From NCBI GenBank assembly GCA_025267735.1, contig CM046309.1:29334702-29398701 (forward strand): a stretch of 64,000 nt of DNA, in the 5' to 3' direction. Positions 1 to 64,000 of this stretch are shown here, piece after piece. This stretch comes from Mactra quadrangularis (lineage: Eukaryota; Mollusca; Bivalvia; Venerida; Mactridae). The number at the start of each line of letters is the position of its first letter. Within the stretch, counting starts at the first letter, position 1. The notes under the pieces are model-generated. The model made no database searches and was not told the DNA's origin. It was given only the letters and a program-made list of their open reading frames with translations. The translations under genes were made by a program, and so were the position numbers.

Positions 1-433
1 AAGAATCAAAGGAGGTTGAAACTCGGTCAAGAGTGTAATGTGTCTAGTCACATTAAATCTGATCAAGAATCAACCACTTGAATATCGAAGCGGACATTAA
101 GATATCGAAGTCTTGAAGTAAACAACTTCAGATTTTTAGGTGAAATCATCATAATACTAGAGTTCGTCTGCGATACAATCTTTTGAAGTATCAAATTGAT
201 CAGTATCAATAAATAAAGTCCTGAAACTAATGTTATCTATTCTTTGATCTATAAGGTTTAGTTTCAGTCTACATGAATAAATAAGGAGAAAGCATTGACT
301 GCTTTCTAGGAAAGTTACTTCTGTCCTGAAAGGAGTGCATTAAATTGATTGGTATCAGTAGAAATCAATTTGAAACTGTTGTAATATATTCATATACATA
401 ACTAAAAGTTTGGATCCAGTGTGGCAAATATTG
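1..433. other. No feature recognised
   Basis: AT-rich sequence with no exon-like open frame flanked by splice sites and no repeat matching the rest of the window. Short internal echoes of a 'gatatcgaag' word occur near 80-115. Confidence 0.4.
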
Positions 434-680
434 TCCGTTTTTTTCTCAACTGTCAAAGCTTGAATAATTTCACGGTGACTGAATGCATTGTTTTTGTACT
501 GGCGGCCTAATTGTTATTAAAAATATCTTGACTAAAACATACCATACGGCATAAGCAGCTTTACTCGATCATAATACCCTCTTTCAGAAACTCATGGATG
601 TATTACGACCATAATTTTAACAAACGCATGCACCGTGTAATTTATTATGCTTTGACAGTTGAGAAAAAAACGAACTATAA
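434..680. mobile_element. MITE-like element with ~45-bp terminal inverted repeats
   Basis: The left end (TTTCTCAACTGTCAAAGC, then a CACGGTGACTGAATG block) reappears reverse-complemented at about 600-680. The interior is non-coding. Its subterminal CACGGTSACTGAATG block resembles the MITE copies at 2018-2222 and 37121-37328, so they may be one family. The transposase class is not identified. Confidence 0.6.
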
Positions 681-802
681 ATAAACAATAAACATTCATC
701 ATGCCAGGTTGTACAATAATTTAAGTTGGTCCGTAAGTTAGTCTTTACCACAACATCAAACTTCGTTCAGAATTCATGTCTCATGACATTGTGAGCAAAA
801 TT

Positions 803-1082
803 CTTAGTTTCTATTTTATTTTATTTTATTTATTGGAGTTAACGCCGTATCAACACAATTTAGGTCATTTCACGGCGTCCAGCTCACCTAACCTAGCTTT
901 CCTGGACCATTGTCTATAACCAGTACTTACCTACCCTTCCACAAGGCCGGAAATTTCTCCATATTATCTAATTAATGGAGGAAAATCGACATTATTATCA
1001 AATTTTCATGGAAGGGTATAACTTCCCCGGGTGGGATTCGAACCCGCACCCCCTCGGGCACGAGTATCCAAATCCCGGCGCG
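803..1082 (-). mobile_element. tRNA-derived SINE, family 1
   Basis: Read on the minus strand this has a B-box-like GGGTTCGAATCCCACCCGGG followed by a tail shared with the plus-strand copies at about 4845-5125 and 21965-22235 and a partial minus copy at 50410-50570. It is not a tRNA gene, because no cloverleaf closes and the body continues for ~230 bp of SINE tail. Confidence 0.7.
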
Positions 1083-2017
1083 CTATTCTTAGTTTCCTTT
1101 AGATATGAGCAGGAAAATGTTTTATAACAAGTTGCATTTTAATACTGAAAAACCTTAACAGTTATCGTGACAATTCAACACAATGCTATTTTGAGTTACC
1201 TTAAGATTATACTTAACAGTTTTTTTTGCCGTGACAATCCCATTGCTGCATTTCCCAGCAATTGTTTACTTGTAAGGATACCATGCCCAGGAAAGTGTGG
1301 GCTTGCAAGAAGATCATGGACTGAATGTGCAAAGGCTGAGTTAAAAACATACTAACCCATGCATGGACACTGATCCTCTAAACAGGGTTTCATGGAAATT
1401 AAATGTGAGACAATTTAGACACCTGCTGTTACGCAGTTTGTAGGATGCCATAACAGTTGAAAAATCAAAACCCTGGATTTGATTTATTGTCCAATTTGAT
1501 TTGGTACTTTGCCTTATTCATAATAATTTATATTCAATGAAGACTTCATTTGGTTACTTCATTATGAAGTAACCAAATAGGTCATTGTAACAGTCCGTGA
1601 AAAAAAATGTCCAGTTGTGGGTCGAGAGGTCCATTCACACTTTGGGCACTGCTAATTTCCTTGAGCAAGTAATTAACCTACAGTTGTTCCACTACACCCA
1701 AATGCAGTGGGTACTTCGAGGGATTGTCTGTCTGAAGGCGATTTCACTGATCAGGGGTTATTGTACAAGATGGTAAAGTTGGCTGAACATATATATGGAA
1801 GCAGAATTCAAATAGCACTTTAACTTACCAGTGTTTCTGAGGAGTAATCCTATCAAGCGTTTCCAGTGGACGAATCATCCTTTCTCTTGTCTCATTTACA
1901 CTCAGGAAAACAAGGTTTGTACATGTATAAGGCAATTTTTCTACAGGGTCAGTTAATGTTTAAAAAAGGAAGCAACAAAGCTCTGCCATGCCAACAACAA
2001 TTATGTAGTCTCGTATT
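1083..2017. other. Intergenic; one SINE fragment
   Basis: No supported gene. Positions 1619-1700 carry a plus-strand fragment (CACTGCTAATTTCCTTGAGCA) of the SINE family seen in full near 9470-9770. The short open frames at 1167-1355 and 1866-2090 lack splice or family support. Confidence 0.4.
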
Positions 2018-2222
2018 ATTAACTTGTCATAACTTGAATAATTACATGGTCTCTGAATGTGTTATTATTCAACTTTTTTTAAACTATTGAATCACCGACC
2101 CATATTAATTACTGATGAAATATGCAGCAATTTTAAATATCGGGGAAGTAACAAGCTCGAAAGGAGTAAAACATAATAGATGCAGCGACCGTGTAATTAT
2201 TTAGGTTGTGACAGGTTAATAG
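2018..2222. mobile_element. MITE with TIR of type TTAACCTGTCACAACTT
   Basis: The ends are inverted copies: a TTAACTTGTCATAACTT start near 2020 and AGGTTGTGACAGGTTAA at 2203-2219. A second full copy is at 37121-37328 and a left-truncated one at about 16176-16275. The duplication junction falls inside this element: homology between units A and B begins at about 2116/16181 within the MITE interior. Confidence 0.7.
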
Positions 2223-2719
2223 AACATAATAACTGATAAAGAAAAATACTCCATTATTTAATCCTAATGGACAACCAGCTACTTGAGAAAAAATCTTCAG
2301 AATTCTTTGGTACTGAGATAAGTATTGTAAAAAAAGCTGCTAAAATCATGAAGTTTCGGTATTTAAGGATTCTTTTCACCACATAGCAAAAATTTATCAC
2401 AAAGAAAATAACTCACACCTGCTATCAAGGACCCTTAATTGGTGTTATCTCCTTTGTTAAAGAGTTCTAACACAGCTGTCTAGCAAAGATTTTCAATTTG
2501 CACAGCCGAAGGTCAGCTAAATTTGGAATACTCGAGTCTGTCTGCTTTATGACGTCTTTCCGTTTTTAGCAAATCTTAACTTCAGCTCGATATTTGTCAG
2601 AGCTTGAAAGACTCACGTGACATTCGCTAAGCAATCATGGCGATCAGTGGAAAGCAAATTGCTGCAACTACATGTAAATAAACGAAAATGGTTGAAAATG
2701 CCTCCTAAACTATTTTTTT

Positions 2720-3085
2720 ATTAGAATAGGAAGTATCTATAAGGTTAATCGTAATGCAACTATTGCATGTTATTAGAATAGGAAGTATCCACAAGGTTAA
2801 TAGTAATGCAACTATTGCATGTTATTGGAATATGAAGTATCCACAAGGTTAATAGTAATGCAACTATTGCATGTTATTGGAATAGGAAGTATCCACAAGG
2901 TTAATCGTAATGCAACTATTGCATATAATTGGAATAGGAAGTATCCACAAGGTTAATAGTAATGCAACTATTGCATGTTATTAGAATAGGAAGTACCCAC
3001 AAGGTTAATAGTAATGCAACTATTGCATGTTATTGGAATAGGAAGTACCCTCAAGGTTAATAGTAATGCAACTCTTGCATGTGGC
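2720..3085. repeat. 52-bp minisatellite, about 7 copies
   Basis: The period was counted as 52 bp from successive GGTTAATMG starts at 2743 and 2795. Every copy holds the inverted repeat ATGCAA-CTA-TTGCAT and a GGAAGTAYCCACAAGG block. The last copy runs into sequence also found at 19750-19870 in unit B. Confidence 0.9.
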
Positions 3086-3224
3086 TCTCGCTAAAAATTG
3101 AAAATATATAGTCGTAGTCAAGCAAAAACTACAACGCATAATGTATGGCAGCAGCCATCTTGGATTTCTCCTCTGTGTGTTCGACGGGTTGTCCACGTGT
3201 TGAGTTGTCCCGGACCCAAATAAA

Positions 3225-3640
3225 TCGACAAACAATGGGAAATCTACTTGTTTGGCGTAAACTGTACCGCGACCGGACTAGTTCTAAAGCTATGCCTCCG
3301 TCACCAACGTCTATCTCTCCGCTCGTATCATGGCGGCCATTGTGTTGGGAGAATGTAGTGTTCAGTGATGAGTCGTGTTTCGACTTAAGTTACGCCCTTA
3401 GACTTATCAGTGTCTCAAAACGAGTTTAAGTCACACTCGTTGTTTGCCAGGTTATCTCATGGACACATCACATCGACCAGCTATTATGTCCTGTGAATGT
3501 CTCTATAATCTGACAACGTTAAGACTTTGTCTCTCATCATAAAAAATGACATACCTCACGTTGCACCAAGGACTTCTTACAGGCTTACGACATAAATGTT
3601 TTCTCTTGTAATTCTGAATCACGAAAATTATGTACCTAGT
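3225..3640 (+). pseudogene. Tc1/mariner transposase remnant (unit A)
   Basis: A degraded transposase. The plus frame at 3145-3429 contains VVFSDESCFDL, matching the FSDES block that carries the second catalytic Asp of Tc1/mariner DDE/D transposases. A degraded match to the downstream 'ARVTKDFLQA' block follows near 3565-3600 in another frame. Stops and frameshifts break the frame and no complete catalytic domain remains. The orthologous remnant in unit B (21195-21580) is better preserved, so the transposon was already present before the duplication. No terminal inverted repeats were identified. Confidence 0.65.
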
Positions 3641-3822
3641 TAAATCAGGTGTTTCTTTTTAGCATCAGTTTAGATATTTGTGTGGCACTAGTTTCTCGAG
3701 TAGGCCTAAATCACTGGAAAAACGACATGTTGTATCCAACAGTTAACAATGTTGTGCAAGTTTCATCTAACACTTTTTTAAACAATTTAATTGGCTGAGA
3801 GAGTAGCACAGTTGTATAATTT

Positions 3823-4645
3823 AAAGGCACAACTTAAAAATCTTGGACATCAAAAGAAAATTGTTGTATAGTGGTTACATCATAATAGAGGTGAAAATTT
3901 CAAGTATTACATGTTTCGTGACTTTTTCGTGTTTGCTAGCAAGTGAAATAAATTGAGGTCCATGCATAGTTATTGATTATGTTACTAGTACTGTATTTAT
4001 GAATATCTATGACAAAATTGAGTAAATAAATTGTTTTTGCGGCGTCTGGTTCCAAACTGTTTGTCATTCAGACAATATTTCCACCATTTTTTAAAACAAT
4101 GGATAAAAGATTAGTTCAGCAGACAACATTTAATTGAGCAGACGACGTAGCTGCTCAACGATTTGACATATGTTATACATAGGGAAATGTTTTTCTTTTC
4201 ACAAATCAATCTACATTTGTCAATTTGAATTTCAACAAAAAATCATTACAAAAGTATTGTCACCAAGTGTACTTAATCCTTTTATCGTCCATATATGGGT
4301 CACAAATGACTTTTCAAAGAGAATGAGAGCTTGTTACTGTCACTCGGGTGTCGATATCCGATATCTTACCGTTTGCGTCGGCAGACTTTCATCACTTTAG
4401 TTGTATCAAGATTTTAACTTAAACTCAAACAACAACAAAATGTAGTCAATTAGGGACATGTAAGTTTTGCTATTCAATACAAAGATCCATATCTAAATTT
4501 AAACTAGGTTCATGCACTCATTGCAGGGCCTCAATTATTATATCCATTCTACGTAACAAACTGAAATTCTACTGTTATATCTAGCCTTGAAAAAGCATGC
4601 AATACATGTTTAAAAATTTATGATAAGTTGTGTCTTTAAATATTA
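3823..4645. other. ~820 bp present only in unit A
   Basis: Between 'GTATAATTTA' near 3815 and 'ACCCCACTTTTATAAG' near 4652 unit A has ~0.8 kb that unit B lacks (its two flanks meet near 21750). It could be an insertion in A or a deletion in B. No convincing TIR, target duplication or coding frame was seen; the 76-codon frame at 4170-4400 has no recognised family. Confidence 0.5.
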
Positions 4646-4844
4646 AAGAAATACCCCACTTTTATAAGAAACTGATATTTTAACGAACCTGACCCCAGCA
4701 AGGGAACCCGCTACAGAGAGTTATTATAACCCCAAGGCAGTTATATTCTATTGTCTTTTTGACATTTTTACTTGTTTTTATATTGATGATAAAGCTTTTG
4801 TCTTCGTTTAGTGACTATAAGCAAAAGAGTGTAATTACCTCAAA

Positions 4845-5125
4845 CGTTGCCCCAAACTGGTCTTCCCAGCTATATGAAATATATTTTTCGAATCCAGGGT
4901 CCCTAAGGGGGTACAGGTTCAAATCTCACCCGGGGAGGTTATACAATTCCATAAAAATTAACAAAAATGTCAATTTTTCTCCTTTAATAAGGTATATGGA
5001 GTAGTTTCCGGTCTTGTGGAAGAGTATGTTAGTGCTGGTTATAGACAAGTTTCCAGGAATGCTAGGTTAGGTGCGCTGAACGACGTAAAATAATCTAAGA
5101 TATTAAGTTTACTCGGCGTTAAATT
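4845..5125 (+). mobile_element. tRNA-derived SINE, family 1
   Basis: B-box-like GGTTCAAATCTCACCCGGGG at about 4916-4936, then the shared tail ('TTAATAAGGTATATGGAG', 'GCTAGGTTAGGTGCGCTGAA'). It is the opposite orientation of the 803-1082 copy and allelic to 21965-22235 in unit B, so it predates the duplication. Confidence 0.7.
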
Positions 5126-5377
5126 CAGTATAAAAATGAAATGTATTTTATTTTGAAATATTTAAGTCATTTTCAAAGTCAGCATTATTTAAGTTCAAAG
5201 TTTAGATCTAAGTATACTTCCGATTATATATTAAGAATTCTACTTTGGTATAAACAAATTATTTATGATTATTAATATTATCGATTATTATCGATTACGT
5301 TCCAATCAAAATACTGAAAACGTGAACCGGATTTCGCAATCTTACAACGAAGTTCCGCCTACTTAGCTCAAAAGTAA

Positions 5378-5490
5378 GCTATTTATGTCGTCCTGTCCCC
5401 ACACTTGTCGTCTTCTTTGGTCGGCGCTTAGAGCGTACTGGAAAACAAGGCATTGATTTCTGTGTTAAGTTCGTGAACTTCAGAATATCA
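5378..5490 (+). promoter_or_regulatory. Putative TATA-type promoter and non-coding exon 1 of deaminase-like gene A
   Basis: A TATA-like CTATTTATG (about 5379-5387) precedes a conserved block ending at a strong splice donor, ATCA|GTAAGTATT (exon end 5490). The same arrangement, with CTATTTAAG, is conserved in unit B at 22472-22583. The matching acceptor is TTTTTTCAG at 6615-6623, placing exon 2 from 6624 with the start codon 70 bases later. The start site is inferred at about 5405-5415. No transcript evidence is available. Confidence 0.5.
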
Positions 5491-6693
5491 GTAAGTATTT
5501 TTTTAGTATTTCAAGATTCTTTTGTCAATGTTACTTTTTCTCTTTATTATACAGGCATTTCTTGACTGCCATTCTTTATTCCGTTCTATCATTAAAAAAA
5601 AAGCGTATTACGCATGTAACGCAACAAATAATAAAACTTAAGTTCAACAATAAATACCACCTTGTGCGATTTTTGGTAGTTATTGGACAATTTTTAAGTT
5701 CCAAACGCTTAATTTTCGAAAAATCATTGAATTAAGACCGTTCCTTTGATTTTGAAACTTTACCTTAACCTGGTTCAAACCCATTGTATTGCCACTGTCT
5801 GCTCCAAGGTGGAAACCACATTATAGGTTTTTTCGATACTTGAATGCAGTGTCATTGTTATAACAAAAATAGAAACCAGAAATTGTTTCCTACTAAATGT
5901 TTTAACTGTTCCTGTTTCTGACGTGTTCCAACATTACCTTTACTCTATCATCGCCGACATCTATCGGTCATTCTGTCCAGAGTAATCGTTTAAAAAAATA
6001 ATAATAATTTTGTTGAGCTCCATCATTTGTTTTCATTGTGTAAAGCAGACAATTTTCTTGTCTGGATTACCTGCCCCTTACCACTATCGTTATCGGGTCA
6101 GGCAAACCGTAATCATGACGGCCTCCTCAGTTATTATTCAGGTATTACGTTTTCTTAAATTTGCATTATCATTTGCTGACGAAAGTTACTTTAGTAGGAG
6201 TTCGTCACTACTTAGGTCATTCGATTTCGATCTTTCTGATTACACGTATTTTTAGCGAACGATGAACAAAAACATCTCCAAGTTATCATAATTCGGACGT
6301 GGATTAGTCTCGTTAGAATTTCGAATACTTTATTTAGCATAAATGTAACCGAACAACTAAAAAAAGGTATCCATTGCAATACTTGTACAACAATCCTTTG
6401 ATTTAAACCTGTGTGGTTAGAAATGTTCATTTGAAAACATAATTATCTAATAACTAATTCATTACATAGGGCGCGGCCATTATCACGCTTTGCTCATGTA
6501 CTTTTACCTGCCAAAGTACGACTGGGAACCAGACAAACAATCTTCCTCATAATGAGACAAAATACTGACAAGTGATACATTGTACGGAGATACAACTTAT
6601 AAAATTTATTTTACTTTTTTCAGGCACACGTTATTGGTTGAAGCTGCATCCGACTCGGACTCAGTAGTAGAGACACGAGTGTTTGAACGGATA

Positions 6694-8361
6694 ATGGCTT
6701 ACGTCCGTTTGTTGTTAGGCGTTCTTTTTATCGCCTGCTTCAGTCAAGTGTATGGCGAGACGAAAGTATTTACACAAGACGAGTCTTTACATTTCAAGAG
6801 TTTACTCGACGCTTTTGATGAAGACGACAACCGTCAAGAGAAGCCACATGGTTCCTACTTGAACAACGAAGATGTCAAGCAGGATATGTTTCTCAGCCCG
6901 GACCGTAGAATAATTGCCCTGCCATGGTGGTCCAATTTTGTTTTAAATCTTATTTATTCCTTTAATCAACAGCAAACAAACTCCCAATTTGGCGTCCTGT
7001 ATTTTGATTACATTGATGAAGAACTAGCTGAGAACCCCGACTTAAACCCAGATTTCTTCCCTAACATCAACGGCGAACCAATGCTGGATAACTCAAATGC
7101 TCTGACACCATCAACGTTGAGTAGTTATGGCAATTATATCGCAGCAAGACCAGAAAGGTCCCTAACTGAAATAATTCATTCTGAAGAGAAGCTTTTACGA
7201 CAAATGGGTAAACTCTGGAATGCTTACCTAAATAGTTATAATCGTTCTCCAAACGTTATAATCCTTTATTCTTGGTTCATACCCTGTAACGATTGCACTT
7301 CTATGATTCTCAATTATTTCAATCAGCAACCTTATGCTGATGTTCCTGTTCGAGTTGTAGCCTATACGCGGGACTACAGTCCCCATCTACCGTCTTTGAA
7401 TCCAACAAATAACAACAACAACATACAACGATTAAGATCAGCTGACATAACAACATGGCAGGAATTTTGTCGAAGACCCGAAGAGGACATCGCTTCAGAA
7501 CAAGTATCCAGTTCAACCACCGAAACTTGCGATTTGGATGAAACATTCCAAGGCTGCATGATTACCTGTCTCGAAGAAGATTTCTGCTGCTCATGTAAGA
7601 GTGATAAAAAGAAGACCATGGTAACGGCAGTGGTTAATGATTTGACCAAGACCTGTGCCGCTTCGGATATGATCAAATGCGCTAGTACTTGGTTTAACAA
7701 GGAATTTAGTCGTCCTCGAAGTGGTGCCAGTAGTTGTTTTGGAGTCGATACAGCCCGTAGCAAGGTTCAGTCTTGCAGCAAAAAATGTCTTGGTCGCCCA
7801 CTGTCAGAACCTTTGAATCCCGAATTTCCATCATCTTATCCGAAACTTTTGACAAAATTGTCTGATATTGAACGTCAACCAAACGTTGATCTCTCCAGCT
7901 ACTGTGAAGATGTCAGAACAGAGGGTTTCCTATGTAATGTCTATAGTTCTGATAGCTTTACTGCCGGCAATACTATGTGTAGAAAAGGATGGACATGTGG
8001 TTTCCATAATTATACATCATATAGTTGGTGCTACGTTGACTACAGCAACAAGTGGGACTACTGCTGTACTGGTACCTGTGACTACCACCATCGACACTAT
8101 TTGTGGTGCAAGAGTGGAGCCAAATGGCAATACTGCGGAGATGCTGGTCATGTAACAGCCAAAGGTAGAACCTGTTTGCCACAGTACCCATGTGGTATGC
8201 ATCAAGAAACTGGCAAAGCAAGCAAATATTGGTGTTACGTTGACACCAACAAGAATTGGGACTGGTGCTGTCAGCCTGGAGACCATTGTTCTTACAAGGG
8301 AAAGAACTACAGATGGTGTTGGACCGGCTATAAGGAAAAAACATCTTCTATCAAATGTTAG
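6694..8361 (+). CDS. Secreted deaminase-fold protein with C-terminal Cys/Trp repeats (copy A)
   Basis: A 555-residue single-exon coding region. The frame opens at 6580, but a splice acceptor at 6621-6623 lies inside that extension and the methionine at 6694 begins a clean signal peptide (residues 1-21, core LLLGVLFIACFS, likely cleavage after VYG), so 6694 is chosen. Residues ~75-230 look like a zinc-dependent deaminase: helix and strand ending GVLYFDYI (100-107), zinc/proton motif H162-S-E164 in EIIHSEEKLLRQ, strand NVIILYSW (187-194), P197-C-N-D-C201, then strand VRVVAYTRDY (219-228). The SW..PCxxC context and the strand after it resemble AID/APOBEC. Residues 279-365 are a Cys-rich segment. 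Residues 429-545 hold two repeats of form CGxH...WCYVD....WDxCC...YxWC. It resembles no family I can name at full length. A secreted deaminase, perhaps immune, is inferred; catalysis is untested. The coding part lacks introns, so a retrogene origin is possible. Confidence 0.85.
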   Translation: MAYVRLLLGVLFIACFSQVYGETKVFTQDESLHFKSLLDAFDEDDNRQEKPHGSYLNNEDVKQDMFLSPDRRIIALPWWSNFVLNLIYSFNQQQTNSQFGVLYFDYIDEELAENPDLNPDFFPNINGEPMLDNSNALTPSTLSSYGNYIAARPERSLTEIIHSEEKLLRQMGKLWNAYLNSYNRSPNVIILYSWFIPCNDCTSMILNYFNQQPYADVPVRVVAYTRDYSPHLPSLNPTNNNNNIQRLRSADITTWQEFCRRPEEDIASEQVSSSTTETCDLDETFQGCMITCLEEDFCCSCKSDKKKTMVTAVVNDLTKTCAASDMIKCASTWFNKEFSRPRSGASSCFGVDTARSKVQSCSKKCLGRPLSEPLNPEFPSSYPKLLTKLSDIERQPNVDLSSYCEDVRTEGFLCNVYSSDSFTAGNTMCRKGWTCGFHNYTSYSWCYVDYSNKWDYCCTGTCDYHHRHYLWCKSGAKWQYCGDAGHVTAKGRTCLPQYPCGMHQETGKASKYWCYVDTNKNWDWCCQPGDHCSYKGKNYRWCWTGYKEKTSSIKC

Positions 8362-9469
8362 AGCTTCTCTTTTTTCATGTTATCCAGGGTAGTTTGGACA
8401 TTAAGTCGGTAAAACTCTCAACAAATCATCAAAAACTGGACTATATAAAATCATTATAATTTTATTGGAACCTTTTTTGCATAAAATCACATCAGCTTAA
8501 AGACCATTTATAAAGTGCAGAAATTCGTCGTCTCATTGATACAAATAATGTATCAGTATAAAACATTTAATATTTATGAAATTTGAGAACAGATCCGTTT
8601 CACCATTTTTGTCTGAGTTTATCTTCCGTTGATATTGTTTTACCAAACCCTTTATACATGCATTAGTATGTTCTTTACTTTTAAGCGTCCGTCAAAATTG
8701 TAGTGAATTGTAATCAGACATTGTCGGGAGCATATATTTGACAATTTAAGGCACACTAGCTTGAAATTTCGTAATCATGTGGATTGCCCAAAATGCATAG
8801 CTCAAGAATTGTAAATCAAGCTCGTGTTTTGTTCAATGTTTTATTCGTAATTGCTTCACGTATAATTATTACATGTAGCGATGCTCTTTTTATTATATCT
8901 AGATATCTCTTTCTATATTTGTATAATGCTTCACTTTTCTTTCAAATACAAATTGTCTTCGAAAAACACATATATTTTTCAAGTTTGTTTATTTCTAAGC
9001 TATAGTTTAGTTCATATTACAGTAATTTATGCTATATAAATCTAATGCAAACGTGCCATCTAATATTATATTTACACTTGTACACTAAAAACTTCATTTT
9101 TGCAATTCAATTTGCAAATCAGCTGTATGAATACATTATGTGGGATGAGTTGCCTAAGCATGTCGCTAAGTATGCTTTTTGCCCTGGTACCCTCAATTTG
9201 ATATCACACACTTATTCCAATTTGTTGTAAGAAGGGTACAGAGCAATACGTAGCGATATGGTCGGGCAACTTGCCCATGATATACATAAAAGATTGTGTC
9301 ATTTGGACGGGGAATAATAATACTAAATATACTTGTACATATGCAGCCTACAAAATAGTGGATGTCATCACAGATGGGTTATAACTGAAAGACATAGTAT
9401 TATTACATTTGTGTATCACAGAATGAATTAAAAAATGCAATGGCATTTTATAGTTTAACTTTCATGCTT
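8362..9469 (+). other. 3' flank of copy A
   Basis: Collinear with 26138-27244 in unit B, so it is shared duplicated sequence and probably includes the 3' UTR. Unit B has AATAAA at 26284-26289 where unit A reads TTATAAAG (8509 region), so the two copies may use different polyadenylation sites. No gene seen. Confidence 0.45.
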
Positions 9470-9770
9470 TCGCACGTTCACCGACTTAACAGCTATTACC
9501 CCTGGTCATCAGGCTACTGGTATATACTAATCAATCTCTCTAGGGAGTCTTTTTACTCCGCTTATTAGTGCAGCCCACAAATTGGTGCAGCAGAATTAAA
9601 CCACCATCGCAGATACCCATTTACACCTGAAGAAATCGCGGGTAAATTTCTTGCTCAAGGAAATTAGCAGTGCCCCTAGTGGGAATCGAACCTAGGACCT
9701 ATCGATCCCTAAGTGTGAGTCCTATTACAGGACTACTGCTCCTACATCTAACTCATGCTCTTCCTTATGA
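9470..9770 (-). mobile_element. tRNA-derived SINE, family 3
   Basis: On the minus strand a B-box-like GGTTCGATTCCCACTAGGGG (about 9680-9699) heads the element; the tail includes the 'CTAGGGAGTCTTTTTACTCC' block. Related copies are at 27245-27529, 15905-16150 and 34400-34650. Confidence 0.65.
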
Positions 9771-9856
9771 AGTTACTAAAACAATTGTAAGTATTCCTAT
9801 GGGTTTATCAAAGTTTTAATATAACAAAGGTCTGAAGTATTAGAATAATTTGCACT

Positions 9857-10044
9857 ATATCCGGAATTCAAATATTTGAATTTTCCCCTCCGGTACAAAC
9901 CGTTACATCACCGGTACAATTAAAACATGTGTGCGAAGAACAATATGATTTAGTCCATAGTTCGTGCTATTAAAAAATAATGTGTTACAAACTTTGTTTG
10001 TACCGCCTGGCTACGTACAGAAAACCCCATAAATTTGAATTCCA
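9857..10044. mobile_element. MITE with TIR CCGGAATTCAAATATTTG (copy 1)
   Basis: It starts ATCCGGAATTCAAATATTTG and ends with the inverse AAATTTGAATTCC. About 190 bp with a non-coding interior holding a repeated GTACAAAC word. Four more copies are at 15453-15640, 28031-28223, 37630-37815 and 63291-63481. Confidence 0.75.
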
Positions 10045-10302
10045 GATGAGGTCTTATAGACGTGTCATAACAATATTGCTTACTGCAGCGGCGTTAACTC
10101 TTACACTTTAAAATATTGCATCAAAGTTTACTTGCATTCACAGATTACATCTGATATACATATATACTACAACACAACGGTTCTTTGACTCTGAAACATT
10201 TGGCTTCAAGTCTACAAGCAGAGCATGAAAAAGAAACATTTATGAGGTAGTTTTATTTGTCCTGCAGAGGATTTCCATTTATGTCTACTCATCAATTTTA
10301 CC

Positions 10303-10472
10303 ATAAGCATTCAGTTTTAAATAGTATTTAGAACCTAAGGTGTCAGTCAAAATTTTAATTGTATATATTGTATATATATTGCATTTATATATAGAATATA
10401 ATATGTATTATATAAAGAAAAATTGTGACTGACACCTTAGGTTCTAAATACTGTTTAAAACTGAATGCTTAT
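10303..10472. mobile_element. Hairpin element with ~50-bp inverted arms (unit A)
   Basis: The left arm (ATAAGCATTCAGTTTTAAA ... CCTAAGGTGTCAGTCA) is repeated inverted at 10423-10472, around an AT-rich 60-bp core. Foldback or MITE type. The unit B copy (28475-28882) has the same arms but ~240 bp of extra sequence in its core. Confidence 0.75.
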
Positions 10473-12439
10473 AGGTCTGGCACCTGTGAATAGAACAACA
10501 ACCTACACTGTCAAGTGTTTTTAGAGTTATTCTAACATGCAATTCCTTTAGGATATTCCTCCATTCTCTTGTTTTATTAATATTCAGGAAAACAAGATGT
10601 GTACATGTCATTTTCAAAAGATCTTACTGATCAAGAAAACTACTTCATTGTTTTAATCCGAATGAATTACTTGCAAACAAGGGAAACAACCCATAATTGT
10701 GAAAAAATACATTAATTTTGTGTTATCTCCCTTGTTAAAGATTATAATACTCTCACAGCTTGTACAACTGCGATTTGTGTCGGAGAGAAAGATTTTTGTG
10801 GAAAATCAATAAAAAATGATTTCACCAAAATCTGCTTTTATTACTGGAGCAAACAGAGGTATAGGATTGGAGTTTGTGAAACAATTGATAAAACTTTTAA
10901 ATTCACTAAAGTATGTGCTTGCTGGGTGCAGGAATCCTGATTCAGCTAAGGTATAGTTTTATAACACATAATTTATTACCGCCTTCAACATATGTGTCAA
11001 GCATTTTATCATATTAGATAAAGATTCATATGATCTTTCGTGTTAAATGTGGGCTATAGTTCTTTCAGTCATGGTTATTTGATGATGTTAAAGTTACTAG
11101 TTCACGGATTTGGTTAAGATTTTTCTATATTTTCATAATACCATTCAGTGTCTGTAATTGTGTCAACAAATAACTCTTAATATTTTAAGACAAATTGACC
11201 TATTGATTGTAAAACATATACTGTAATTGTCACAAAAATGCACAAAAATGTCTATACTGTGATATACGAGGTGGATGTTTACTACTTGAAACACCATCAT
11301 TTGTAGTTGTACGAGTATGTCAATTTGCACTAAAATTGTCTATATCAAAACACTAATTTCCTGCTTCAATTGTTTCCATACAATTAATTTAGTTTCAGAA
11401 AAAAGGTTGACGTTTAAGTTAAAAATATGCGAATGAGTACCTTTAATATAACTAAATAGTTTCACTACATGTATTCATTTATTAAATTTTCTCTGAAACA
11501 GAGTTCAATCAATTACAACAATATTATGTGGGGTTTTTTAAATGATAATTAAGCATATGTTAGATCAAGTCTCAATGAACACAATTAATATATTTTAAAC
11601 TATTAAGACATAAAAATGGAAAATCATTATTGCACTTGCAAAAGTAAGGATTTCTTGATTTTTTGTGGACAGCTAGCCCCATAAAATAAATACACTATTA
11701 AAATTTAAAAAAAATGCTTTCTACAAAGGCAAATTATGTAATTTTTTGACACAAACCTAGAAAAAGTTGGTCAATTGTAAGATAGTGAATACAGAAATAG
11801 GAAATACAGAATAATTCCTGTTAGTAGTATTTGAATTGGTATTGACATTTGTCTATTAGATTTAAATATGCCTATAATTAAATTATGAGGTACATGATAT
11901 TACTTAGAATTGCATATAACATTAAGTTAGTGAGAAATGTGTTTTTATTGGACCCCTGGTGAAATTGTACAAGTAAGTCAGCTTAAATTAATCCAAATTT
12001 AAAACCTTAGAAGTGAAATGCCGATCATAAAAGCTATTTAAAGAAAAAAGATATCGTTACTTTTAATAAGATCACTTTTTCTTTGTATGAATTTAAGATT
12101 AACATAATTTGAAAAGTGATTACCTCCCTTCATATGAAATGTTAATCAACTATCAATAATACATATTTTTTAGAAGTTTTTCTGTGGCTAGAAAAATACT
12201 GTTTTCAGGATCTCCAGAATTTGTCATCAGTCAATAAAACAGTGAAGATTGTCAAGTTAGGTAAGTTTATATTACAATTATACATTTACATAAATCCCTA
12301 AACTTAATGGTCACTTAATTCTGAGCAATTTTCTAGTTATATTCAACAGAACAAAAAATCTGAATAAAATTCATTAAACGCCTTAAAATTGAAATCACAG
12401 CATTGCAATATTCAGTTGTGCTTCAAAAAAGTACTAACT

Positions 12440-12650
12440 GTTAGTGTTAGCTCAGCTGAAGCACATCTTTACTACAAATCCAGGAGTTGTGGGTTAGATT
12501 GCATGAGAGGGATTATGAGCTTGGTCATGAAATATTTTCTATGGCCTTTCTTCCTTTTACCTCTATATCAGGTAGGACAGCTATTAAGTGATCTGCTGAC
12601 AAAGGTATATGCTTATTATCTATAACACTAGTTGAAAGCAAGCTTATAGG
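12440..12650 (+). mobile_element. Degenerate tRNA-derived SINE in SDR-A intron 2
   Basis: GGAGTTGTGGGTTAGATT resembles a decayed B box, followed by 'TATGAGCTTGGTCATGAAATATTTTCTATGGCC', related to the core of family 2 SINEs at 49495-49790 and 62265-62580. The allelic copy in unit B is at about 31640-31800. Its end holds the single-copy ancestor of the 44-bp minisatellite. Confidence 0.45.
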
Positions 12651-12917
12651 ACTAGAACAATTAAGGTCTGTACACGAACAGTGAGTACTGGTAAACAGAC
12701 TACTATGGTATGATGAAAAATGTGCTGCATTTACAACAAACAATGTTGTATTTTAATACATCTTGAATGTATCAATAATATCTTATGAACATAATATGTT
12801 GTTACATTTTATTCAACTGTCAGTGATGCATATATTAATTCAACTAATTTATTTGTACTCACGGTGGATAATAATATATTTAAATCAGCGGAGTTAATGT
12901 ATGTACCTCTGACAGTT

Positions 12918-13201
12918 GCAGGGGCGGTTCCATGATTTTTTTCTAGGGGGCGGGTCCGAACTTTTCTGGGGGGGGGTCCGAACCTCGAACCACAACCACA
13001 TTATACCCATTTTGCAGAAAAAATGCAACATATTGATAATAAAAACTACATAACCGTTAAATCTATGTTAAGCGCCGAGAAAAATTGCTTCATACTACTT
13101 AAAAATGACCTACATGCAAGAAATACACTAATGGATATGTACATTTTCCAAATTCTAGTGGGGTCCGGACCCCCCTGACCCCCCGGTGGATCCGCCCTTG
13201 A
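12918..13201. mobile_element. hAT-like MITE (unit A, SDR-A intron 2)
   Basis: Ends CAGGGGCGGTTCCA and TGGATCCGCCCTTG form short inverted repeats of the CAGGGGCGGATCCA type common in hAT MITEs, each followed inward by G/C-homopolymer runs and GGTCCG(G)AC. A reverse-oriented relative lies in SDR-B intron 1 (29821-30118), so these are independent insertions made after the duplication. Confidence 0.7.
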
Positions 13202-14029
13202 GTTGATTTTTAAAAAAAAATATTGTTGTATGTTTAAAGGGGAACAACTCCTACAACTTCATAAAATAACCATTCACATACGATACAGGTTAAAGCCTTC
13301 CAAGTTCCGACAGTTAACATCTAAGTTCTATATACTAGTTGTTATCTATGCATTTACCCGTACCATAAAATATAACAAATATGTATATTTATATTTCAGA
13401 TGTAACAGATCAGAACACGGTAGATGAAGCCTACAAGACCGTACAGTCTTTTGTTAAGAAGGATGGTTTAACATTGCTCATTAATAACGCAGTACATGCT
13501 AACCTTGTAGAACTACCTGAAGTCACCAGGAAAATGATGAAAATAAACTATGATGTTAATACTATTGAACCTTTAATGATGGTTAAGGTATATTTAAATT
13601 AGTTGTATAATTAATATATAATATATATTCCGGCCAACTTACATAGAATTTTGGAAAAAAAGCTAAAAAAGGCAAACATGTGGCCCAGCACCAGTCTTCA
13701 CCCCAAACTTTCATTAACACAAGGCATTTTAAAAGTCGTGCAAAATGAAATCTTTCACCAGACTGAATGAATGTTTACTGGACCTATAACAATTCTAAGT
13801 GATTTGTTAAAACATGTTGTCCCTTTAAATGTACATTCATGGCATGTTAACAGTCAGAACACTTTTTCTTAGTGAATGGCCAAAGATGGTATGTTTAATG
13901 TAACATAGTAAGGTTGGTGTAAAGTTACTGTGAGAACAGCCTGTCTTGTAACAACTAATCCTATCCTGAGTTATTCAACAGCAACAACCACTTCAAACAC
14001 TTCTCTCACGGCTCCGATTTAAATATAGA

Positions 14030-15209
14030 CTAGATGGGAGCCCGTGCAAGCACGGGCTTTAGGTAATGACAGTTCTCGAAACTGTTCCTCGAAACAGGCA
14101 TGTTTAAAAGCCATATGAGACTTGATCATAAGAGATTGCAAAATATTTGTAGGAAGTTTGAAATTGATAATTGTGTAGTATCGGAGATATGATTTTGCAA
14201 GTATAAGTTTAATCTGGATTTGTAAAGTTCTAAAAGGACTGAACAATGTGAAATTGTAACATGGAGTTATGAAACTTGGTCACCCAAGCTTGTATTTTCA
14301 TTTCAAAAGTGAATTTTCGATATTTAATCCCTTTCAACATGAAACCTGAAATAATTACATGAATAATATTGATCTGTCTAACAACTGTGTCCAATCATTA
14401 CAGACCGTTGGGTCAGCGTATAGAAAACATCAGCAAGCTTCTCAGGGCTCACTGGTACATATTGAGCTTGCTTGTGAAAAAATGGACCGAGAATATGTTC
14501 TCCCATATTACACCGCTTCGTAGCTCCCTTTGAAGCGGTCAGCGTACCTTCGGTAGATAGCGTGACCAGACACGTATAAATTTTTACCTATGTCTCTGAT
14601 AGCTCTCAAGTGATACTTTTTGGTGCAGTAATTTCTATAAGAATCTAATTATTGTAACTAACAATTTGTCACCGTTCTTGTGAATTGCGCAGACAGATCG
14701 CAGTATCTCTCGAAATTAAATGTGAAGTACGTGAAGTGTTTTATTCTGCATAATGTAAAATATAAGAATTGGGTGAGTATGCCGTTTATGGGTATTATTT
14801 CGAAAACAAAGAACGCATGCTTGGTGAATATTAAAAAAAATAGCAAGAAGGTTGCACGTATTCTGGGTGATTCCCCATGATAATACAGCAGTTACAGTCA
14901 TGTGACAGAGGCATTACATTCGATTCAGTAAAGATCAGAAATATTTTACTTCACGTCGAGAATCAAACTCGATTTTCCGGTTTGACGTGTCTATTTTTAG
15001 TTTTATCTAGAACTATTTTTAGACACAAAAAAAAAACACCATTTTTGTTGATTTTTGGCAGTTTTTGCAAATATCAAGAGGCTTTGTCAAAAAAGAATTG
15101 TCAACTTGATATGCCGGTATATAGGTGCTCCAGCGACAAACAAAAGATTTATTCAAAGCTGCGCAGTTTCTTCCACAAAACAGGAAACTCGCAAATTTAA
15201 TAGTATAGA
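14030..15209 (-). mobile_element. Non-autonomous Helitron, 1180 bp
   Basis: On the minus strand it begins TCTATACTATTAAATTTG and ends with the perfect hairpin AGCCCGTGC-TT-GCACGGGCT, then CTAG (CTRR consensus) a few bases later. It sits between host A and T, as Helitrons do without target duplication. Removing it restores the sequence of the empty site in unit B (near 33788, AAATATGAATGACCACC). No Rep/helicase frame is present, so it is non-autonomous. It lies in SDR-A intron 3. Confidence 0.88.
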
Positions 15210-15452
15210 TGACCACCAATAATGGTGCAGATGTATCCTACATATTTGATGTTCATAAGAACTAATCTAATGAAAAAAAATTGTTGTGTAAAAGTTGTTC
15301 TCTTCTGGCATTGCAAATTAGTGGGTTAAATTCCATAACACAAAACACTATGATTACATATTTTCCAGCCTTCCACCTTGGTGAAGTCTGTAAGATAGGC
15401 CTGCAGTCGAAATACTGGAAAATTTGTTTTCTTCTATGTTATGGAATAAAGA

Positions 15453-15640
15453 CTATATCTGGAATTCAAATATTTGGGTTTTCCCCTGCGGTACAAACAA
15501 ACTTTTGCCATCACAATTAAAACATCTGTACAAAGAATGATAGGATTAAATCCATATTCTGTGCTTTTCAGCATTAGTGCCTAATAAACTTTCTACCGTC
15601 AGCACTCGGACAGAAAAACCCACAAATTTAAGTTCCGAAA
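15453..15640. mobile_element. MITE with TIR CCGGAATTCAAATATTTG (copy 2)
   Basis: Starts ATCTGGAATTCAAATATTTG and ends AAATTTAAGTTCCGA, with the same GTACAAAC interior. It is in SDR-A intron 3 and absent from the matching place in unit B. Confidence 0.7.
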
Positions 15641-15904
15641 TAGGTCTATTGAACCCATAAAATGAAAACTTTGTTTTGATTTCAGATATTTTTACCATTA
15701 CAACCAGATGTAGAAATGTCCTGTAGTAAATCAGCTATTATAAATATATCTTCAGATTCTGGATCCATATCTGATAACTATGATGGCATCTATCATGGTG
15801 GACTTTATCCATATAAAGCTTCCAAAGTAAGAACATAGTGATTGCTGGAAAAAAGTAATTGCATTTTAAAGTCAAAGTTTCATGCTTACACATATTCAAT
15901 GACT

Positions 15905-16150
15905 TTACTTCTATTACCCCTGATCATCATATTTCTGGGGTTTTTTTTATTACTCTCCAAGGGGAGTCTTTTACTCAACTAAGTGTAACCAATATATCAG
16001 CATAAGGAATTTATTTCCCCCTAGCATGATTCCATTGATACCTAGGTGGAGTGAAGTATTCACAGGTTATTTTTTTGCTCAAGGAAATAAGTAGTACCCC
16101 TGGTGGGGTTTGAACCCAGGACTTGTTGATCATAAGTACATGTGTTTCCT
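15905..16150 (-). mobile_element. tRNA-derived SINE, family 3, at duplication junction
   Basis: Minus-strand B box near GGGTTCAAACCCCACCAGGGG (16098-16118) and the shared 'GCTCAAGGAAAT' and 'GGGAGTCTTTTACTC' blocks. The allelic copy is at 34400-34650. The duplication junction follows within ~30 bp of its end. Confidence 0.6.
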
Positions 16151-16784
16151 CTGGACAAATTGTATAACAAAAATACTATATATGCAGCAATTTTAAATAT
16201 CAGGAAAGTAACATGCTCGAAATGAGTAAAACATGATGCAGCGACCGTCTAATTATTTAAGTTGTGACAGGTTAATAGCACATAATAACTGAAAAAGAAA
16301 AACACCCCATTATTTAATCCTAATAGACAACCAGCTACTTGAGTAAAAATCTTCAGAATTCTTTGGTACTGAGATAAGTATTGTGGAAAAAAGCTGCTAA
16401 AATCATGAAATTTCGGTATTTAAGGATTCTTTTCAACATACAGCCAAAATTGAACACAAAGAAAATAACTCACACCTGCTAATAAAGACCCTTAATTGGT
16501 GTTATCTCCTTTGTTAAAAGTTCTAACAGCTGCCTAGTAAAGTTTTTCAATTTGCACAGCCGAATGCCTGCTAAATTTTGAATACTCTAGTCTGCCCGCT
16601 ATATGACGACTTTCCGTTTTTAGCAAATCTTCTGAACATTCAGCTCGATAATTGGCAGAGCTTGTAAGACTCACGTGATATTCGCTAAACAATCATGGCG
16701 ATTAGTGGAAAGCAAATTGCTGCAACTACATGTTAATAAATGAAAATGGTTGAAAATGCCTCCAAAACTAGTTTTTTCATTAGA

Positions 16785-17399
16785 ATAGTACGTATAAGGT
16801 TAATAGTAAATCAACTCTTGCATGTTATTAGAATAGGGAGTACCCACAAGGGTAATAGGAATGCAACATTTGCGTGTTATTAGAACAGGAAGTACCCACA
16901 AGGTTAATAGTAATGCAACAATTGCGTGTTATTAGAACAGGAAGTATCCACAATGTTAAAAGTAATGCAACTATTGCATGTTATAAGAAAAAGGAGTACC
17001 TCCTAGGTTAATAGTAATGCAACTATAGCATGGTATTAGAATAGGAAGTACCCACAAGATTTCAAGTAATGCAGCTATTGCATGTTATTAATTTAGGGAG
17101 TACCCACATAGCAAATAGTAATGCAACTATTGCATGTTATTAAAATAGGGAGTACCAACATAGCAAATAGTAATGCAACCATTGCATGTTATTAAAATAG
17201 GGAGTACCCACATAGCAAATAGTAACGCAACTTTTGCGTTTTATTAGAACAAGAAGTTTACACAAGGTTAATAGTAATGCAACTTTTGAATGTTATTAGA
17301 ACAAGAAGTATAATCAAGGTTAATAGTAATGCAACTATTAAATGTTATTAGAATAGGAAGTACCCACAATATTAAAAGTAATGCAACTATTGCATGTTA
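16785..17399. repeat. 52-bp minisatellite, unit B, about 12 copies, interrupted
   Basis: Same period and ATGCAA-CTA-TTGCAT core as 2720-3085, with more diverged copies (CACATAGCAAATAG variants). The array is split by later insertions and resumes at 19280-19436 and 19750-19800. Confidence 0.88.
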
Positions 17400-17403
17400 T
17401 TAA

Positions 17404-19278
17404 TGTAACGTGTATCCGAGCGGTCAACTATATATAAATGTATTTTCCTCGAGCTACTTAGCTTAATGATTGGTAAAATGAAATTAAAAAAAGTATATGT
17501 ACAAGGCATGAACTATAAGACAAATTTAACAACATCAACTATTCAATATATCTATATATACAATGATATACATGAGCATGAAGAGCATCACACAGCATAA
17601 GATTAATATAAAGGTCAAAAGTAATCCACGTTAAACAAAATCACTAAATATATACATAAGACAACGAAGCAAGAGTGATGCTAAATAGACAATATTAGAC
17701 AAGATTATCAACTATTGTTGACAAATAAACTATGCATATACAACAAACGGCAAAACTAAGTATGATGCAACATATAGTAACGACATAAGACAATCAAATA
17801 AAGACAAATGCATGGACAATTATATACATTGCAAAATGACATAGATAACTATGATAGACGAGAGCTTCTCCGAAGCTCGTCCTTGTTATCAAATGAACGG
17901 ACGATCAGAGTTACCTGTCTCCGTCGCCGAACTATATATGACAAAACATGATGGCAAGGAAAGTACAAGGGATGGGACAAACAGGAATGATTCAAATATG
18001 CTACAGAAGTTGAGCTATCAGCTCGTCTTAAAATTATCTATGGACGGCCGAACAACATTCGCAGCCGTCATCTAACTAATAAACTACAAAGAGGTGGGAC
18101 CTGATATACAAATGACGGGATTACAATACTGATGAGCTATAATATATACATAAGCTCATGCATATATCAAGTTGACGAGCGACAAGAGTGGATCATCTCT
18201 TTCGCTGAGTTACTAACAATATTTTCGATAACCAGTATAAAACATACACATAAAGTGGGTTTGAGATGTATAAAATACGCCAAGCTACCAAATGCTTCTC
18301 ACCAAAATAATCAATGCTATATCCGATAGCTAATCTCTATTACTGGCTCTTCGATACATAATCACTAAAGCACAAACTAAAATCCACAGTGTCTCCAGCC
18401 TTTCAACATAATACATTATTCAACTAGTATTAAACTCCGCTGGCAACCACTAAAACTCTACAATAGTTTTAGGTATATATCTAACACGGCTCCAGGCCCT
18501 AGCCAGCAACTATGTTTCGGCTCTCAGCCTTATCAATATTCACAAACAACAACTATGAAACAATACTGCGAGCCGCGCGTTTCTCCGGCTGTACACCACT
18601 CTGGGGAAGCGAGGCTTCGGCAGAGTTGCGGTAAACAACAATGAGGGTTGGCTTCGGTCCTCCCAGGTATTTCCCATAGTGTTGTTTCACCAACAATCAT
18701 ATTATTCAACTAGTACAACATTAAGCTGGCAACCACAGAAACTCTACAATAGTTTCATTTATAGACACATATCTAACACAAGAGATCCAAGCCAGCAACT
18801 TTATTACGGCTCTCAGCCTCAAAAATATTCACAAACAACAACCATAGAACACTACTGCGAGCCGGGCGTTTCTCCAGTTGAGTACCACTCTGGGGAAGCG
18901 AGGCTTCGGCAGAGTTGCGGTAAACAACAACGAGGACAATTGACTTCGGGTATCCCAGGTTATTCTTATGGCGTTGTCTCTCCAACCATCACATACGCGT
19001 ACCCACTATAACAACTAACAATTTCAGTAAAACATATGACCGGAAGTAGATAAATATTTATTAATTAATTCTGGGGCTCAGAGTGTCGGACGTGCGAGTC
19101 TGCTGCCAACGGCAGACTGATTTAAATTGACTAATTTTCTCCTTTTATACTCTTCGTAACAACTATATTCAATGAGCGTCTTAAAACAAAGACGTACTAA
19201 TGCATCTTTTTACCCAGATGAACTGACCTCACATTAGACAATGTTAAAACCCGTATCTCCGTACCAATAATCGTCACA
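17404..19278. mobile_element. 1.9-kb insertion, probable solo LTR or non-autonomous LTR element
   Basis: Inserted inside the minisatellite: begins TGTAACGTGTATCC, ends ATCGTCACA, flanked on both sides by TTAA (17400-17403 and 19279-19282). TG...CA ends with a 4-bp target duplication fit an LTR. A TTAA-targeting DNA element is the alternative, because the termini TGTAACG/TGTGACG are weakly inverted. Internally, ~270 bp is tandemly duplicated (18411-18680 and 18690-18960), including GGGGAAGCGAGGCTTCGGCA. No reverse transcriptase or integrase frame is seen; the 110-codon frame at 18679-19011 overlaps the repeats and has no recognised family. Confidence 0.6.
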
Positions 19279-19436
19279 TTAATATAGGGAGTACCCACAT
19301 AGCTAAAAGTAATGCAACTATTGCATGTTATTAAAATAGGGAGTACCCACATAGCTAATAGTAATGCAACTATTGCATGTTATTGGAGTAGGAAGTATCC
19401 ACAAGGTTAATAGTAATACAACTATGGCATGTTTGA

Positions 19437-19745
19437 ACAGAACAGAACAGAACAAACCTTTATTTCTCAAATCATGATACATGATACATGAGTAATCATA
19501 TGTACATTTTATAAATAGAAATATAAGAAAAGAAAAATTACATGTTTATAATTATATATATATATAAATATTAACATTTCTAGAGGGAGCAAGAGAGAGA
19601 GAGAGAGAGGGGGGGGAGCGATAAGAAAGTTAAACATTTGACCGTCTAAGAACGACAACTTTTACATGTATAATGTTTACCGGAACTGTACCGGAAAATG
19701 GAATTTTTACACATAGACGCTTGGTATATGGATTTTGTTTCGAGC
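19437..19745 (-). mobile_element. 5'-truncated non-LTR retrotransposon (LINE) 3' end
   Basis: Read on the minus strand it ends AAATAAAGGTTTGTTCTG followed by TTCTG repeats, a typical LINE 3' microsatellite tail. It interrupts the 52-bp array and is bounded by GTTTGA on both sides (19431-19436 and 19746-19751), a likely target-site duplication. It also holds a GAGA run and a poly-G run. No coding capacity. Confidence 0.6.
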
Positions 19746-19904
19746 GTTTGAATAGGAAGTACCCTCAAGGTTAATAGTAATGCAACTCTTGCATGTGGCT
19801 CTCGCTAAAAAATGAAAATATATAGTCGTAGTCAAGCAAAAACTACAACGCATAATGTATAACAGCTGCCATCTTGGATTTCTTCTCTGTGTGTTCGATT
19901 AACA

Positions 19905-21193
19905 AGCCTATTCCGGAAAAAGACATTTTTTTTATTTTTACAATAAGTAGAAGACGACAAATCGAAATCCCTATCAATGTAACAACAATCCGGCGATATT
20001 TGATGCTATGCATCAATCAAATCAGTGTAGAGTGTGCGCATGGTCATAAGATATCAAGAGACATTGCCATGCAATAAGAGGGTAAATACTTAACCCATTC
20101 TTACACAGTTCATTATATTTTTAATTATTAATACAAGAAGCGATTTCCTTAAGCTGTTATCAGTAGTGAACATATTCTTTATCCATTTTCAAATCAATTA
20201 AAAACATGTACTTGAACTTTTGGAAAAGGTTTTTATAATTTCATCAAAAAGCTCCGGGTTCATAAACAGTGGATAGTTCAAGGCGTGATTTCCTATATTT
20301 CTTATTGTTGATAAGTATTGAACTTATAGTACTAAAATTGTCGTTTGAAATCCTTGCGAAATACAGTATGAAAACTTATCAGGGTCAGCAACAGCTAAAA
20401 ACATTTACAGTCAAAAACAAAGAGGGAGATATTTTTAGTTTTTAACATTTTGTCATAAAAATGCTCTACAAACAAATAACGAAAAAAGAACAATTTAAAG
20501 TCTTTTTACTAAATTGAACTCTGATAACTGTCAAGTATCATGCTTTTGCTTAAAACTTATGCAAACATTAAATAAATATATAAAACGCATCCCAGGCACA
20601 AAAAGCTCAAGTATTTTCTCCAGAATTTATATTAAAATGCTATGTTGAAAATCGCGATTAAAACCGAAAGTAAAGACTAGAACGGAAAATCACAGAACAC
20701 AACGAACGAGATCGGAACGAAACACGTTTTGTCATGATCGTGAATTTCGTGCGAAAGCTAATTAAAACTCACGAACTCATGTAAATAATTTATACATAAA
20801 CATATACTAGTTAGAAAAGAAACGCATCAATTAAATCTTTAGATATACAGAAACGTGTGCTGACTGGCCATGTCAGTACTAGTTCATACATTAATAATGG
20901 TATTTTCTGCTAATACAAACAGATAATCCGACAAAACATGACGTCGACGAGCCCATACACGCACCCCTATTTTGACTGTTCGACGTCCATTTTTTCATCA
21001 TGTAACCTCAAATGCATCGTTCTGATTGGTTTTAAGGCAACCGGTGTCGACACAAAAATGCTCGAATCTTGATAATTGATATTATCGCTGCCTAGGCAGC
21101 GATAATAACTTATAAGCCAACATCATTCGCGTAATATACTTTCACGGCAGTATCTACGTCACTTGTAATGATAGGTTAACCGTGTGCACCAAG
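19905..21193. other. ~1.3 kb present only in unit B, with a perfect palindrome
   Basis: Inserted between GTGTGTTCGA and the Tc1 remnant, replacing ~30 bp found in unit A (3187-3218). No recognised coding frame; the 67-codon frame at 19874-20077 has no family. A perfect palindrome, ATTATCGCTGCC and its inverse, lies at 21081-21106. Confidence 0.45.
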
Positions 21194-21194
21194 T

Positions 21195-21580
21195 AAGTCG
21201 ACAAACAATGGGAAATATACTTGTTTGCCGTAAACTGTACCGCGGCCGGCCTAGTTCTAAAGCTATGCATCCGTCACCAACGTATGTAGTGTTCAGTGAT
21301 GAGTCGTTTTTCGACTTATGTCACGCCCTTAAACTTATCAGTGTCTCAAAACGAGTTAAAGTCACACGCATTGTTTGTCAAGGTAATCACGTGGACACAT
21401 CACAACGACCAGCTATTATGTCCTGTGAATGTCTCTATAATATGGCAACGTCAAGACTTTGTCTATCAGCATAAAAACGACAGGCCTCATGTTGCACGTG
21501 TCACTAAGGACTTCTTACAGGCTAACGACATAAATGTTTTCTCCTGTAATTCTGAATTACGAAAGTTATGTACCTAGTAA
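21195..21580 (+). pseudogene. Tc1/mariner transposase remnant (unit B)
   Basis: One frame reads YVVFSDESFFDL (second catalytic Asp block). A different frame further on reads RPHVARVTKDFLQANDINVF, which matches the conserved 'NARPHxARVTxDFLQ' block around the third catalytic position; the Asp expected before 'NARPH' is Lys (QHKNDRPH). At least one frameshift separates the two, so it is dead. It shares descent with 3225-3640. Confidence 0.72.
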
Positions 21581-21964
21581 AAATCAGGCGTTTCTTTTCT
21601 GTTTAGATATTTGTGTCGCACCATTTTCTCGAGTAAATCACTGGAAAAACGACATGATGTATCCAACACTTTTCAATGTTGTGCAAGTTTTATCAAACAC
21701 TTTTTTAACAATTTGATTGGCAGATAGGGTACCACCGTTGTATAATTTAGTTATTAAAAATGTACCCCACTTTTATAAGAAACTGATATTTTGACGAACC
21801 TGACCCCAAGAGAACCAGCTACACAGAGAGTTATTATAACCCCAAGGCAGTTATATTCTATTGTTTTTTTATAGTTTTACTAGGTTAAAGATTGATGATA
21901 AAGATGTTGTCTCCGTTTAGTGGCTTTAAGCAAAAGGGTGTACATGTACTTACCTTAAACTTTG

Positions 21965-22235
21965 CCCCCAACTGGTCTCCCCAGTTTATGAAATATATTT
22001 TTCGAATCTAGGGTCCCGAAGGGGGTACTGGTTCAATTCCCACCCGGGGATGTTATACCTTTCCATAAAAATTTAACAATAATGTCAATTTTCCTCCTTT
22101 AATAAGGTATATGGAGAAGTTTTCGGCCTTGTAGAAGGGTAGGTTTGTGCTTGTTATAGACAAGTTTCCAGGAAAGCTAGGTTAGGTGCGCTGAACGCCG
22201 TGAAATAACCTAAAATATTAAGTTGACACGGCGTT
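21965..22235 (+). mobile_element. tRNA-derived SINE, family 1 (unit B)
   Basis: GGTTCAATTCCCACCCGGGG B box near 22030-22049 and the family 1 tail; allelic to 4845-5125. Confidence 0.7.
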
Positions 22236-22470
22236 AAATTCAGTATAAAAATGAAATGTATTTTATTTTGAAATACTTAAATCATTTACAAAGTCAGCAT
22301 TATTTAAGTTCAAAGTTTAGATCTAAGTATACTTCCGATTATATATTGAGAAGTCTATTTTTGGTATAAACAAATTATTTATCGATTACCTTCCAATTAA
22401 AACACTTAAAACTTGACCCGAATTTCGCAATCTTACAACGGAGTTCCGCCTAGTCAGCTTAAGCTAATAA

Positions 22471-22583
22471 CCTATTTAAGTCGTCCTGTCCACACACTTG
22501 TCGTCTTTTTTGGTCGGCGCTTCCAGCGTACGGGAAAACAAGGCATTGAATTCTGTGTTAAGTTCGTGAACATCAGAATATCA
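22471..22583 (+). promoter_or_regulatory. Putative promoter and non-coding exon 1 of deaminase-like gene B
   Basis: CTATTTAAG (22472-22480) as TATA-like box; exon 1 ends ATCA|GTAAGTATT at 22583. The acceptor is TTTTTTTTCAG ending at 24399. Intron 1 is 1.8 kb here versus 1.1 kb in unit A because of the pogo-like insertion. Confidence 0.5.
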
Positions 22584-23613
22584 GTAAGTATTTTTTTAGT
22601 ATTTCTAGATTCTTTTGTCGATGTTACTTTTTCTCTTCTTTATACAGTCATTTTTTGACTGTCATTCTTTATTCCATTCTATCATTTACAAAAAAGCGCA
22701 TTATGCATGTAACGCAACACAAATAATAAAACTTAAGTTCAACAATAAATACCACCTTGTGCGATTTTTGGTAGTTATTGCACAATTTTTAAGTTCCAAA
22801 CGCTTAATTTTCGAAAAATCATTGAATTAAGACCGTTCCTTTGATTTTGAAACTTTACTTTAACCTGGTTCAAACTCATTGTTTTGCCACTGTCTACTCC
22901 AAGGTGGAAACCACATATAGGTTCTTTCAATACTTGAATGCAGTATCATTATTATAACAAAAATAGAAATCTGAAATTGTTTCCTACTAAAAGTTTTTTT
23001 ACTGTTTCTGGTTTGTTCTAACATTCCCTTTATTCTATCATTGCCGACATCTATCGGTCATTCTCTCCAGGGTTATCGTCTAAAAAATGGTAATAATTTT
23101 GTTGACCTCCATCATTTGTTTTCATTGTGTAAAACAGACAATCTTCTTGTCTGGATTAACTGCCCCTTACCACTATCGTTATCGGGTCAGGCAAACCGTA
23201 ATCATGGCGGCCTCCTCAGTTATTATTCAGGTAGGAGTTCGGTATTATATAGGTCATTCGATTTCGATTTTTCTGATTACACGTATATTTAGCGAACGAT
23301 TAACAAAAACATGTCTCAAGTGAACATAATTCGAACGTGGATAAGTCTCGTTAGAATTTCGGATACTTTATTTAGCATAAATGTAACCGAACAACCAAAA
23401 AAGGTATCCACTACAATTCTTGTACAATGATCCTTTGATGTAAACCTGTGTGGTGAGAAATGTTCATTTGAAAACATAATTATCCAATAACTAATTCATT
23501 ACATAGGGCGCGGCCATTATCACGCTTTGCTCATGTACTTTTACCTGCCAAAGTACGACTGGGAACCATACAAACAATCTTCCTCATAATGGACAAATCA
23601 CTGACAAGTGATA

Positions 23614-24350
23614 CAGTAAAAACTCTGAAAACCGGACCTGGTCCGGACTGACCAAAAAGTCCGGTTTTCAGAGGATTTCGGTTTTCAGAGGTTTATACAG
23701 AATCCCTAATGAAACTTAGCTTTGGGTTTGGTGGGACCTTTTCCTACATTAAATGGATGGCTAAGCTATATCTTAATTTATTTTTCATTAAAGTTTATGC
23801 AAATTTTGTTTGGTAAGTACAAATTAACTGAAAAAAAGAGAAAATTGAAATATAACTTTTCTTTAGTTACATGTACATGTTACCAATGGACTAAAAATGC
23901 ATTCAAATAAATAATTGATAAATATGGATGCTATTCGTTTTTCAAATGAATGCATATAATCACATAACAACAACAATGTCATAAAACATGTTATGTTTTT
24001 TCCAATATCTTACTCAAAATAAGATTTTTACGTCCATACAATAACTAACTTTGGTAAATTTGAATACAAACATGTAGCCTCTTTATTTATATAAAACAAT
24101 ATTTGAAATTAAATTTTACAAATCATATCTGTACAACAATACACGTTTATACAAAACATGTTTATACAAAACATGTTTATACAAAACAAACATTACATGA
24201 ATCCTAAACAATGACAAACAAGTGTTTTCACGCCTGTGTATATAAAACGCTTGGATATTTAAATAACAATTGACATCTGCATGGAATTATAATTAACTAA
24301 CTTTTACAATACACAGAAAGTTGACACTTGGCGTCCGGTTTAAGAGTTTG
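23614..24350. mobile_element. Pogo/Tc1-type non-autonomous DNA transposon in intron 1 of copy B
   Basis: Starts CAGTAAAAACTCTGAAAACC and ends CGGTTTAAGAGTTTGTA with inverted termini, flanked by TA on both sides (23612-23613 and 24351-24352). ~737 bp with no transposase frame. Unit A has the empty site (GTGATACATTGTACGG at 6572-6587). The right end is ~50 bp upstream of the exon 2 acceptor (24397-24399). Confidence 0.75.
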
Positions 24351-24469
24351 TATTGTACGGAGATTCAACTTATAAAATGTATTTTACTTTTTTTTTCAGG
24401 CACACGTTGCTGGTTGAAGCTGCATCCGACTTAGACTCATTAGTAAAGACACGAGTGTTTGAAAGGATA

Positions 24470-26137
24470 ATGGCTTACGTCCGTTTGTTGTTAGGCGTTC
24501 TTTTCATCTCCTGCTTCAGTCAAGTGTATGGCGAGACGAAAGTATTTACACAAGACGAGTCTTTACATTTCAAGAGTTTACTCGACGCTTTTGGTGAAGA
24601 CGACAACCGCCAAGAGAAGCAACATGGTTCTTACTTGAACAACGAAGATGCCAAGCATGATAGGTTACTCAGCCCAGACCTTAAAATAATTGCCCAGCCA
24701 TGGTGGTCCAATTTTGTTTTAAATCTTATCTATTCCTTTAATCAACAGCAAACAAACTCCCAATTTGGCGTCCTGTATTTTGATTACATTGATGAAGAAC
24801 TAGCTCAGAACCCCGACTTAAACCCAAATTACTTCCCTAACATCAACGGCGAACCAATACTGGATACCTCAAATGCTCTGACACCATCAACGTCGAGTAG
24901 TTATGGCAATTATATCGCAGCAAGACCAGAAAGGACCCTAACTGAAATAATTCATTCTGAAGATAATCTTTTACGACAAATGGGTAAACTCTGGGATGCT
25001 TACCTAAATAGTTATAATCGTTCTCCAAACGTTATAATCCTTTATTCTTGGTTCATACCCTGTAACGATTGCACTTCTTTGATTCTCAATTATTTCAATC
25101 AGCAACCTTATGCTGATGTTCCTGTTCGAGTTGTAGCCTATACGCGGGACTACAGTCCCCATCTACCGTCTTTGAATCCAACAAATAACAACAACAACAT
25201 ACAACGATTAAGATCAGCTAACATAACAACATGGCAGGAATTTTGTCGAAGACCCGAAGAGGACATCGCTTTAGAACAAGTATCAAGTTCAACCACCGAA
25301 ACTTGCGATTTGGATGAAACATTCCAAGGCTGCATGATTACCTGTCTCGAAGAAGATTTCTGCTGCTCATGTAAGAGTGATAAAAAGAAGACCATGGTAA
25401 CGGCAGTGGTTAATGATTTGACCAAGACCTGTGCCGCTTCGGATATGATCAAATGCGCTAGTACTTGGTTTGATAAGGAATTTAGTCATCCTCGAAGTGG
25501 TGCCAGTACTTGTTTTGGAGTCGATACAGCCCGTAGCAAGGTTCAGTCTTGCAGCAAAAAATGTCTTGGTCGCCCACTGTCAGAACCTTTGAATCCCGAA
25601 TTTCCATCATCTTATCCGAAACTTTTGACAAAATTGTCTGATATTGAACGTCAACCAAACGTTGATCTCTCCAGCTACTGTAAAGATGTCAGAACAGAGG
25701 GTTTCCTATGTAATGTATATAGTTCTGATAGCTATACTGCCGGCAATACTTTGTGTAGAAGCGGATGGACATGTGGTTTCCATAATCATACATCATATAG
25801 TTGGTGCTACGTTGACTACAGCAACAAGTGGGACTACTGCTGTACTGGTACCTGTGGCTACCACAATGAACACTATTTGTGGTGCAAGAGTGGAGCCAAA
25901 TGGCAATACTGCGGAGATGCTGGCCATGTAACAGCCAAAGGTAAAACCTGTTTGCCACAGTACCCATGTGGCCTGCATCAAGAAAATGGCAAATCGAACA
26001 AATATTGGTGTTACTATGACACCAACAAGAATTGGGACTGGTGCTGTCAGCCTGGAGACCATTGTTCTAACAAGGGACATAGCTACAAATGGTGTTGGGC
26101 CGGCTATAAGGAAAAAACATCTTATGTCGTATGTTAG
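24470..26137 (+). CDS. Secreted deaminase-fold protein with C-terminal Cys/Trp repeats (copy B)
   Basis: 555 residues, no indel against copy A, ~48 substitutions (about 91% identity). It starts at the same signal-peptide methionine; the frame is open from 24353, but the acceptor at 24397-24399 makes that part intronic. Everything diagnostic is conserved: signal peptide, H162-S-E164, SWFIPCNDC (193-201), VRVVAYTRDY, the Cys-rich segment, and all cysteines of the two C-terminal repeats. Changes are uneven: ~21 in residues 1-204, ~6 in 205-421, ~21 in 422-555, many in the second repeat (HQETGKAS versus HQENGKSN, WCYVD versus WCYYD). The intact frame after clear divergence argues that both copies are under constraint. 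Secretion and a deaminase-like fold are read from sequence; enzyme activity, substrate and an immune role are inference. Confidence 0.85.
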   Translation: MAYVRLLLGVLFISCFSQVYGETKVFTQDESLHFKSLLDAFGEDDNRQEKQHGSYLNNEDAKHDRLLSPDLKIIAQPWWSNFVLNLIYSFNQQQTNSQFGVLYFDYIDEELAQNPDLNPNYFPNINGEPILDTSNALTPSTSSSYGNYIAARPERTLTEIIHSEDNLLRQMGKLWDAYLNSYNRSPNVIILYSWFIPCNDCTSLILNYFNQQPYADVPVRVVAYTRDYSPHLPSLNPTNNNNNIQRLRSANITTWQEFCRRPEEDIALEQVSSSTTETCDLDETFQGCMITCLEEDFCCSCKSDKKKTMVTAVVNDLTKTCAASDMIKCASTWFDKEFSHPRSGASTCFGVDTARSKVQSCSKKCLGRPLSEPLNPEFPSSYPKLLTKLSDIERQPNVDLSSYCKDVRTEGFLCNVYSSDSYTAGNTLCRSGWTCGFHNHTSYSWCYVDYSNKWDYCCTGTCGYHNEHYLWCKSGAKWQYCGDAGHVTAKGKTCLPQYPCGLHQENGKSNKYWCYYDTNKNWDWCCQPGDHCSNKGHSYKWCWAGYKEKTSYVVC

Positions 26138-26283
26138 AGATTCTCTTTTTCAAGTTATCAAGGGTAGTTTGGACATTAAGTCGGTAAAACTCTCAACAAA
26201 TCATCAAAAACTGGACTGTATAAAATCATTATAATTTTATTGGAACATTTGTGTATAAAATCAAATCAGCTCAAAAGACCATT

Positions 26284-26289
26284 AATAAA
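26284..26289 (+). terminator. Candidate polyadenylation signal AATAAA of copy B
   Basis: AATAAA 147 bases after the stop codon, absent at the same place in unit A. Position is plausible; use is not shown. Confidence 0.35.
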
Positions 26290-27244
26290 GTGCAGAAATT
26301 CGTCTTCTCATTGAAACAAATAATGTACATGTATCAGTATAAAACATTTAATATTTATGAAATTTGAGAACAGATCCGTTTCACCATTTTTGTCTGAGTT
26401 TATCTTCCGTTGATATTGTTTTACCGAACCCTTTTTACATGTATTAGTATCTTCTTTACTTTTAAGCGTCCGTCAAAATTGTAGTGAATTGTAATCAGAC
26501 ATTGTCGGGAGCATATATTTGACAATATAAGGCACACTAGCTTGAAATTTCGTAATCATGTGGATTGCCCAAAATGCAGAGCTCGAGAATTGTAAATCAA
26601 GCTCGTGTTTATTCAAATATTTTCTTATTCCAAATGTATTAAAGAACATTTAAATCTGGACAACTAACGGGCGAAATTGCTTCACGTATTATTATTATAT
26701 ACAGCGATGCTCTTGTTATTATATCTAGATATCTCTTTCTATATTTGTATAATGCTTCACTTTTCTTTCAAATAAAAATTGTCTTCGAAAAACACATATA
26801 TTTTTCAAGTTTGTTTATTTCTAACCTATAGTTTAGTTCATATTACAGTAATTTATGCTATATATATCTAATGCAAAAGTGCCATCTAATATTATATTTA
26901 CACTTGTACACTTAAAACTTCATTTTTGCAATTCAAATACATATCAGCTGTATGAATACATTCTGTGGGATGAGTTGCCTAAGCATGTCGCTAAGTATCG
27001 CTTTTTGCCCTGGTACCCTCAATTTGATATCACACACTTATTCTTTTTGTTGTAAGAAGAGCAATACGAAGCGATATGGTCGGGCAACTTGCCCATGATA
27101 TGCATAAAAGATTGTGTCATTTAGACAGGAAATTATAATACTAAATACAATTGTTATAACTGTACTATATATACTTTATAAAGTGGGTGTCATCACATAT
27201 GAGTTCTAACTGAAAGACGTAGTATTATCACATTTGTGTATCAC

Positions 27245-27529
27245 AGAATAAATAACAAAAAACTTTACTGCTATTATCCCTGGTCATCAGGCTACTGGTA
27301 TCTATCTATCAATCTTTCTAGGGAATCTTTTTACTCCGCTTATTAGTGCAGCCGACAAATTGGTGCAACAGAATTAAACCACCCTCACAATTACCCATTT
27401 ACACCTGAAGAAATCGCAGGTAAATTTCTAGCTCAAGGAAATTAGCAGTGCCCCTTAGGGGATTCTAACCTAGGACATCTTGATCCCTTAGTGTGAGTCC
27501 TATCACTGGACTACTACTCCTATATCTAA
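27245..27529 (-). mobile_element. tRNA-derived SINE, family 3 (unit B)
   Basis: Allelic to 9470-9770; the decayed B box reads CCTAGGTTAGAATCCCC on the minus strand near 27460-27478. Confidence 0.6.
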
Positions 27530-27923
27530 GGCCAGGCCAAATTGGAATTTTGTTAAGCGTCAACTCATGTCAGACAAACCTAGGTACCTATTCACAAAAA
27601 CACAAACTGAACACGAAAACACTGGTCCATTCTAGGTAGTATTCACACAAATAAGTACTTGGGAGTACATGGATGTTTATGATATTAATGTGAGATCAAA
27701 GACTTCTTTAAAAAAAAATATGCAACGTACACATGTACATTTTCATCAATCAAATACATAGAAACAAGGAATTATTAGTATTTCCTGAGAAAAATCAATT
27801 TTCAAATCTCGGAGCAACAGAATTATTTAAGAAAATTTCACCAACTATTTTTTGTGTTTTCTTTGGGATTGAGGACTCTAAAACCTACACGGACGCTTAA
27901 CAAAATTCCGGTATGGCATGGCC
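27530..27923. mobile_element. PIF/Harbinger-like MITE, 394 bp
   Basis: Inverted ends GGCCAGGCCAAATTGGAATT and GGCCATGCCATACCGGAATT (reverse of right end), continuing through TTTGTTAAGCGTC. Three-base target duplication TAA at 27527-27529 and 27924-27926. The empty site exists in unit A near 9748 (CATCTAACTCATGC). A TWA target and GGC-starting ends are typical of PIF/Harbinger MITEs. Confidence 0.78.
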
Positions 27924-28030
27924 TAACTTATGCTTCCATTTGAAGTTACTAATACAATTGTAAGTATTCCTATGGATTTTATCAAAGTTTTTAATACAAC
28001 AAAGATCTGAAGTATTAGATTAATTTGCAC

Positions 28031-28223
28031 AATATCCGGAATTCAAATATTTGAATTTTCCCCTCTGGTACAAACCGTTACTTTACCGGTACAATCAAAA
28101 CATATGTCTGAAGAGCAATATGATTTAGTATATGGTTCGTGCTATTTAGAAATAATGTGTAACAGACTTTGTTTGTACCGCCTGCGTACGTACAGAAAAC
28201 CCCATAAATTTGAATTCCAGATT
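28031..28223. mobile_element. MITE with TIR CCGGAATTCAAATATTTG (copy 3)
   Basis: Allelic to 9857-10044 in unit A, with the same inverted ends. Confidence 0.75.
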
Positions 28224-28474
28224 AGGTCTTAGAGACGTGTCAAAACAATATTGCTTACTGCAGCGGCGTTAACTCTTACACTTTAAAATATTGCATCAAA
28301 GTTAACTTGCATTCACAGATTTCATCTGATATACATATGTACTCGTACCACAACACATCGCTCTGAAACATTTGGCTTCAAGCCTACAAGCAGAGCATGA
28401 AACAGAAACATTTATGAGATAGTTTTATTTGTCCTGCGGAGGATTTCCATTTATGTCTACTCATCAATTTTATC

Positions 28475-28882
28475 ATAAGCATTCAGTTTTAAACAATATT
28501 TAGAACCTAAGGTGTCAGTCACAAGTTCACAACTTTAATTGTATATATATTGCATTTATGTATTGTCCAAATATACATAAAGAACACAGACTGGGTTAAA
28601 CTTGTATGGAATGAGGTATAACACAACACAGTTTTAGATTTATTGAAAAGGGCATTTATTTTAACATGAGATCTAATAATGTACATAAGCTAATAAACTA
28701 TATTAAGTATTTCTACCGAATGACATATCTGGACGGCCAAACCGCCAAAAGGAAACCGCCGCCAGAGAAACCCGTCCGTGTTGTGTATACTTAAATAGAG
28801 ATATATTACAATATGTATTATATATAGAAAAATTGTGACTGACACCTTAGATTCTAAATACTGTTTAAAACTGAATGCTTAT
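28475..28882. mobile_element. Hairpin element (unit B) with ~240-bp insertion in its core
   Basis: Arms as at 10303-10472. The core is enlarged by about 28560-28803, containing GGCCAAACCGCCAAAAGG and AAACCGCCGCCAG blocks unlike the surrounding AT-rich sequence. The nature of the inserted piece is not recognised. Confidence 0.65.
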
Positions 28883-29225
28883 AGGTCTGGCACCTGTGAA
28901 TAGAACAACAACCTACACTGTCAAGTGTTTTTAGAGTTATACTGACATGCAATTCCTTTGGAAGATTCCTCCATTCTCTTGTCTCATTCATATTCAGGAA
29001 AACAAGATGTATATATGTCATTTTCAAAAGATCTAACTGATCAAGAAAAATACTTCTTTGTTTTAATCCAAATGAATTACTGGAAAACAAGGGAAACAAC
29101 CCATAACTGTTAAAAAATACATTAATTTTGTGTTATCTCCCTTGTTAAAGATTATAATACCCTCACAGCTTGTACAGCTGCGATTTGTCTCGGAGAGTTA
29201 GATTTTTGTGGAAAATCAATAAAAA

Positions 29226-32200
29226 ATGATTTCACCAAAATCTGCTTTCATTACTGGAGCAAACAGAGGCATAGGATTGGAGTTTGTGAAACAATTGATA
29301 AAACTTTCAAATTCACCAAAGTATGTGTTTGCTGGGTGCAGGAATCCTGATTCAGCTAAGGTATAGTTTTATAACACATAATTTATTACTGCCTTGAACA
29401 TATGTGTCAAGCATTTTATCATGTATTAGATAAAGATTCATATGATCTTTCGTGTTAAATGTAGGCTATAGTTCTTTCAGTTATGGTTATTTGATGATGT
29501 TAAAGGTACTAGTTCACGGATTTGTTTAAGATTTTTTCTATATTTTCAAAATACCATTCAGTGTCTGTAATTGTGTCAAAAAATAACTCTTAATTTTTAA
29601 GACAAACTGACCTATTGATTGCAAAAAATATACAATAATTGTCACAAAAATGCACTAAAATTGTCTATACTGTGACATATATCGGGTGAATTCAAGCCCG
29701 TAGGAACAGGGGGGGCTAGGGGGGTTATTCCCCCCATATTTTCAGCATACTGATTGAGGATCTTTAATTAATCTGTCACACCAGAGACATAGAAAAAGCA
29801 CAGATGTATCGAAAAAATACCATGGGCGGATCTAGGGGGGTCAGGGGTGTCCGGACCCCCCTAGAATTTGGAAAATGTACATGTCCATTAGTGTATTTCT
29901 TGCTTGTAAGTCATTTTTAAGTTGTATGAAACAATTTGTCTCGGTGCTTAACAAAGATTTAATGGTTATGTAGTTTTTATTATCAATGTGTTGCATTTTT
30001 TCTGCAAAATGTGTGTAATGTGGTTGTGGTTCGAGGTTCGGACCCCCTAGAAAAGTTCGGACCCCCCCCCCCCTAGAAAAGTTTAGACCCCCTAGAAAAA
30101 ATCCTGGATCTGCCCCTGAATACACACACTTTTTATGGAGCAAGATGTGCAAATGCAGTGTAAAATTAAACTTAATCATGTACATTTCTTCCATACTTAT
30201 TGAATAAAGCCCCTGTTCATACCGTTAGCCTCCCAATCTGAAAATGCTTCCTACGTGCCTGGGATTTTTACTACTTGAAACACCATCATTTGTAGTTGTA
30301 TGAGTATGTCAATTTGCACTAACATTGTCATTATCAAAACACTAATTTCCTGCTTCAAAAAATGTTTCCACATATCTAAATAGTTTCACTACATATGTAT
30401 TCATTTATTAAATTTTCTCTGAATCAGAGTTCATTCAATTATAATAATATAATGGTTTTGTTTTTTATGATAATTAAGCATATGTTAGATCATGTCTTAA
30501 TGAACACAATATATTTGAAACTATTAAGACATAAAAATGGAAAAAAAATCATTAGTGATCTTGCATAAGTGAAGATTGCTTGATTTTTGTGGACAGCTAC
30601 ATGTAGCCTCATAAGATAAATACACTGTATTAAAATTTTTAAAATTCTTTCTACATAATAAAAGGACATGTATAAAGGCACATTTTGTAAATATTTGACA
30701 CAAACCTAAAAAATTTGGTCAATTGTAAGATAGTGAATATGTAAAGCAATAGGAAATACAGAATATTTTTTGTCAGTAGTATTTGAATCGGTATCGACAT
30801 ATTTGTCTATTAATTTCAAATATGCCTGTATTTAATTATGAGGTACATGATATTATTTAGAGATGCATAAAGCATTAAGTTAGTAAGAAATGTGTTTTTA
30901 TCGGACCACTGGTGAAATTGTACAAGTCAGTCAGCTTAAATCAATCCAAATTTAAAACCTTAGAAGTGAAATGCTGATAAACAAATAATAAAAGCTATCT
31001 AAAGTAAAAATCTATCATTATTTTAAATAAGATCACTTTTTTCTGTGTATGAATTTAAGATTAACATAATCTGAAAATTGATTACCCCCCTTTCATATGA
31101 AATGTAGAATCTAAAATAGTGATTACCCCCCTTTCATATGAAATGTAGAATCTAAAATAGTGATTACACCCCTTTCATATGAAAAGTAGAATCTAAAATA
31201 GTGATTACCCCCCTTTCATATGAAATGTAGAATAAAAAAAAGTGATCACCTCCCTTTCATATAACATGTAGATCAACTATCAATAATACATATTTTTAGA
31301 AGTTTTTCTGTGGCTAGAAAAATACTGTTTTCAGGATCTCCAGAATTTGTCATCAGTCAATAAAACAGTGAAGATTGTCAAGTTAGGTAAGTTTATTTTA
31401 CAATTATACTTTTACACAAATTCATAAACTTAATGGTCACTTAATTCTGAGCAATTTTCTGACTCAATTTTTGAAGTAAAACAAAACAATTTTTATTAGT
31501 TTAAATATATTTAACAGTCAAAATGGAGCAATTGTTTATATTCAACAGAATGATAAAATCTGATTTAACTGCATCAAGTGCCTGAAAATTGAATTCACAG
31601 AATAGTAATAATCAGTCTTTCAAAATAGTACCAATCAGGAGCATTCCATCAGCTTGAAGCACCTTTTAACTACAAATCCAGGAGTTGTGGGTTGGATTCC
31701 ATGAGGGGATTATGAGCCCTGTCATGAACTATTTTCTATGGCCATTCTTCCTTTTACCTCTATATCAAGTAGGACAGTTACTAAGTGATCTGCCAGCAAA
31801 GGTGTGTACTTAGTACATGTAGCACTAGTTGTTAGGCTGGCAAAGGTGTGTACTTAGTACATGTAGCACTAGTTGTAAGGCTGGCAAAGGTGTGTGCTTA
31901 GTACATGTAGCACTAGCTGTAAGACTGGCAAAGGTGTGTACTTAGTACATGTAGCACTAGTTGTAAGGCTGGCAAAGGTATATGCTTTGTTCTTGTAGCA
32001 CTAGCTGTAAGACTGGCAAAGGTGTGTACTTAGTACATGTAGCACTAGTTGTAAGACTGGCAAAGGTGTGTACTTAGTACATGTAGCACTAGTTGTAAGG
32101 CTGGCAAAGGTGTGTACTTAGTACATGTAGCACTAGTTGTAAGGCTGGCAAAGGTGTGTGCTTAGTACATGTAGCACTAGTTGTAAGGCTGGCAAAGGTG

Positions 32201-35200
32201 TGTACTTAGTACATGTAGCACTAGTTGTAAGGCTGGCAAAGGTGTGTACTTAGTACATGTAGCACTAGTTGTAAGGCTGGCAAAGGTGTGTGCTTAGTAC
32301 ATGTAGCACTAGTTGTAAGGCTGGCAAAGGTGTGTGCTTAGTACATGTAGCACTAGTTGTAAGGCTGGCAAAGGTATATGCTTAGTACATGTAGCACTAG
32401 TTGTAAGGCTGGCAAAGGTGTGTACTTAGTACATGTAGCACTAGTTGTAAGGCTGGCAAAGGTGTGTACTTAGTACATGTAGCACTAGTTGTAAGACTGG
32501 CAAAGGTGTGTACTTAGTACATGTAGCACTAGTTGTAAGACTGGCAAAGGTGTGTACTTAGTACATGTAGCACTAGTTGTAAGGCTGGCAAAGGTGTGTA
32601 CTTAGTACATGTAGCACTAGTTGTAAGGCTGGCAAAGGTATATGCTTAGTACATGTAGCACTAGTTGTAAGGCTGGCAAAGGTGTGTACTAAGTACATGT
32701 AGCACTAGTTGTAAGGCTGGCAAAGGTGTGTACTTAGTACATGTAGCACTAGTTGTAAGACTGGCAAAGGTGTGTACTTAGTACATGTAGCACTAGTTGT
32801 AAGGCTGGCAAAGGTGTGTACTTAGTACATGTAGCACTAGTTGTAAGGCTGGCAAAGGTATATGCTTTGTACTTGTAGCACTAGCTGTAAGACTGGCAAA
32901 GGTGTGTGCTTAATACTTGTAACTTTAGTTGTTACAGTTGTAAGCAAGCTTAGGTCTAGAATTAAGGCAGTAAATAATAAAACTTAACAATATTGTATTA
33001 TGTTCAAAGGGGAACAACTCCTTCATCTTAATGAAATACCAGCACTCAATATAATCAACTCTAATCTATTTTCTATCTAAGTTCTATATAGTAGTTGTTA
33101 TCTATGCATTTACCCATACCATAAAATGTAACAAATACAAAACAATGTATGTATATTTATATTTCAGATGTAACAGATCAGAACACAGTAGATGAAGCCT
33201 ACAAGACCGTACAATCTTTTGTTAAGAAGGATGGTTTAACATTGCTCATTAATAATGCAGTTCATGCTAACCTTGTAGAACTACCTGAAGTCACCAGGGA
33301 AATGATGAAAATTAACTATGATGTTAATACTATTGGACCTTTAATGATGGTCAAGGTAGATTTAAATTAGTTGTATAATAATTATATAATATATATTCCG
33401 GCCAACTTACATAGCATTTTGAAAAAGAGCTAAAAAAGGCCAACCTGTGACCACGCACCAGTCTTCACCCCAAACTTTCATTAGCACATGGCATTTTAAA
33501 AGTCGTGCAAAATGAAATCTTTCACCAGACTGAAAGAATGTTTACTGGACCTATAAGACTTCTAAGTGATTTGTTAAAACATGTTGTCCCTTTAAATGTA
33601 CATTCATGGTATGTTAAGACAGAACACTTTTTCTTAGTGAATGGCCAAAAATGGTATGTTTAATGTAACATAGTAAGGTTGGTGTAAAGTTACTTTAAAT
33701 ACAGCCTGCCTTATAACAACTAATCCTATCAACTGAGTTATTCAACAGCAACAACCACTTCAAACACTGCTTTCCGAGTTGTTTTAAATATGAATGACCA
33801 CCAATAATGGTGCAGATGTATCCTTCATATTTGATGTACATAAGAATCTAATGAAAAAAACTTGTTGCGTAAAAGTTGTTCTCTTCTTCTGGCATTGTCA
33901 ATGTGTGGGTTAAATTCAGTAAGGAGAAAAATTAGGGTACATATTTCCGATATTTCCACCTTATCTTACAATCTTTATTATTTATGCCAACTATGATGAA
34001 GACTGTAAGAAAGAGTTGTTATACTTAAAAATTTGTAACCTAAAATATTCAAAAACCATTTCATATACTCATCTCATGACTGTTTAAATATGAATGACCT
34101 TTAATAATGGTACAGCTGTTCCAATTATTCTTGATATTGGATGGTCACAAGTACTAATCTAATGAAAAACCTTTTTTTCAGACATTTTTACCATTATTAC
34201 AAAAAGCAGCCAATCAACAACCAGATGTAGAAATGTCCTGTAGTAAATCAGCTATTATAAATATATCTTCAGATTCTGGATCTATATCTGATAACTATGA
34301 TGGCATCTATCATGGTGGACTTTATCCATATAAAGCTTCCAAAGTAAGAACATTGTGATTGCTAAAAAGAATTTGCATTTTATAGTCATGCTTATGCATG
34401 TTCAATGACATAACTGCTATTACCACTGGTTATCAGATTACTGGTATTTGTCTATTTATCTCCCAGGGAAGTCTTTCACTGCGCTTAGTGAAACCGATAT
34501 ATTGGCCCACAGGAATATTACATGTATTCATTTACAAATAGGTGAAGTAAAGCAATCAAAAGTTAATTTCTTGCTCAAGGAAATTAGTAGTACCTCTGGT
34601 GGGGTTTGAACTTGTAAAATGATCGTAAATGTGCGTCCTTCCATTGGACAACATTCTTGTTCCCAGAGTCTAGTAGGATTCTCAATACTAGCATAGTATT
34701 GAGAATCCTACTAGACTCTGGGAACAAGAATGTTGGACAATTGTATTAAAATAATGTTCCATTATAAAAACCAGAAACTAATTGGCAACACCTGCTTATT
34801 AAAGATGTGAACAAATCATGAATCATATTAACAAAGTCTATAGTAAGACCATGGTCTGAACTGAGATTCAAACCCACAACCTCTCGAGTCGAAAGGGGAC
34901 GTTCTTACATGTCACCATGCCATGCCTGAAGACAAGGAATTACAAGTGCAGTATTATATAATGTACCTCTGCTACATATTTATTATCCAAAGCAGTCAAT
35001 GTGAACAAGCTATCATGCATTCTTTGCCTCAGGTTTTATGTAACAAGCTAAATCTTTGTCTATTACAGGCAGCATTGAACATGATCACATCATGTCTAAG
35101 TTTAGATCTAAAGAAAGATGGTATATTATGTTCAGCAATTCATCCTGGTTGGGTCATCACCGAGTCAGGAGGGCCTAATGCTGAAATCACCACGGAAACC

Positions 35201-35299
35201 AGTCTACAGTATTGTATGGAGGCATTAGAGTTAATGAAAGGAGATAAATGGTCAGGAATATTATACCATTGTATTAACAAGAAAAAAATGGGCTGGTAA
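29226..35299 (+). CDS. Short-chain dehydrogenase/reductase, C-factor/sniffer-like (SDR-B)
   Basis: Five exons: 29226-29360, 31335-31386, 33168-33355, 34182-34343 and 35069-35299 (stop TAA included), joining in phase to 255 residues, the usual length of a classical SDR. TGANRGIG (10-17) is the NAD(P)-binding loop; GCRNP and LDVTD (62-66) follow as in cofactor-site strands; L-I-N-N-A-V (89-94) replaces the common NNAG; NISSDSGS (152-159) contains the catalytic Ser; Y175-K-A-S-K179 is the catalytic Tyr/Lys; HPGWVITESGGPNA lies in exon 5, the form typical of C-factor and sniffer-like carbonyl reductases. The protein should be a soluble cytosolic carbonyl reductase; its substrate cannot be told. 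Introns hold two minisatellites (31080-31255, 31795-32925) and nested repeats. It is the intact partner of truncated SDR-A. Confidence 0.9.
29821..30118. mobile_element. hAT-like MITE (unit B, SDR-B intron 1)
   Basis: Ends GGGCGGATCTAGGGGGGTC and GGATCTGCCCCTG; opposite orientation to 12918-13201 and at a different intron position. It sits within a larger unit-B-only stretch (about 29690-30265) that also has GGGGGGCTAGGGGGGTTATT near 29705. The 117-codon minus-strand frame over it is repeat-derived. Confidence 0.65.
31080..31255. repeat. 41-bp minisatellite, about 4 copies, SDR-B intron 1
   Basis: The unit GATTACCCCCCTTTCATATG then AAATGTAGAATCTAAAATAG repeats with a 41-bp period. Unit A has a single equivalent (GATTACCTCCCTTCATATG at about 12119-12137). 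The unit contains the palindrome TTTCATATGAAA. Confidence 0.85.
31795..32925. repeat. 44-bp minisatellite, about 25 copies, SDR-B intron 2
   Basis: The unit GGCTGGCAAAGGTGTGTACT, then TAGTACATGTAGCACTAG, then TTGTAA has a 44-bp period (CAAAGG at 31841 and 31885). Copies are nearly identical with recurrent variants (TGTGTGCTTAG, TATATGCTTAG or TTTG, GGCTGG versus GACTGG). Unit A has one ancestral copy (GACAAAGGTATATGCTTATT at about 12598). Confidence 0.95.
34400..34650 (-). mobile_element. tRNA-derived SINE, family 3 (SDR-B intron 4)
   Basis: Allelic to 15905-16150; minus-strand B-box region GTTCAAACCCCACCAGAGG near 34592-34611, followed directly by the perfect hairpin at 34651. Confidence 0.55.
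34651..34733. repeat. Perfect 40-bp inverted repeat with 3-base loop
   Basis: The left arm 34651-34690 (ACATTCTTGTTCCCAGAGTC...) and right arm 34694-34733 are exact reverse complements, separated by GCA. It lies in SDR-B intron 4 next to a SINE end and near the place corresponding to the duplication junction in unit A. Confidence 0.92.
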
Positions 35300-35617
35300 A
35301 AGTCATGTATTAAAGCCCAAAGGCATAAAATGACTTCACTTTATGTGCAGGCCCAGAGAAATCCTCTGAACATTTTTCAATTATTAAAGGTTGTAACTTG
35401 TAGATGTGTTAGATGTATATATTTAGGAAAACTACCTTAGATTTTTATACTAGTATGTGACAGTACACTGGGGTCCAAAATTTTCTTTACACATGTTAAG
35501 TTTTGAAGCATTTGGAATATATTTCGATATACTTTACATATAGTAATCAATTTCACAACTAATGTATACTATGTAGTTCATCATGAACCATCAATTTTGA
35601 TCTTTTTTTAAATATGA

Positions 35618-35623
35618 AATAAA
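35618..35623 (+). terminator. Candidate polyadenylation signal of SDR-B
   Basis: AATAAA about 320 bases after the SDR-B stop codon. Further AATAAA-like words follow near 35660, so the exact site is uncertain. Confidence 0.35.
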
Positions 35624-35639
35624 AATGCAAAACAAAATG

Positions 35640-36213
35640 TGTTGGCAATATTTTTTTCAATAAAAAATAAGAGAAGATATCTCTTAGAAGAAACTTTTGA
35701 ACCTCAGTGTTAATATTTAGAAGCAAAATAATATTTTTATCATCATAATTTGTTTGTTTTATACAAAAGTCATTTATAGCCAGGAATTACTTTTAGAGCA
35801 TTTTATTTACATTAAAGTTATTTTCATAAAGTTGAAAAAAGAAATAAATTTAAAACAGACAAGTTTATTTTTGTCATTTTTATTTAGATATTTGTTGTGC
35901 ATCCTCCATAATTTACCTCAGTGAAGAAGATGGTTTGTAGACTCATATAATCAATATATGATACTCTCATAGATTAAGGTCTCTGGAGCATCCAAGTCCT
36001 TCAATTATAAAAAATGCAGATAAAAGATCAACTACAAAATGTTGCCAAATCATAAAAAGTGTCTTGGTAAAGTTCCCAGTATACATTTACTTCATTCTAC
36101 TATCCAGAAGTCATCAAGATTCGTGATCTGAAGTAAAATAGAGAATCTTGAAAACCTCTCTGTACAAGAATGCACTTACATGTGCCAAATATCACATTGT
36201 CTAAGATGTAACA
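35640..36213. other. Intergenic, no feature recognised
   Basis: AT-rich sequence between the SDR-B 3' end and the 36214 palindrome. No exon-like frame or known repeat was seen. Confidence 0.35.
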
Positions 36214-36299
36214 TATATCGCGGGTTTAGCGCTAAACGGTCGTTACTCATTCTTTTCTTATATTGAGTTACGACCGTTTTGCGCTAAACCGGCGATATA
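36214..36299. mobile_element. 86-bp near-perfect palindrome (foldback/mini-MITE)
   Basis: The left arm TATATCGCGGGTTTAGCGCT... is mirrored by ...GCGCTAAACCGGCGATATA with two or three mismatches over ~35 bp, and a short CATTCTTTTCTTATATT loop. GC content is high for its surroundings, which suggests an inserted short DNA element. Confidence 0.8.
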
Positions 36300-36827
36300 G
36301 GATAGAAGGATCTTTGTTGATTTGTTCTTCGTCAGAATGTATATAACATTTGCTCCATATAGATGTATTATGAGCAGACCATGGCTAGAAACTTAGCTCA
36401 AAGAAGACAAGTGTCTAGGAGATATTCTAATGAGAAGAACCTCTCTTTCTGCTGGACTGTGATTCTTACTTCAGCATCTTCTGCTGTGTTGATTGCCATC
36501 TCCATTTCTTATCCGGGCTTGGGATCAGCTGTATTATAGGATAGTGCATATTGTACAATTTTTATTTGTGGTCTTTGACAATATATTCTATAATTAAAGC
36601 CCAATTATGTACATCTTTACAAAATTAAGGATTCTGTGGTAAGTGAAAAGGGTGTTAAAATAACAATGAATGTCAAATGTTTAATTCATTTATTCAATCA
36701 CAATTATTTCATACTGAAAAAATATAAATAAACTATACATAATCAGCAATTATCAGTAAAAATATGTTGACAATCACACATGCAATATTATTACATTTTC
36801 AATTAACATGTCGCTTATATAAATAAC

Positions 36828-37120
36828 AAGAGCAGTCCAAGGACAACACGATTGACTTTTTGAGTGTTTTTTCTTCATGACAATGCTAATCTTTAAACCG
36901 AAGTACTTTCAAGACATGAATTACTTTTCCGAAGAAAATAAATCAGTCAAACAATAATTATAAAGTCATGTTCATAAAAAATGATAGAGGCCAAATTCCA
37001 AAAACATACATCCATAGTAACGTCACTTCATAGTTGTGTAGATGAAGATACAGGGTGTCTGAAATTATATATGCTGCCACATGTACTACAATTGAATCTT
37101 ACTCTTAAAGCTCTGGTACA
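36828..37120. repeat. Probable dispersed repeat, 'AACAAGAGCAGTCCAAGG' type
   Basis: Begins AACAAGAGCAGTCCAAGGAC. It looks like the start of a dispersed repeat, but no second copy in the window confirms it. No coding frame. Low certainty. Confidence 0.25.
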
Positions 37121-37328
37121 TTAACCTGTCACAACTTAAATAATTACACGGCCACTGAATTTGTTTTTAACTTCTTTCGAACTTGTTATTTCAACAATAT
37201 TCAAATCGCTACATATATAGTTAGATCATCAATAATTAATATGGATCGGTGGCTCAATGGTTTAAAGGAAGATAAATACTAACACATTCAGTGACCGTTT
37301 AATTATTCAAGTTGTGACAGGTTAATAT
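37121..37328. mobile_element. MITE with TIR TTAACCTGTCACAACTT (second copy)
   Basis: Left end TTAACCTGTCACAACTTAAA and right end CAAGTTGTGACAGGTTAA are inverted for ~45 bp, through the CGGYCACTGAATKTG block. Same family as 2018-2222. Confidence 0.8.
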
Positions 37329-37629
37329 AACAGAACTACATGATGCATAAAACTTTTAAAAAAGCTTGAACCTCACAAGCAAGCTAAAAACTTACTTACT
37401 TATGGCATAACTTGGTGTATTATTAATAACACATGTTTGTGAATGGTTACTGTAAACATGAAACTATATAAGTATGTACACAAATGTTTTGATATATAAA
37501 TAAGCATCCAGAGTTAAAAACAGGAAAGACATCTTAAAAACTAATGAAAAAAATCAGTTATTAACCTAAAGGTCACCTTTATTTTGCCATAACAGAATAA
37601 AGTATAATAAATTCTTCAAAAAATTATAA

Positions 37630-37815
37630 ACCAAATTCAAATATTTGGGTTTTCAATGCAGCAAAAACAAACTTTCACAGTTACAATGAAAACATGTGTA
37701 CAAAAAACAATAGGATTTAATTCATATTTCATGCTTTTGAGCAATGATGTGAGGAAAATTTCATTTGTTTCGCTTGTGCATGGATGGAAAACCAAATGAA
37801 TTAGAGTTCCGAAAT
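37630..37815. mobile_element. MITE with TIR CCGGAATTCAAATATTTG (copy 4, decayed)
   Basis: Starts CCAAATTCAAATATTTGGG, ends GAATTAGAGTTCCGAAATAGG; interior ACAAACTTTCACAGTTACAA as in the other copies. Confidence 0.6.
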
Positions 37816-37854
37816 AGGCCAATTGATTCAGTATTTTGTCTTCAGAATGTATAT

Positions 37855-38290
37855 ATTGAATCACTCATTTGATCAACACAATGTTATTGCTTCAGAATTT
37901 TTTAAATCAGCTAGTTGATCCAGAGGAAAATTTCAATCATTTAATTGATCCTGGTGACAAATGCTCAATCATTTGTTTGTTTTAGACAAAAGTCAAGCAC
38001 CTAATTGATCCTGATGATTTTCCAATCAACAAACTGATTCAAGAGAATACAATATTCAAACAGATTAATGTTCCAGACGATCGTTATTCAACCAGCTAAT
38101 GATCCGGATCCTTTCATAAGTATTCAAACAGATAATTGTTCCACATAAAAAAATATTAGTTAATGATCCAAACATATATTCAATCAGCAGGTTGGTCATT
38201 CAATCAGCTTATTAATCCAGATGAATTTTCAATCAGCTAATTGATCCAGATGAACATTCAATCAGCTAATTGATCCAGATGATGATCCAT
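37855..38290. repeat. Degenerate ~25-40-bp tandem repeat overlapping the TUBGCP2 stop codon
   Basis: Variants of TTCAATCAGCTAATTGATCC-AGATGA recur across the stretch; the two copies next to the gene are almost identical. The last codons and stop (38262-38264) of TUBGCP2 lie inside the terminal copy. Confidence 0.7.
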
Positions 38291-41200
38291 GTCTTCCAGC
38301 TGTTTGATGTCTACCAGGAACATATCTAGCAGTTTCTGGTCTTGTTGTTGTGAAGGAAGATGTAGGCCAAGAACAAGTTGAACCTTGAAAATAAAACAAA
38401 GCAGATTACCTACTGCTAACAATGATATAATAAAACATTTATCTGAACCTGTTAAACTTTCAACACATGTATAAAATACTGATGTATACATTCTTAGTTA
38501 ACTAAAATTAATTCATACAAAAACATGAATATTCCATTGACAGTGTGCATAACTAGTCTTAGAGCTTAGTAGATAGTAAACAAAAGTAATTTGATAGATC
38601 AGTGCAAAACTAATCTACATTCTTCTTTATTTTTATAAATTTAGACTTGTTTTGCACTGTTCCATCAAATTGTGACTAGCAAGCCTGTTGTTTTGAGTAA
38701 ATTTCAAAATGATGAAGTGCTAGAATTGGTATAATGAACATGATGGTAAGTACGGTCCACTGCTCACTAAATAGTTTCCAACTTCTACTGTAAACAAAGG
38801 CACCACTCAGCTATAGCATGTCTTATAGTGTATCTTATTTTCTTTCTCTACAAAAAATGCATTACTTTTCATATCACTGTCAATAAAATAAGATACAATT
38901 TTATGCCTAGGTTGAGGAATAAAATCCATTACATTACCAAAGTGAAAGACAATGTAAACTATATTTACCCCACATAACAAAGACATTTTACTCTATAGTG
39001 ATCAAATATATTTAGTGAATATTAAAAACAACACCAGAACTATGTTAGCACAATTAGCTAGGTTTTTTTATCATTTAACCTTTTATCAATATTTTTCTAG
39101 TTATTTAAGGAAGCCCAAATCCTAAAACTCCTCCATTCCATGAAAATTCTGGGCTTTAGGACCCATCCTGAAAACTTTCACCCATGCATAAACAAAAATG
39201 CAACAGTCATTGAAATTTATACTTGTTAAGTTCACTGAGACTAGTATTCCTTACTGACAACAAGAATTTTTTTAACAAGAAACAAAATATTACATTGGAA
39301 TCATAGAGACAATGATTAAGAGGCTTTTTCAGGCAACGCTTTAGAGTCTTGAATTAATATAATCATGCAATAAAACAACTAATTGACTAATATAACAGAC
39401 TACTGAAAGTTAATTGTTAGATTCAAACCCCACCCCCCTCCCCACCCCCAACCTCTCATTAGTCTTTATCCCATTACTTTTTATTTCCCGTGTCAACCCA
39501 GAAGTACTACATCTTGAAAAGTACAAATCTGTGAAGGCATCTTTCTCTTATGCAATGTTCAAAATATGTCTCATTATTGCTACAACAAATATGTCTTTCA
39601 GAATCTAGATGAGAATCCAATAATAAATTTTCTATAGCCTGTTTTATCAATATAACAACTTGTGACTAATATCTAACAACAAACAATTAAAGCAACATTT
39701 TATTATAAAATTACCTATAGATCTATTGACCTGAAATTTTATATATAAAATTACACTACAGCACATACAAGCAAGGTAAAAATATGAACAACAATACTGA
39801 CAAGTAACAGTAAAACAACACAAAATCATTTAGAAGCCCATATGATATTGTACAGTATTATACAGTGATATGTAAAAAGCTATTTTATAGATAGAATGAT
39901 GACTAAATGTCATTTTCCATGGATTGCACTAACACTAGTACTCAAATACAGAAAAATTATGGCATGTTTTAATTTTTAAATTTTGTTACATTTTTGTAGG
40001 CAAAATCTTATTATTACCCAATACAATACGATACAAGAAATGTAATGTGGAAACCACATTAAAGCCAGATTTAAAAACTTTAATGCAAAAATTACAAAGG
40101 GAAATAATCCATTATAAAGGCAGGTACAGTTGTAGTTTCTAATTCTGTTCATCACATGGTATGTTATCATTGCATGAAGTTTCATAAAGATCTGACAATA
40201 AATGGCAGAAATATATGGAAAAGAAAAACTTTAACTCAATTGTTAACGACACCGGACGCCCATCCGCCAAACCACCTGACGGCTAAATTTTTTCGTTCCA
40301 AAAATTCTGGCTAAAATTAAAAGAGTAAATACCATTGTTTTTCACTCAACAGTCAACTGTTCAATGCTTTTTATAGTGGCGAATATTGGGTGAAAAAAGT
40401 ATTACATAAAAAACTATGTATATTCATGCATTTGATTACAGGGCTTTTTCAGGGGGTTTTGGGAAAAAGGCCCTTGTCCATATTGGAAATTTTTAATGCT
40501 GTAAATAGTCCGATTTGGGGAAAAAATATCGACAAATCAACCAAAATGGGAAATTTCATTATTAATTTTTCTGCATTAAATCTTTATATGCTTTGCCTTG
40601 GTGTCTAAAGTGTTGCAGTGCTCTTAAACAGTTGCATGAAATCTTGTGGTTTCTTATGTAAAGGCAAAAAACATCCTGTTCAAAGGGAATTAATTAACAA
40701 GATTGGGATTTTTTTTCTTGAAATTGGGAAAAATGGTTGTTAATTGGCATTGGGAATGGGGCCCATATTCGGCCCCGTGAGATAGGCTAAAAAAGTCCTG
40801 GATTATAAGGGAATACTGTCTACAAGCAATAAGAAAGTAAGGGAGATATTTAGAGCTATAAATAAAACTTACAGTAAATATTTGCTTAAAAGACCACCTT
40901 GGGTAAGGTAAAATTGAGAGATTTTTTTATTTTCAAGTCTCAAATGCTTAATAGTTCACATCAGACCTTTAAGCTATAATATAACTATAGGGAGATACAG
41001 GACTTGCAATGCACAGTATTTTTTACACAGCCAGCAAATGTCTTGAAATTTTGCATCTCAATTTGCATTTTTGAGTCTGTATGTATTTGAAAAATTCAGA
41101 CAAAAAAGACAGGGAAAGAAGTCAAACCAAATCCCCGGCACACACATGAACCACTGGACCATACAATACTATTTATAGCCTACAGATAATGTTATATACC

Positions 41201-44200
41201 AAGTGTTAAGTTATATACCTGATTCTGAGCTATGATTGGATGCATCAAGAGCAGCTTTCTCTGCTCCAAGTGCTTCTAACTTCTCAGTGTAGAATCCATT
41301 AAAATCTAACCTATAAAATGATAGAAATAATTATAAATAGTGTAATAATATTAACATGACCTTGACCTTTATGCAAGAATATATTACAAGCTTAATTCAC
41401 TGTCTGTTTACAGCTTTGTTGATAAATTGTAAAAAATGAGTTTTATGGTGCATTATTCATGGGCTCTAAGTCAACTTGTGATCCTTTTGTATCATCTTTC
41501 TGAATGAATTAGGCAATTATCAATAAGAACCAGAATGAAATGTAATTTGTTTTTAATCTGAGGTAGTTTCATAAGCATATTAATGGGTTATTTGGTTCCT
41601 TTATCAAATCGTTGAAAAAATAACACATTAAAAATTAAGTTGACTTTAAATCGCATAACTAAAAAAGAACTTATACAGTAAAACCTCTGCAGAGTGACCC
41701 TCTACAGAGCAAATCCTCTGTGCAACAACATATTTTGATATTTCCCTCAGGATTATTTTAATTGAATTTTACCTCTGCAGAGCAACAACCTCTGTACAGC
41801 AATACACTTCAGTCCCTCTCAGTGGGAGTAGCTCAAGAGAGGCTGTACTGTATATAATAATATCATTGATCCATATTGAAGTACTTATGGCCATAAAATA
41901 CCAGAGCAAAGTTCAAGGAATTTAAATTAACATAAAACAAACCTGTAAACAATGTTTAAAAGTTTCACTTCAGAATTATGATTAGCAAATGCCATGATCT
42001 TCTCTAAGAGTTCCAGTAAAAGACGTTCAAAGTTAGCATCAAAGTTTGCTATAGTTCTTTCAAAGTTTTCACTTCTTAGTAATTCATCAACATGCTCACC
42101 GACAATCTGAGAAAAAAAAACATACAGTCATTTATATTCAGTGTAGCTTCACAAAATTTACTTGCATGGTCTTAAGACAAAATTTGAGAACATTATAATT
42201 ACAGTGCAAATTCTTCACCTTATCAATTACACAACAGATTGTACAGCGTCTCTAGTAAGTTAGTACCATGGCAGTCATTGCCTAAATTAATTTTGAGCAA
42301 TTGTCCAATTTATTAATAAAGTTATAATAAAGTTATTCTATAAAGTAAAGAGTAAAACTATCAATTATCCCAACTTTATAAGTAGTTTTCACTATCCCTA
42401 ATCAATTTTCACTAGCCTTAGGACTAGGACTTTTAACTAATGAGTTAAAGCAATGTCTTTACTTGTTGATACTTAGAGGCTTTTTAAAATTGCATGGTAG
42501 ACAAACTCGAAGTAAAAATTAAAATTGCCCATATCATGTTTATACAATGTAGAAGTTGAAAAGGTTTCGAGACAAAAAATACTGTTTAACATTTCATGAC
42601 AAAAGGTTCAAGTGGACAGTGCTGACACTATTGCTGCCCTTTGTCTGTCAGTTGTTTGTTTTTTCTAGAAGCTTTTAATATTTCAGCTAGCCATGTTCAA
42701 ACCTTTGAACTTTCACTGTAGTGTGATTTTGTGATCCAAAGCAATATAAATCTCAAAATGTTATACACTATCCAACTTACTTTAGTTTTTAATTTGTTTC
42801 TGTCAGATGATTTCTCTGTTCGTCTTTTACTTTCTTCTACTTGTAGTTCTGTTGTATGACCAAGTCTCTATAATATAAATAAACTTGGTAATTGTATATG
42901 ATACTAATAATTTGATTAGTTATACAGGAAATATTTTCACACTATCTAGATTCAAACAAGCGACCTATTGATGTATAAGTACACACTTGACTACATAATA
43001 CCACAAAATTATACAATATAAGCATCAGTTTCAAATGAACCATATTTTTTATTCTTTAGTACTAAGAGTTAAAAACTTTCTCATCATCCTATGAAGAAAA
43101 GCAGATATTCATACAATCCCATGAGCCTCAACTTCAATGATTTTTTCATGATCTCTTTATGATATTTTGTGATATCATGTTTATTTACTTCAAGAACACA
43201 GTTTTTTTTTTTGCTTTAATTTATTATGAAATCTATATAGAAGTTAGTAAGTCATGACTGAGACAAATAACTGGACATCCACACACACAACCAGATGGAG
43301 AATGCAGCTGGAATACACCACCCTTTGGTAGTAAAATATAATCAAATAAGAGAGTAACAAAAGAAGACAGAAGTATACTTACCATAATGAAGTTAGAGAA
43401 TGTGACACAAACCATCATTAATTTATGTACAATCTTCAATAACTGAGGATTTGTTAACATACAATCATTTAAACAAGAATTAAGAAAGTCTATATGATAA
43501 GCTAAAACATCATCTACATTAGATACCTGGAAATATATACAATATAATATTAATTACGATGTATTATACAGATGTCTATATTTATTGTAAAACTAAAAAA
43601 ATAGGCACAGGTTTGGAAGTGCCAAAATTAAAAAAAAAACGAGTACTTTAGCACAGGTTAAGCTTATCAATGGAAGAACCTATGCTTTAAGCAGTGTATG
43701 TGTTCAAATATAGATGATACCACGTTCAATATAGGGAGAAAAAGCACATGCCTATGATAGAATACTATGTCAAGTGCAGTGCAGCACTTATTTCAAACAT
43801 AGGACAATTCTCCCATTATTTAGTACAACATTTTTGTTTTTGGAAACAATGGGAATTATTTGAAAACAAGTAAATCTGTGAGCTAATGCTCACTAGTGAT
43901 ACCCCCGCCAAAATCTAAAAATATGCGACAAACAGGAAGTAGATGAGCGAGGAGCATGAAATCGCTTTACACCACATGGGACTATAGGATGAAGCAATAT
44001 GCAAAGTTTCAGGCTGCTGCATGGTATAGTTGCTGAGAAAACTGTGACGGAAATTTTGTAACGGACGGACGGACGCACACACGCACGCACGCACGGACAA
44101 GGGTAAAACAGTATACCCCCCTCTTCTTCGAAGCGGGGGTATAAAAACCCAATAAAGAGCTGGCTATTCAGATATTACCAGCCAAATGTCTTAACTGATT

Positions 44201-47200
44201 AGTAATGCAAAAATTATAGCATTTAAAAGTTATGTAATATGCCCTGCTTTATGGGGAAATTTCAACAGTTTTTAGTTATATTTGAGTGGTCAGTAGTTCT
44301 ACTCACTGTATCTAGGCAGGTCTAAATCTCTAGACCCTAGCAGTCTCAAGTACAAAGCAAATAATCTCACTACTGGCCAACAGAAGACAAGCCACAGGAA
44401 TACAGAAATTGCTAAATACAAAACAATTATCAATGTAATACTACACAACTTGCATTTATACTTACTGATAACATATTAGTTTGGAAGACATGCCAGTTAG
44501 GTTCTACTACTTCAAACATCATGTAGTACTCAAAGTTTTGTACAAAGTTTAACATTCTTTGTCTTAAAGCAAATGCTGCAGAATACCATCTACAAGACTT
44601 TGGTCCAAATATCTTAGCTGACTTGTTACCAACCCATACACTATAGAAAATAATTCAAAGATTAAATATAAATATTACAACTACACACGGAAAATAATCT
44701 GTAACAATTAGTTTAGTAAACTTATTACTCAACCCACTTCATTTAAATGTATCAACTGAAAAAAGTAAATGAAAGCATTCTTTTAAACAATGTTCTATCC
44801 AGCTCAATTCTGATAAGAAATTAGTTGTAAAAACAAATACACAGATTTGCTTGCATTGCTGTTCAAAAGTAAAATTTAGTAGTAAAATGCAAAATTAACA
44901 TATTGAGCAACAGTAGACTCATCTGATGCATCAACTCATTCCCACAGCAGTAAACAAATCATACACATTGATAGATTATTAGAATTCACAAATCTTCAGT
45001 AAAGTTCATCCACACAACAATTAATTATATTAACTATATTAGTTGACATAATAAAAATATCATAAAAAATAAAACTCTTTTACTGACCTACATAACTGTC
45101 TTTCTACATGTTTTGTATAAAACAAATGTCTAAACAACATTTGATAGCGTGTGAGAGCCTGAAGAGAGGGAAACATAAAACAAAATGAATATCACATATA
45201 AACAATCTTAGACCAATTAAGAAAATTCAACACAGACAATTACAAGGGTGACATAAACTGAATGGGTTATGTACATGTCTGCCTTACATCTGAGTATTAG
45301 GTTTGAATCTAATCTGAAAATAGGTGCTGAGAAATTGAGCCGACAAGTTAAAGCTGAAGATCAACTGACAAATGGACCATCTGATCAACCTACAAGCTGA
45401 CTCCTATACGCCCCTCTCCCCAAAGTTTTTTACAGGAGTATAATAATAGTTTTCATTGATATTTTATAGAACAAATAATAAATTCAAGAAATTACAATAA
45501 TGAAGACGGGTATACCTTTCTGTTTAGTACTAAAGATACTGGCCACTTGACGACGTAATCAAATGAGAAAGATTCTAATCCAGAAAGATGAAGATCTGTT
45601 GGATCACTGCGATATTTCTTATAATCTGAAATACATAAATACACAAACATAGATATTAAGCTCTAGCTATATTGGTCTGATACAAATATGTTACATAAAA
45701 ACACATCAGTGAATGCTAAAAATCAATCAAATTTCTTCATTCTGATATTTCTCAATTTAATGACTTCAGTAGCTTTCACATACATAGGAAAAGTGCCCTA
45801 ACTAACCCTTGTCACACATACAACATATTGGTCTAAGTATGTGAAACATATGAAAAAGTAGCTAAATAATTTGCTTCAATATGTTGGTGAAGATCATGGA
45901 AAAATGAATTCATTAACTATTACTCAACCCACAAGTAGTAATAACTATAATTCAACATTTACATTACAATCATGGACATTACAAACAAGTGACATAATAT
46001 CTCAATAAGTTTGACAGTGTCTGACAAAAATTCCTCACCAGCAATTATAGCTATATGACAGACATGTTTTTAAACAAAACAATTAATAATTCTAAGGATC
46101 TCTAGCAGTAATATAATAAGATATTATACAAAGAATATACAAATATATTACCATTTTCCATACTTGTATCAATTGAGAGAATTTTAAACATTTGTGTGAT
46201 CAGATCAAACTGTAGTAAGTCAACTCTGAAATATAAATACGTAATATATTACAATAATTATAAGCTTAAAATTACCTGAATCTAGTATACTTGAGTCTAA
46301 TGCAGTTTTAATAAATAATATGTAATATTTTGTGGATTGGAAATCAGCATCATAAAACATGTAGTAATTGTTAAAGTTGTTAAAGCAGATAGTCCTAAAC
46401 AAATAAATATGAAAATTTTCTGCATGAACATGGGGCTTGACTATTACCTACATAAGTCACCCAGTAGACATATATGAGATTGTATGAATACTCTCAGTCA
46501 GCAAGAAGCTTTCAGTCAGACTTAAAAACATACTATCACAACTCAACAGTGAGTTTTAAAGTATGTTGCCTAGTAGGAAGACCAACAATAAATATTACTT
46601 GCCAAACCAAATGTTTATATGCCCAATGAAAAGTGCTTTTTGAATAAAATTTGAGTGTTATTAATATTCTGGATGCCAGATTGGACAATCTGTAGCAAAA
46701 ATGTGTAGCCAAACCCTCAGTAAAATCTTCATGGACAGTCGAACAACTATTAATTTGGAGTCCTGTATTAAATATAATGTGAAATATAAAATACTCACTT
46801 CAGATCATCTTTGTAAGGATCTACATTAGCTGTACTAGTTCTCAATGCAAGTCCTAATAGAGATTCTAATCTTGTAGGCATTATATTCTCTACATCTTGT
46901 TTCATTTCTTCCTCTGTCATATCCATAAACTGTACAATAAAATCTCCTTTATCCAGTAAGAAATAGTGCTTCATAGATCTAATATAATGAATAAAATTTG
47001 TACTATGAATAGATACATATTACAATACATAATACATGAACAGAGCTCAACTTTTCTGGGAGCTTGATAACAGGTAAAAGCCATATTAATGTCCATTGAC
47101 ATGCATGGCATTATAAGTGAATATTAAAACATTTATGAAGATTTTTTACATACAAAAGATGCATTTTGAGTTAAAATTCAGGCTAGTGATAAGGAACTTC

Positions 47201-50200
47201 ATATTTGAATTTAGTTCTATTTGCGAGTTCCCTTTTCATTTGACAATTAGAAAGAAATGAATGAAAGTGGTTGTATATGTATGGTTACAGTTTTTTAAGT
47301 TGACCATTAATCTTTAAAGATTGTAAAAGTTCATCATGATATATATATAAATAATCTTACCTTATTCTAGCTAATAATTCTTTTTCATCAATAAGTAAAT
47401 CTAATAATAGTTTGCTTGCATAACTGTACGCCTTTTCAATTTGTTCAAAATATTTCTTTTCTTTTAAAGTATACACAACCTCAGCAGCATTTGGACATTT
47501 TACATCTCTTCCTATAGAAATAGAAAAAGTTAACATGTTTCTATTGATCATTCAGAGATGCTTACAAAGAAACAGCTGAATATGTTTTGGATAAGTTTTT
47601 TGACCCAAGAAATAAATAGCTATCTTGTTATCAAGCTAGATTGGTTCCAACTTTACAAAAACTCTACAGTGCATTTTACCTGGTCATAAGCCATACTAAA
47701 TGTATGGGTAAATGCTAAGTAGGGTCATAGTTCATGGTTCACTAATGTTGACAACAAATGAAAGAAAGACTCTGATAATATACATGCTCACTGAAATATC
47801 CAATGACTGGCTTTTCTTTTAAATAATTTAAGTTGAGCTTGAACTTCAAAAGCCTGCACTTCATCCAATGGTCTCAGCTCAGCCTCTATCATCAACATAG
47901 AGGGTATAACTTGTTTTAATTCAGTTTTACCTGAATTTAAACTTCCGAGCAGTTACTTGTCTTGCTTAAAATGTCATCAATTGGACATATAAAAATCCAG
48001 TCTTGAATTTCTGTCAAAGTCCAGAGAAGAAGAGCCTCTGAAGTCGGACAATTTTTTCCTGCTCATTCATTAGAGTAAAACAAGCAAGAAGAAAGAAATG
48101 TGTCGAGTGTCAGTCAGTTGAGCAATAGATAAGTACATAAAAATAGACATTAAAACCTACCACATTGTCTAACTACATTGAGATATTTTCCTGTATTTAA
48201 TATCTTCTCAGCAACTATCTCTAAGAACACAGGAATTCTTTCTCTACAAACTGTATAGTGAAGTTGCCAATAATTACAATACTGTTAAGGATTATTACTG
48301 ACTATACGTTAGAATCAAGATTATATCAACAAAACAACAGAAGAACATTTTTAACACTCCTTCATAATTTCATCACAACAAAATATTGCAGGTTTCCTGA
48401 ACATGATAAAATTTACTACAATAACAAGAAATTGCCATTTGAGTTATAAACAAGTATGACCAAGTCATGAGTTTAAATCCTGGACAGGTCAGATCTGGTA
48501 AAATACTTGACATTTTCACTTGCAATTTATGCCATTTGGAAGCACTTCTTGCATGGTAGATATTGACAGACTCACCAACCAGCTTTCTTAGACAACTTTC
48601 ATATACCAGTACTTGTTTAATCTACCGCAAGTAGACAACAATTTATGACTGTTTAACTTAATTGTAATATCTTCATGGTACATGTATGTCATGACTTGCA
48701 ACAGTTGGCAAAGAACCTGGATTGTTGGATGGCAAGTAAAATGTGTTAACTACTGCACAATGGCAGCAGCTATGTTAGATAAAAAACAACATATATACAT
48801 ATTTACATAAACTTTAAAGGATATTCATGATTAAATACTTCATGTAATTTCTCTCTATCTATTGTTTGATTTTCTTCAACTAAAAACTGAAAAAAACATA
48901 ACATAATAAACATGATACAGTAAGTAACCAGCTTGTAAAGACTCCCCAAGAAATAGATTCTAGTAGTTTGATGACTAGGGGCATTAAACTGGTTGGATGC
49001 ACAAAATGAACACTTAAAATTAGAAAATTGTTTTACTTCAAATAAATGTTAATTTCATATCGATTGCAACAATTAATTTTGTTTATTTTGAGATATTCAA
49101 GCTTAATCAAGTTATTGGCTTTATCAAAGCATGAGTATTAAGTAGGGATGTAACAATACAGTAAACCCTATTAAGTTTTTGCTACATAAGCAAAGCAAGA
49201 ATGAATGCAGATGTATTGTTTTAAATTCATGTATAACATTATATAACATACCTCAGCATATGGATCACTGATGATTCCTTTATAAATCCATTTTTCTAAT
49301 ATTTCAAAATAAGGTACACACGCCTGCAAATTTAAATGAATAAAGAATGTGTCTTTCATGTAAACATTGCAACTATAAACATGGCCTTCTCCATTAAAAA
49401 CCTATACTTAGAGATGGAACATTTTACCAAATCAATAGTTTATTGAGTTTTGCTTCATTTGATTGACATATCAACAAATTCAATTTACTAAGTTTTTTTT
49501 GGGGGGGGGGGGGGTTTAGACCATAGCAACACATCGTATATGTCATATAAAGGCGGTCAGTCAACCTACTTACTCCTCCTGGAAAGGCTAAATCTCTGGA
49601 TTTAGCTGTTAACCAACTACTAAGTGTATACAATCGTCAGTGACTGACATCTGCCCTACATAATTAGAAATCATTGGTAGGAGGGAGAAGGGCAGTAGAG
49701 ATAATTTCAAGCTCCACGAAAGTATGCTACGCTCTGGAATCGAACCTAAAATTGGCTGCTACCAACTGAGCTAGATGGGCGGCTTTAAATTTACTAAGTA
49801 CAAAATACAATATTTATAATAAATGTTACATAATAAGGTGGTATGTTGAAAATGATTTATGTGCATCCCTTTATTTGCCTATTGAGTGGGCAAGTCCATT
49901 ACTTTCAGAACAAAAGTATGCATAACCTAATAATCAACCAGTATGAAAGTCATGGCATGAGTAAACAGGTAGTTTATCATTAAGTTTTTTTTTAAACAAA
50001 AAGGGTCATGATGGGATTGCGTACACACTGAGAAGACAACTTCACCAAAATAAGTTGGTCTTAACTGCAAACACATATACTGAGAAGGCAATTTTTACTA
50101 AAGGGATAAAATATGAGCAACCTTGGCAGAGGGCCACAAAATGATGCTACATAATGTAATTGTTCAGTATGGTAGCACATAACTAAAGAATGAAACAAAA

Positions 50201-53200
50201 CAAAAGAAAAGACTAAAGCCCATCATACTTACTGACTGTGTCAGATATAAACATAATTCTTGACCCTTTTCATCCCTGAAATGTAGTGAAAAATTACATA
50301 AAACATTTAAAGTAAAAATGAAACTTTATTGGGGCCCTTGCAATATAGTGGACACTCAATAATGTTATATAGAACCATAAAAAATTTTCTATGGCTGCAA
50401 TACCCTGCAAATTCATCAATTTCACCTAACCTAGCTGTCATGGACCCTTTTTTTTAACCAGAACTCATCTCCCCCTCTACAAGGCCAGTAGCTTCTCCAT
50501 ATACCTTATTAATGGAGGAAAACTGACTGTTGTCAAATTTTATTGGAAGGGTAAAACCCATTGGCTTTAAAATTACTTTAAATAACATAAATATTTATTT
50601 ACCCAATTAAACTTGAAGTTTTTTCATGAAGTAAACTAAGTACTGCACCACCAATACATTCTCCCTGAAATAAATTATTGAAAATGAGTGTAACTTAATT
50701 GTGTACAAACAAGAAGTACTGAAAATAATGCAGTTATTTAATCATATCAGTTCTTGAACAATTACAATAATTCTTAACATTAACAACACTACGCCACCTT
50801 TTATGTACTCAAAATTCATTTGATATGTTCAGTCAACAGAGTTTTCATCTAAACACATGATTATGATATATAACTAATGGTAAACTTATCTTCATCAGGA
50901 CACTTTTATACGCAAGTTTACAATGTTAAACCAATTGATTGATTGATTGATTGATTGAATGATTGATTGATTAAAAAAAAAGAGATTTACCCTATTTAAT
51001 GAGTTGGCCACAGTAGCCATTATATCCATAGTTTTCATTGAAGGTTGAACATAGAACCATAACTTTTGTAAGGATAAACTACCCTGAAACAGAAAATATA
51101 GATAGATTTTACTTCACCATTCTTTAGCCATTTAGGCCATAAATAATTTACAATATATAAACATCATATGTGACATACATATGTATACTTGTACAATATA
51201 CCTAATTCAGAACTCCAATTCATGTGCACAGGCAATACAAAGTTTTTTACACATAACACGTGTTGCTTAAAAGCATGAAATATGGATAAAATCCTATCAT
51301 TCTTTGTACACATATTTTCATTGCAACACTGAAAGTTTGTTGGAACCACAGAGAAAACCAAATATTATAATTCTGGATATAATCCATTAATGTACAATAT
51401 TTACTACCCAATGATATGTATGACAAAATACAAATACAGGACAAAACAATGCAGTGACTTTACTACAGAACTTAGTATAAATATTGAACAAGAAATGTAA
51501 TGTGGAAACCACATTAAAGCCGGATTTAAAAACTTTAATGCAAAAATTACAGAGGGAAATAATCCATAATAAAGCCAGGTAGAGTTGTGGTTACTGTCTA
51601 ATTCTTTTCATCACATGGTATGTTATTAATGTATAAAGTTTCATAAAGATCCCACAATAAATGGCAGAAATATATGCAAAATTGAAAACTTTAACGCAAT
51701 TGTTAACAACACAAGACGCCCGTCCGACCCATGTTTTTCATTGAAAAATCCGGCTAAAAAGTCTGACTCATGTTTTTCATTGAAAAATCCGGCTAAAAAT
51801 CAAACAACTATACAATATAATACATACAATGATAAATATATATCAATACAGGATATCCATAAAATACTAAACAGTTACATTCATAAATTGTTATACATGC
51901 AAGTATATTATCCAGTATGTCTATAGTTTTATTTTCTCGTTGACACTGTTTTATAACATGAATTATATATTAAAGTAATACACACTTATTTTTCGATTTT
52001 TATGCCAATTATGATTGTAAGGTTAAAAGCAAATATTCAACAAGAAGCAGCAGTTAACCACATAGGTAATATTAAACAACTAATAATTTCTTTATTATTT
52101 ATTAGTTTACTTACTCCTCTTAGTTGTGTTTCTAACTGTGCTACAAATACCAGATAGTCCTGTAATAGAAATAGAAATATTATGATACATTAATAAAAAA
52201 GAAATGTAATGTGGAAACCACATTAAAGCCGGATTTAAAATCTTTAACCCAAAAATTACAAAGGGAAATAATAAAATTAAAGCCAGGTAGAGTTGTGGTT
52301 ACTCTCTAATTATGTTCATCACATGGTATGTTATCATTGTATGAAATTTCATAAAGATCTGACAATAAATGGCAGAAATATATGTTAAATTGAAAACTTT
52401 AGTGCAATTGTTAACGACACCAGGCGCAGGACTGCAGCCCAATCGCCCACTTGTTGAAAAATCCGGCTAAAAACTAAAATAATACATATGACGAACAAAC
52501 ACTAGCAACACCTACAGATAGAAATTCAAACCAAAATATCTTTACAATAATTCTTAACTAGAGTCTTGCTTGAAAAAGTCAACTTAACTCTGAAATTTCC
52601 ATCAAATGAAAGTTAACAATTATTACATACATGTATAAAGTGTAATACAATAATGAGCATATCACACTTAGAACATAATTCATTAAGATCAGTGTAAACA
52701 ATGTATTTTTGTTGGGGGATATTAAATGTTATGAGTCACAATATATATCTGTAATATACCTTGATAAGTGTTCTCATTGCAGCACTTAATGCATGATTTA
52801 CCATTCCATATTCATAGGCTGATTTTTCTAAAAAAAAACAAAACAATAGCTTTTTTACATTTTTTTTTTTTAAATGAAATTTATATAAAAGTGGAAAAAG
52901 TAGACTTGTTCAGATATAACAATATATAATATACAAGTTACTTCTTGTTACAAGGCTTTCTAGAAAAATTAAAAAAGATTTAAAGGTTTCTTAAGGATGC
53001 CTGTACACTTGATGTTTGAAATATATATGACCAACTATTTAAATCGATTCAACCAAAGAAACACATGGGATGAAGTGATTTCAGTAATGCCACATCTGTG
53101 GTATGAATTAAAATCATTCAAAAGAAACTGAGCCCCATGTACACACATAAAAATGCATTGTAGGTGGGAATATAAATAAAACTAATTACCTTCAATGAAA

Positions 53201-56200
53201 CGTACAACAATTGAATAATTTGATGCTAAAGGTAAAATTCTTTTAACCATTTCCATTAAGGACACATCTACAAATAATAAATAGTTAAATGATAAGAATT
53301 ACATAGCATGACACAGAAACAGTTTAATCATAATCTAACAAGTAAATCTGTGAGCTAATGCTCACTAGTGATATCCCCGCCAAAATCTAAAAATATGCGA
53401 CAAACAGGAAGTAGATGAGCAAGGAGCATGAAATCGCTTTACACCACATGGGACTATGGGATGAAGCAATATGCAAAGTATTAGGCTGCTGCATGTTATA
53501 GTTGCTGAGAAAACTGCGACGGAAATTTTGTAACGGACAGACGGACAAGGGTAAAACAGTATACCCCCCTCTTCTTCGAAGTGGGGGGTATAATAACATT
53601 TGAACTTTGATGACTTTTTGAGTAAAATTGGTCACAGACACAAACAGCACATTCTTGGGTGAAAGTTAAAAATTTAATGATTTCAACACTGAAAAATTCA
53701 GTATGGGAAAACAACTCAAGGTGTGCTCAAGACCAGTCATGAAAACATATTCACATTTGTTAAAACATCTCACTTTTTTGATTGGGTTAAACCACATAAC
53801 AACAAATTGTAAAAGTCATATAACAAAAGTCAGCCAACCTACTCACCGCTCCTGAAATGCCTAAATCACTGAATTTTAGCTATCAATCAGTTACGAGGCC
53901 AGACTTCTGACAGTGACTGACAACTGCCCTACATGATTAAGAGAATCAGTGGTAGGAAGGAGAATGGCCATAGAAATTATTTCATTGACCAAACTCCATG
54001 AAAGTATGACCAGGAATTGAACTCAGAACCCTTTGATCAGTAGACTTGTGTGCTCCTGACTGAGCTTGCCAGGCGGGCCACCAACAAAATATAAATGTCT
54101 CTCAACTCAACCACCATTCTAACTTTCAATCAAATAATAAAGTTATAGATATTATATTTACCTAAACTTTGATCAATCATAAATTCTCGTGCAGCATATC
54201 TATCTGGTAATGCTCTTGCTAAAATGTATTTTCCTTCAATACCCTGAAAATATTAAGAGAGCAAATATACATTACAGTATAACATTTAAGCCACCAGTGA
54301 AAGGAAATGGCTGGATTGGCCGCTTACAGCAGGTGACCACTTAAACCAAGTTCAAACAAACTGCTCCAATTAGTCAAAATTCATCATTTTTAAGGAACAT
54401 TGATCTGTCAGCAGAACAATGTTAACTGGCAGACAGTTTAATAACAGTGGTTAAATGAAGATTTATATTGGTCACATCACTTGCCTTTGTGTTCAACATC
54501 TTAAAATCAGCTTTTAATTGCAATATAATCTCAATTAATTTGGTGAAATGTTTTGTCCAGTCAACAAGAATAGTTGAAAAAACATTGTTCCATTGCATAC
54601 CTGCATACAATATAAGACATCATCTAATATAGCTTGTTCTTGCATCATTGTTGGTAGATTACCTAGAGGGATAATTTTCTGTAATAAAAATATATATGTA
54701 ATTAATAAATTAATTAAAGACATTTTATACAAAATCATTTCAAGAACCCTAGTAGTTTATATTCCTGAGAACAATTCAAAGTGTTAGTTATTTTTGTTAA
54801 CTGTCAGTGGCATATATGTTAACCACATTGATTGACTACAATGTACTTGATTATCTATAGTGAGTACACAAGTAATGTAGTGAGTATTTAACTCAGCAGG
54901 GTCATTGTTGAATAAAATTTACCAATATCAACCTATTATTACAATAACAGTCAAATCTTTATGTTCATACTTGAATCAGATATGTTAAGCTCACTACCAT
55001 TAAATAAAATTACTTGGTAGCTTACCATGTAGTAATATTGAATATACCTGTTTTACTGTATTGCAGGAATTGCATAGGCCTAAATTCAATAATCTATGTA
55101 ATACAATAAGCAACAAAATGTAAATTAAGGCTCTGAAAATTGGTACTTCAAAAGCCCTTGTTTTGAATGCACATATTAATTCACTCCTGCAATGCAATTC
55201 CGGTATAATGCACATACGTCCAAATAAGCTCTTATATCTTATTCCATAGCTAAACATAGACAACTGTTTGATAGTTTTTTCGAAACAAATAATGTCAATC
55301 ATGACTGTCTAACACTTACATTATCTGCAGGAGCCTCCACACCAACTACAAAATCTCTTGTTAAAGCTGGTCTTTGAAACAACCAATCTGGCTGGGGTGG
55401 TACATTTACTATAGAAAATAATATTCAGATTTATGATAATATGCGAGCTGATCAAGAAGCTATTGTACTACAACTATAACATTCACATGCAACAAAAATA
55501 ACATACATAGCAACTCACTTTAAAATAGTATCAGTTTTATCATATAGAAGAGCAGCAGAAACATTATCTTGAATACATATAATTATATATCAAATTTATG
55601 CATAAACATTACATAATTATAATGGTTTCAATAAAAAAACAATTTACAATCAACTAAAACATTCCACTAAATTTCCTTTACAGTAGATCAGAAGGTTTTC
55701 TTTTACCAGTAAGGTTCCATGAAACTTTCGTTTCCAGGCAGTGACAAATAATATTAGATTTACATATCAATGGAAATTCATTGTAAGTAATGTGCCTTAG
55801 AACCCTTGTTCAAAAATTATTTTTTATCTAGTCTATGCCGAGAGCTGTATTGCTGGTCATGTAATATTATATTTACCATTTCTTGAATCTTGTTTCTCTC
55901 TTAAAGCTTTCCTTAGCATTTCTGATGATGTTATCTGTGAAACAGCTGGTCCTTCTTTAAGTTTTTGTATCTGCATTTGTACCTAAAAACAATACAGTAT
56001 AAATATTGTTTCCTACCACATCAACCATTTTATATATAACAAAAGCTATGCAAAGAATGCATTTTATGAACTTTAATAAAACTACATTGATGACAAAGTT
56101 GAAAGCACAATAAATGCAATTCAATTTTTCCAAAATTCAAAAGGGGGATAAATCATGAATAATATTTTTTATCCTTATTTATTCTAGCTTGATTGTAAAA

Positions 56201-57308
56201 CAAGTTACAAATTATATAAATGGCCCTCAAGTTTGATTCCTGGTCCTCATACTAAGCAAGTAAGAAGTTTCTGGCTTAAGGAAACAACCAGGTAGGTTTT
56301 GAATATGATTTGAATCTACACTGAGCTGGCAATTTTCATTGAAGGTATTTAGCTAGGAAAAGGTTTAACTTGTAAAACTCTTAAAAAGGGCATTATTCCA
56401 AAATTCGACAATAAGAGTTATGCCCCTTTATATACATATATAATATATGTAGTACCAATAAATATGGTTAAGTTAAAAACAATTAACTTACATCCATGAC
56501 AGCTTGTGGTGTATATTTTTGACCAGGAGGTAACTGTGGTATATCATGAGCATGTATAGTAGCACCAACTGCCTCGGCTTTGTTCTTAAATGTTTTCTCT
56601 AAGACTTCTTTTGTCTATAACATAGAAAGAAAATACTGATGATTCAGTAAGTACAATATCAAAATCCATCTTACAAATATTTATCATGTAAATGAAGTCC
56701 TTTTTAATAACATCAATATTAATTTAGGGGTTATTCACTTTTATTTTAACATTCAAATCTGATACTAACATTTGAGAAATTTGGTCATGAAATATTTTAC
56801 TGCCATTCTGAATCAAGCAGTAGTTAGTCATTGGCAAAGGTATGTGATTTGCACTGTTAAAGCTTAGGACTTGAGATCTAAGCATTTCAATGACTAGTGA
56901 GAAGATCCAGTTATTACAAAGATAAGGTCTAGAAGTCCAAGCCCCTACACAAAAAGTGATAAGGCTCACTGACTAACTTGATGTAACAGAAATATTGTCA
57001 AGTAGTGACTTCAAGGACCATTATATAAACCAAACAAAACAGTCAAATAAGCGACAGTGCTTACAATAATTTTTACACTAGGTTGCTTGGTTTGACATGC
57101 TTTACTTGCCCCACTAAATGTTTACTAACAAGTTGCCTGAACCTTAATATAGGTTGTCAGGGGCAATAGGACAACCTTTGATATCAAGTCCGGGGTAATT
57201 CATAGATTCAACATCCAAATTTTAAGAAGTATAAGTAAAAAAGTACAAACCTGTTCATCATCACTAACTTTTGATAGAAGAAATGTGAGAGAATCCAATT
57301 CTCTAACA
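38262..57308 (-). CDS. TUBGCP2: Gamma-tubulin complex component 2 (TUBGCP2/GCP2), 5' exon(s) not found
   Basis: At least 26 exons with AG/GT boundaries and matching phases, 5' to 3': 57251-57308, 56492-56614, 55877-55982, 55320-55408, 54601-54678, 54162-54243, 53190-53267, 52760-52827, 52115-52159, 50991-51083, 50603-50664, 50233-50275, 49252-49323, 48807-48886, 48161-48243, 47361-47511, 46799-46978, 46152-46225, 45516-45625, 45088-45158, 44466-44640, 43383-43526, 42781-42867, 41943-42106, 41219-41310, 38262-38383. They give ~842 residues; vertebrate GCP2 is ~900, so the first 60-70 codons are missing. Landmarks: RPALTRDF, SLQKLWFYVQPSM, YFEILEKWIYKGII, TGKYLNVV (N-terminal GRIP1 region), then FDYVVKWPVSLV, LTRYQMLFRHLFY, LRQRMLNFVQN, CMLTNPQLLK and LDFNGFY (GRIP2, the gamma-tubulin-binding half). 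It nucleates microtubules as a core subunit of the gamma-tubulin small and ring complexes at centrosomes. The C-terminal ~40 residues are unlike the vertebrate tail. Confidence 0.93.
40035..40262. repeat. Dispersed repeat, 'AATGTGGAAACCACATTAAAGCC' type (copy 1)
   Basis: ~230-250 bp that also occurs at 51492-51740 and 52202-52470. It opens with the short hairpin ATGTGGAAACCACAT; at its far side AAATCCGGCT mirrors AGCCGGATTT near the start, suggesting inverted ends. In an intron of TUBGCP2. Confidence 0.75.
41676..41850. mobile_element. Pogo/Tigger-like MITE, 175 bp
   Basis: Ends CAGTAAAACCTCTGCAGAG and (reverse of right end) CAGTACAGCCTCTCTTGAG, flanked by TA on both sides (41674-41675, 41851-41852); internal repeats of CTCTGCAGAGC. 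In the TUBGCP2 intron between exons 41943-42106 and 41219-41310. Confidence 0.75.
43867..44144. repeat. Dispersed repeat, 'GAGCTAATGCTCACTAGTGATACC' type (copy 1)
   Basis: ~275-bp element also present at 53336-53596 in the same orientation. It starts with the hairpin GTGAGCTAATGCTCAC and ends with the hairpin TTCTTCGAAG plus the inverted TACCCCC...GGGGGTA. A short GGACGGACGCACACACGC microsatellite is internal to this copy. TUBGCP2 intron. Confidence 0.8.
49495..49790 (-). mobile_element. tRNA-derived SINE, family 2
   Basis: The minus-strand A-box region reads TAGCTCAGTTGGTAGCA (about 49760-49777), then a core (TTTCGTGGAGCTTG, ATTTCTACRGC) and a tail whose 5' side on the plus strand is a poly-T/poly-G run (49491-49514). 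TUBGCP2 intron. Not a tRNA gene: no intact cloverleaf. Confidence 0.75.
50410..50570 (-). mobile_element. Partial SINE, family 1
   Basis: CACCTAACCTAGCTGTCATGG ... TTAATGGAGGAAAA matches the tail part of 803-1082; the tRNA head is missing. TUBGCP2 intron. Confidence 0.6.
50935..50972. repeat. (TTGA)n microsatellite beside a TUBGCP2 splice donor
   Basis: About nine TTGA/GATT tetramers ending ~18 bases from the exon 50991-51083 donor side. Confidence 0.85.
51492..51740. repeat. Dispersed repeat, 'AATGTGGAAACCACATTAAAGCC' type (copy 2)
   Basis: As 40035-40262. Its right end is followed by a 38-bp tandem duplication (two copies of CATGTTTTTCATTGAAAAATCCGG at about 51730-51798). Confidence 0.75.
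52202..52470. repeat. Dispersed repeat, 'AATGTGGAAACCACATTAAAGCC' type (copy 3)
   Basis: Third copy, ending GAAAAATCCGGCTAAAAA. Two copies of this family flank the 45-bp TUBGCP2 exon at 52115-52159. Confidence 0.75.
53336..53596. repeat. Dispersed repeat, 'GAGCTAATGCTCACTAGTGATACC' type (copy 2)
   Basis: Same element as 43867-44144, lacking its internal GCAC microsatellite. TUBGCP2 intron. Confidence 0.8.
53778..54082 (-). mobile_element. tRNA-derived SINE, family 2
   Basis: Minus-strand head GGCCCGCCTGGCAAGCTCAG, B-box-like GGGTTCTGAGTTCAATTCC, then the family 2 core and tail. TUBGCP2 intron. Confidence 0.7.
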
Positions 57309-57394
57309 CTGAAAATAAAAAATAATTAACATTAATTAATAACAAAAACATCAATATTTTTGTTAGCAATTTAACATTAACATTTTGTTAAGTA

Positions 57395-58512
57395 CAGTCC
57401 AACCCCTCTTAAGCAGCCAGCCAAGGGAAACAGCCAAATTGGCTGCTTAAGCGGGTGACCACTTAAGAGGGGTTTCGGCCTTGAGAGGGGGTCTGGAGGT
57501 AGAGTTTTGATGACACAGGGCCTTTTTAATTGAATGCTTGTTTTATGCTTTATAAGACAAGGGCAGTTCACGGTAAATTATTTCTAGTTTGAGTAATATT
57601 CTTATGTTGAAAAGATAAAAAATAAATACTTGCTATATAACCACAGTGGAAAGATTTATTTTCTAAAAAAAATAGTAATTATATGTCATTCAGACTAAAT
57701 GCCCTATTAGGTAAAATACGAAAATCAAACTGAAATTTACGATATTTATTAGTATTTAGAGTGATAAAGGTCTTATTAAGCAACAAATAATTTCATAACT
57801 AGTGCTTCGAAAACTGTGTAAGAATGTTGGCCTCGTTTCAATAAATCGAATGTAGAACGCAGCCTATTTTCGAAAAATGCGTTTAAACGTCCTCAATTCT
57901 GACCTTTCTTTGTTTAAATGGATTGATAAGAAAATCACTCATTACGAACAAATAGTGCTTAATAATTATCGCCGTCATCATACTTTTTCAAAAGTACACT
58001 GTATATCTTCACGTGCAGTAAACATGTTTTTATACATACTAAAAATCATTTGCCGTCGAATAAAATATTTTGGCAATATTCCTTTACTCTTACGAAGATC
58101 GAACGGTCAAAACGGGGTTTTAAACCAGACCGGATGTAGGTTAATTGTTCAATTTGTATTACTTAACACATAATTATCGGATTATAATCAGTGTCACTTA
58201 GTTAATTATACACGCTAACAACAATAAGATAGCTAATTATTGATTTTTAGAGCCTGTCATGACTAATTGATATGATAATGTAGCGATTTCCTTTGTATTT
58301 TTAAGACACGGGTCATTGCAATTATGTCAATATACATGACTGCGGTGACCGCTTATAAGGAGGTTATTTTGAGTTTGGGAGACATAATGACTGGCCGCTG
58401 GCTGGAGAACAGGGGTGACTGCTTAATAGGGGTGCATTATAGAGCGTTTTTCAACGGTCGCGGCACGAGCTGGCCGCTTACAGGGGGTGACCGCTTAAAG
58501 ACCCTCGCAACT
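57395..58512. mobile_element. ~1.1-kb non-autonomous element with CTTAAGCGGTCACC subterminal repeats
   Basis: Left end CAGTCCAACCCCTCTTAAGC; right end read inverted TAGTTGCGAGGGTCTTTAAG. Between them several copies of GGTGACCNCTTAA occur in both orientations near each end, a pattern of pogo/Tigger-type elements. A TA lies before the left end (57393-57394); the right target duplication is unclear, so it could instead be two separate short elements. A 98-codon plus-strand frame at 57877-58173 has no recognised family. It lies where the missing first TUBGCP2 exon or intron 1 should be. Confidence 0.5.
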
Positions 58513-58519
58513 AGATTAG

Positions 58520-58737
58520 TGACGTTTTTTTAAATGATGCTATTTGACGTAAATAACAATCCTAAGTAAAGAAATAATCCGAATCATGCCCTAAACGCTC
58601 GTAATTACCGCATTTTCGTTCTAATTAGTTGGGAGAATAGAATCTGTCTGATCTATTTATAGCCAGGGATTTCTCCACTAGTGGGCGGACGTTATTTATC
58701 ACGTGACGCATGTGACGCATCAGTCATAACATTCAAC
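58520..58737. promoter_or_regulatory. Probable promoter, possibly bidirectional (TUBGCP2 minus, unknown plus)
   Basis: Locally CpG-containing sequence with a CACGTGAC E-box and two nearby TGACGCAT (CRE/AP-1-like) sites (about 58700-58720), just before a plus-strand ATG with a strong splice donor. TUBGCP2 points away on the other strand. The functional assignment is inference. Confidence 0.4.
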
Positions 58738-58767
58738 ATGTCGGAACCACACGCATTTATCGACACA
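58738..58767 (+). other. Candidate first coding exon of an unidentified plus-strand transcript
   Basis: ATG followed by ten codons (M-S-E-P-H-A-F-I-D-T) and a consensus donor, ACA|GTAAGTAC. Joining to the visible acceptors downstream (59716-59718 or 60924-60926) gives stops within a few codons, so it may be the start of a long non-coding RNA or of a gene whose next exon lies beyond the window. Confidence 0.3.
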
Positions 58768-59718
58768 GTAAGTACATGAATGTTTTTGTATTTGTCGTTA
58801 TTAACGTGAATCTCAATAAATGTTTTTTTTTTTTAATGATAAGCATGTCCATGGTTTGATATGAACTAATTTATATTGCAAAGTGTACAAAATTATGCGT
58901 CTGTGAACACACAAAAAATGTAGATAGAGCAGCTTCGAACTTGATCATTTGTGTAAATCGTGAGATGTTTTCATTGTAAAAACCGCCGATGTAACAATAC
59001 ACACATTTTCAAAATAACAATTTAACTCGACTCGTTACTTATATCGATTGTATTTCATGTAGTATGGACCAAAGTCTAAGGCAATTAAACACCATTTTGA
59101 CAGATGCAAGAGTGATGGGTTTTCGCGACCCTGTTTGTACTTTCACTTTCGTTTTTGATTTGCCGTAGTTTTCTGTCAAACTCCTTTTAGGTTATAGATA
59201 TTTGAGTATCCGCATTGGACTAGGAACTACTTGCCTATGAATTAAAAACATGCTGTGGATAATGATAAATTACAACAAAATAGTACACTGTTGAATTTGA
59301 TAGAATATCACTTGTCCATAAACAAATGCGTTGACAATTAATGGTTGGAAATATTTCCTTGTTAACTGACATAAATATACAAGTTGGACAGGGCAGGCGC
59401 CAGAATTCAATATCCCAGCTGCATATGACCTATTATCATGGGTGAAACGGGGTAGTTAATTGCTTTCTATGGCCTTTCACACCCTAGCTTTCAGTAGATT
59501 AACTAGGGCAAATGACAATCACTAGCTAGTGAACATGTATGTATATATATTAATATTAAATTGTAAAGTTTACAAATCTGAGCCTTTTTAGTGATTGCTA
59601 GTAGTTGAAATTTTCGATTTTGCTGTACTGCAATATGACTGAAACATTTAGAGTGGTGAAAGCACCATATCATCAAGAAGAGGACTGTTTAAGCTTATTG
59701 ATTTTAACTTATTTTTCA

Positions 59719-59885
59719 GATTGATTAGATTTCCAGACAAAAAAATCTGAAGCAAGGGACAAACGGAAGCAACTTGTTGGCATAGTATGTGGAAACAAGC
59801 TTTGGTCTCCAGTCAAAGTTTCTACAGTATGCTGTGCTGCACATATTTTGTGATGGGGAACCAACATTGATGAGCTCATTGTAAT
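59719..59885 (+). pseudogene. Broken THAP zinc-finger domain
   Basis: After a TTTTTCAG acceptor the sequence encodes, in three frames, the C-terminal half of a THAP domain: R-F-P-D-K-K, then E-A-R-D-K-R-K-Q-L-V, L-W-S-P-V-K-V-S-T-V-C-C-A-A-H, then F-C-D-G-E-P-T-L. The FP motif, the W-x-P, the C-x-x-H zinc ligands and the HF-x-DG-x-PT ending are THAP hallmarks. Two single-base frame breaks (an A-run near 59740 and one near 59845) separate the pieces, so it is dead or mis-assembled. THAP domains occur in P-element-like transposases and in host regulators; which this was is unknown. Confidence 0.6.
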
Positions 59886-60029
59886 CTCACAACATGGGGT
59901 ATGACACAACAAAATCTGTACATATAATGGAATGCTTTTAAAATGAAACTTATAAAAAGAACATAAAGGTTAGTACTATTCACTGCATTAAATGATTATA
60001 AATTAAATGTAGCAGAATTATAATACGTT

Positions 60030-60440
60030 GCTTGTACTCCTTGCATTCAAGCTAGCTTTAATGGCAATGTTGTACAATGTCCCCTTAGGAGTCGAGAGGC
60101 TGTGGGTTGGAATCTTAGTTTGGAACATGGATTTTTATCTGCTTGTATTTGGCATCCAACATAAATAACCCACTAGGAATTGTATGATTTCACTGTTAGA
60201 TAAACTAAAGAGACAATCAAACTCCAAGAATTTGCGGACAAATTCTGTTAAGAAGGGGATATGTGTGTAGCAGAGGTGTAATACAGCACTTGTACTCCCT
60301 TGCATTAAAACTAGCTTTTATGGGGATGTGGTACAGGGTCCACTTACAACTCTTGAGGTTGTGGGTTTGAAACTTAGTTTGGAACATGGATTTTTATCGG
60401 GTTACATAAACTTTGCATGAACAAGAACAGAAGCAAACAT
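60030..60440 (+). repeat. Two tandem copies of a tRNA-like repeat
   Basis: About 150 bp beginning GTAGCAGA...TAATAC and including GAGGYTGTGGGTTKGAA (B-box-like) and TTAGTTTGGAACATGGATTT occurs at about 60010-60160 and again at 60268-60420. Probably a SINE duplicated in tandem. Confidence 0.6.
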
Positions 60441-60926
60441 CCTATAAGGATGTGGAAAAGTACCAGACATTAGGATGGAATATGCTACTTCTTGTGTGCA
60501 AGTTAGTTGCTTCATGATTAGAGATCATTGAGCTGATTAATATCACATACTATTCATCTTAACAGTTAACATATCCTATATACAGCTAAGGCTAACCATG
60601 GCTTAAATTATCTGTAATCTATTTATTTGTATAAAGATTCAAAGAACTGTACCCTTGCTTAAGGCAAACTTGGGTGAAACTATGAACATCTATAGACACA
60701 TTCAAAACTAATTGATGTCAACTAATCTTAGTACTGTGTGTTCTAGCTACATAGTTAATTTTGGTTCTCAGCTTTTATCAAAATGCTTGGGTTAGTGTTG
60801 AAAATATTGAAAATATTATTTCAAATTATCTAAAATAATCAAATATCATACAAATTACATGCGACTATGTATTACAATAACCAGTATTCAAATCTGTCTT
60901 AATTGTTGTACAATTTATTGTTTCAG

Positions 60927-61126
60927 GAAATTCATACAGACCAGATCACATAGAACCAAATGGACATAGTTTTAGACCGAGAGATGCTAATCCTTATTTC
61001 TTCTGTAAAAAACAATGGCTATTTTCATTAGCACATTTTCCACACCATTGCCAAGTTAATTACACAATATATTCTGACAAGAATGTATTCTTCTTCAAGG
61101 GTCAACTAACCATGGCGATTTTTTAA
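60927..61126 (+). other. Open exon-like segment of unknown nature
   Basis: A TTGTTTCAG acceptor is followed by a 65-codon open stretch (N-S-Y-R-P-D-H ... A-I-F-stop). Composition looks protein-like, but I recognise no family and the phase does not fit exon 58738-58767. It may be a remnant linked to the THAP fragment. Confidence 0.25.
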
Positions 61127-61984
61127 AGTAACATTCTTTATTAAATGGAGATTGACTTTTGTAACCAGAATGTGTAAATGTACAAGACATTTAAAAAAAG
61201 TTCAAATTGGAAACATCGAAACACCTTCAACTATTAATGACTTGTTTGTCAGACAGCACTATTATGTATGTCTCCTGCTTAGCCTGAACAATTCTCAGAT
61301 GAAGAAATTACCTAGAATGTGGTCCAGCTTTTGTTATGCTGATGACAGACTATGAGACTAAGGTTTTTAATGTAAGATCTAAGTTTGAAGAATTTAGCAT
61401 ATCATTACTCATGTTCCTCTAGAGAAAAAAAAGGTGAATCATAAATGACAAATTCCTGTAAGTCCAAAACAGAAAAATATTGCATAACCCTGTTATGTAA
61501 TTGAGCAAGTGATCAGGGGACTAAAATCCATCAGGTTTTAGCGACTTGAAAAACTTATTTGTATTGAAATAAATGTTTGTAAATTATGAATGTTTTTATA
61601 TGAATGAAATCCCTGTATATACACTACCCTTCATGAACAAGCATAAACTTATGTTTTGAATTATTTTGTCAAAACTGCTCAGTCGGCTTACATTTTAATT
61701 GTTTTCTTATCACTCCGTTTGAAAGTAATCTAAATTGATAGGGAGAAATAAAAACTCAGTTTCATCATTTTGCAAAAAATTATGCATTGATTTTATGAGT
61801 CAATTTTTTTCAACTTACAATGCATCTTTTTCTAAAATTGAGATTATTCATAGAAATATTATTTCAAATCATCACCTGTTTTGGACAAATATCATCAGTA
61901 AATTGTGAGAATGTTGCTGAATTTGTTGAGAATCAGTATTTTGTTATAAAAAAGTTCTTAATAAGTTAAATGACCTAGTACTTG

Positions 61985-62225
61985 TTTGTTTTGTTAGGGT
62001 TTAATGCCGTAGCAACACACTGCTGTTAACCAACTCCTTAGCACATACTTTTGCCAGTGATTGACAACTGCCCTGCATAATTAAGAATCATTGGTAGGAG
62101 GAAGAATGACCGCAGAAATAATTTCATGACCAATCTCCACGAAAGTTTGCCCCGCCCAGGAATTAAACCCACGACCCTAGATCAGTAGACTTGTGTGCTA
62201 CCAACTGAGCTAGCCGGATGGCTCC
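61985..62225 (-). mobile_element. tRNA-derived SINE, family 2
   Basis: Minus-strand A box CTAGCTCAGTTGGTAGCAC (about 62196-62214) and B-box region GGTCGTGGGTTTAATTCC, then the common core. It directly precedes another copy. Confidence 0.78.
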
Positions 62226-62264
62226 CAGTTCTTGAAAAACAGACCTTAATTTGACAAATAATTT

Positions 62265-62580
62265 TTGTTTTGTTGGATTTAAGGCCATAGAAACACATTG
62301 TAAAGGTCATATAATGGCACTCTGTCCACCTACTCGCTGTTCTTGGAGAGGCTAAATCACTGCATTAAGCTGGTAATCAACTACTATGCACATATTTTTG
62401 TCAGTGACTGATAACTGCCCTGCATAGTTAAGAATCATTGGTAGGAGGAAGAAAGGCTGTAGAAATAATTTCATGACCAAGCTCCACGAAAGTATGCTTC
62501 ACCACGGAATAGAACCCATGACCCCTCGGGCCGGGCATACTTATGTGGAGCTTGGTAATGAAATCATTTCTAAGGTCTTT
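62265..62580 (-). mobile_element. tRNA-derived SINE, family 2, followed by an inverted scrap
   Basis: The core and tail match 61985-62225. At 62535-62570 a short plus-strand piece (ACTTATGTGGAGCTTGGTAA) repeats the core in the opposite orientation. Confidence 0.7.
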
Positions 62581-63290
62581 CACAATTAATAACACAAAGA
62601 TTTGTTACAATATGAACTGAATGACAAATAATGTATTCTAAGAGCTGTTATTGTTAATCCATTTCATGAAATATTACACTGTATACTTACTTATGTAGGC
62701 TATTCTATGTATTTAATGATAGGCTTACAGAATTTATAGTATGATAATATACATGATGTTCACATTATGTTCATGTAAACTTTTTTGATAGTTATTGTAT
62801 CATAATAATGTTAAAGCAATAAATGATATATGAATAAATTGATTTGATTGACACAGATTGCTGTTCATATTACTATTTTCAATGTGTCCATGATTTAGAT
62901 ATTTACATCTCCGGCTTTCTATGACTGCAACATCTTATTGTGAGAAATTAGGCAGAGATTTGACAAGAGTGGCTTAAGTATTGGCTATTCATAGATTATT
63001 TATATAATGTATGGTTGATGACTTAAAAATTGGAATATGTAGTTTTGCTTGGTTAGTAGTTTTCATGTGTTCTACATAACATCTGATAATGCTGCATAAT
63101 AAGTATTTACCATCACAGTTGAAAACTGGTAGCTTTTAGATAAGCTCATATTTTTTTAACAAACATGTTATTGGTATGTGTCATCAATATTGCAGCACAT
63201 TTTGCAACATCAAGTCTATAACATAAGGGAATGTGACTGAAAGGATAAAGATATGCAATTTTAATCAAGTGATGAAACGCATGTAATAGA
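62581..63290. other. Intergenic, no feature recognised
   Basis: AT-rich, no exon-like frames with splice support and no repeat found elsewhere in the window. Confidence 0.35.
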
Positions 63291-63481
63291 CTATATCCGG
63301 AATTCAAATATTTGGGTTTCCCTGTAGGTACAAACAAACTTTTACTATCACAATGAAAACATGTGTACATAAAACAATGAGATGTAATCCGTATTTCTTG
63401 TTTTTCATCAATCATGTGAAATTTTGTTTGTTTGTACTAACAGCATACGGACGGAAAACCCCACAAATTTGAGTTCCTAAT
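63291..63481. mobile_element. MITE with TIR CCGGAATTCAAATATTTG (copy 5)
   Basis: Starts ATATCCGGAATTCAAATATT and ends CACAAATTTGAGTTCC; interior GTACAAACAAACTTT as in the other copies. Confidence 0.75.
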
Positions 63482-64000
63482 TAAGTCTATTGAGTGACAT
63501 GTGCTTTAAGCTGGTGATACAAATTTCATATCATTCTTGTGTTACATTTGAGGGCGTAACGGAAAACTTTTGTAACTCCATTAAAAAATAAAGGAAGATA
63601 CATGACAAGAGTCGTCCATTAAGCCCTCGCATTGTTGTCATGCATTTGAATTGTTAATAAATTGTGCTTAAGCATTTTTCAACTTAAATTTTCACAAGCA
63701 CTGACCAGTTCAATAAGATGAAATAAAATAATCCCCTTAGTTAGAATGAGTTTATCTATATATTTCTATCATCAGGCTAAAAACTTGTGAATTTAGGAGA
63801 AGACTGATTTATGTAAACACCACAAGAATCAAAAATCATAAGAACGTATTCGTCATTCAAATTTTATTGAAGTTACTGTTACAGTTTTCTTATAAAATAT
63901 ACTACTGTATGTTTAAAAGAAGGCAGATATTCAACCAGCAACAATATAATACATATACAAACTAAGAAATCATATAAATAAAGTGTATATGTGTAAATAC
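63482..64000. other. Intergenic, no feature recognised
   Basis: No gene or repeat family that I can support. Confidence 0.3.

Follow-up and report, generated by a model that had tools for sequence, protein, structure and literature searches.

The gene at positions 6694-8361 of the stretch of DNA analysed here (64,000 nucleotides, in the following the window) probably encodes a zinc-dependent deaminase that is secreted and falls into the AID/APOBEC-like, or more precisely the SNAD-type, branch, and it belongs to a family that occurs in the same genome in two forms. The short form consists of the deaminase only, while the long form, to which this gene belongs, continues into a Cys-rich region and two eight-cysteine repeats. 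Secreted AID/APOBEC-like proteins are already known, and it is this tail that constitutes the new element. The homology of the HxE...PCxxC region to the deaminase superfamily appears very likely from sequence comparison, catalysis by the protein is plausible, and its features suggest an extracellular editing enzyme.

Gene, tandem duplicate and probable secretion

The gene has a close tandem paralogue in the window, and four features are relevant to its organization:

6694-8361, + strand: long-form gene, 555 aa; uninterrupted open reading frame from an ATG, with a paralogue that shows no indels
24470-26137, + strand: tandem paralogue, 555 aa, 91% identical, inside a tandem segmental duplication
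6614-6623, + strand: probable 3' splice site (pyrimidine tract and AG) at the end of a 5'-UTR intron, judged from sequence
6694-6756, + strand: signal-peptide-like N-terminus, residues 1-21, judged by hydropathy

The first-pass annotation had described a frame with deaminase-like motifs at 6694-8361, and both the 555-residue ATG frame and the motifs are present there. The coding sequence is a single exon. A splice-acceptor-like site lies 70 nt upstream of its ATG, and the nine copies inspected each have a comparable tract with AG some 60-75 nt before their start codon, which together suggest an intron in the 5'-UTR. When the two window paralogues are compared, their 1668 coding nucleotides contain no indel, whereas the 3' flank has five within 747 nt.

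At the N-terminus, the protein begins with the hydrophobic segment MAYVRLLLGVLFIACFSQVYG, which reaches a 10-aa Kyte-Doolittle maximum of 3.06, and a hydrophobic, signal-like start is shared by all nine family rows that extend this far (9/9). Made from hydropathy and the -3/-1 rule, this call agrees with the signal peptide proposed in the first-pass annotation, and the protein is likely to be secreted.

The surroundings of the two genes include minisatellites with 44-bp and 52-bp periods (31664-33063, 2614-3173 and 16669-17488), which lie in or beside the duplicated segments. Exons resembling short-chain dehydrogenases are found on the + strand at 33125-33367, 34865-35296 and 13369-13599 (Pfam adh_short, below cut-off), the first and the last being copies within the duplicated segments. 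Together with an exon of gamma-tubulin complex component 2 at 46798-46995 on the - strand (PDB 6tf9_RP1, E 2.2e-25), they fit an ordinary animal chromosome.

Predicted zinc site and probable deaminase homology

The deaminase assignment concerns the N-terminal half of the protein, with the following features:

6922-7479, + strand: deaminase-like domain, residues ~77-262, outer limits estimated; Pfam deaminase matches within ~146-224 and a low-confidence model
7177-7185, + strand: H162-S-E164, with the predicted zinc ligand H162 and the predicted proton shuttle E164
7282-7296, + strand: P197-C-N-D-C201, predicted zinc ligands of the motif

The two motifs, HSE and PCNDC, are separated by 32 residues, all as previously described. 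When residues 22-268 were shuffled 200,000 times, the strict form of the arrangement, HxE-x20-45-PCxxC, arose in just 7 cases. With the entire Cys-rich protein shuffled equally often, in contrast, the more permissive [HC]xE version turned up in 1716 cases, so the motif by itself is only moderately surprising.

Stronger evidence than the motif itself is its conservation among paralogues. We searched the assembly containing the window (979 Mb, 447 contigs) with the long protein and one short protein as queries and found about 14 family places, 12 of which are represented by 13 rows in our alignment, A3 (a copy at 28.3 Mb on contig C17 and a fragment on C4 were omitted). Identity to the window protein is 28-92% among the rows. 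All 12 rows that cover H162, E164, C198 and C201 (12 of 12) carry the same residues there, even at 28-39% identity, and P197 is retained in 11 of 12; at each of these columns, the remaining row is a piece of the copy L011 that does not extend to it. Within A3, 34 of the 190 well-filled columns are invariant, so that, if columns are assumed to be exchangeable, all four named columns would be invariant by chance with a probability of about 9e-4. Conservation of these four residues among homologs had been set beforehand as a check on the deaminase reading, and its outcome is in favor. Thus, [HC]xE and PCxxC occur in the order seen in the superfamily and are conserved.

The profile searches point in the same direction. 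In a Pfam scan of the full-length sequences, only two deaminase families were matched per protein, at 1.9e-4 and 9.3e-4, while the N-terminal half yielded six in each window paralogue, with E values up to 0.04. When the core alone (7099-7404) was scanned, all 11 families listed were deaminases, led by XOO_2897 (1.5e-5), SNAD1 (1.7e-4), APOBEC4 (3.6e-4), SNAD4 (1.1e-3) and NAD1 (1.2e-3), and ending with APOBEC1 (0.19). As unrelated Pfam families turn up at E values of 0.1-0.2, the weakest of these matches are close to noise, and all deaminase matches of the window protein lie below the curated cut-offs, including the best one, XOO_2897, with 25.4 bits against 27. Across the 13 family rows, NAD1, SNAD4 and dCMP_cyt_deam_1 match seven each, APOBEC4 and APOBEC_N six, and XOO_2897 five; the short copies L018, L019 and L009 gave no Pfam match at E<=1. 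Searches of the PDB by sequence or family profile returned no deaminase, and NCBIfam and PHROGs contained nothing relevant to the protein. The reversed sequence and three shuffles, scanned against Pfam as a control, matched no family, and masking H162, E164, C198 and C201 abolished every deaminase match. The match therefore rests on the zinc site together with the sequence around it; a single protein by itself would leave some doubt.

These observations also bear on whether the motif might have arisen by chance in an unrelated, Cys-rich secreted protein. The frequency of the loose form in shuffles and the loss of the match upon masking would accord with such an origin, but the invariance of the site in the most divergent paralogues, the agreement of many deaminase models on one place and the clean reversed and shuffled controls make it extremely improbable.

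Structure prediction contributes less. AlphaFold models of the full-length protein from its single sequence and of the domain from a two-row alignment reached a pLDDT of just 36.1 and 36.4, respectively. In the latter, low-confidence model, a helix (77-93), a strand (99-104) and a short helix (109-113) are followed by a helix holding the HxE (157-182), a strand (187-193), a helix starting at the CxxC (199-210), a strand (219-224) and a final helix (237-249). The order of elements at this pLDDT of 36, a1-b1-a2-b3-a3-b4-a4 without b2 and b5, is presumably that of a deaminase minus strands 2 and 5, but it carries little weight. Foldseek returned 406 matches to the model at E<=10, none of them at E<=0.001, and there was no deaminase among the best 50 of the 406. 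Of the earlier deaminase-like reading, the superfamily homology and the conservation of the four zinc-site residues are hence upheld, whereas, at a pLDDT of 36, neither the two models nor the Foldseek search is informative about the fold.

The same region has a second conceivable interpretation, namely that of a thioredoxin-like redox protein. The active-site segment of thioredoxins runs strand-CxxC-helix-strand, and the stretch VIILYSWFIPCNDC...VRVVAY resembles it, with this order of strand, CxxC and helix appearing locally in the low-confidence models; a secreted, Cys-rich protein with a tryptophan ahead of a CxxC at the start of a helix would also suit such a role. However, no thioredoxin-like Pfam family was matched up to E 10 (the HMMER filters lose most matches above 0.1), as opposed to many deaminase families, and the invariant upstream HxE would be left unexplained. 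We regard this interpretation as very unlikely and retain that of a deaminase.

The Cys-rich tail and the known secreted deaminases

Beyond the deaminase-like domain, three features make up the tail of the long form:

7528-7788, + strand: middle Cys-rich region, residues 279-365, with 11 cysteines, all 11 identical in five long copies; no Pfam match
7978-8136, + strand: first C-terminal 8-Cys/Trp repeat, residues 429-481, which aligns with the second; cysteines identical in five long copies
8173-8358, + strand: second C-terminal 8-Cys/Trp repeat, residues 494-555, which aligns with the first; cysteines identical where copies reach

The two repeats align with a score of 123, compared with 73 for the best of 1000 shuffles, and the elements CGxH, WCYVD and WDxCC occur twice at the C-terminal end, as the first-pass annotation had it. 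Beyond residue 23, no cysteine differs among the long rows as far as these extend. A protein search of the genome with the tail (E<=0.1) led to five places, which are the five long copies only; for large families, the counts of the search tool are lower bounds. The tail has no match in Pfam or the PDB, and no family with the full architecture of deaminase and tail was found in the libraries searched, in line with the earlier statement that no such named family was known. Both C-terminal repeats have a WCY...W[DE]xC spacing reminiscent of Kringle and fibronectin type II domains, but the repeats match neither of these, nor anything else in Pfam, up to E 10, and nothing in the PDB. That they bind a ligand, as initially proposed, is a guess. 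In the literature compared, we found no report of the tail architecture; the founding SNAD paper, reportedly Krishnan et al. 2018, lies outside this comparison, and relatives of the family may already be described in it.

SNADs are the secreted branch of the AID/APOBEC-like deaminases, with function and activity described as unknown in the excerpts of PMC11004436 used here. In the same excerpts, SNAD1 is assigned to poikilothermic vertebrates, SNAD2 and SNAD3 to ray-finned fish and SNAD4 to sponges only, while protochordates have SNADs as well according to parts of PMC8201067. The earlier remark that secreted AID/APOBEC-like proteins exist in some animals thus corresponds to a published group. 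Invertebrate members of the wider AID/APOBEC-like group are likewise not new, since proteins of Crassostrea and Lingula (PMC5956068, in part) and three APOBEC3-like proteins of Aplysia (PMC9334734, in part) have been placed there.

With the SNADs, the window protein shares the signal-like N-terminus, the HxE-PCxxC region and the occurrence in a multigene family, and it matches the models of both SNAD1 and SNAD4; yet these scores stay below cut-off (22.0 bits against 25 for SNAD1, at best 20.0 against 27 for SNAD4), and the hosts that the PMC11004436 excerpts give for SNAD1-4 are poikilothermic vertebrates, ray-finned fish and sponges. Given this anatomy and the missed cut-offs, we call the protein SNAD-like rather than a SNAD. 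Its zinc-motif region also matches APOBEC4, NAD1 and classical AID/APOBEC (PF18775, PF18778 and PF08210), again below cut-off, but the classical members lack such a tail and are intracellular (PMC11004436, in part).

Among single profiles, in turn, the window protein scores best, though below cut-off, with the XOO_2897-like deaminases (PF14440), a family named for a bacterial protein, and this might be taken to mean that animals acquired a polymorphic-toxin deaminase from bacteria independently of the animal AID/APOBEC branch. This possibility concerns ancestry and is compatible with a deaminase mechanism, so that it overlaps with the other readings. It is opposed by the larger number of family rows that match NAD1 and SNAD4, and by the lack of relatives among plasmids and prokaryote genome contigs in searches sensitive to close relatives only; viral contigs held none either. 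Moreover, no sharp line can be drawn between the two origins, as a bacterial-toxin origin has been proposed for the SNADs themselves, along with a delivery to infected cells or extracellular parasites (PMC8201067, in part). We therefore consider a separate bacterial acquisition improbable and continue with the SNAD-like assignment.

Under this assignment, H162, C198 and C201 would bind zinc and E164 would act as the proton shuttle, such that single-stranded nucleic acid could be attacked by a zinc-bound hydroxide at cytosine or, with lower likelihood, at adenine. The protein would be exported and carry disulphide bonds, its repeats might tether it to some surface or ligand and so place the deaminase close to nucleic acid that is foreign or extracellular, and its role would plausibly lie in innate defence. 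More speculatively, and with rather less than even chances, we envisage an invertebrate system of targeted extracellular nucleic-acid mutators, i.e. a duplicating family of secreted AID/APOBEC-like proteins, in one branch of which a disulphide-rich adhesion tail makes microbes, viruses or extracellular nucleic acid the target of cytosine deamination. As far as the excerpts of PMC11004436, PMC8201067 and PMC13402138 extend, secreted AID/APOBEC-like deaminases have no known substrate or activity, and the intact zinc sites together with short and tailed forms in one genome offer a direct way to ask about extracellular editing and its targeting. With the distribution given in these excerpts, the family might also extend the secreted branch beyond vertebrates, protochordates and sponges.

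Copies and selection in the genome

Five of the copies are long, namely the window pair, two on contig C14 and one on C17 at 38.97 Mb, while short or partial copies are found on C5 (six), C11, C17 at 28.3 Mb and C4. As assembled, six copies are open from start to stop, i.e. the window pair and four of the short copies on C5, which end after 268-274 residues, past the deaminase domain; the others are interrupted, split or without an end. In a tree of 11 rows, long and short copies are separated with full support, although the tree contains flagged long branches and was rooted at its midpoint.

The dN/dS ratios (Nei-Gojobori) of the window protein are low against the pieces on C14 (0.35, 0.29 and 0.23), against the copy at 38.97 Mb on C17 (0.19, with a dS of 1.9 near saturation) and against two short copies (0.34 and 0.21, with saturated dS values of 1.5 and 2.7). 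Because the C14 and C17 copies are interrupted as assembled, their low ratios speak of past constraint. Among young duplicates, the ratio is 1.22 for the window pair (11 synonymous and 53 nonsynonymous differences) and 0.42-0.94 for six pairs of short C5 copies, most of them at least 0.68, which gives the impression of relaxed or diversifying evolution. The deaminase region of the window pair shows 1 synonymous against 15 nonsynonymous differences, but this excess is not significant (Fisher p 0.21; overall p 0.64), and we make no claim of positive selection.

The ratio of the window pair would also suit a pseudoenzyme or zinc-structural protein, that is, a secreted binder of deaminase descent that kept its zinc site without editing. 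Such a protein would fit the disulphide-rich secreted setting, and the excerpts of PMC11004436 and PMC8201067 report no activity for SNADs. The putative proton shuttle E164, however, is retained as strictly as the zinc ligands, in 12 of 12 rows, and we judge the loss of catalysis to be unlikely compared with an active SNAD-type deaminase.

Several copies show peculiarities of their own. The long-form locus at 38.97 Mb on C17 (L017, 2708-4270, - strand), the third of its kind, is about 52% identical, and its last repeat contains a stop codon in frame. Two short-form coding regions are split just before the PCxxC by an intron or insertion, L011 (3317-7710) by about 3.6 kb and the one comprising L013 (3318-3909) and L020 (3987-4190) by about 8 kb, unlike the open copies, which are unsplit at this site. 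Finally, a C5 copy (L010, 2443-3159, - strand) carries TCxxC in place of PCxxC and has no in-frame signal part; the first 27 residues are matched at a distinct site some 0.8 kb upstream (C5:9583455-9583535).
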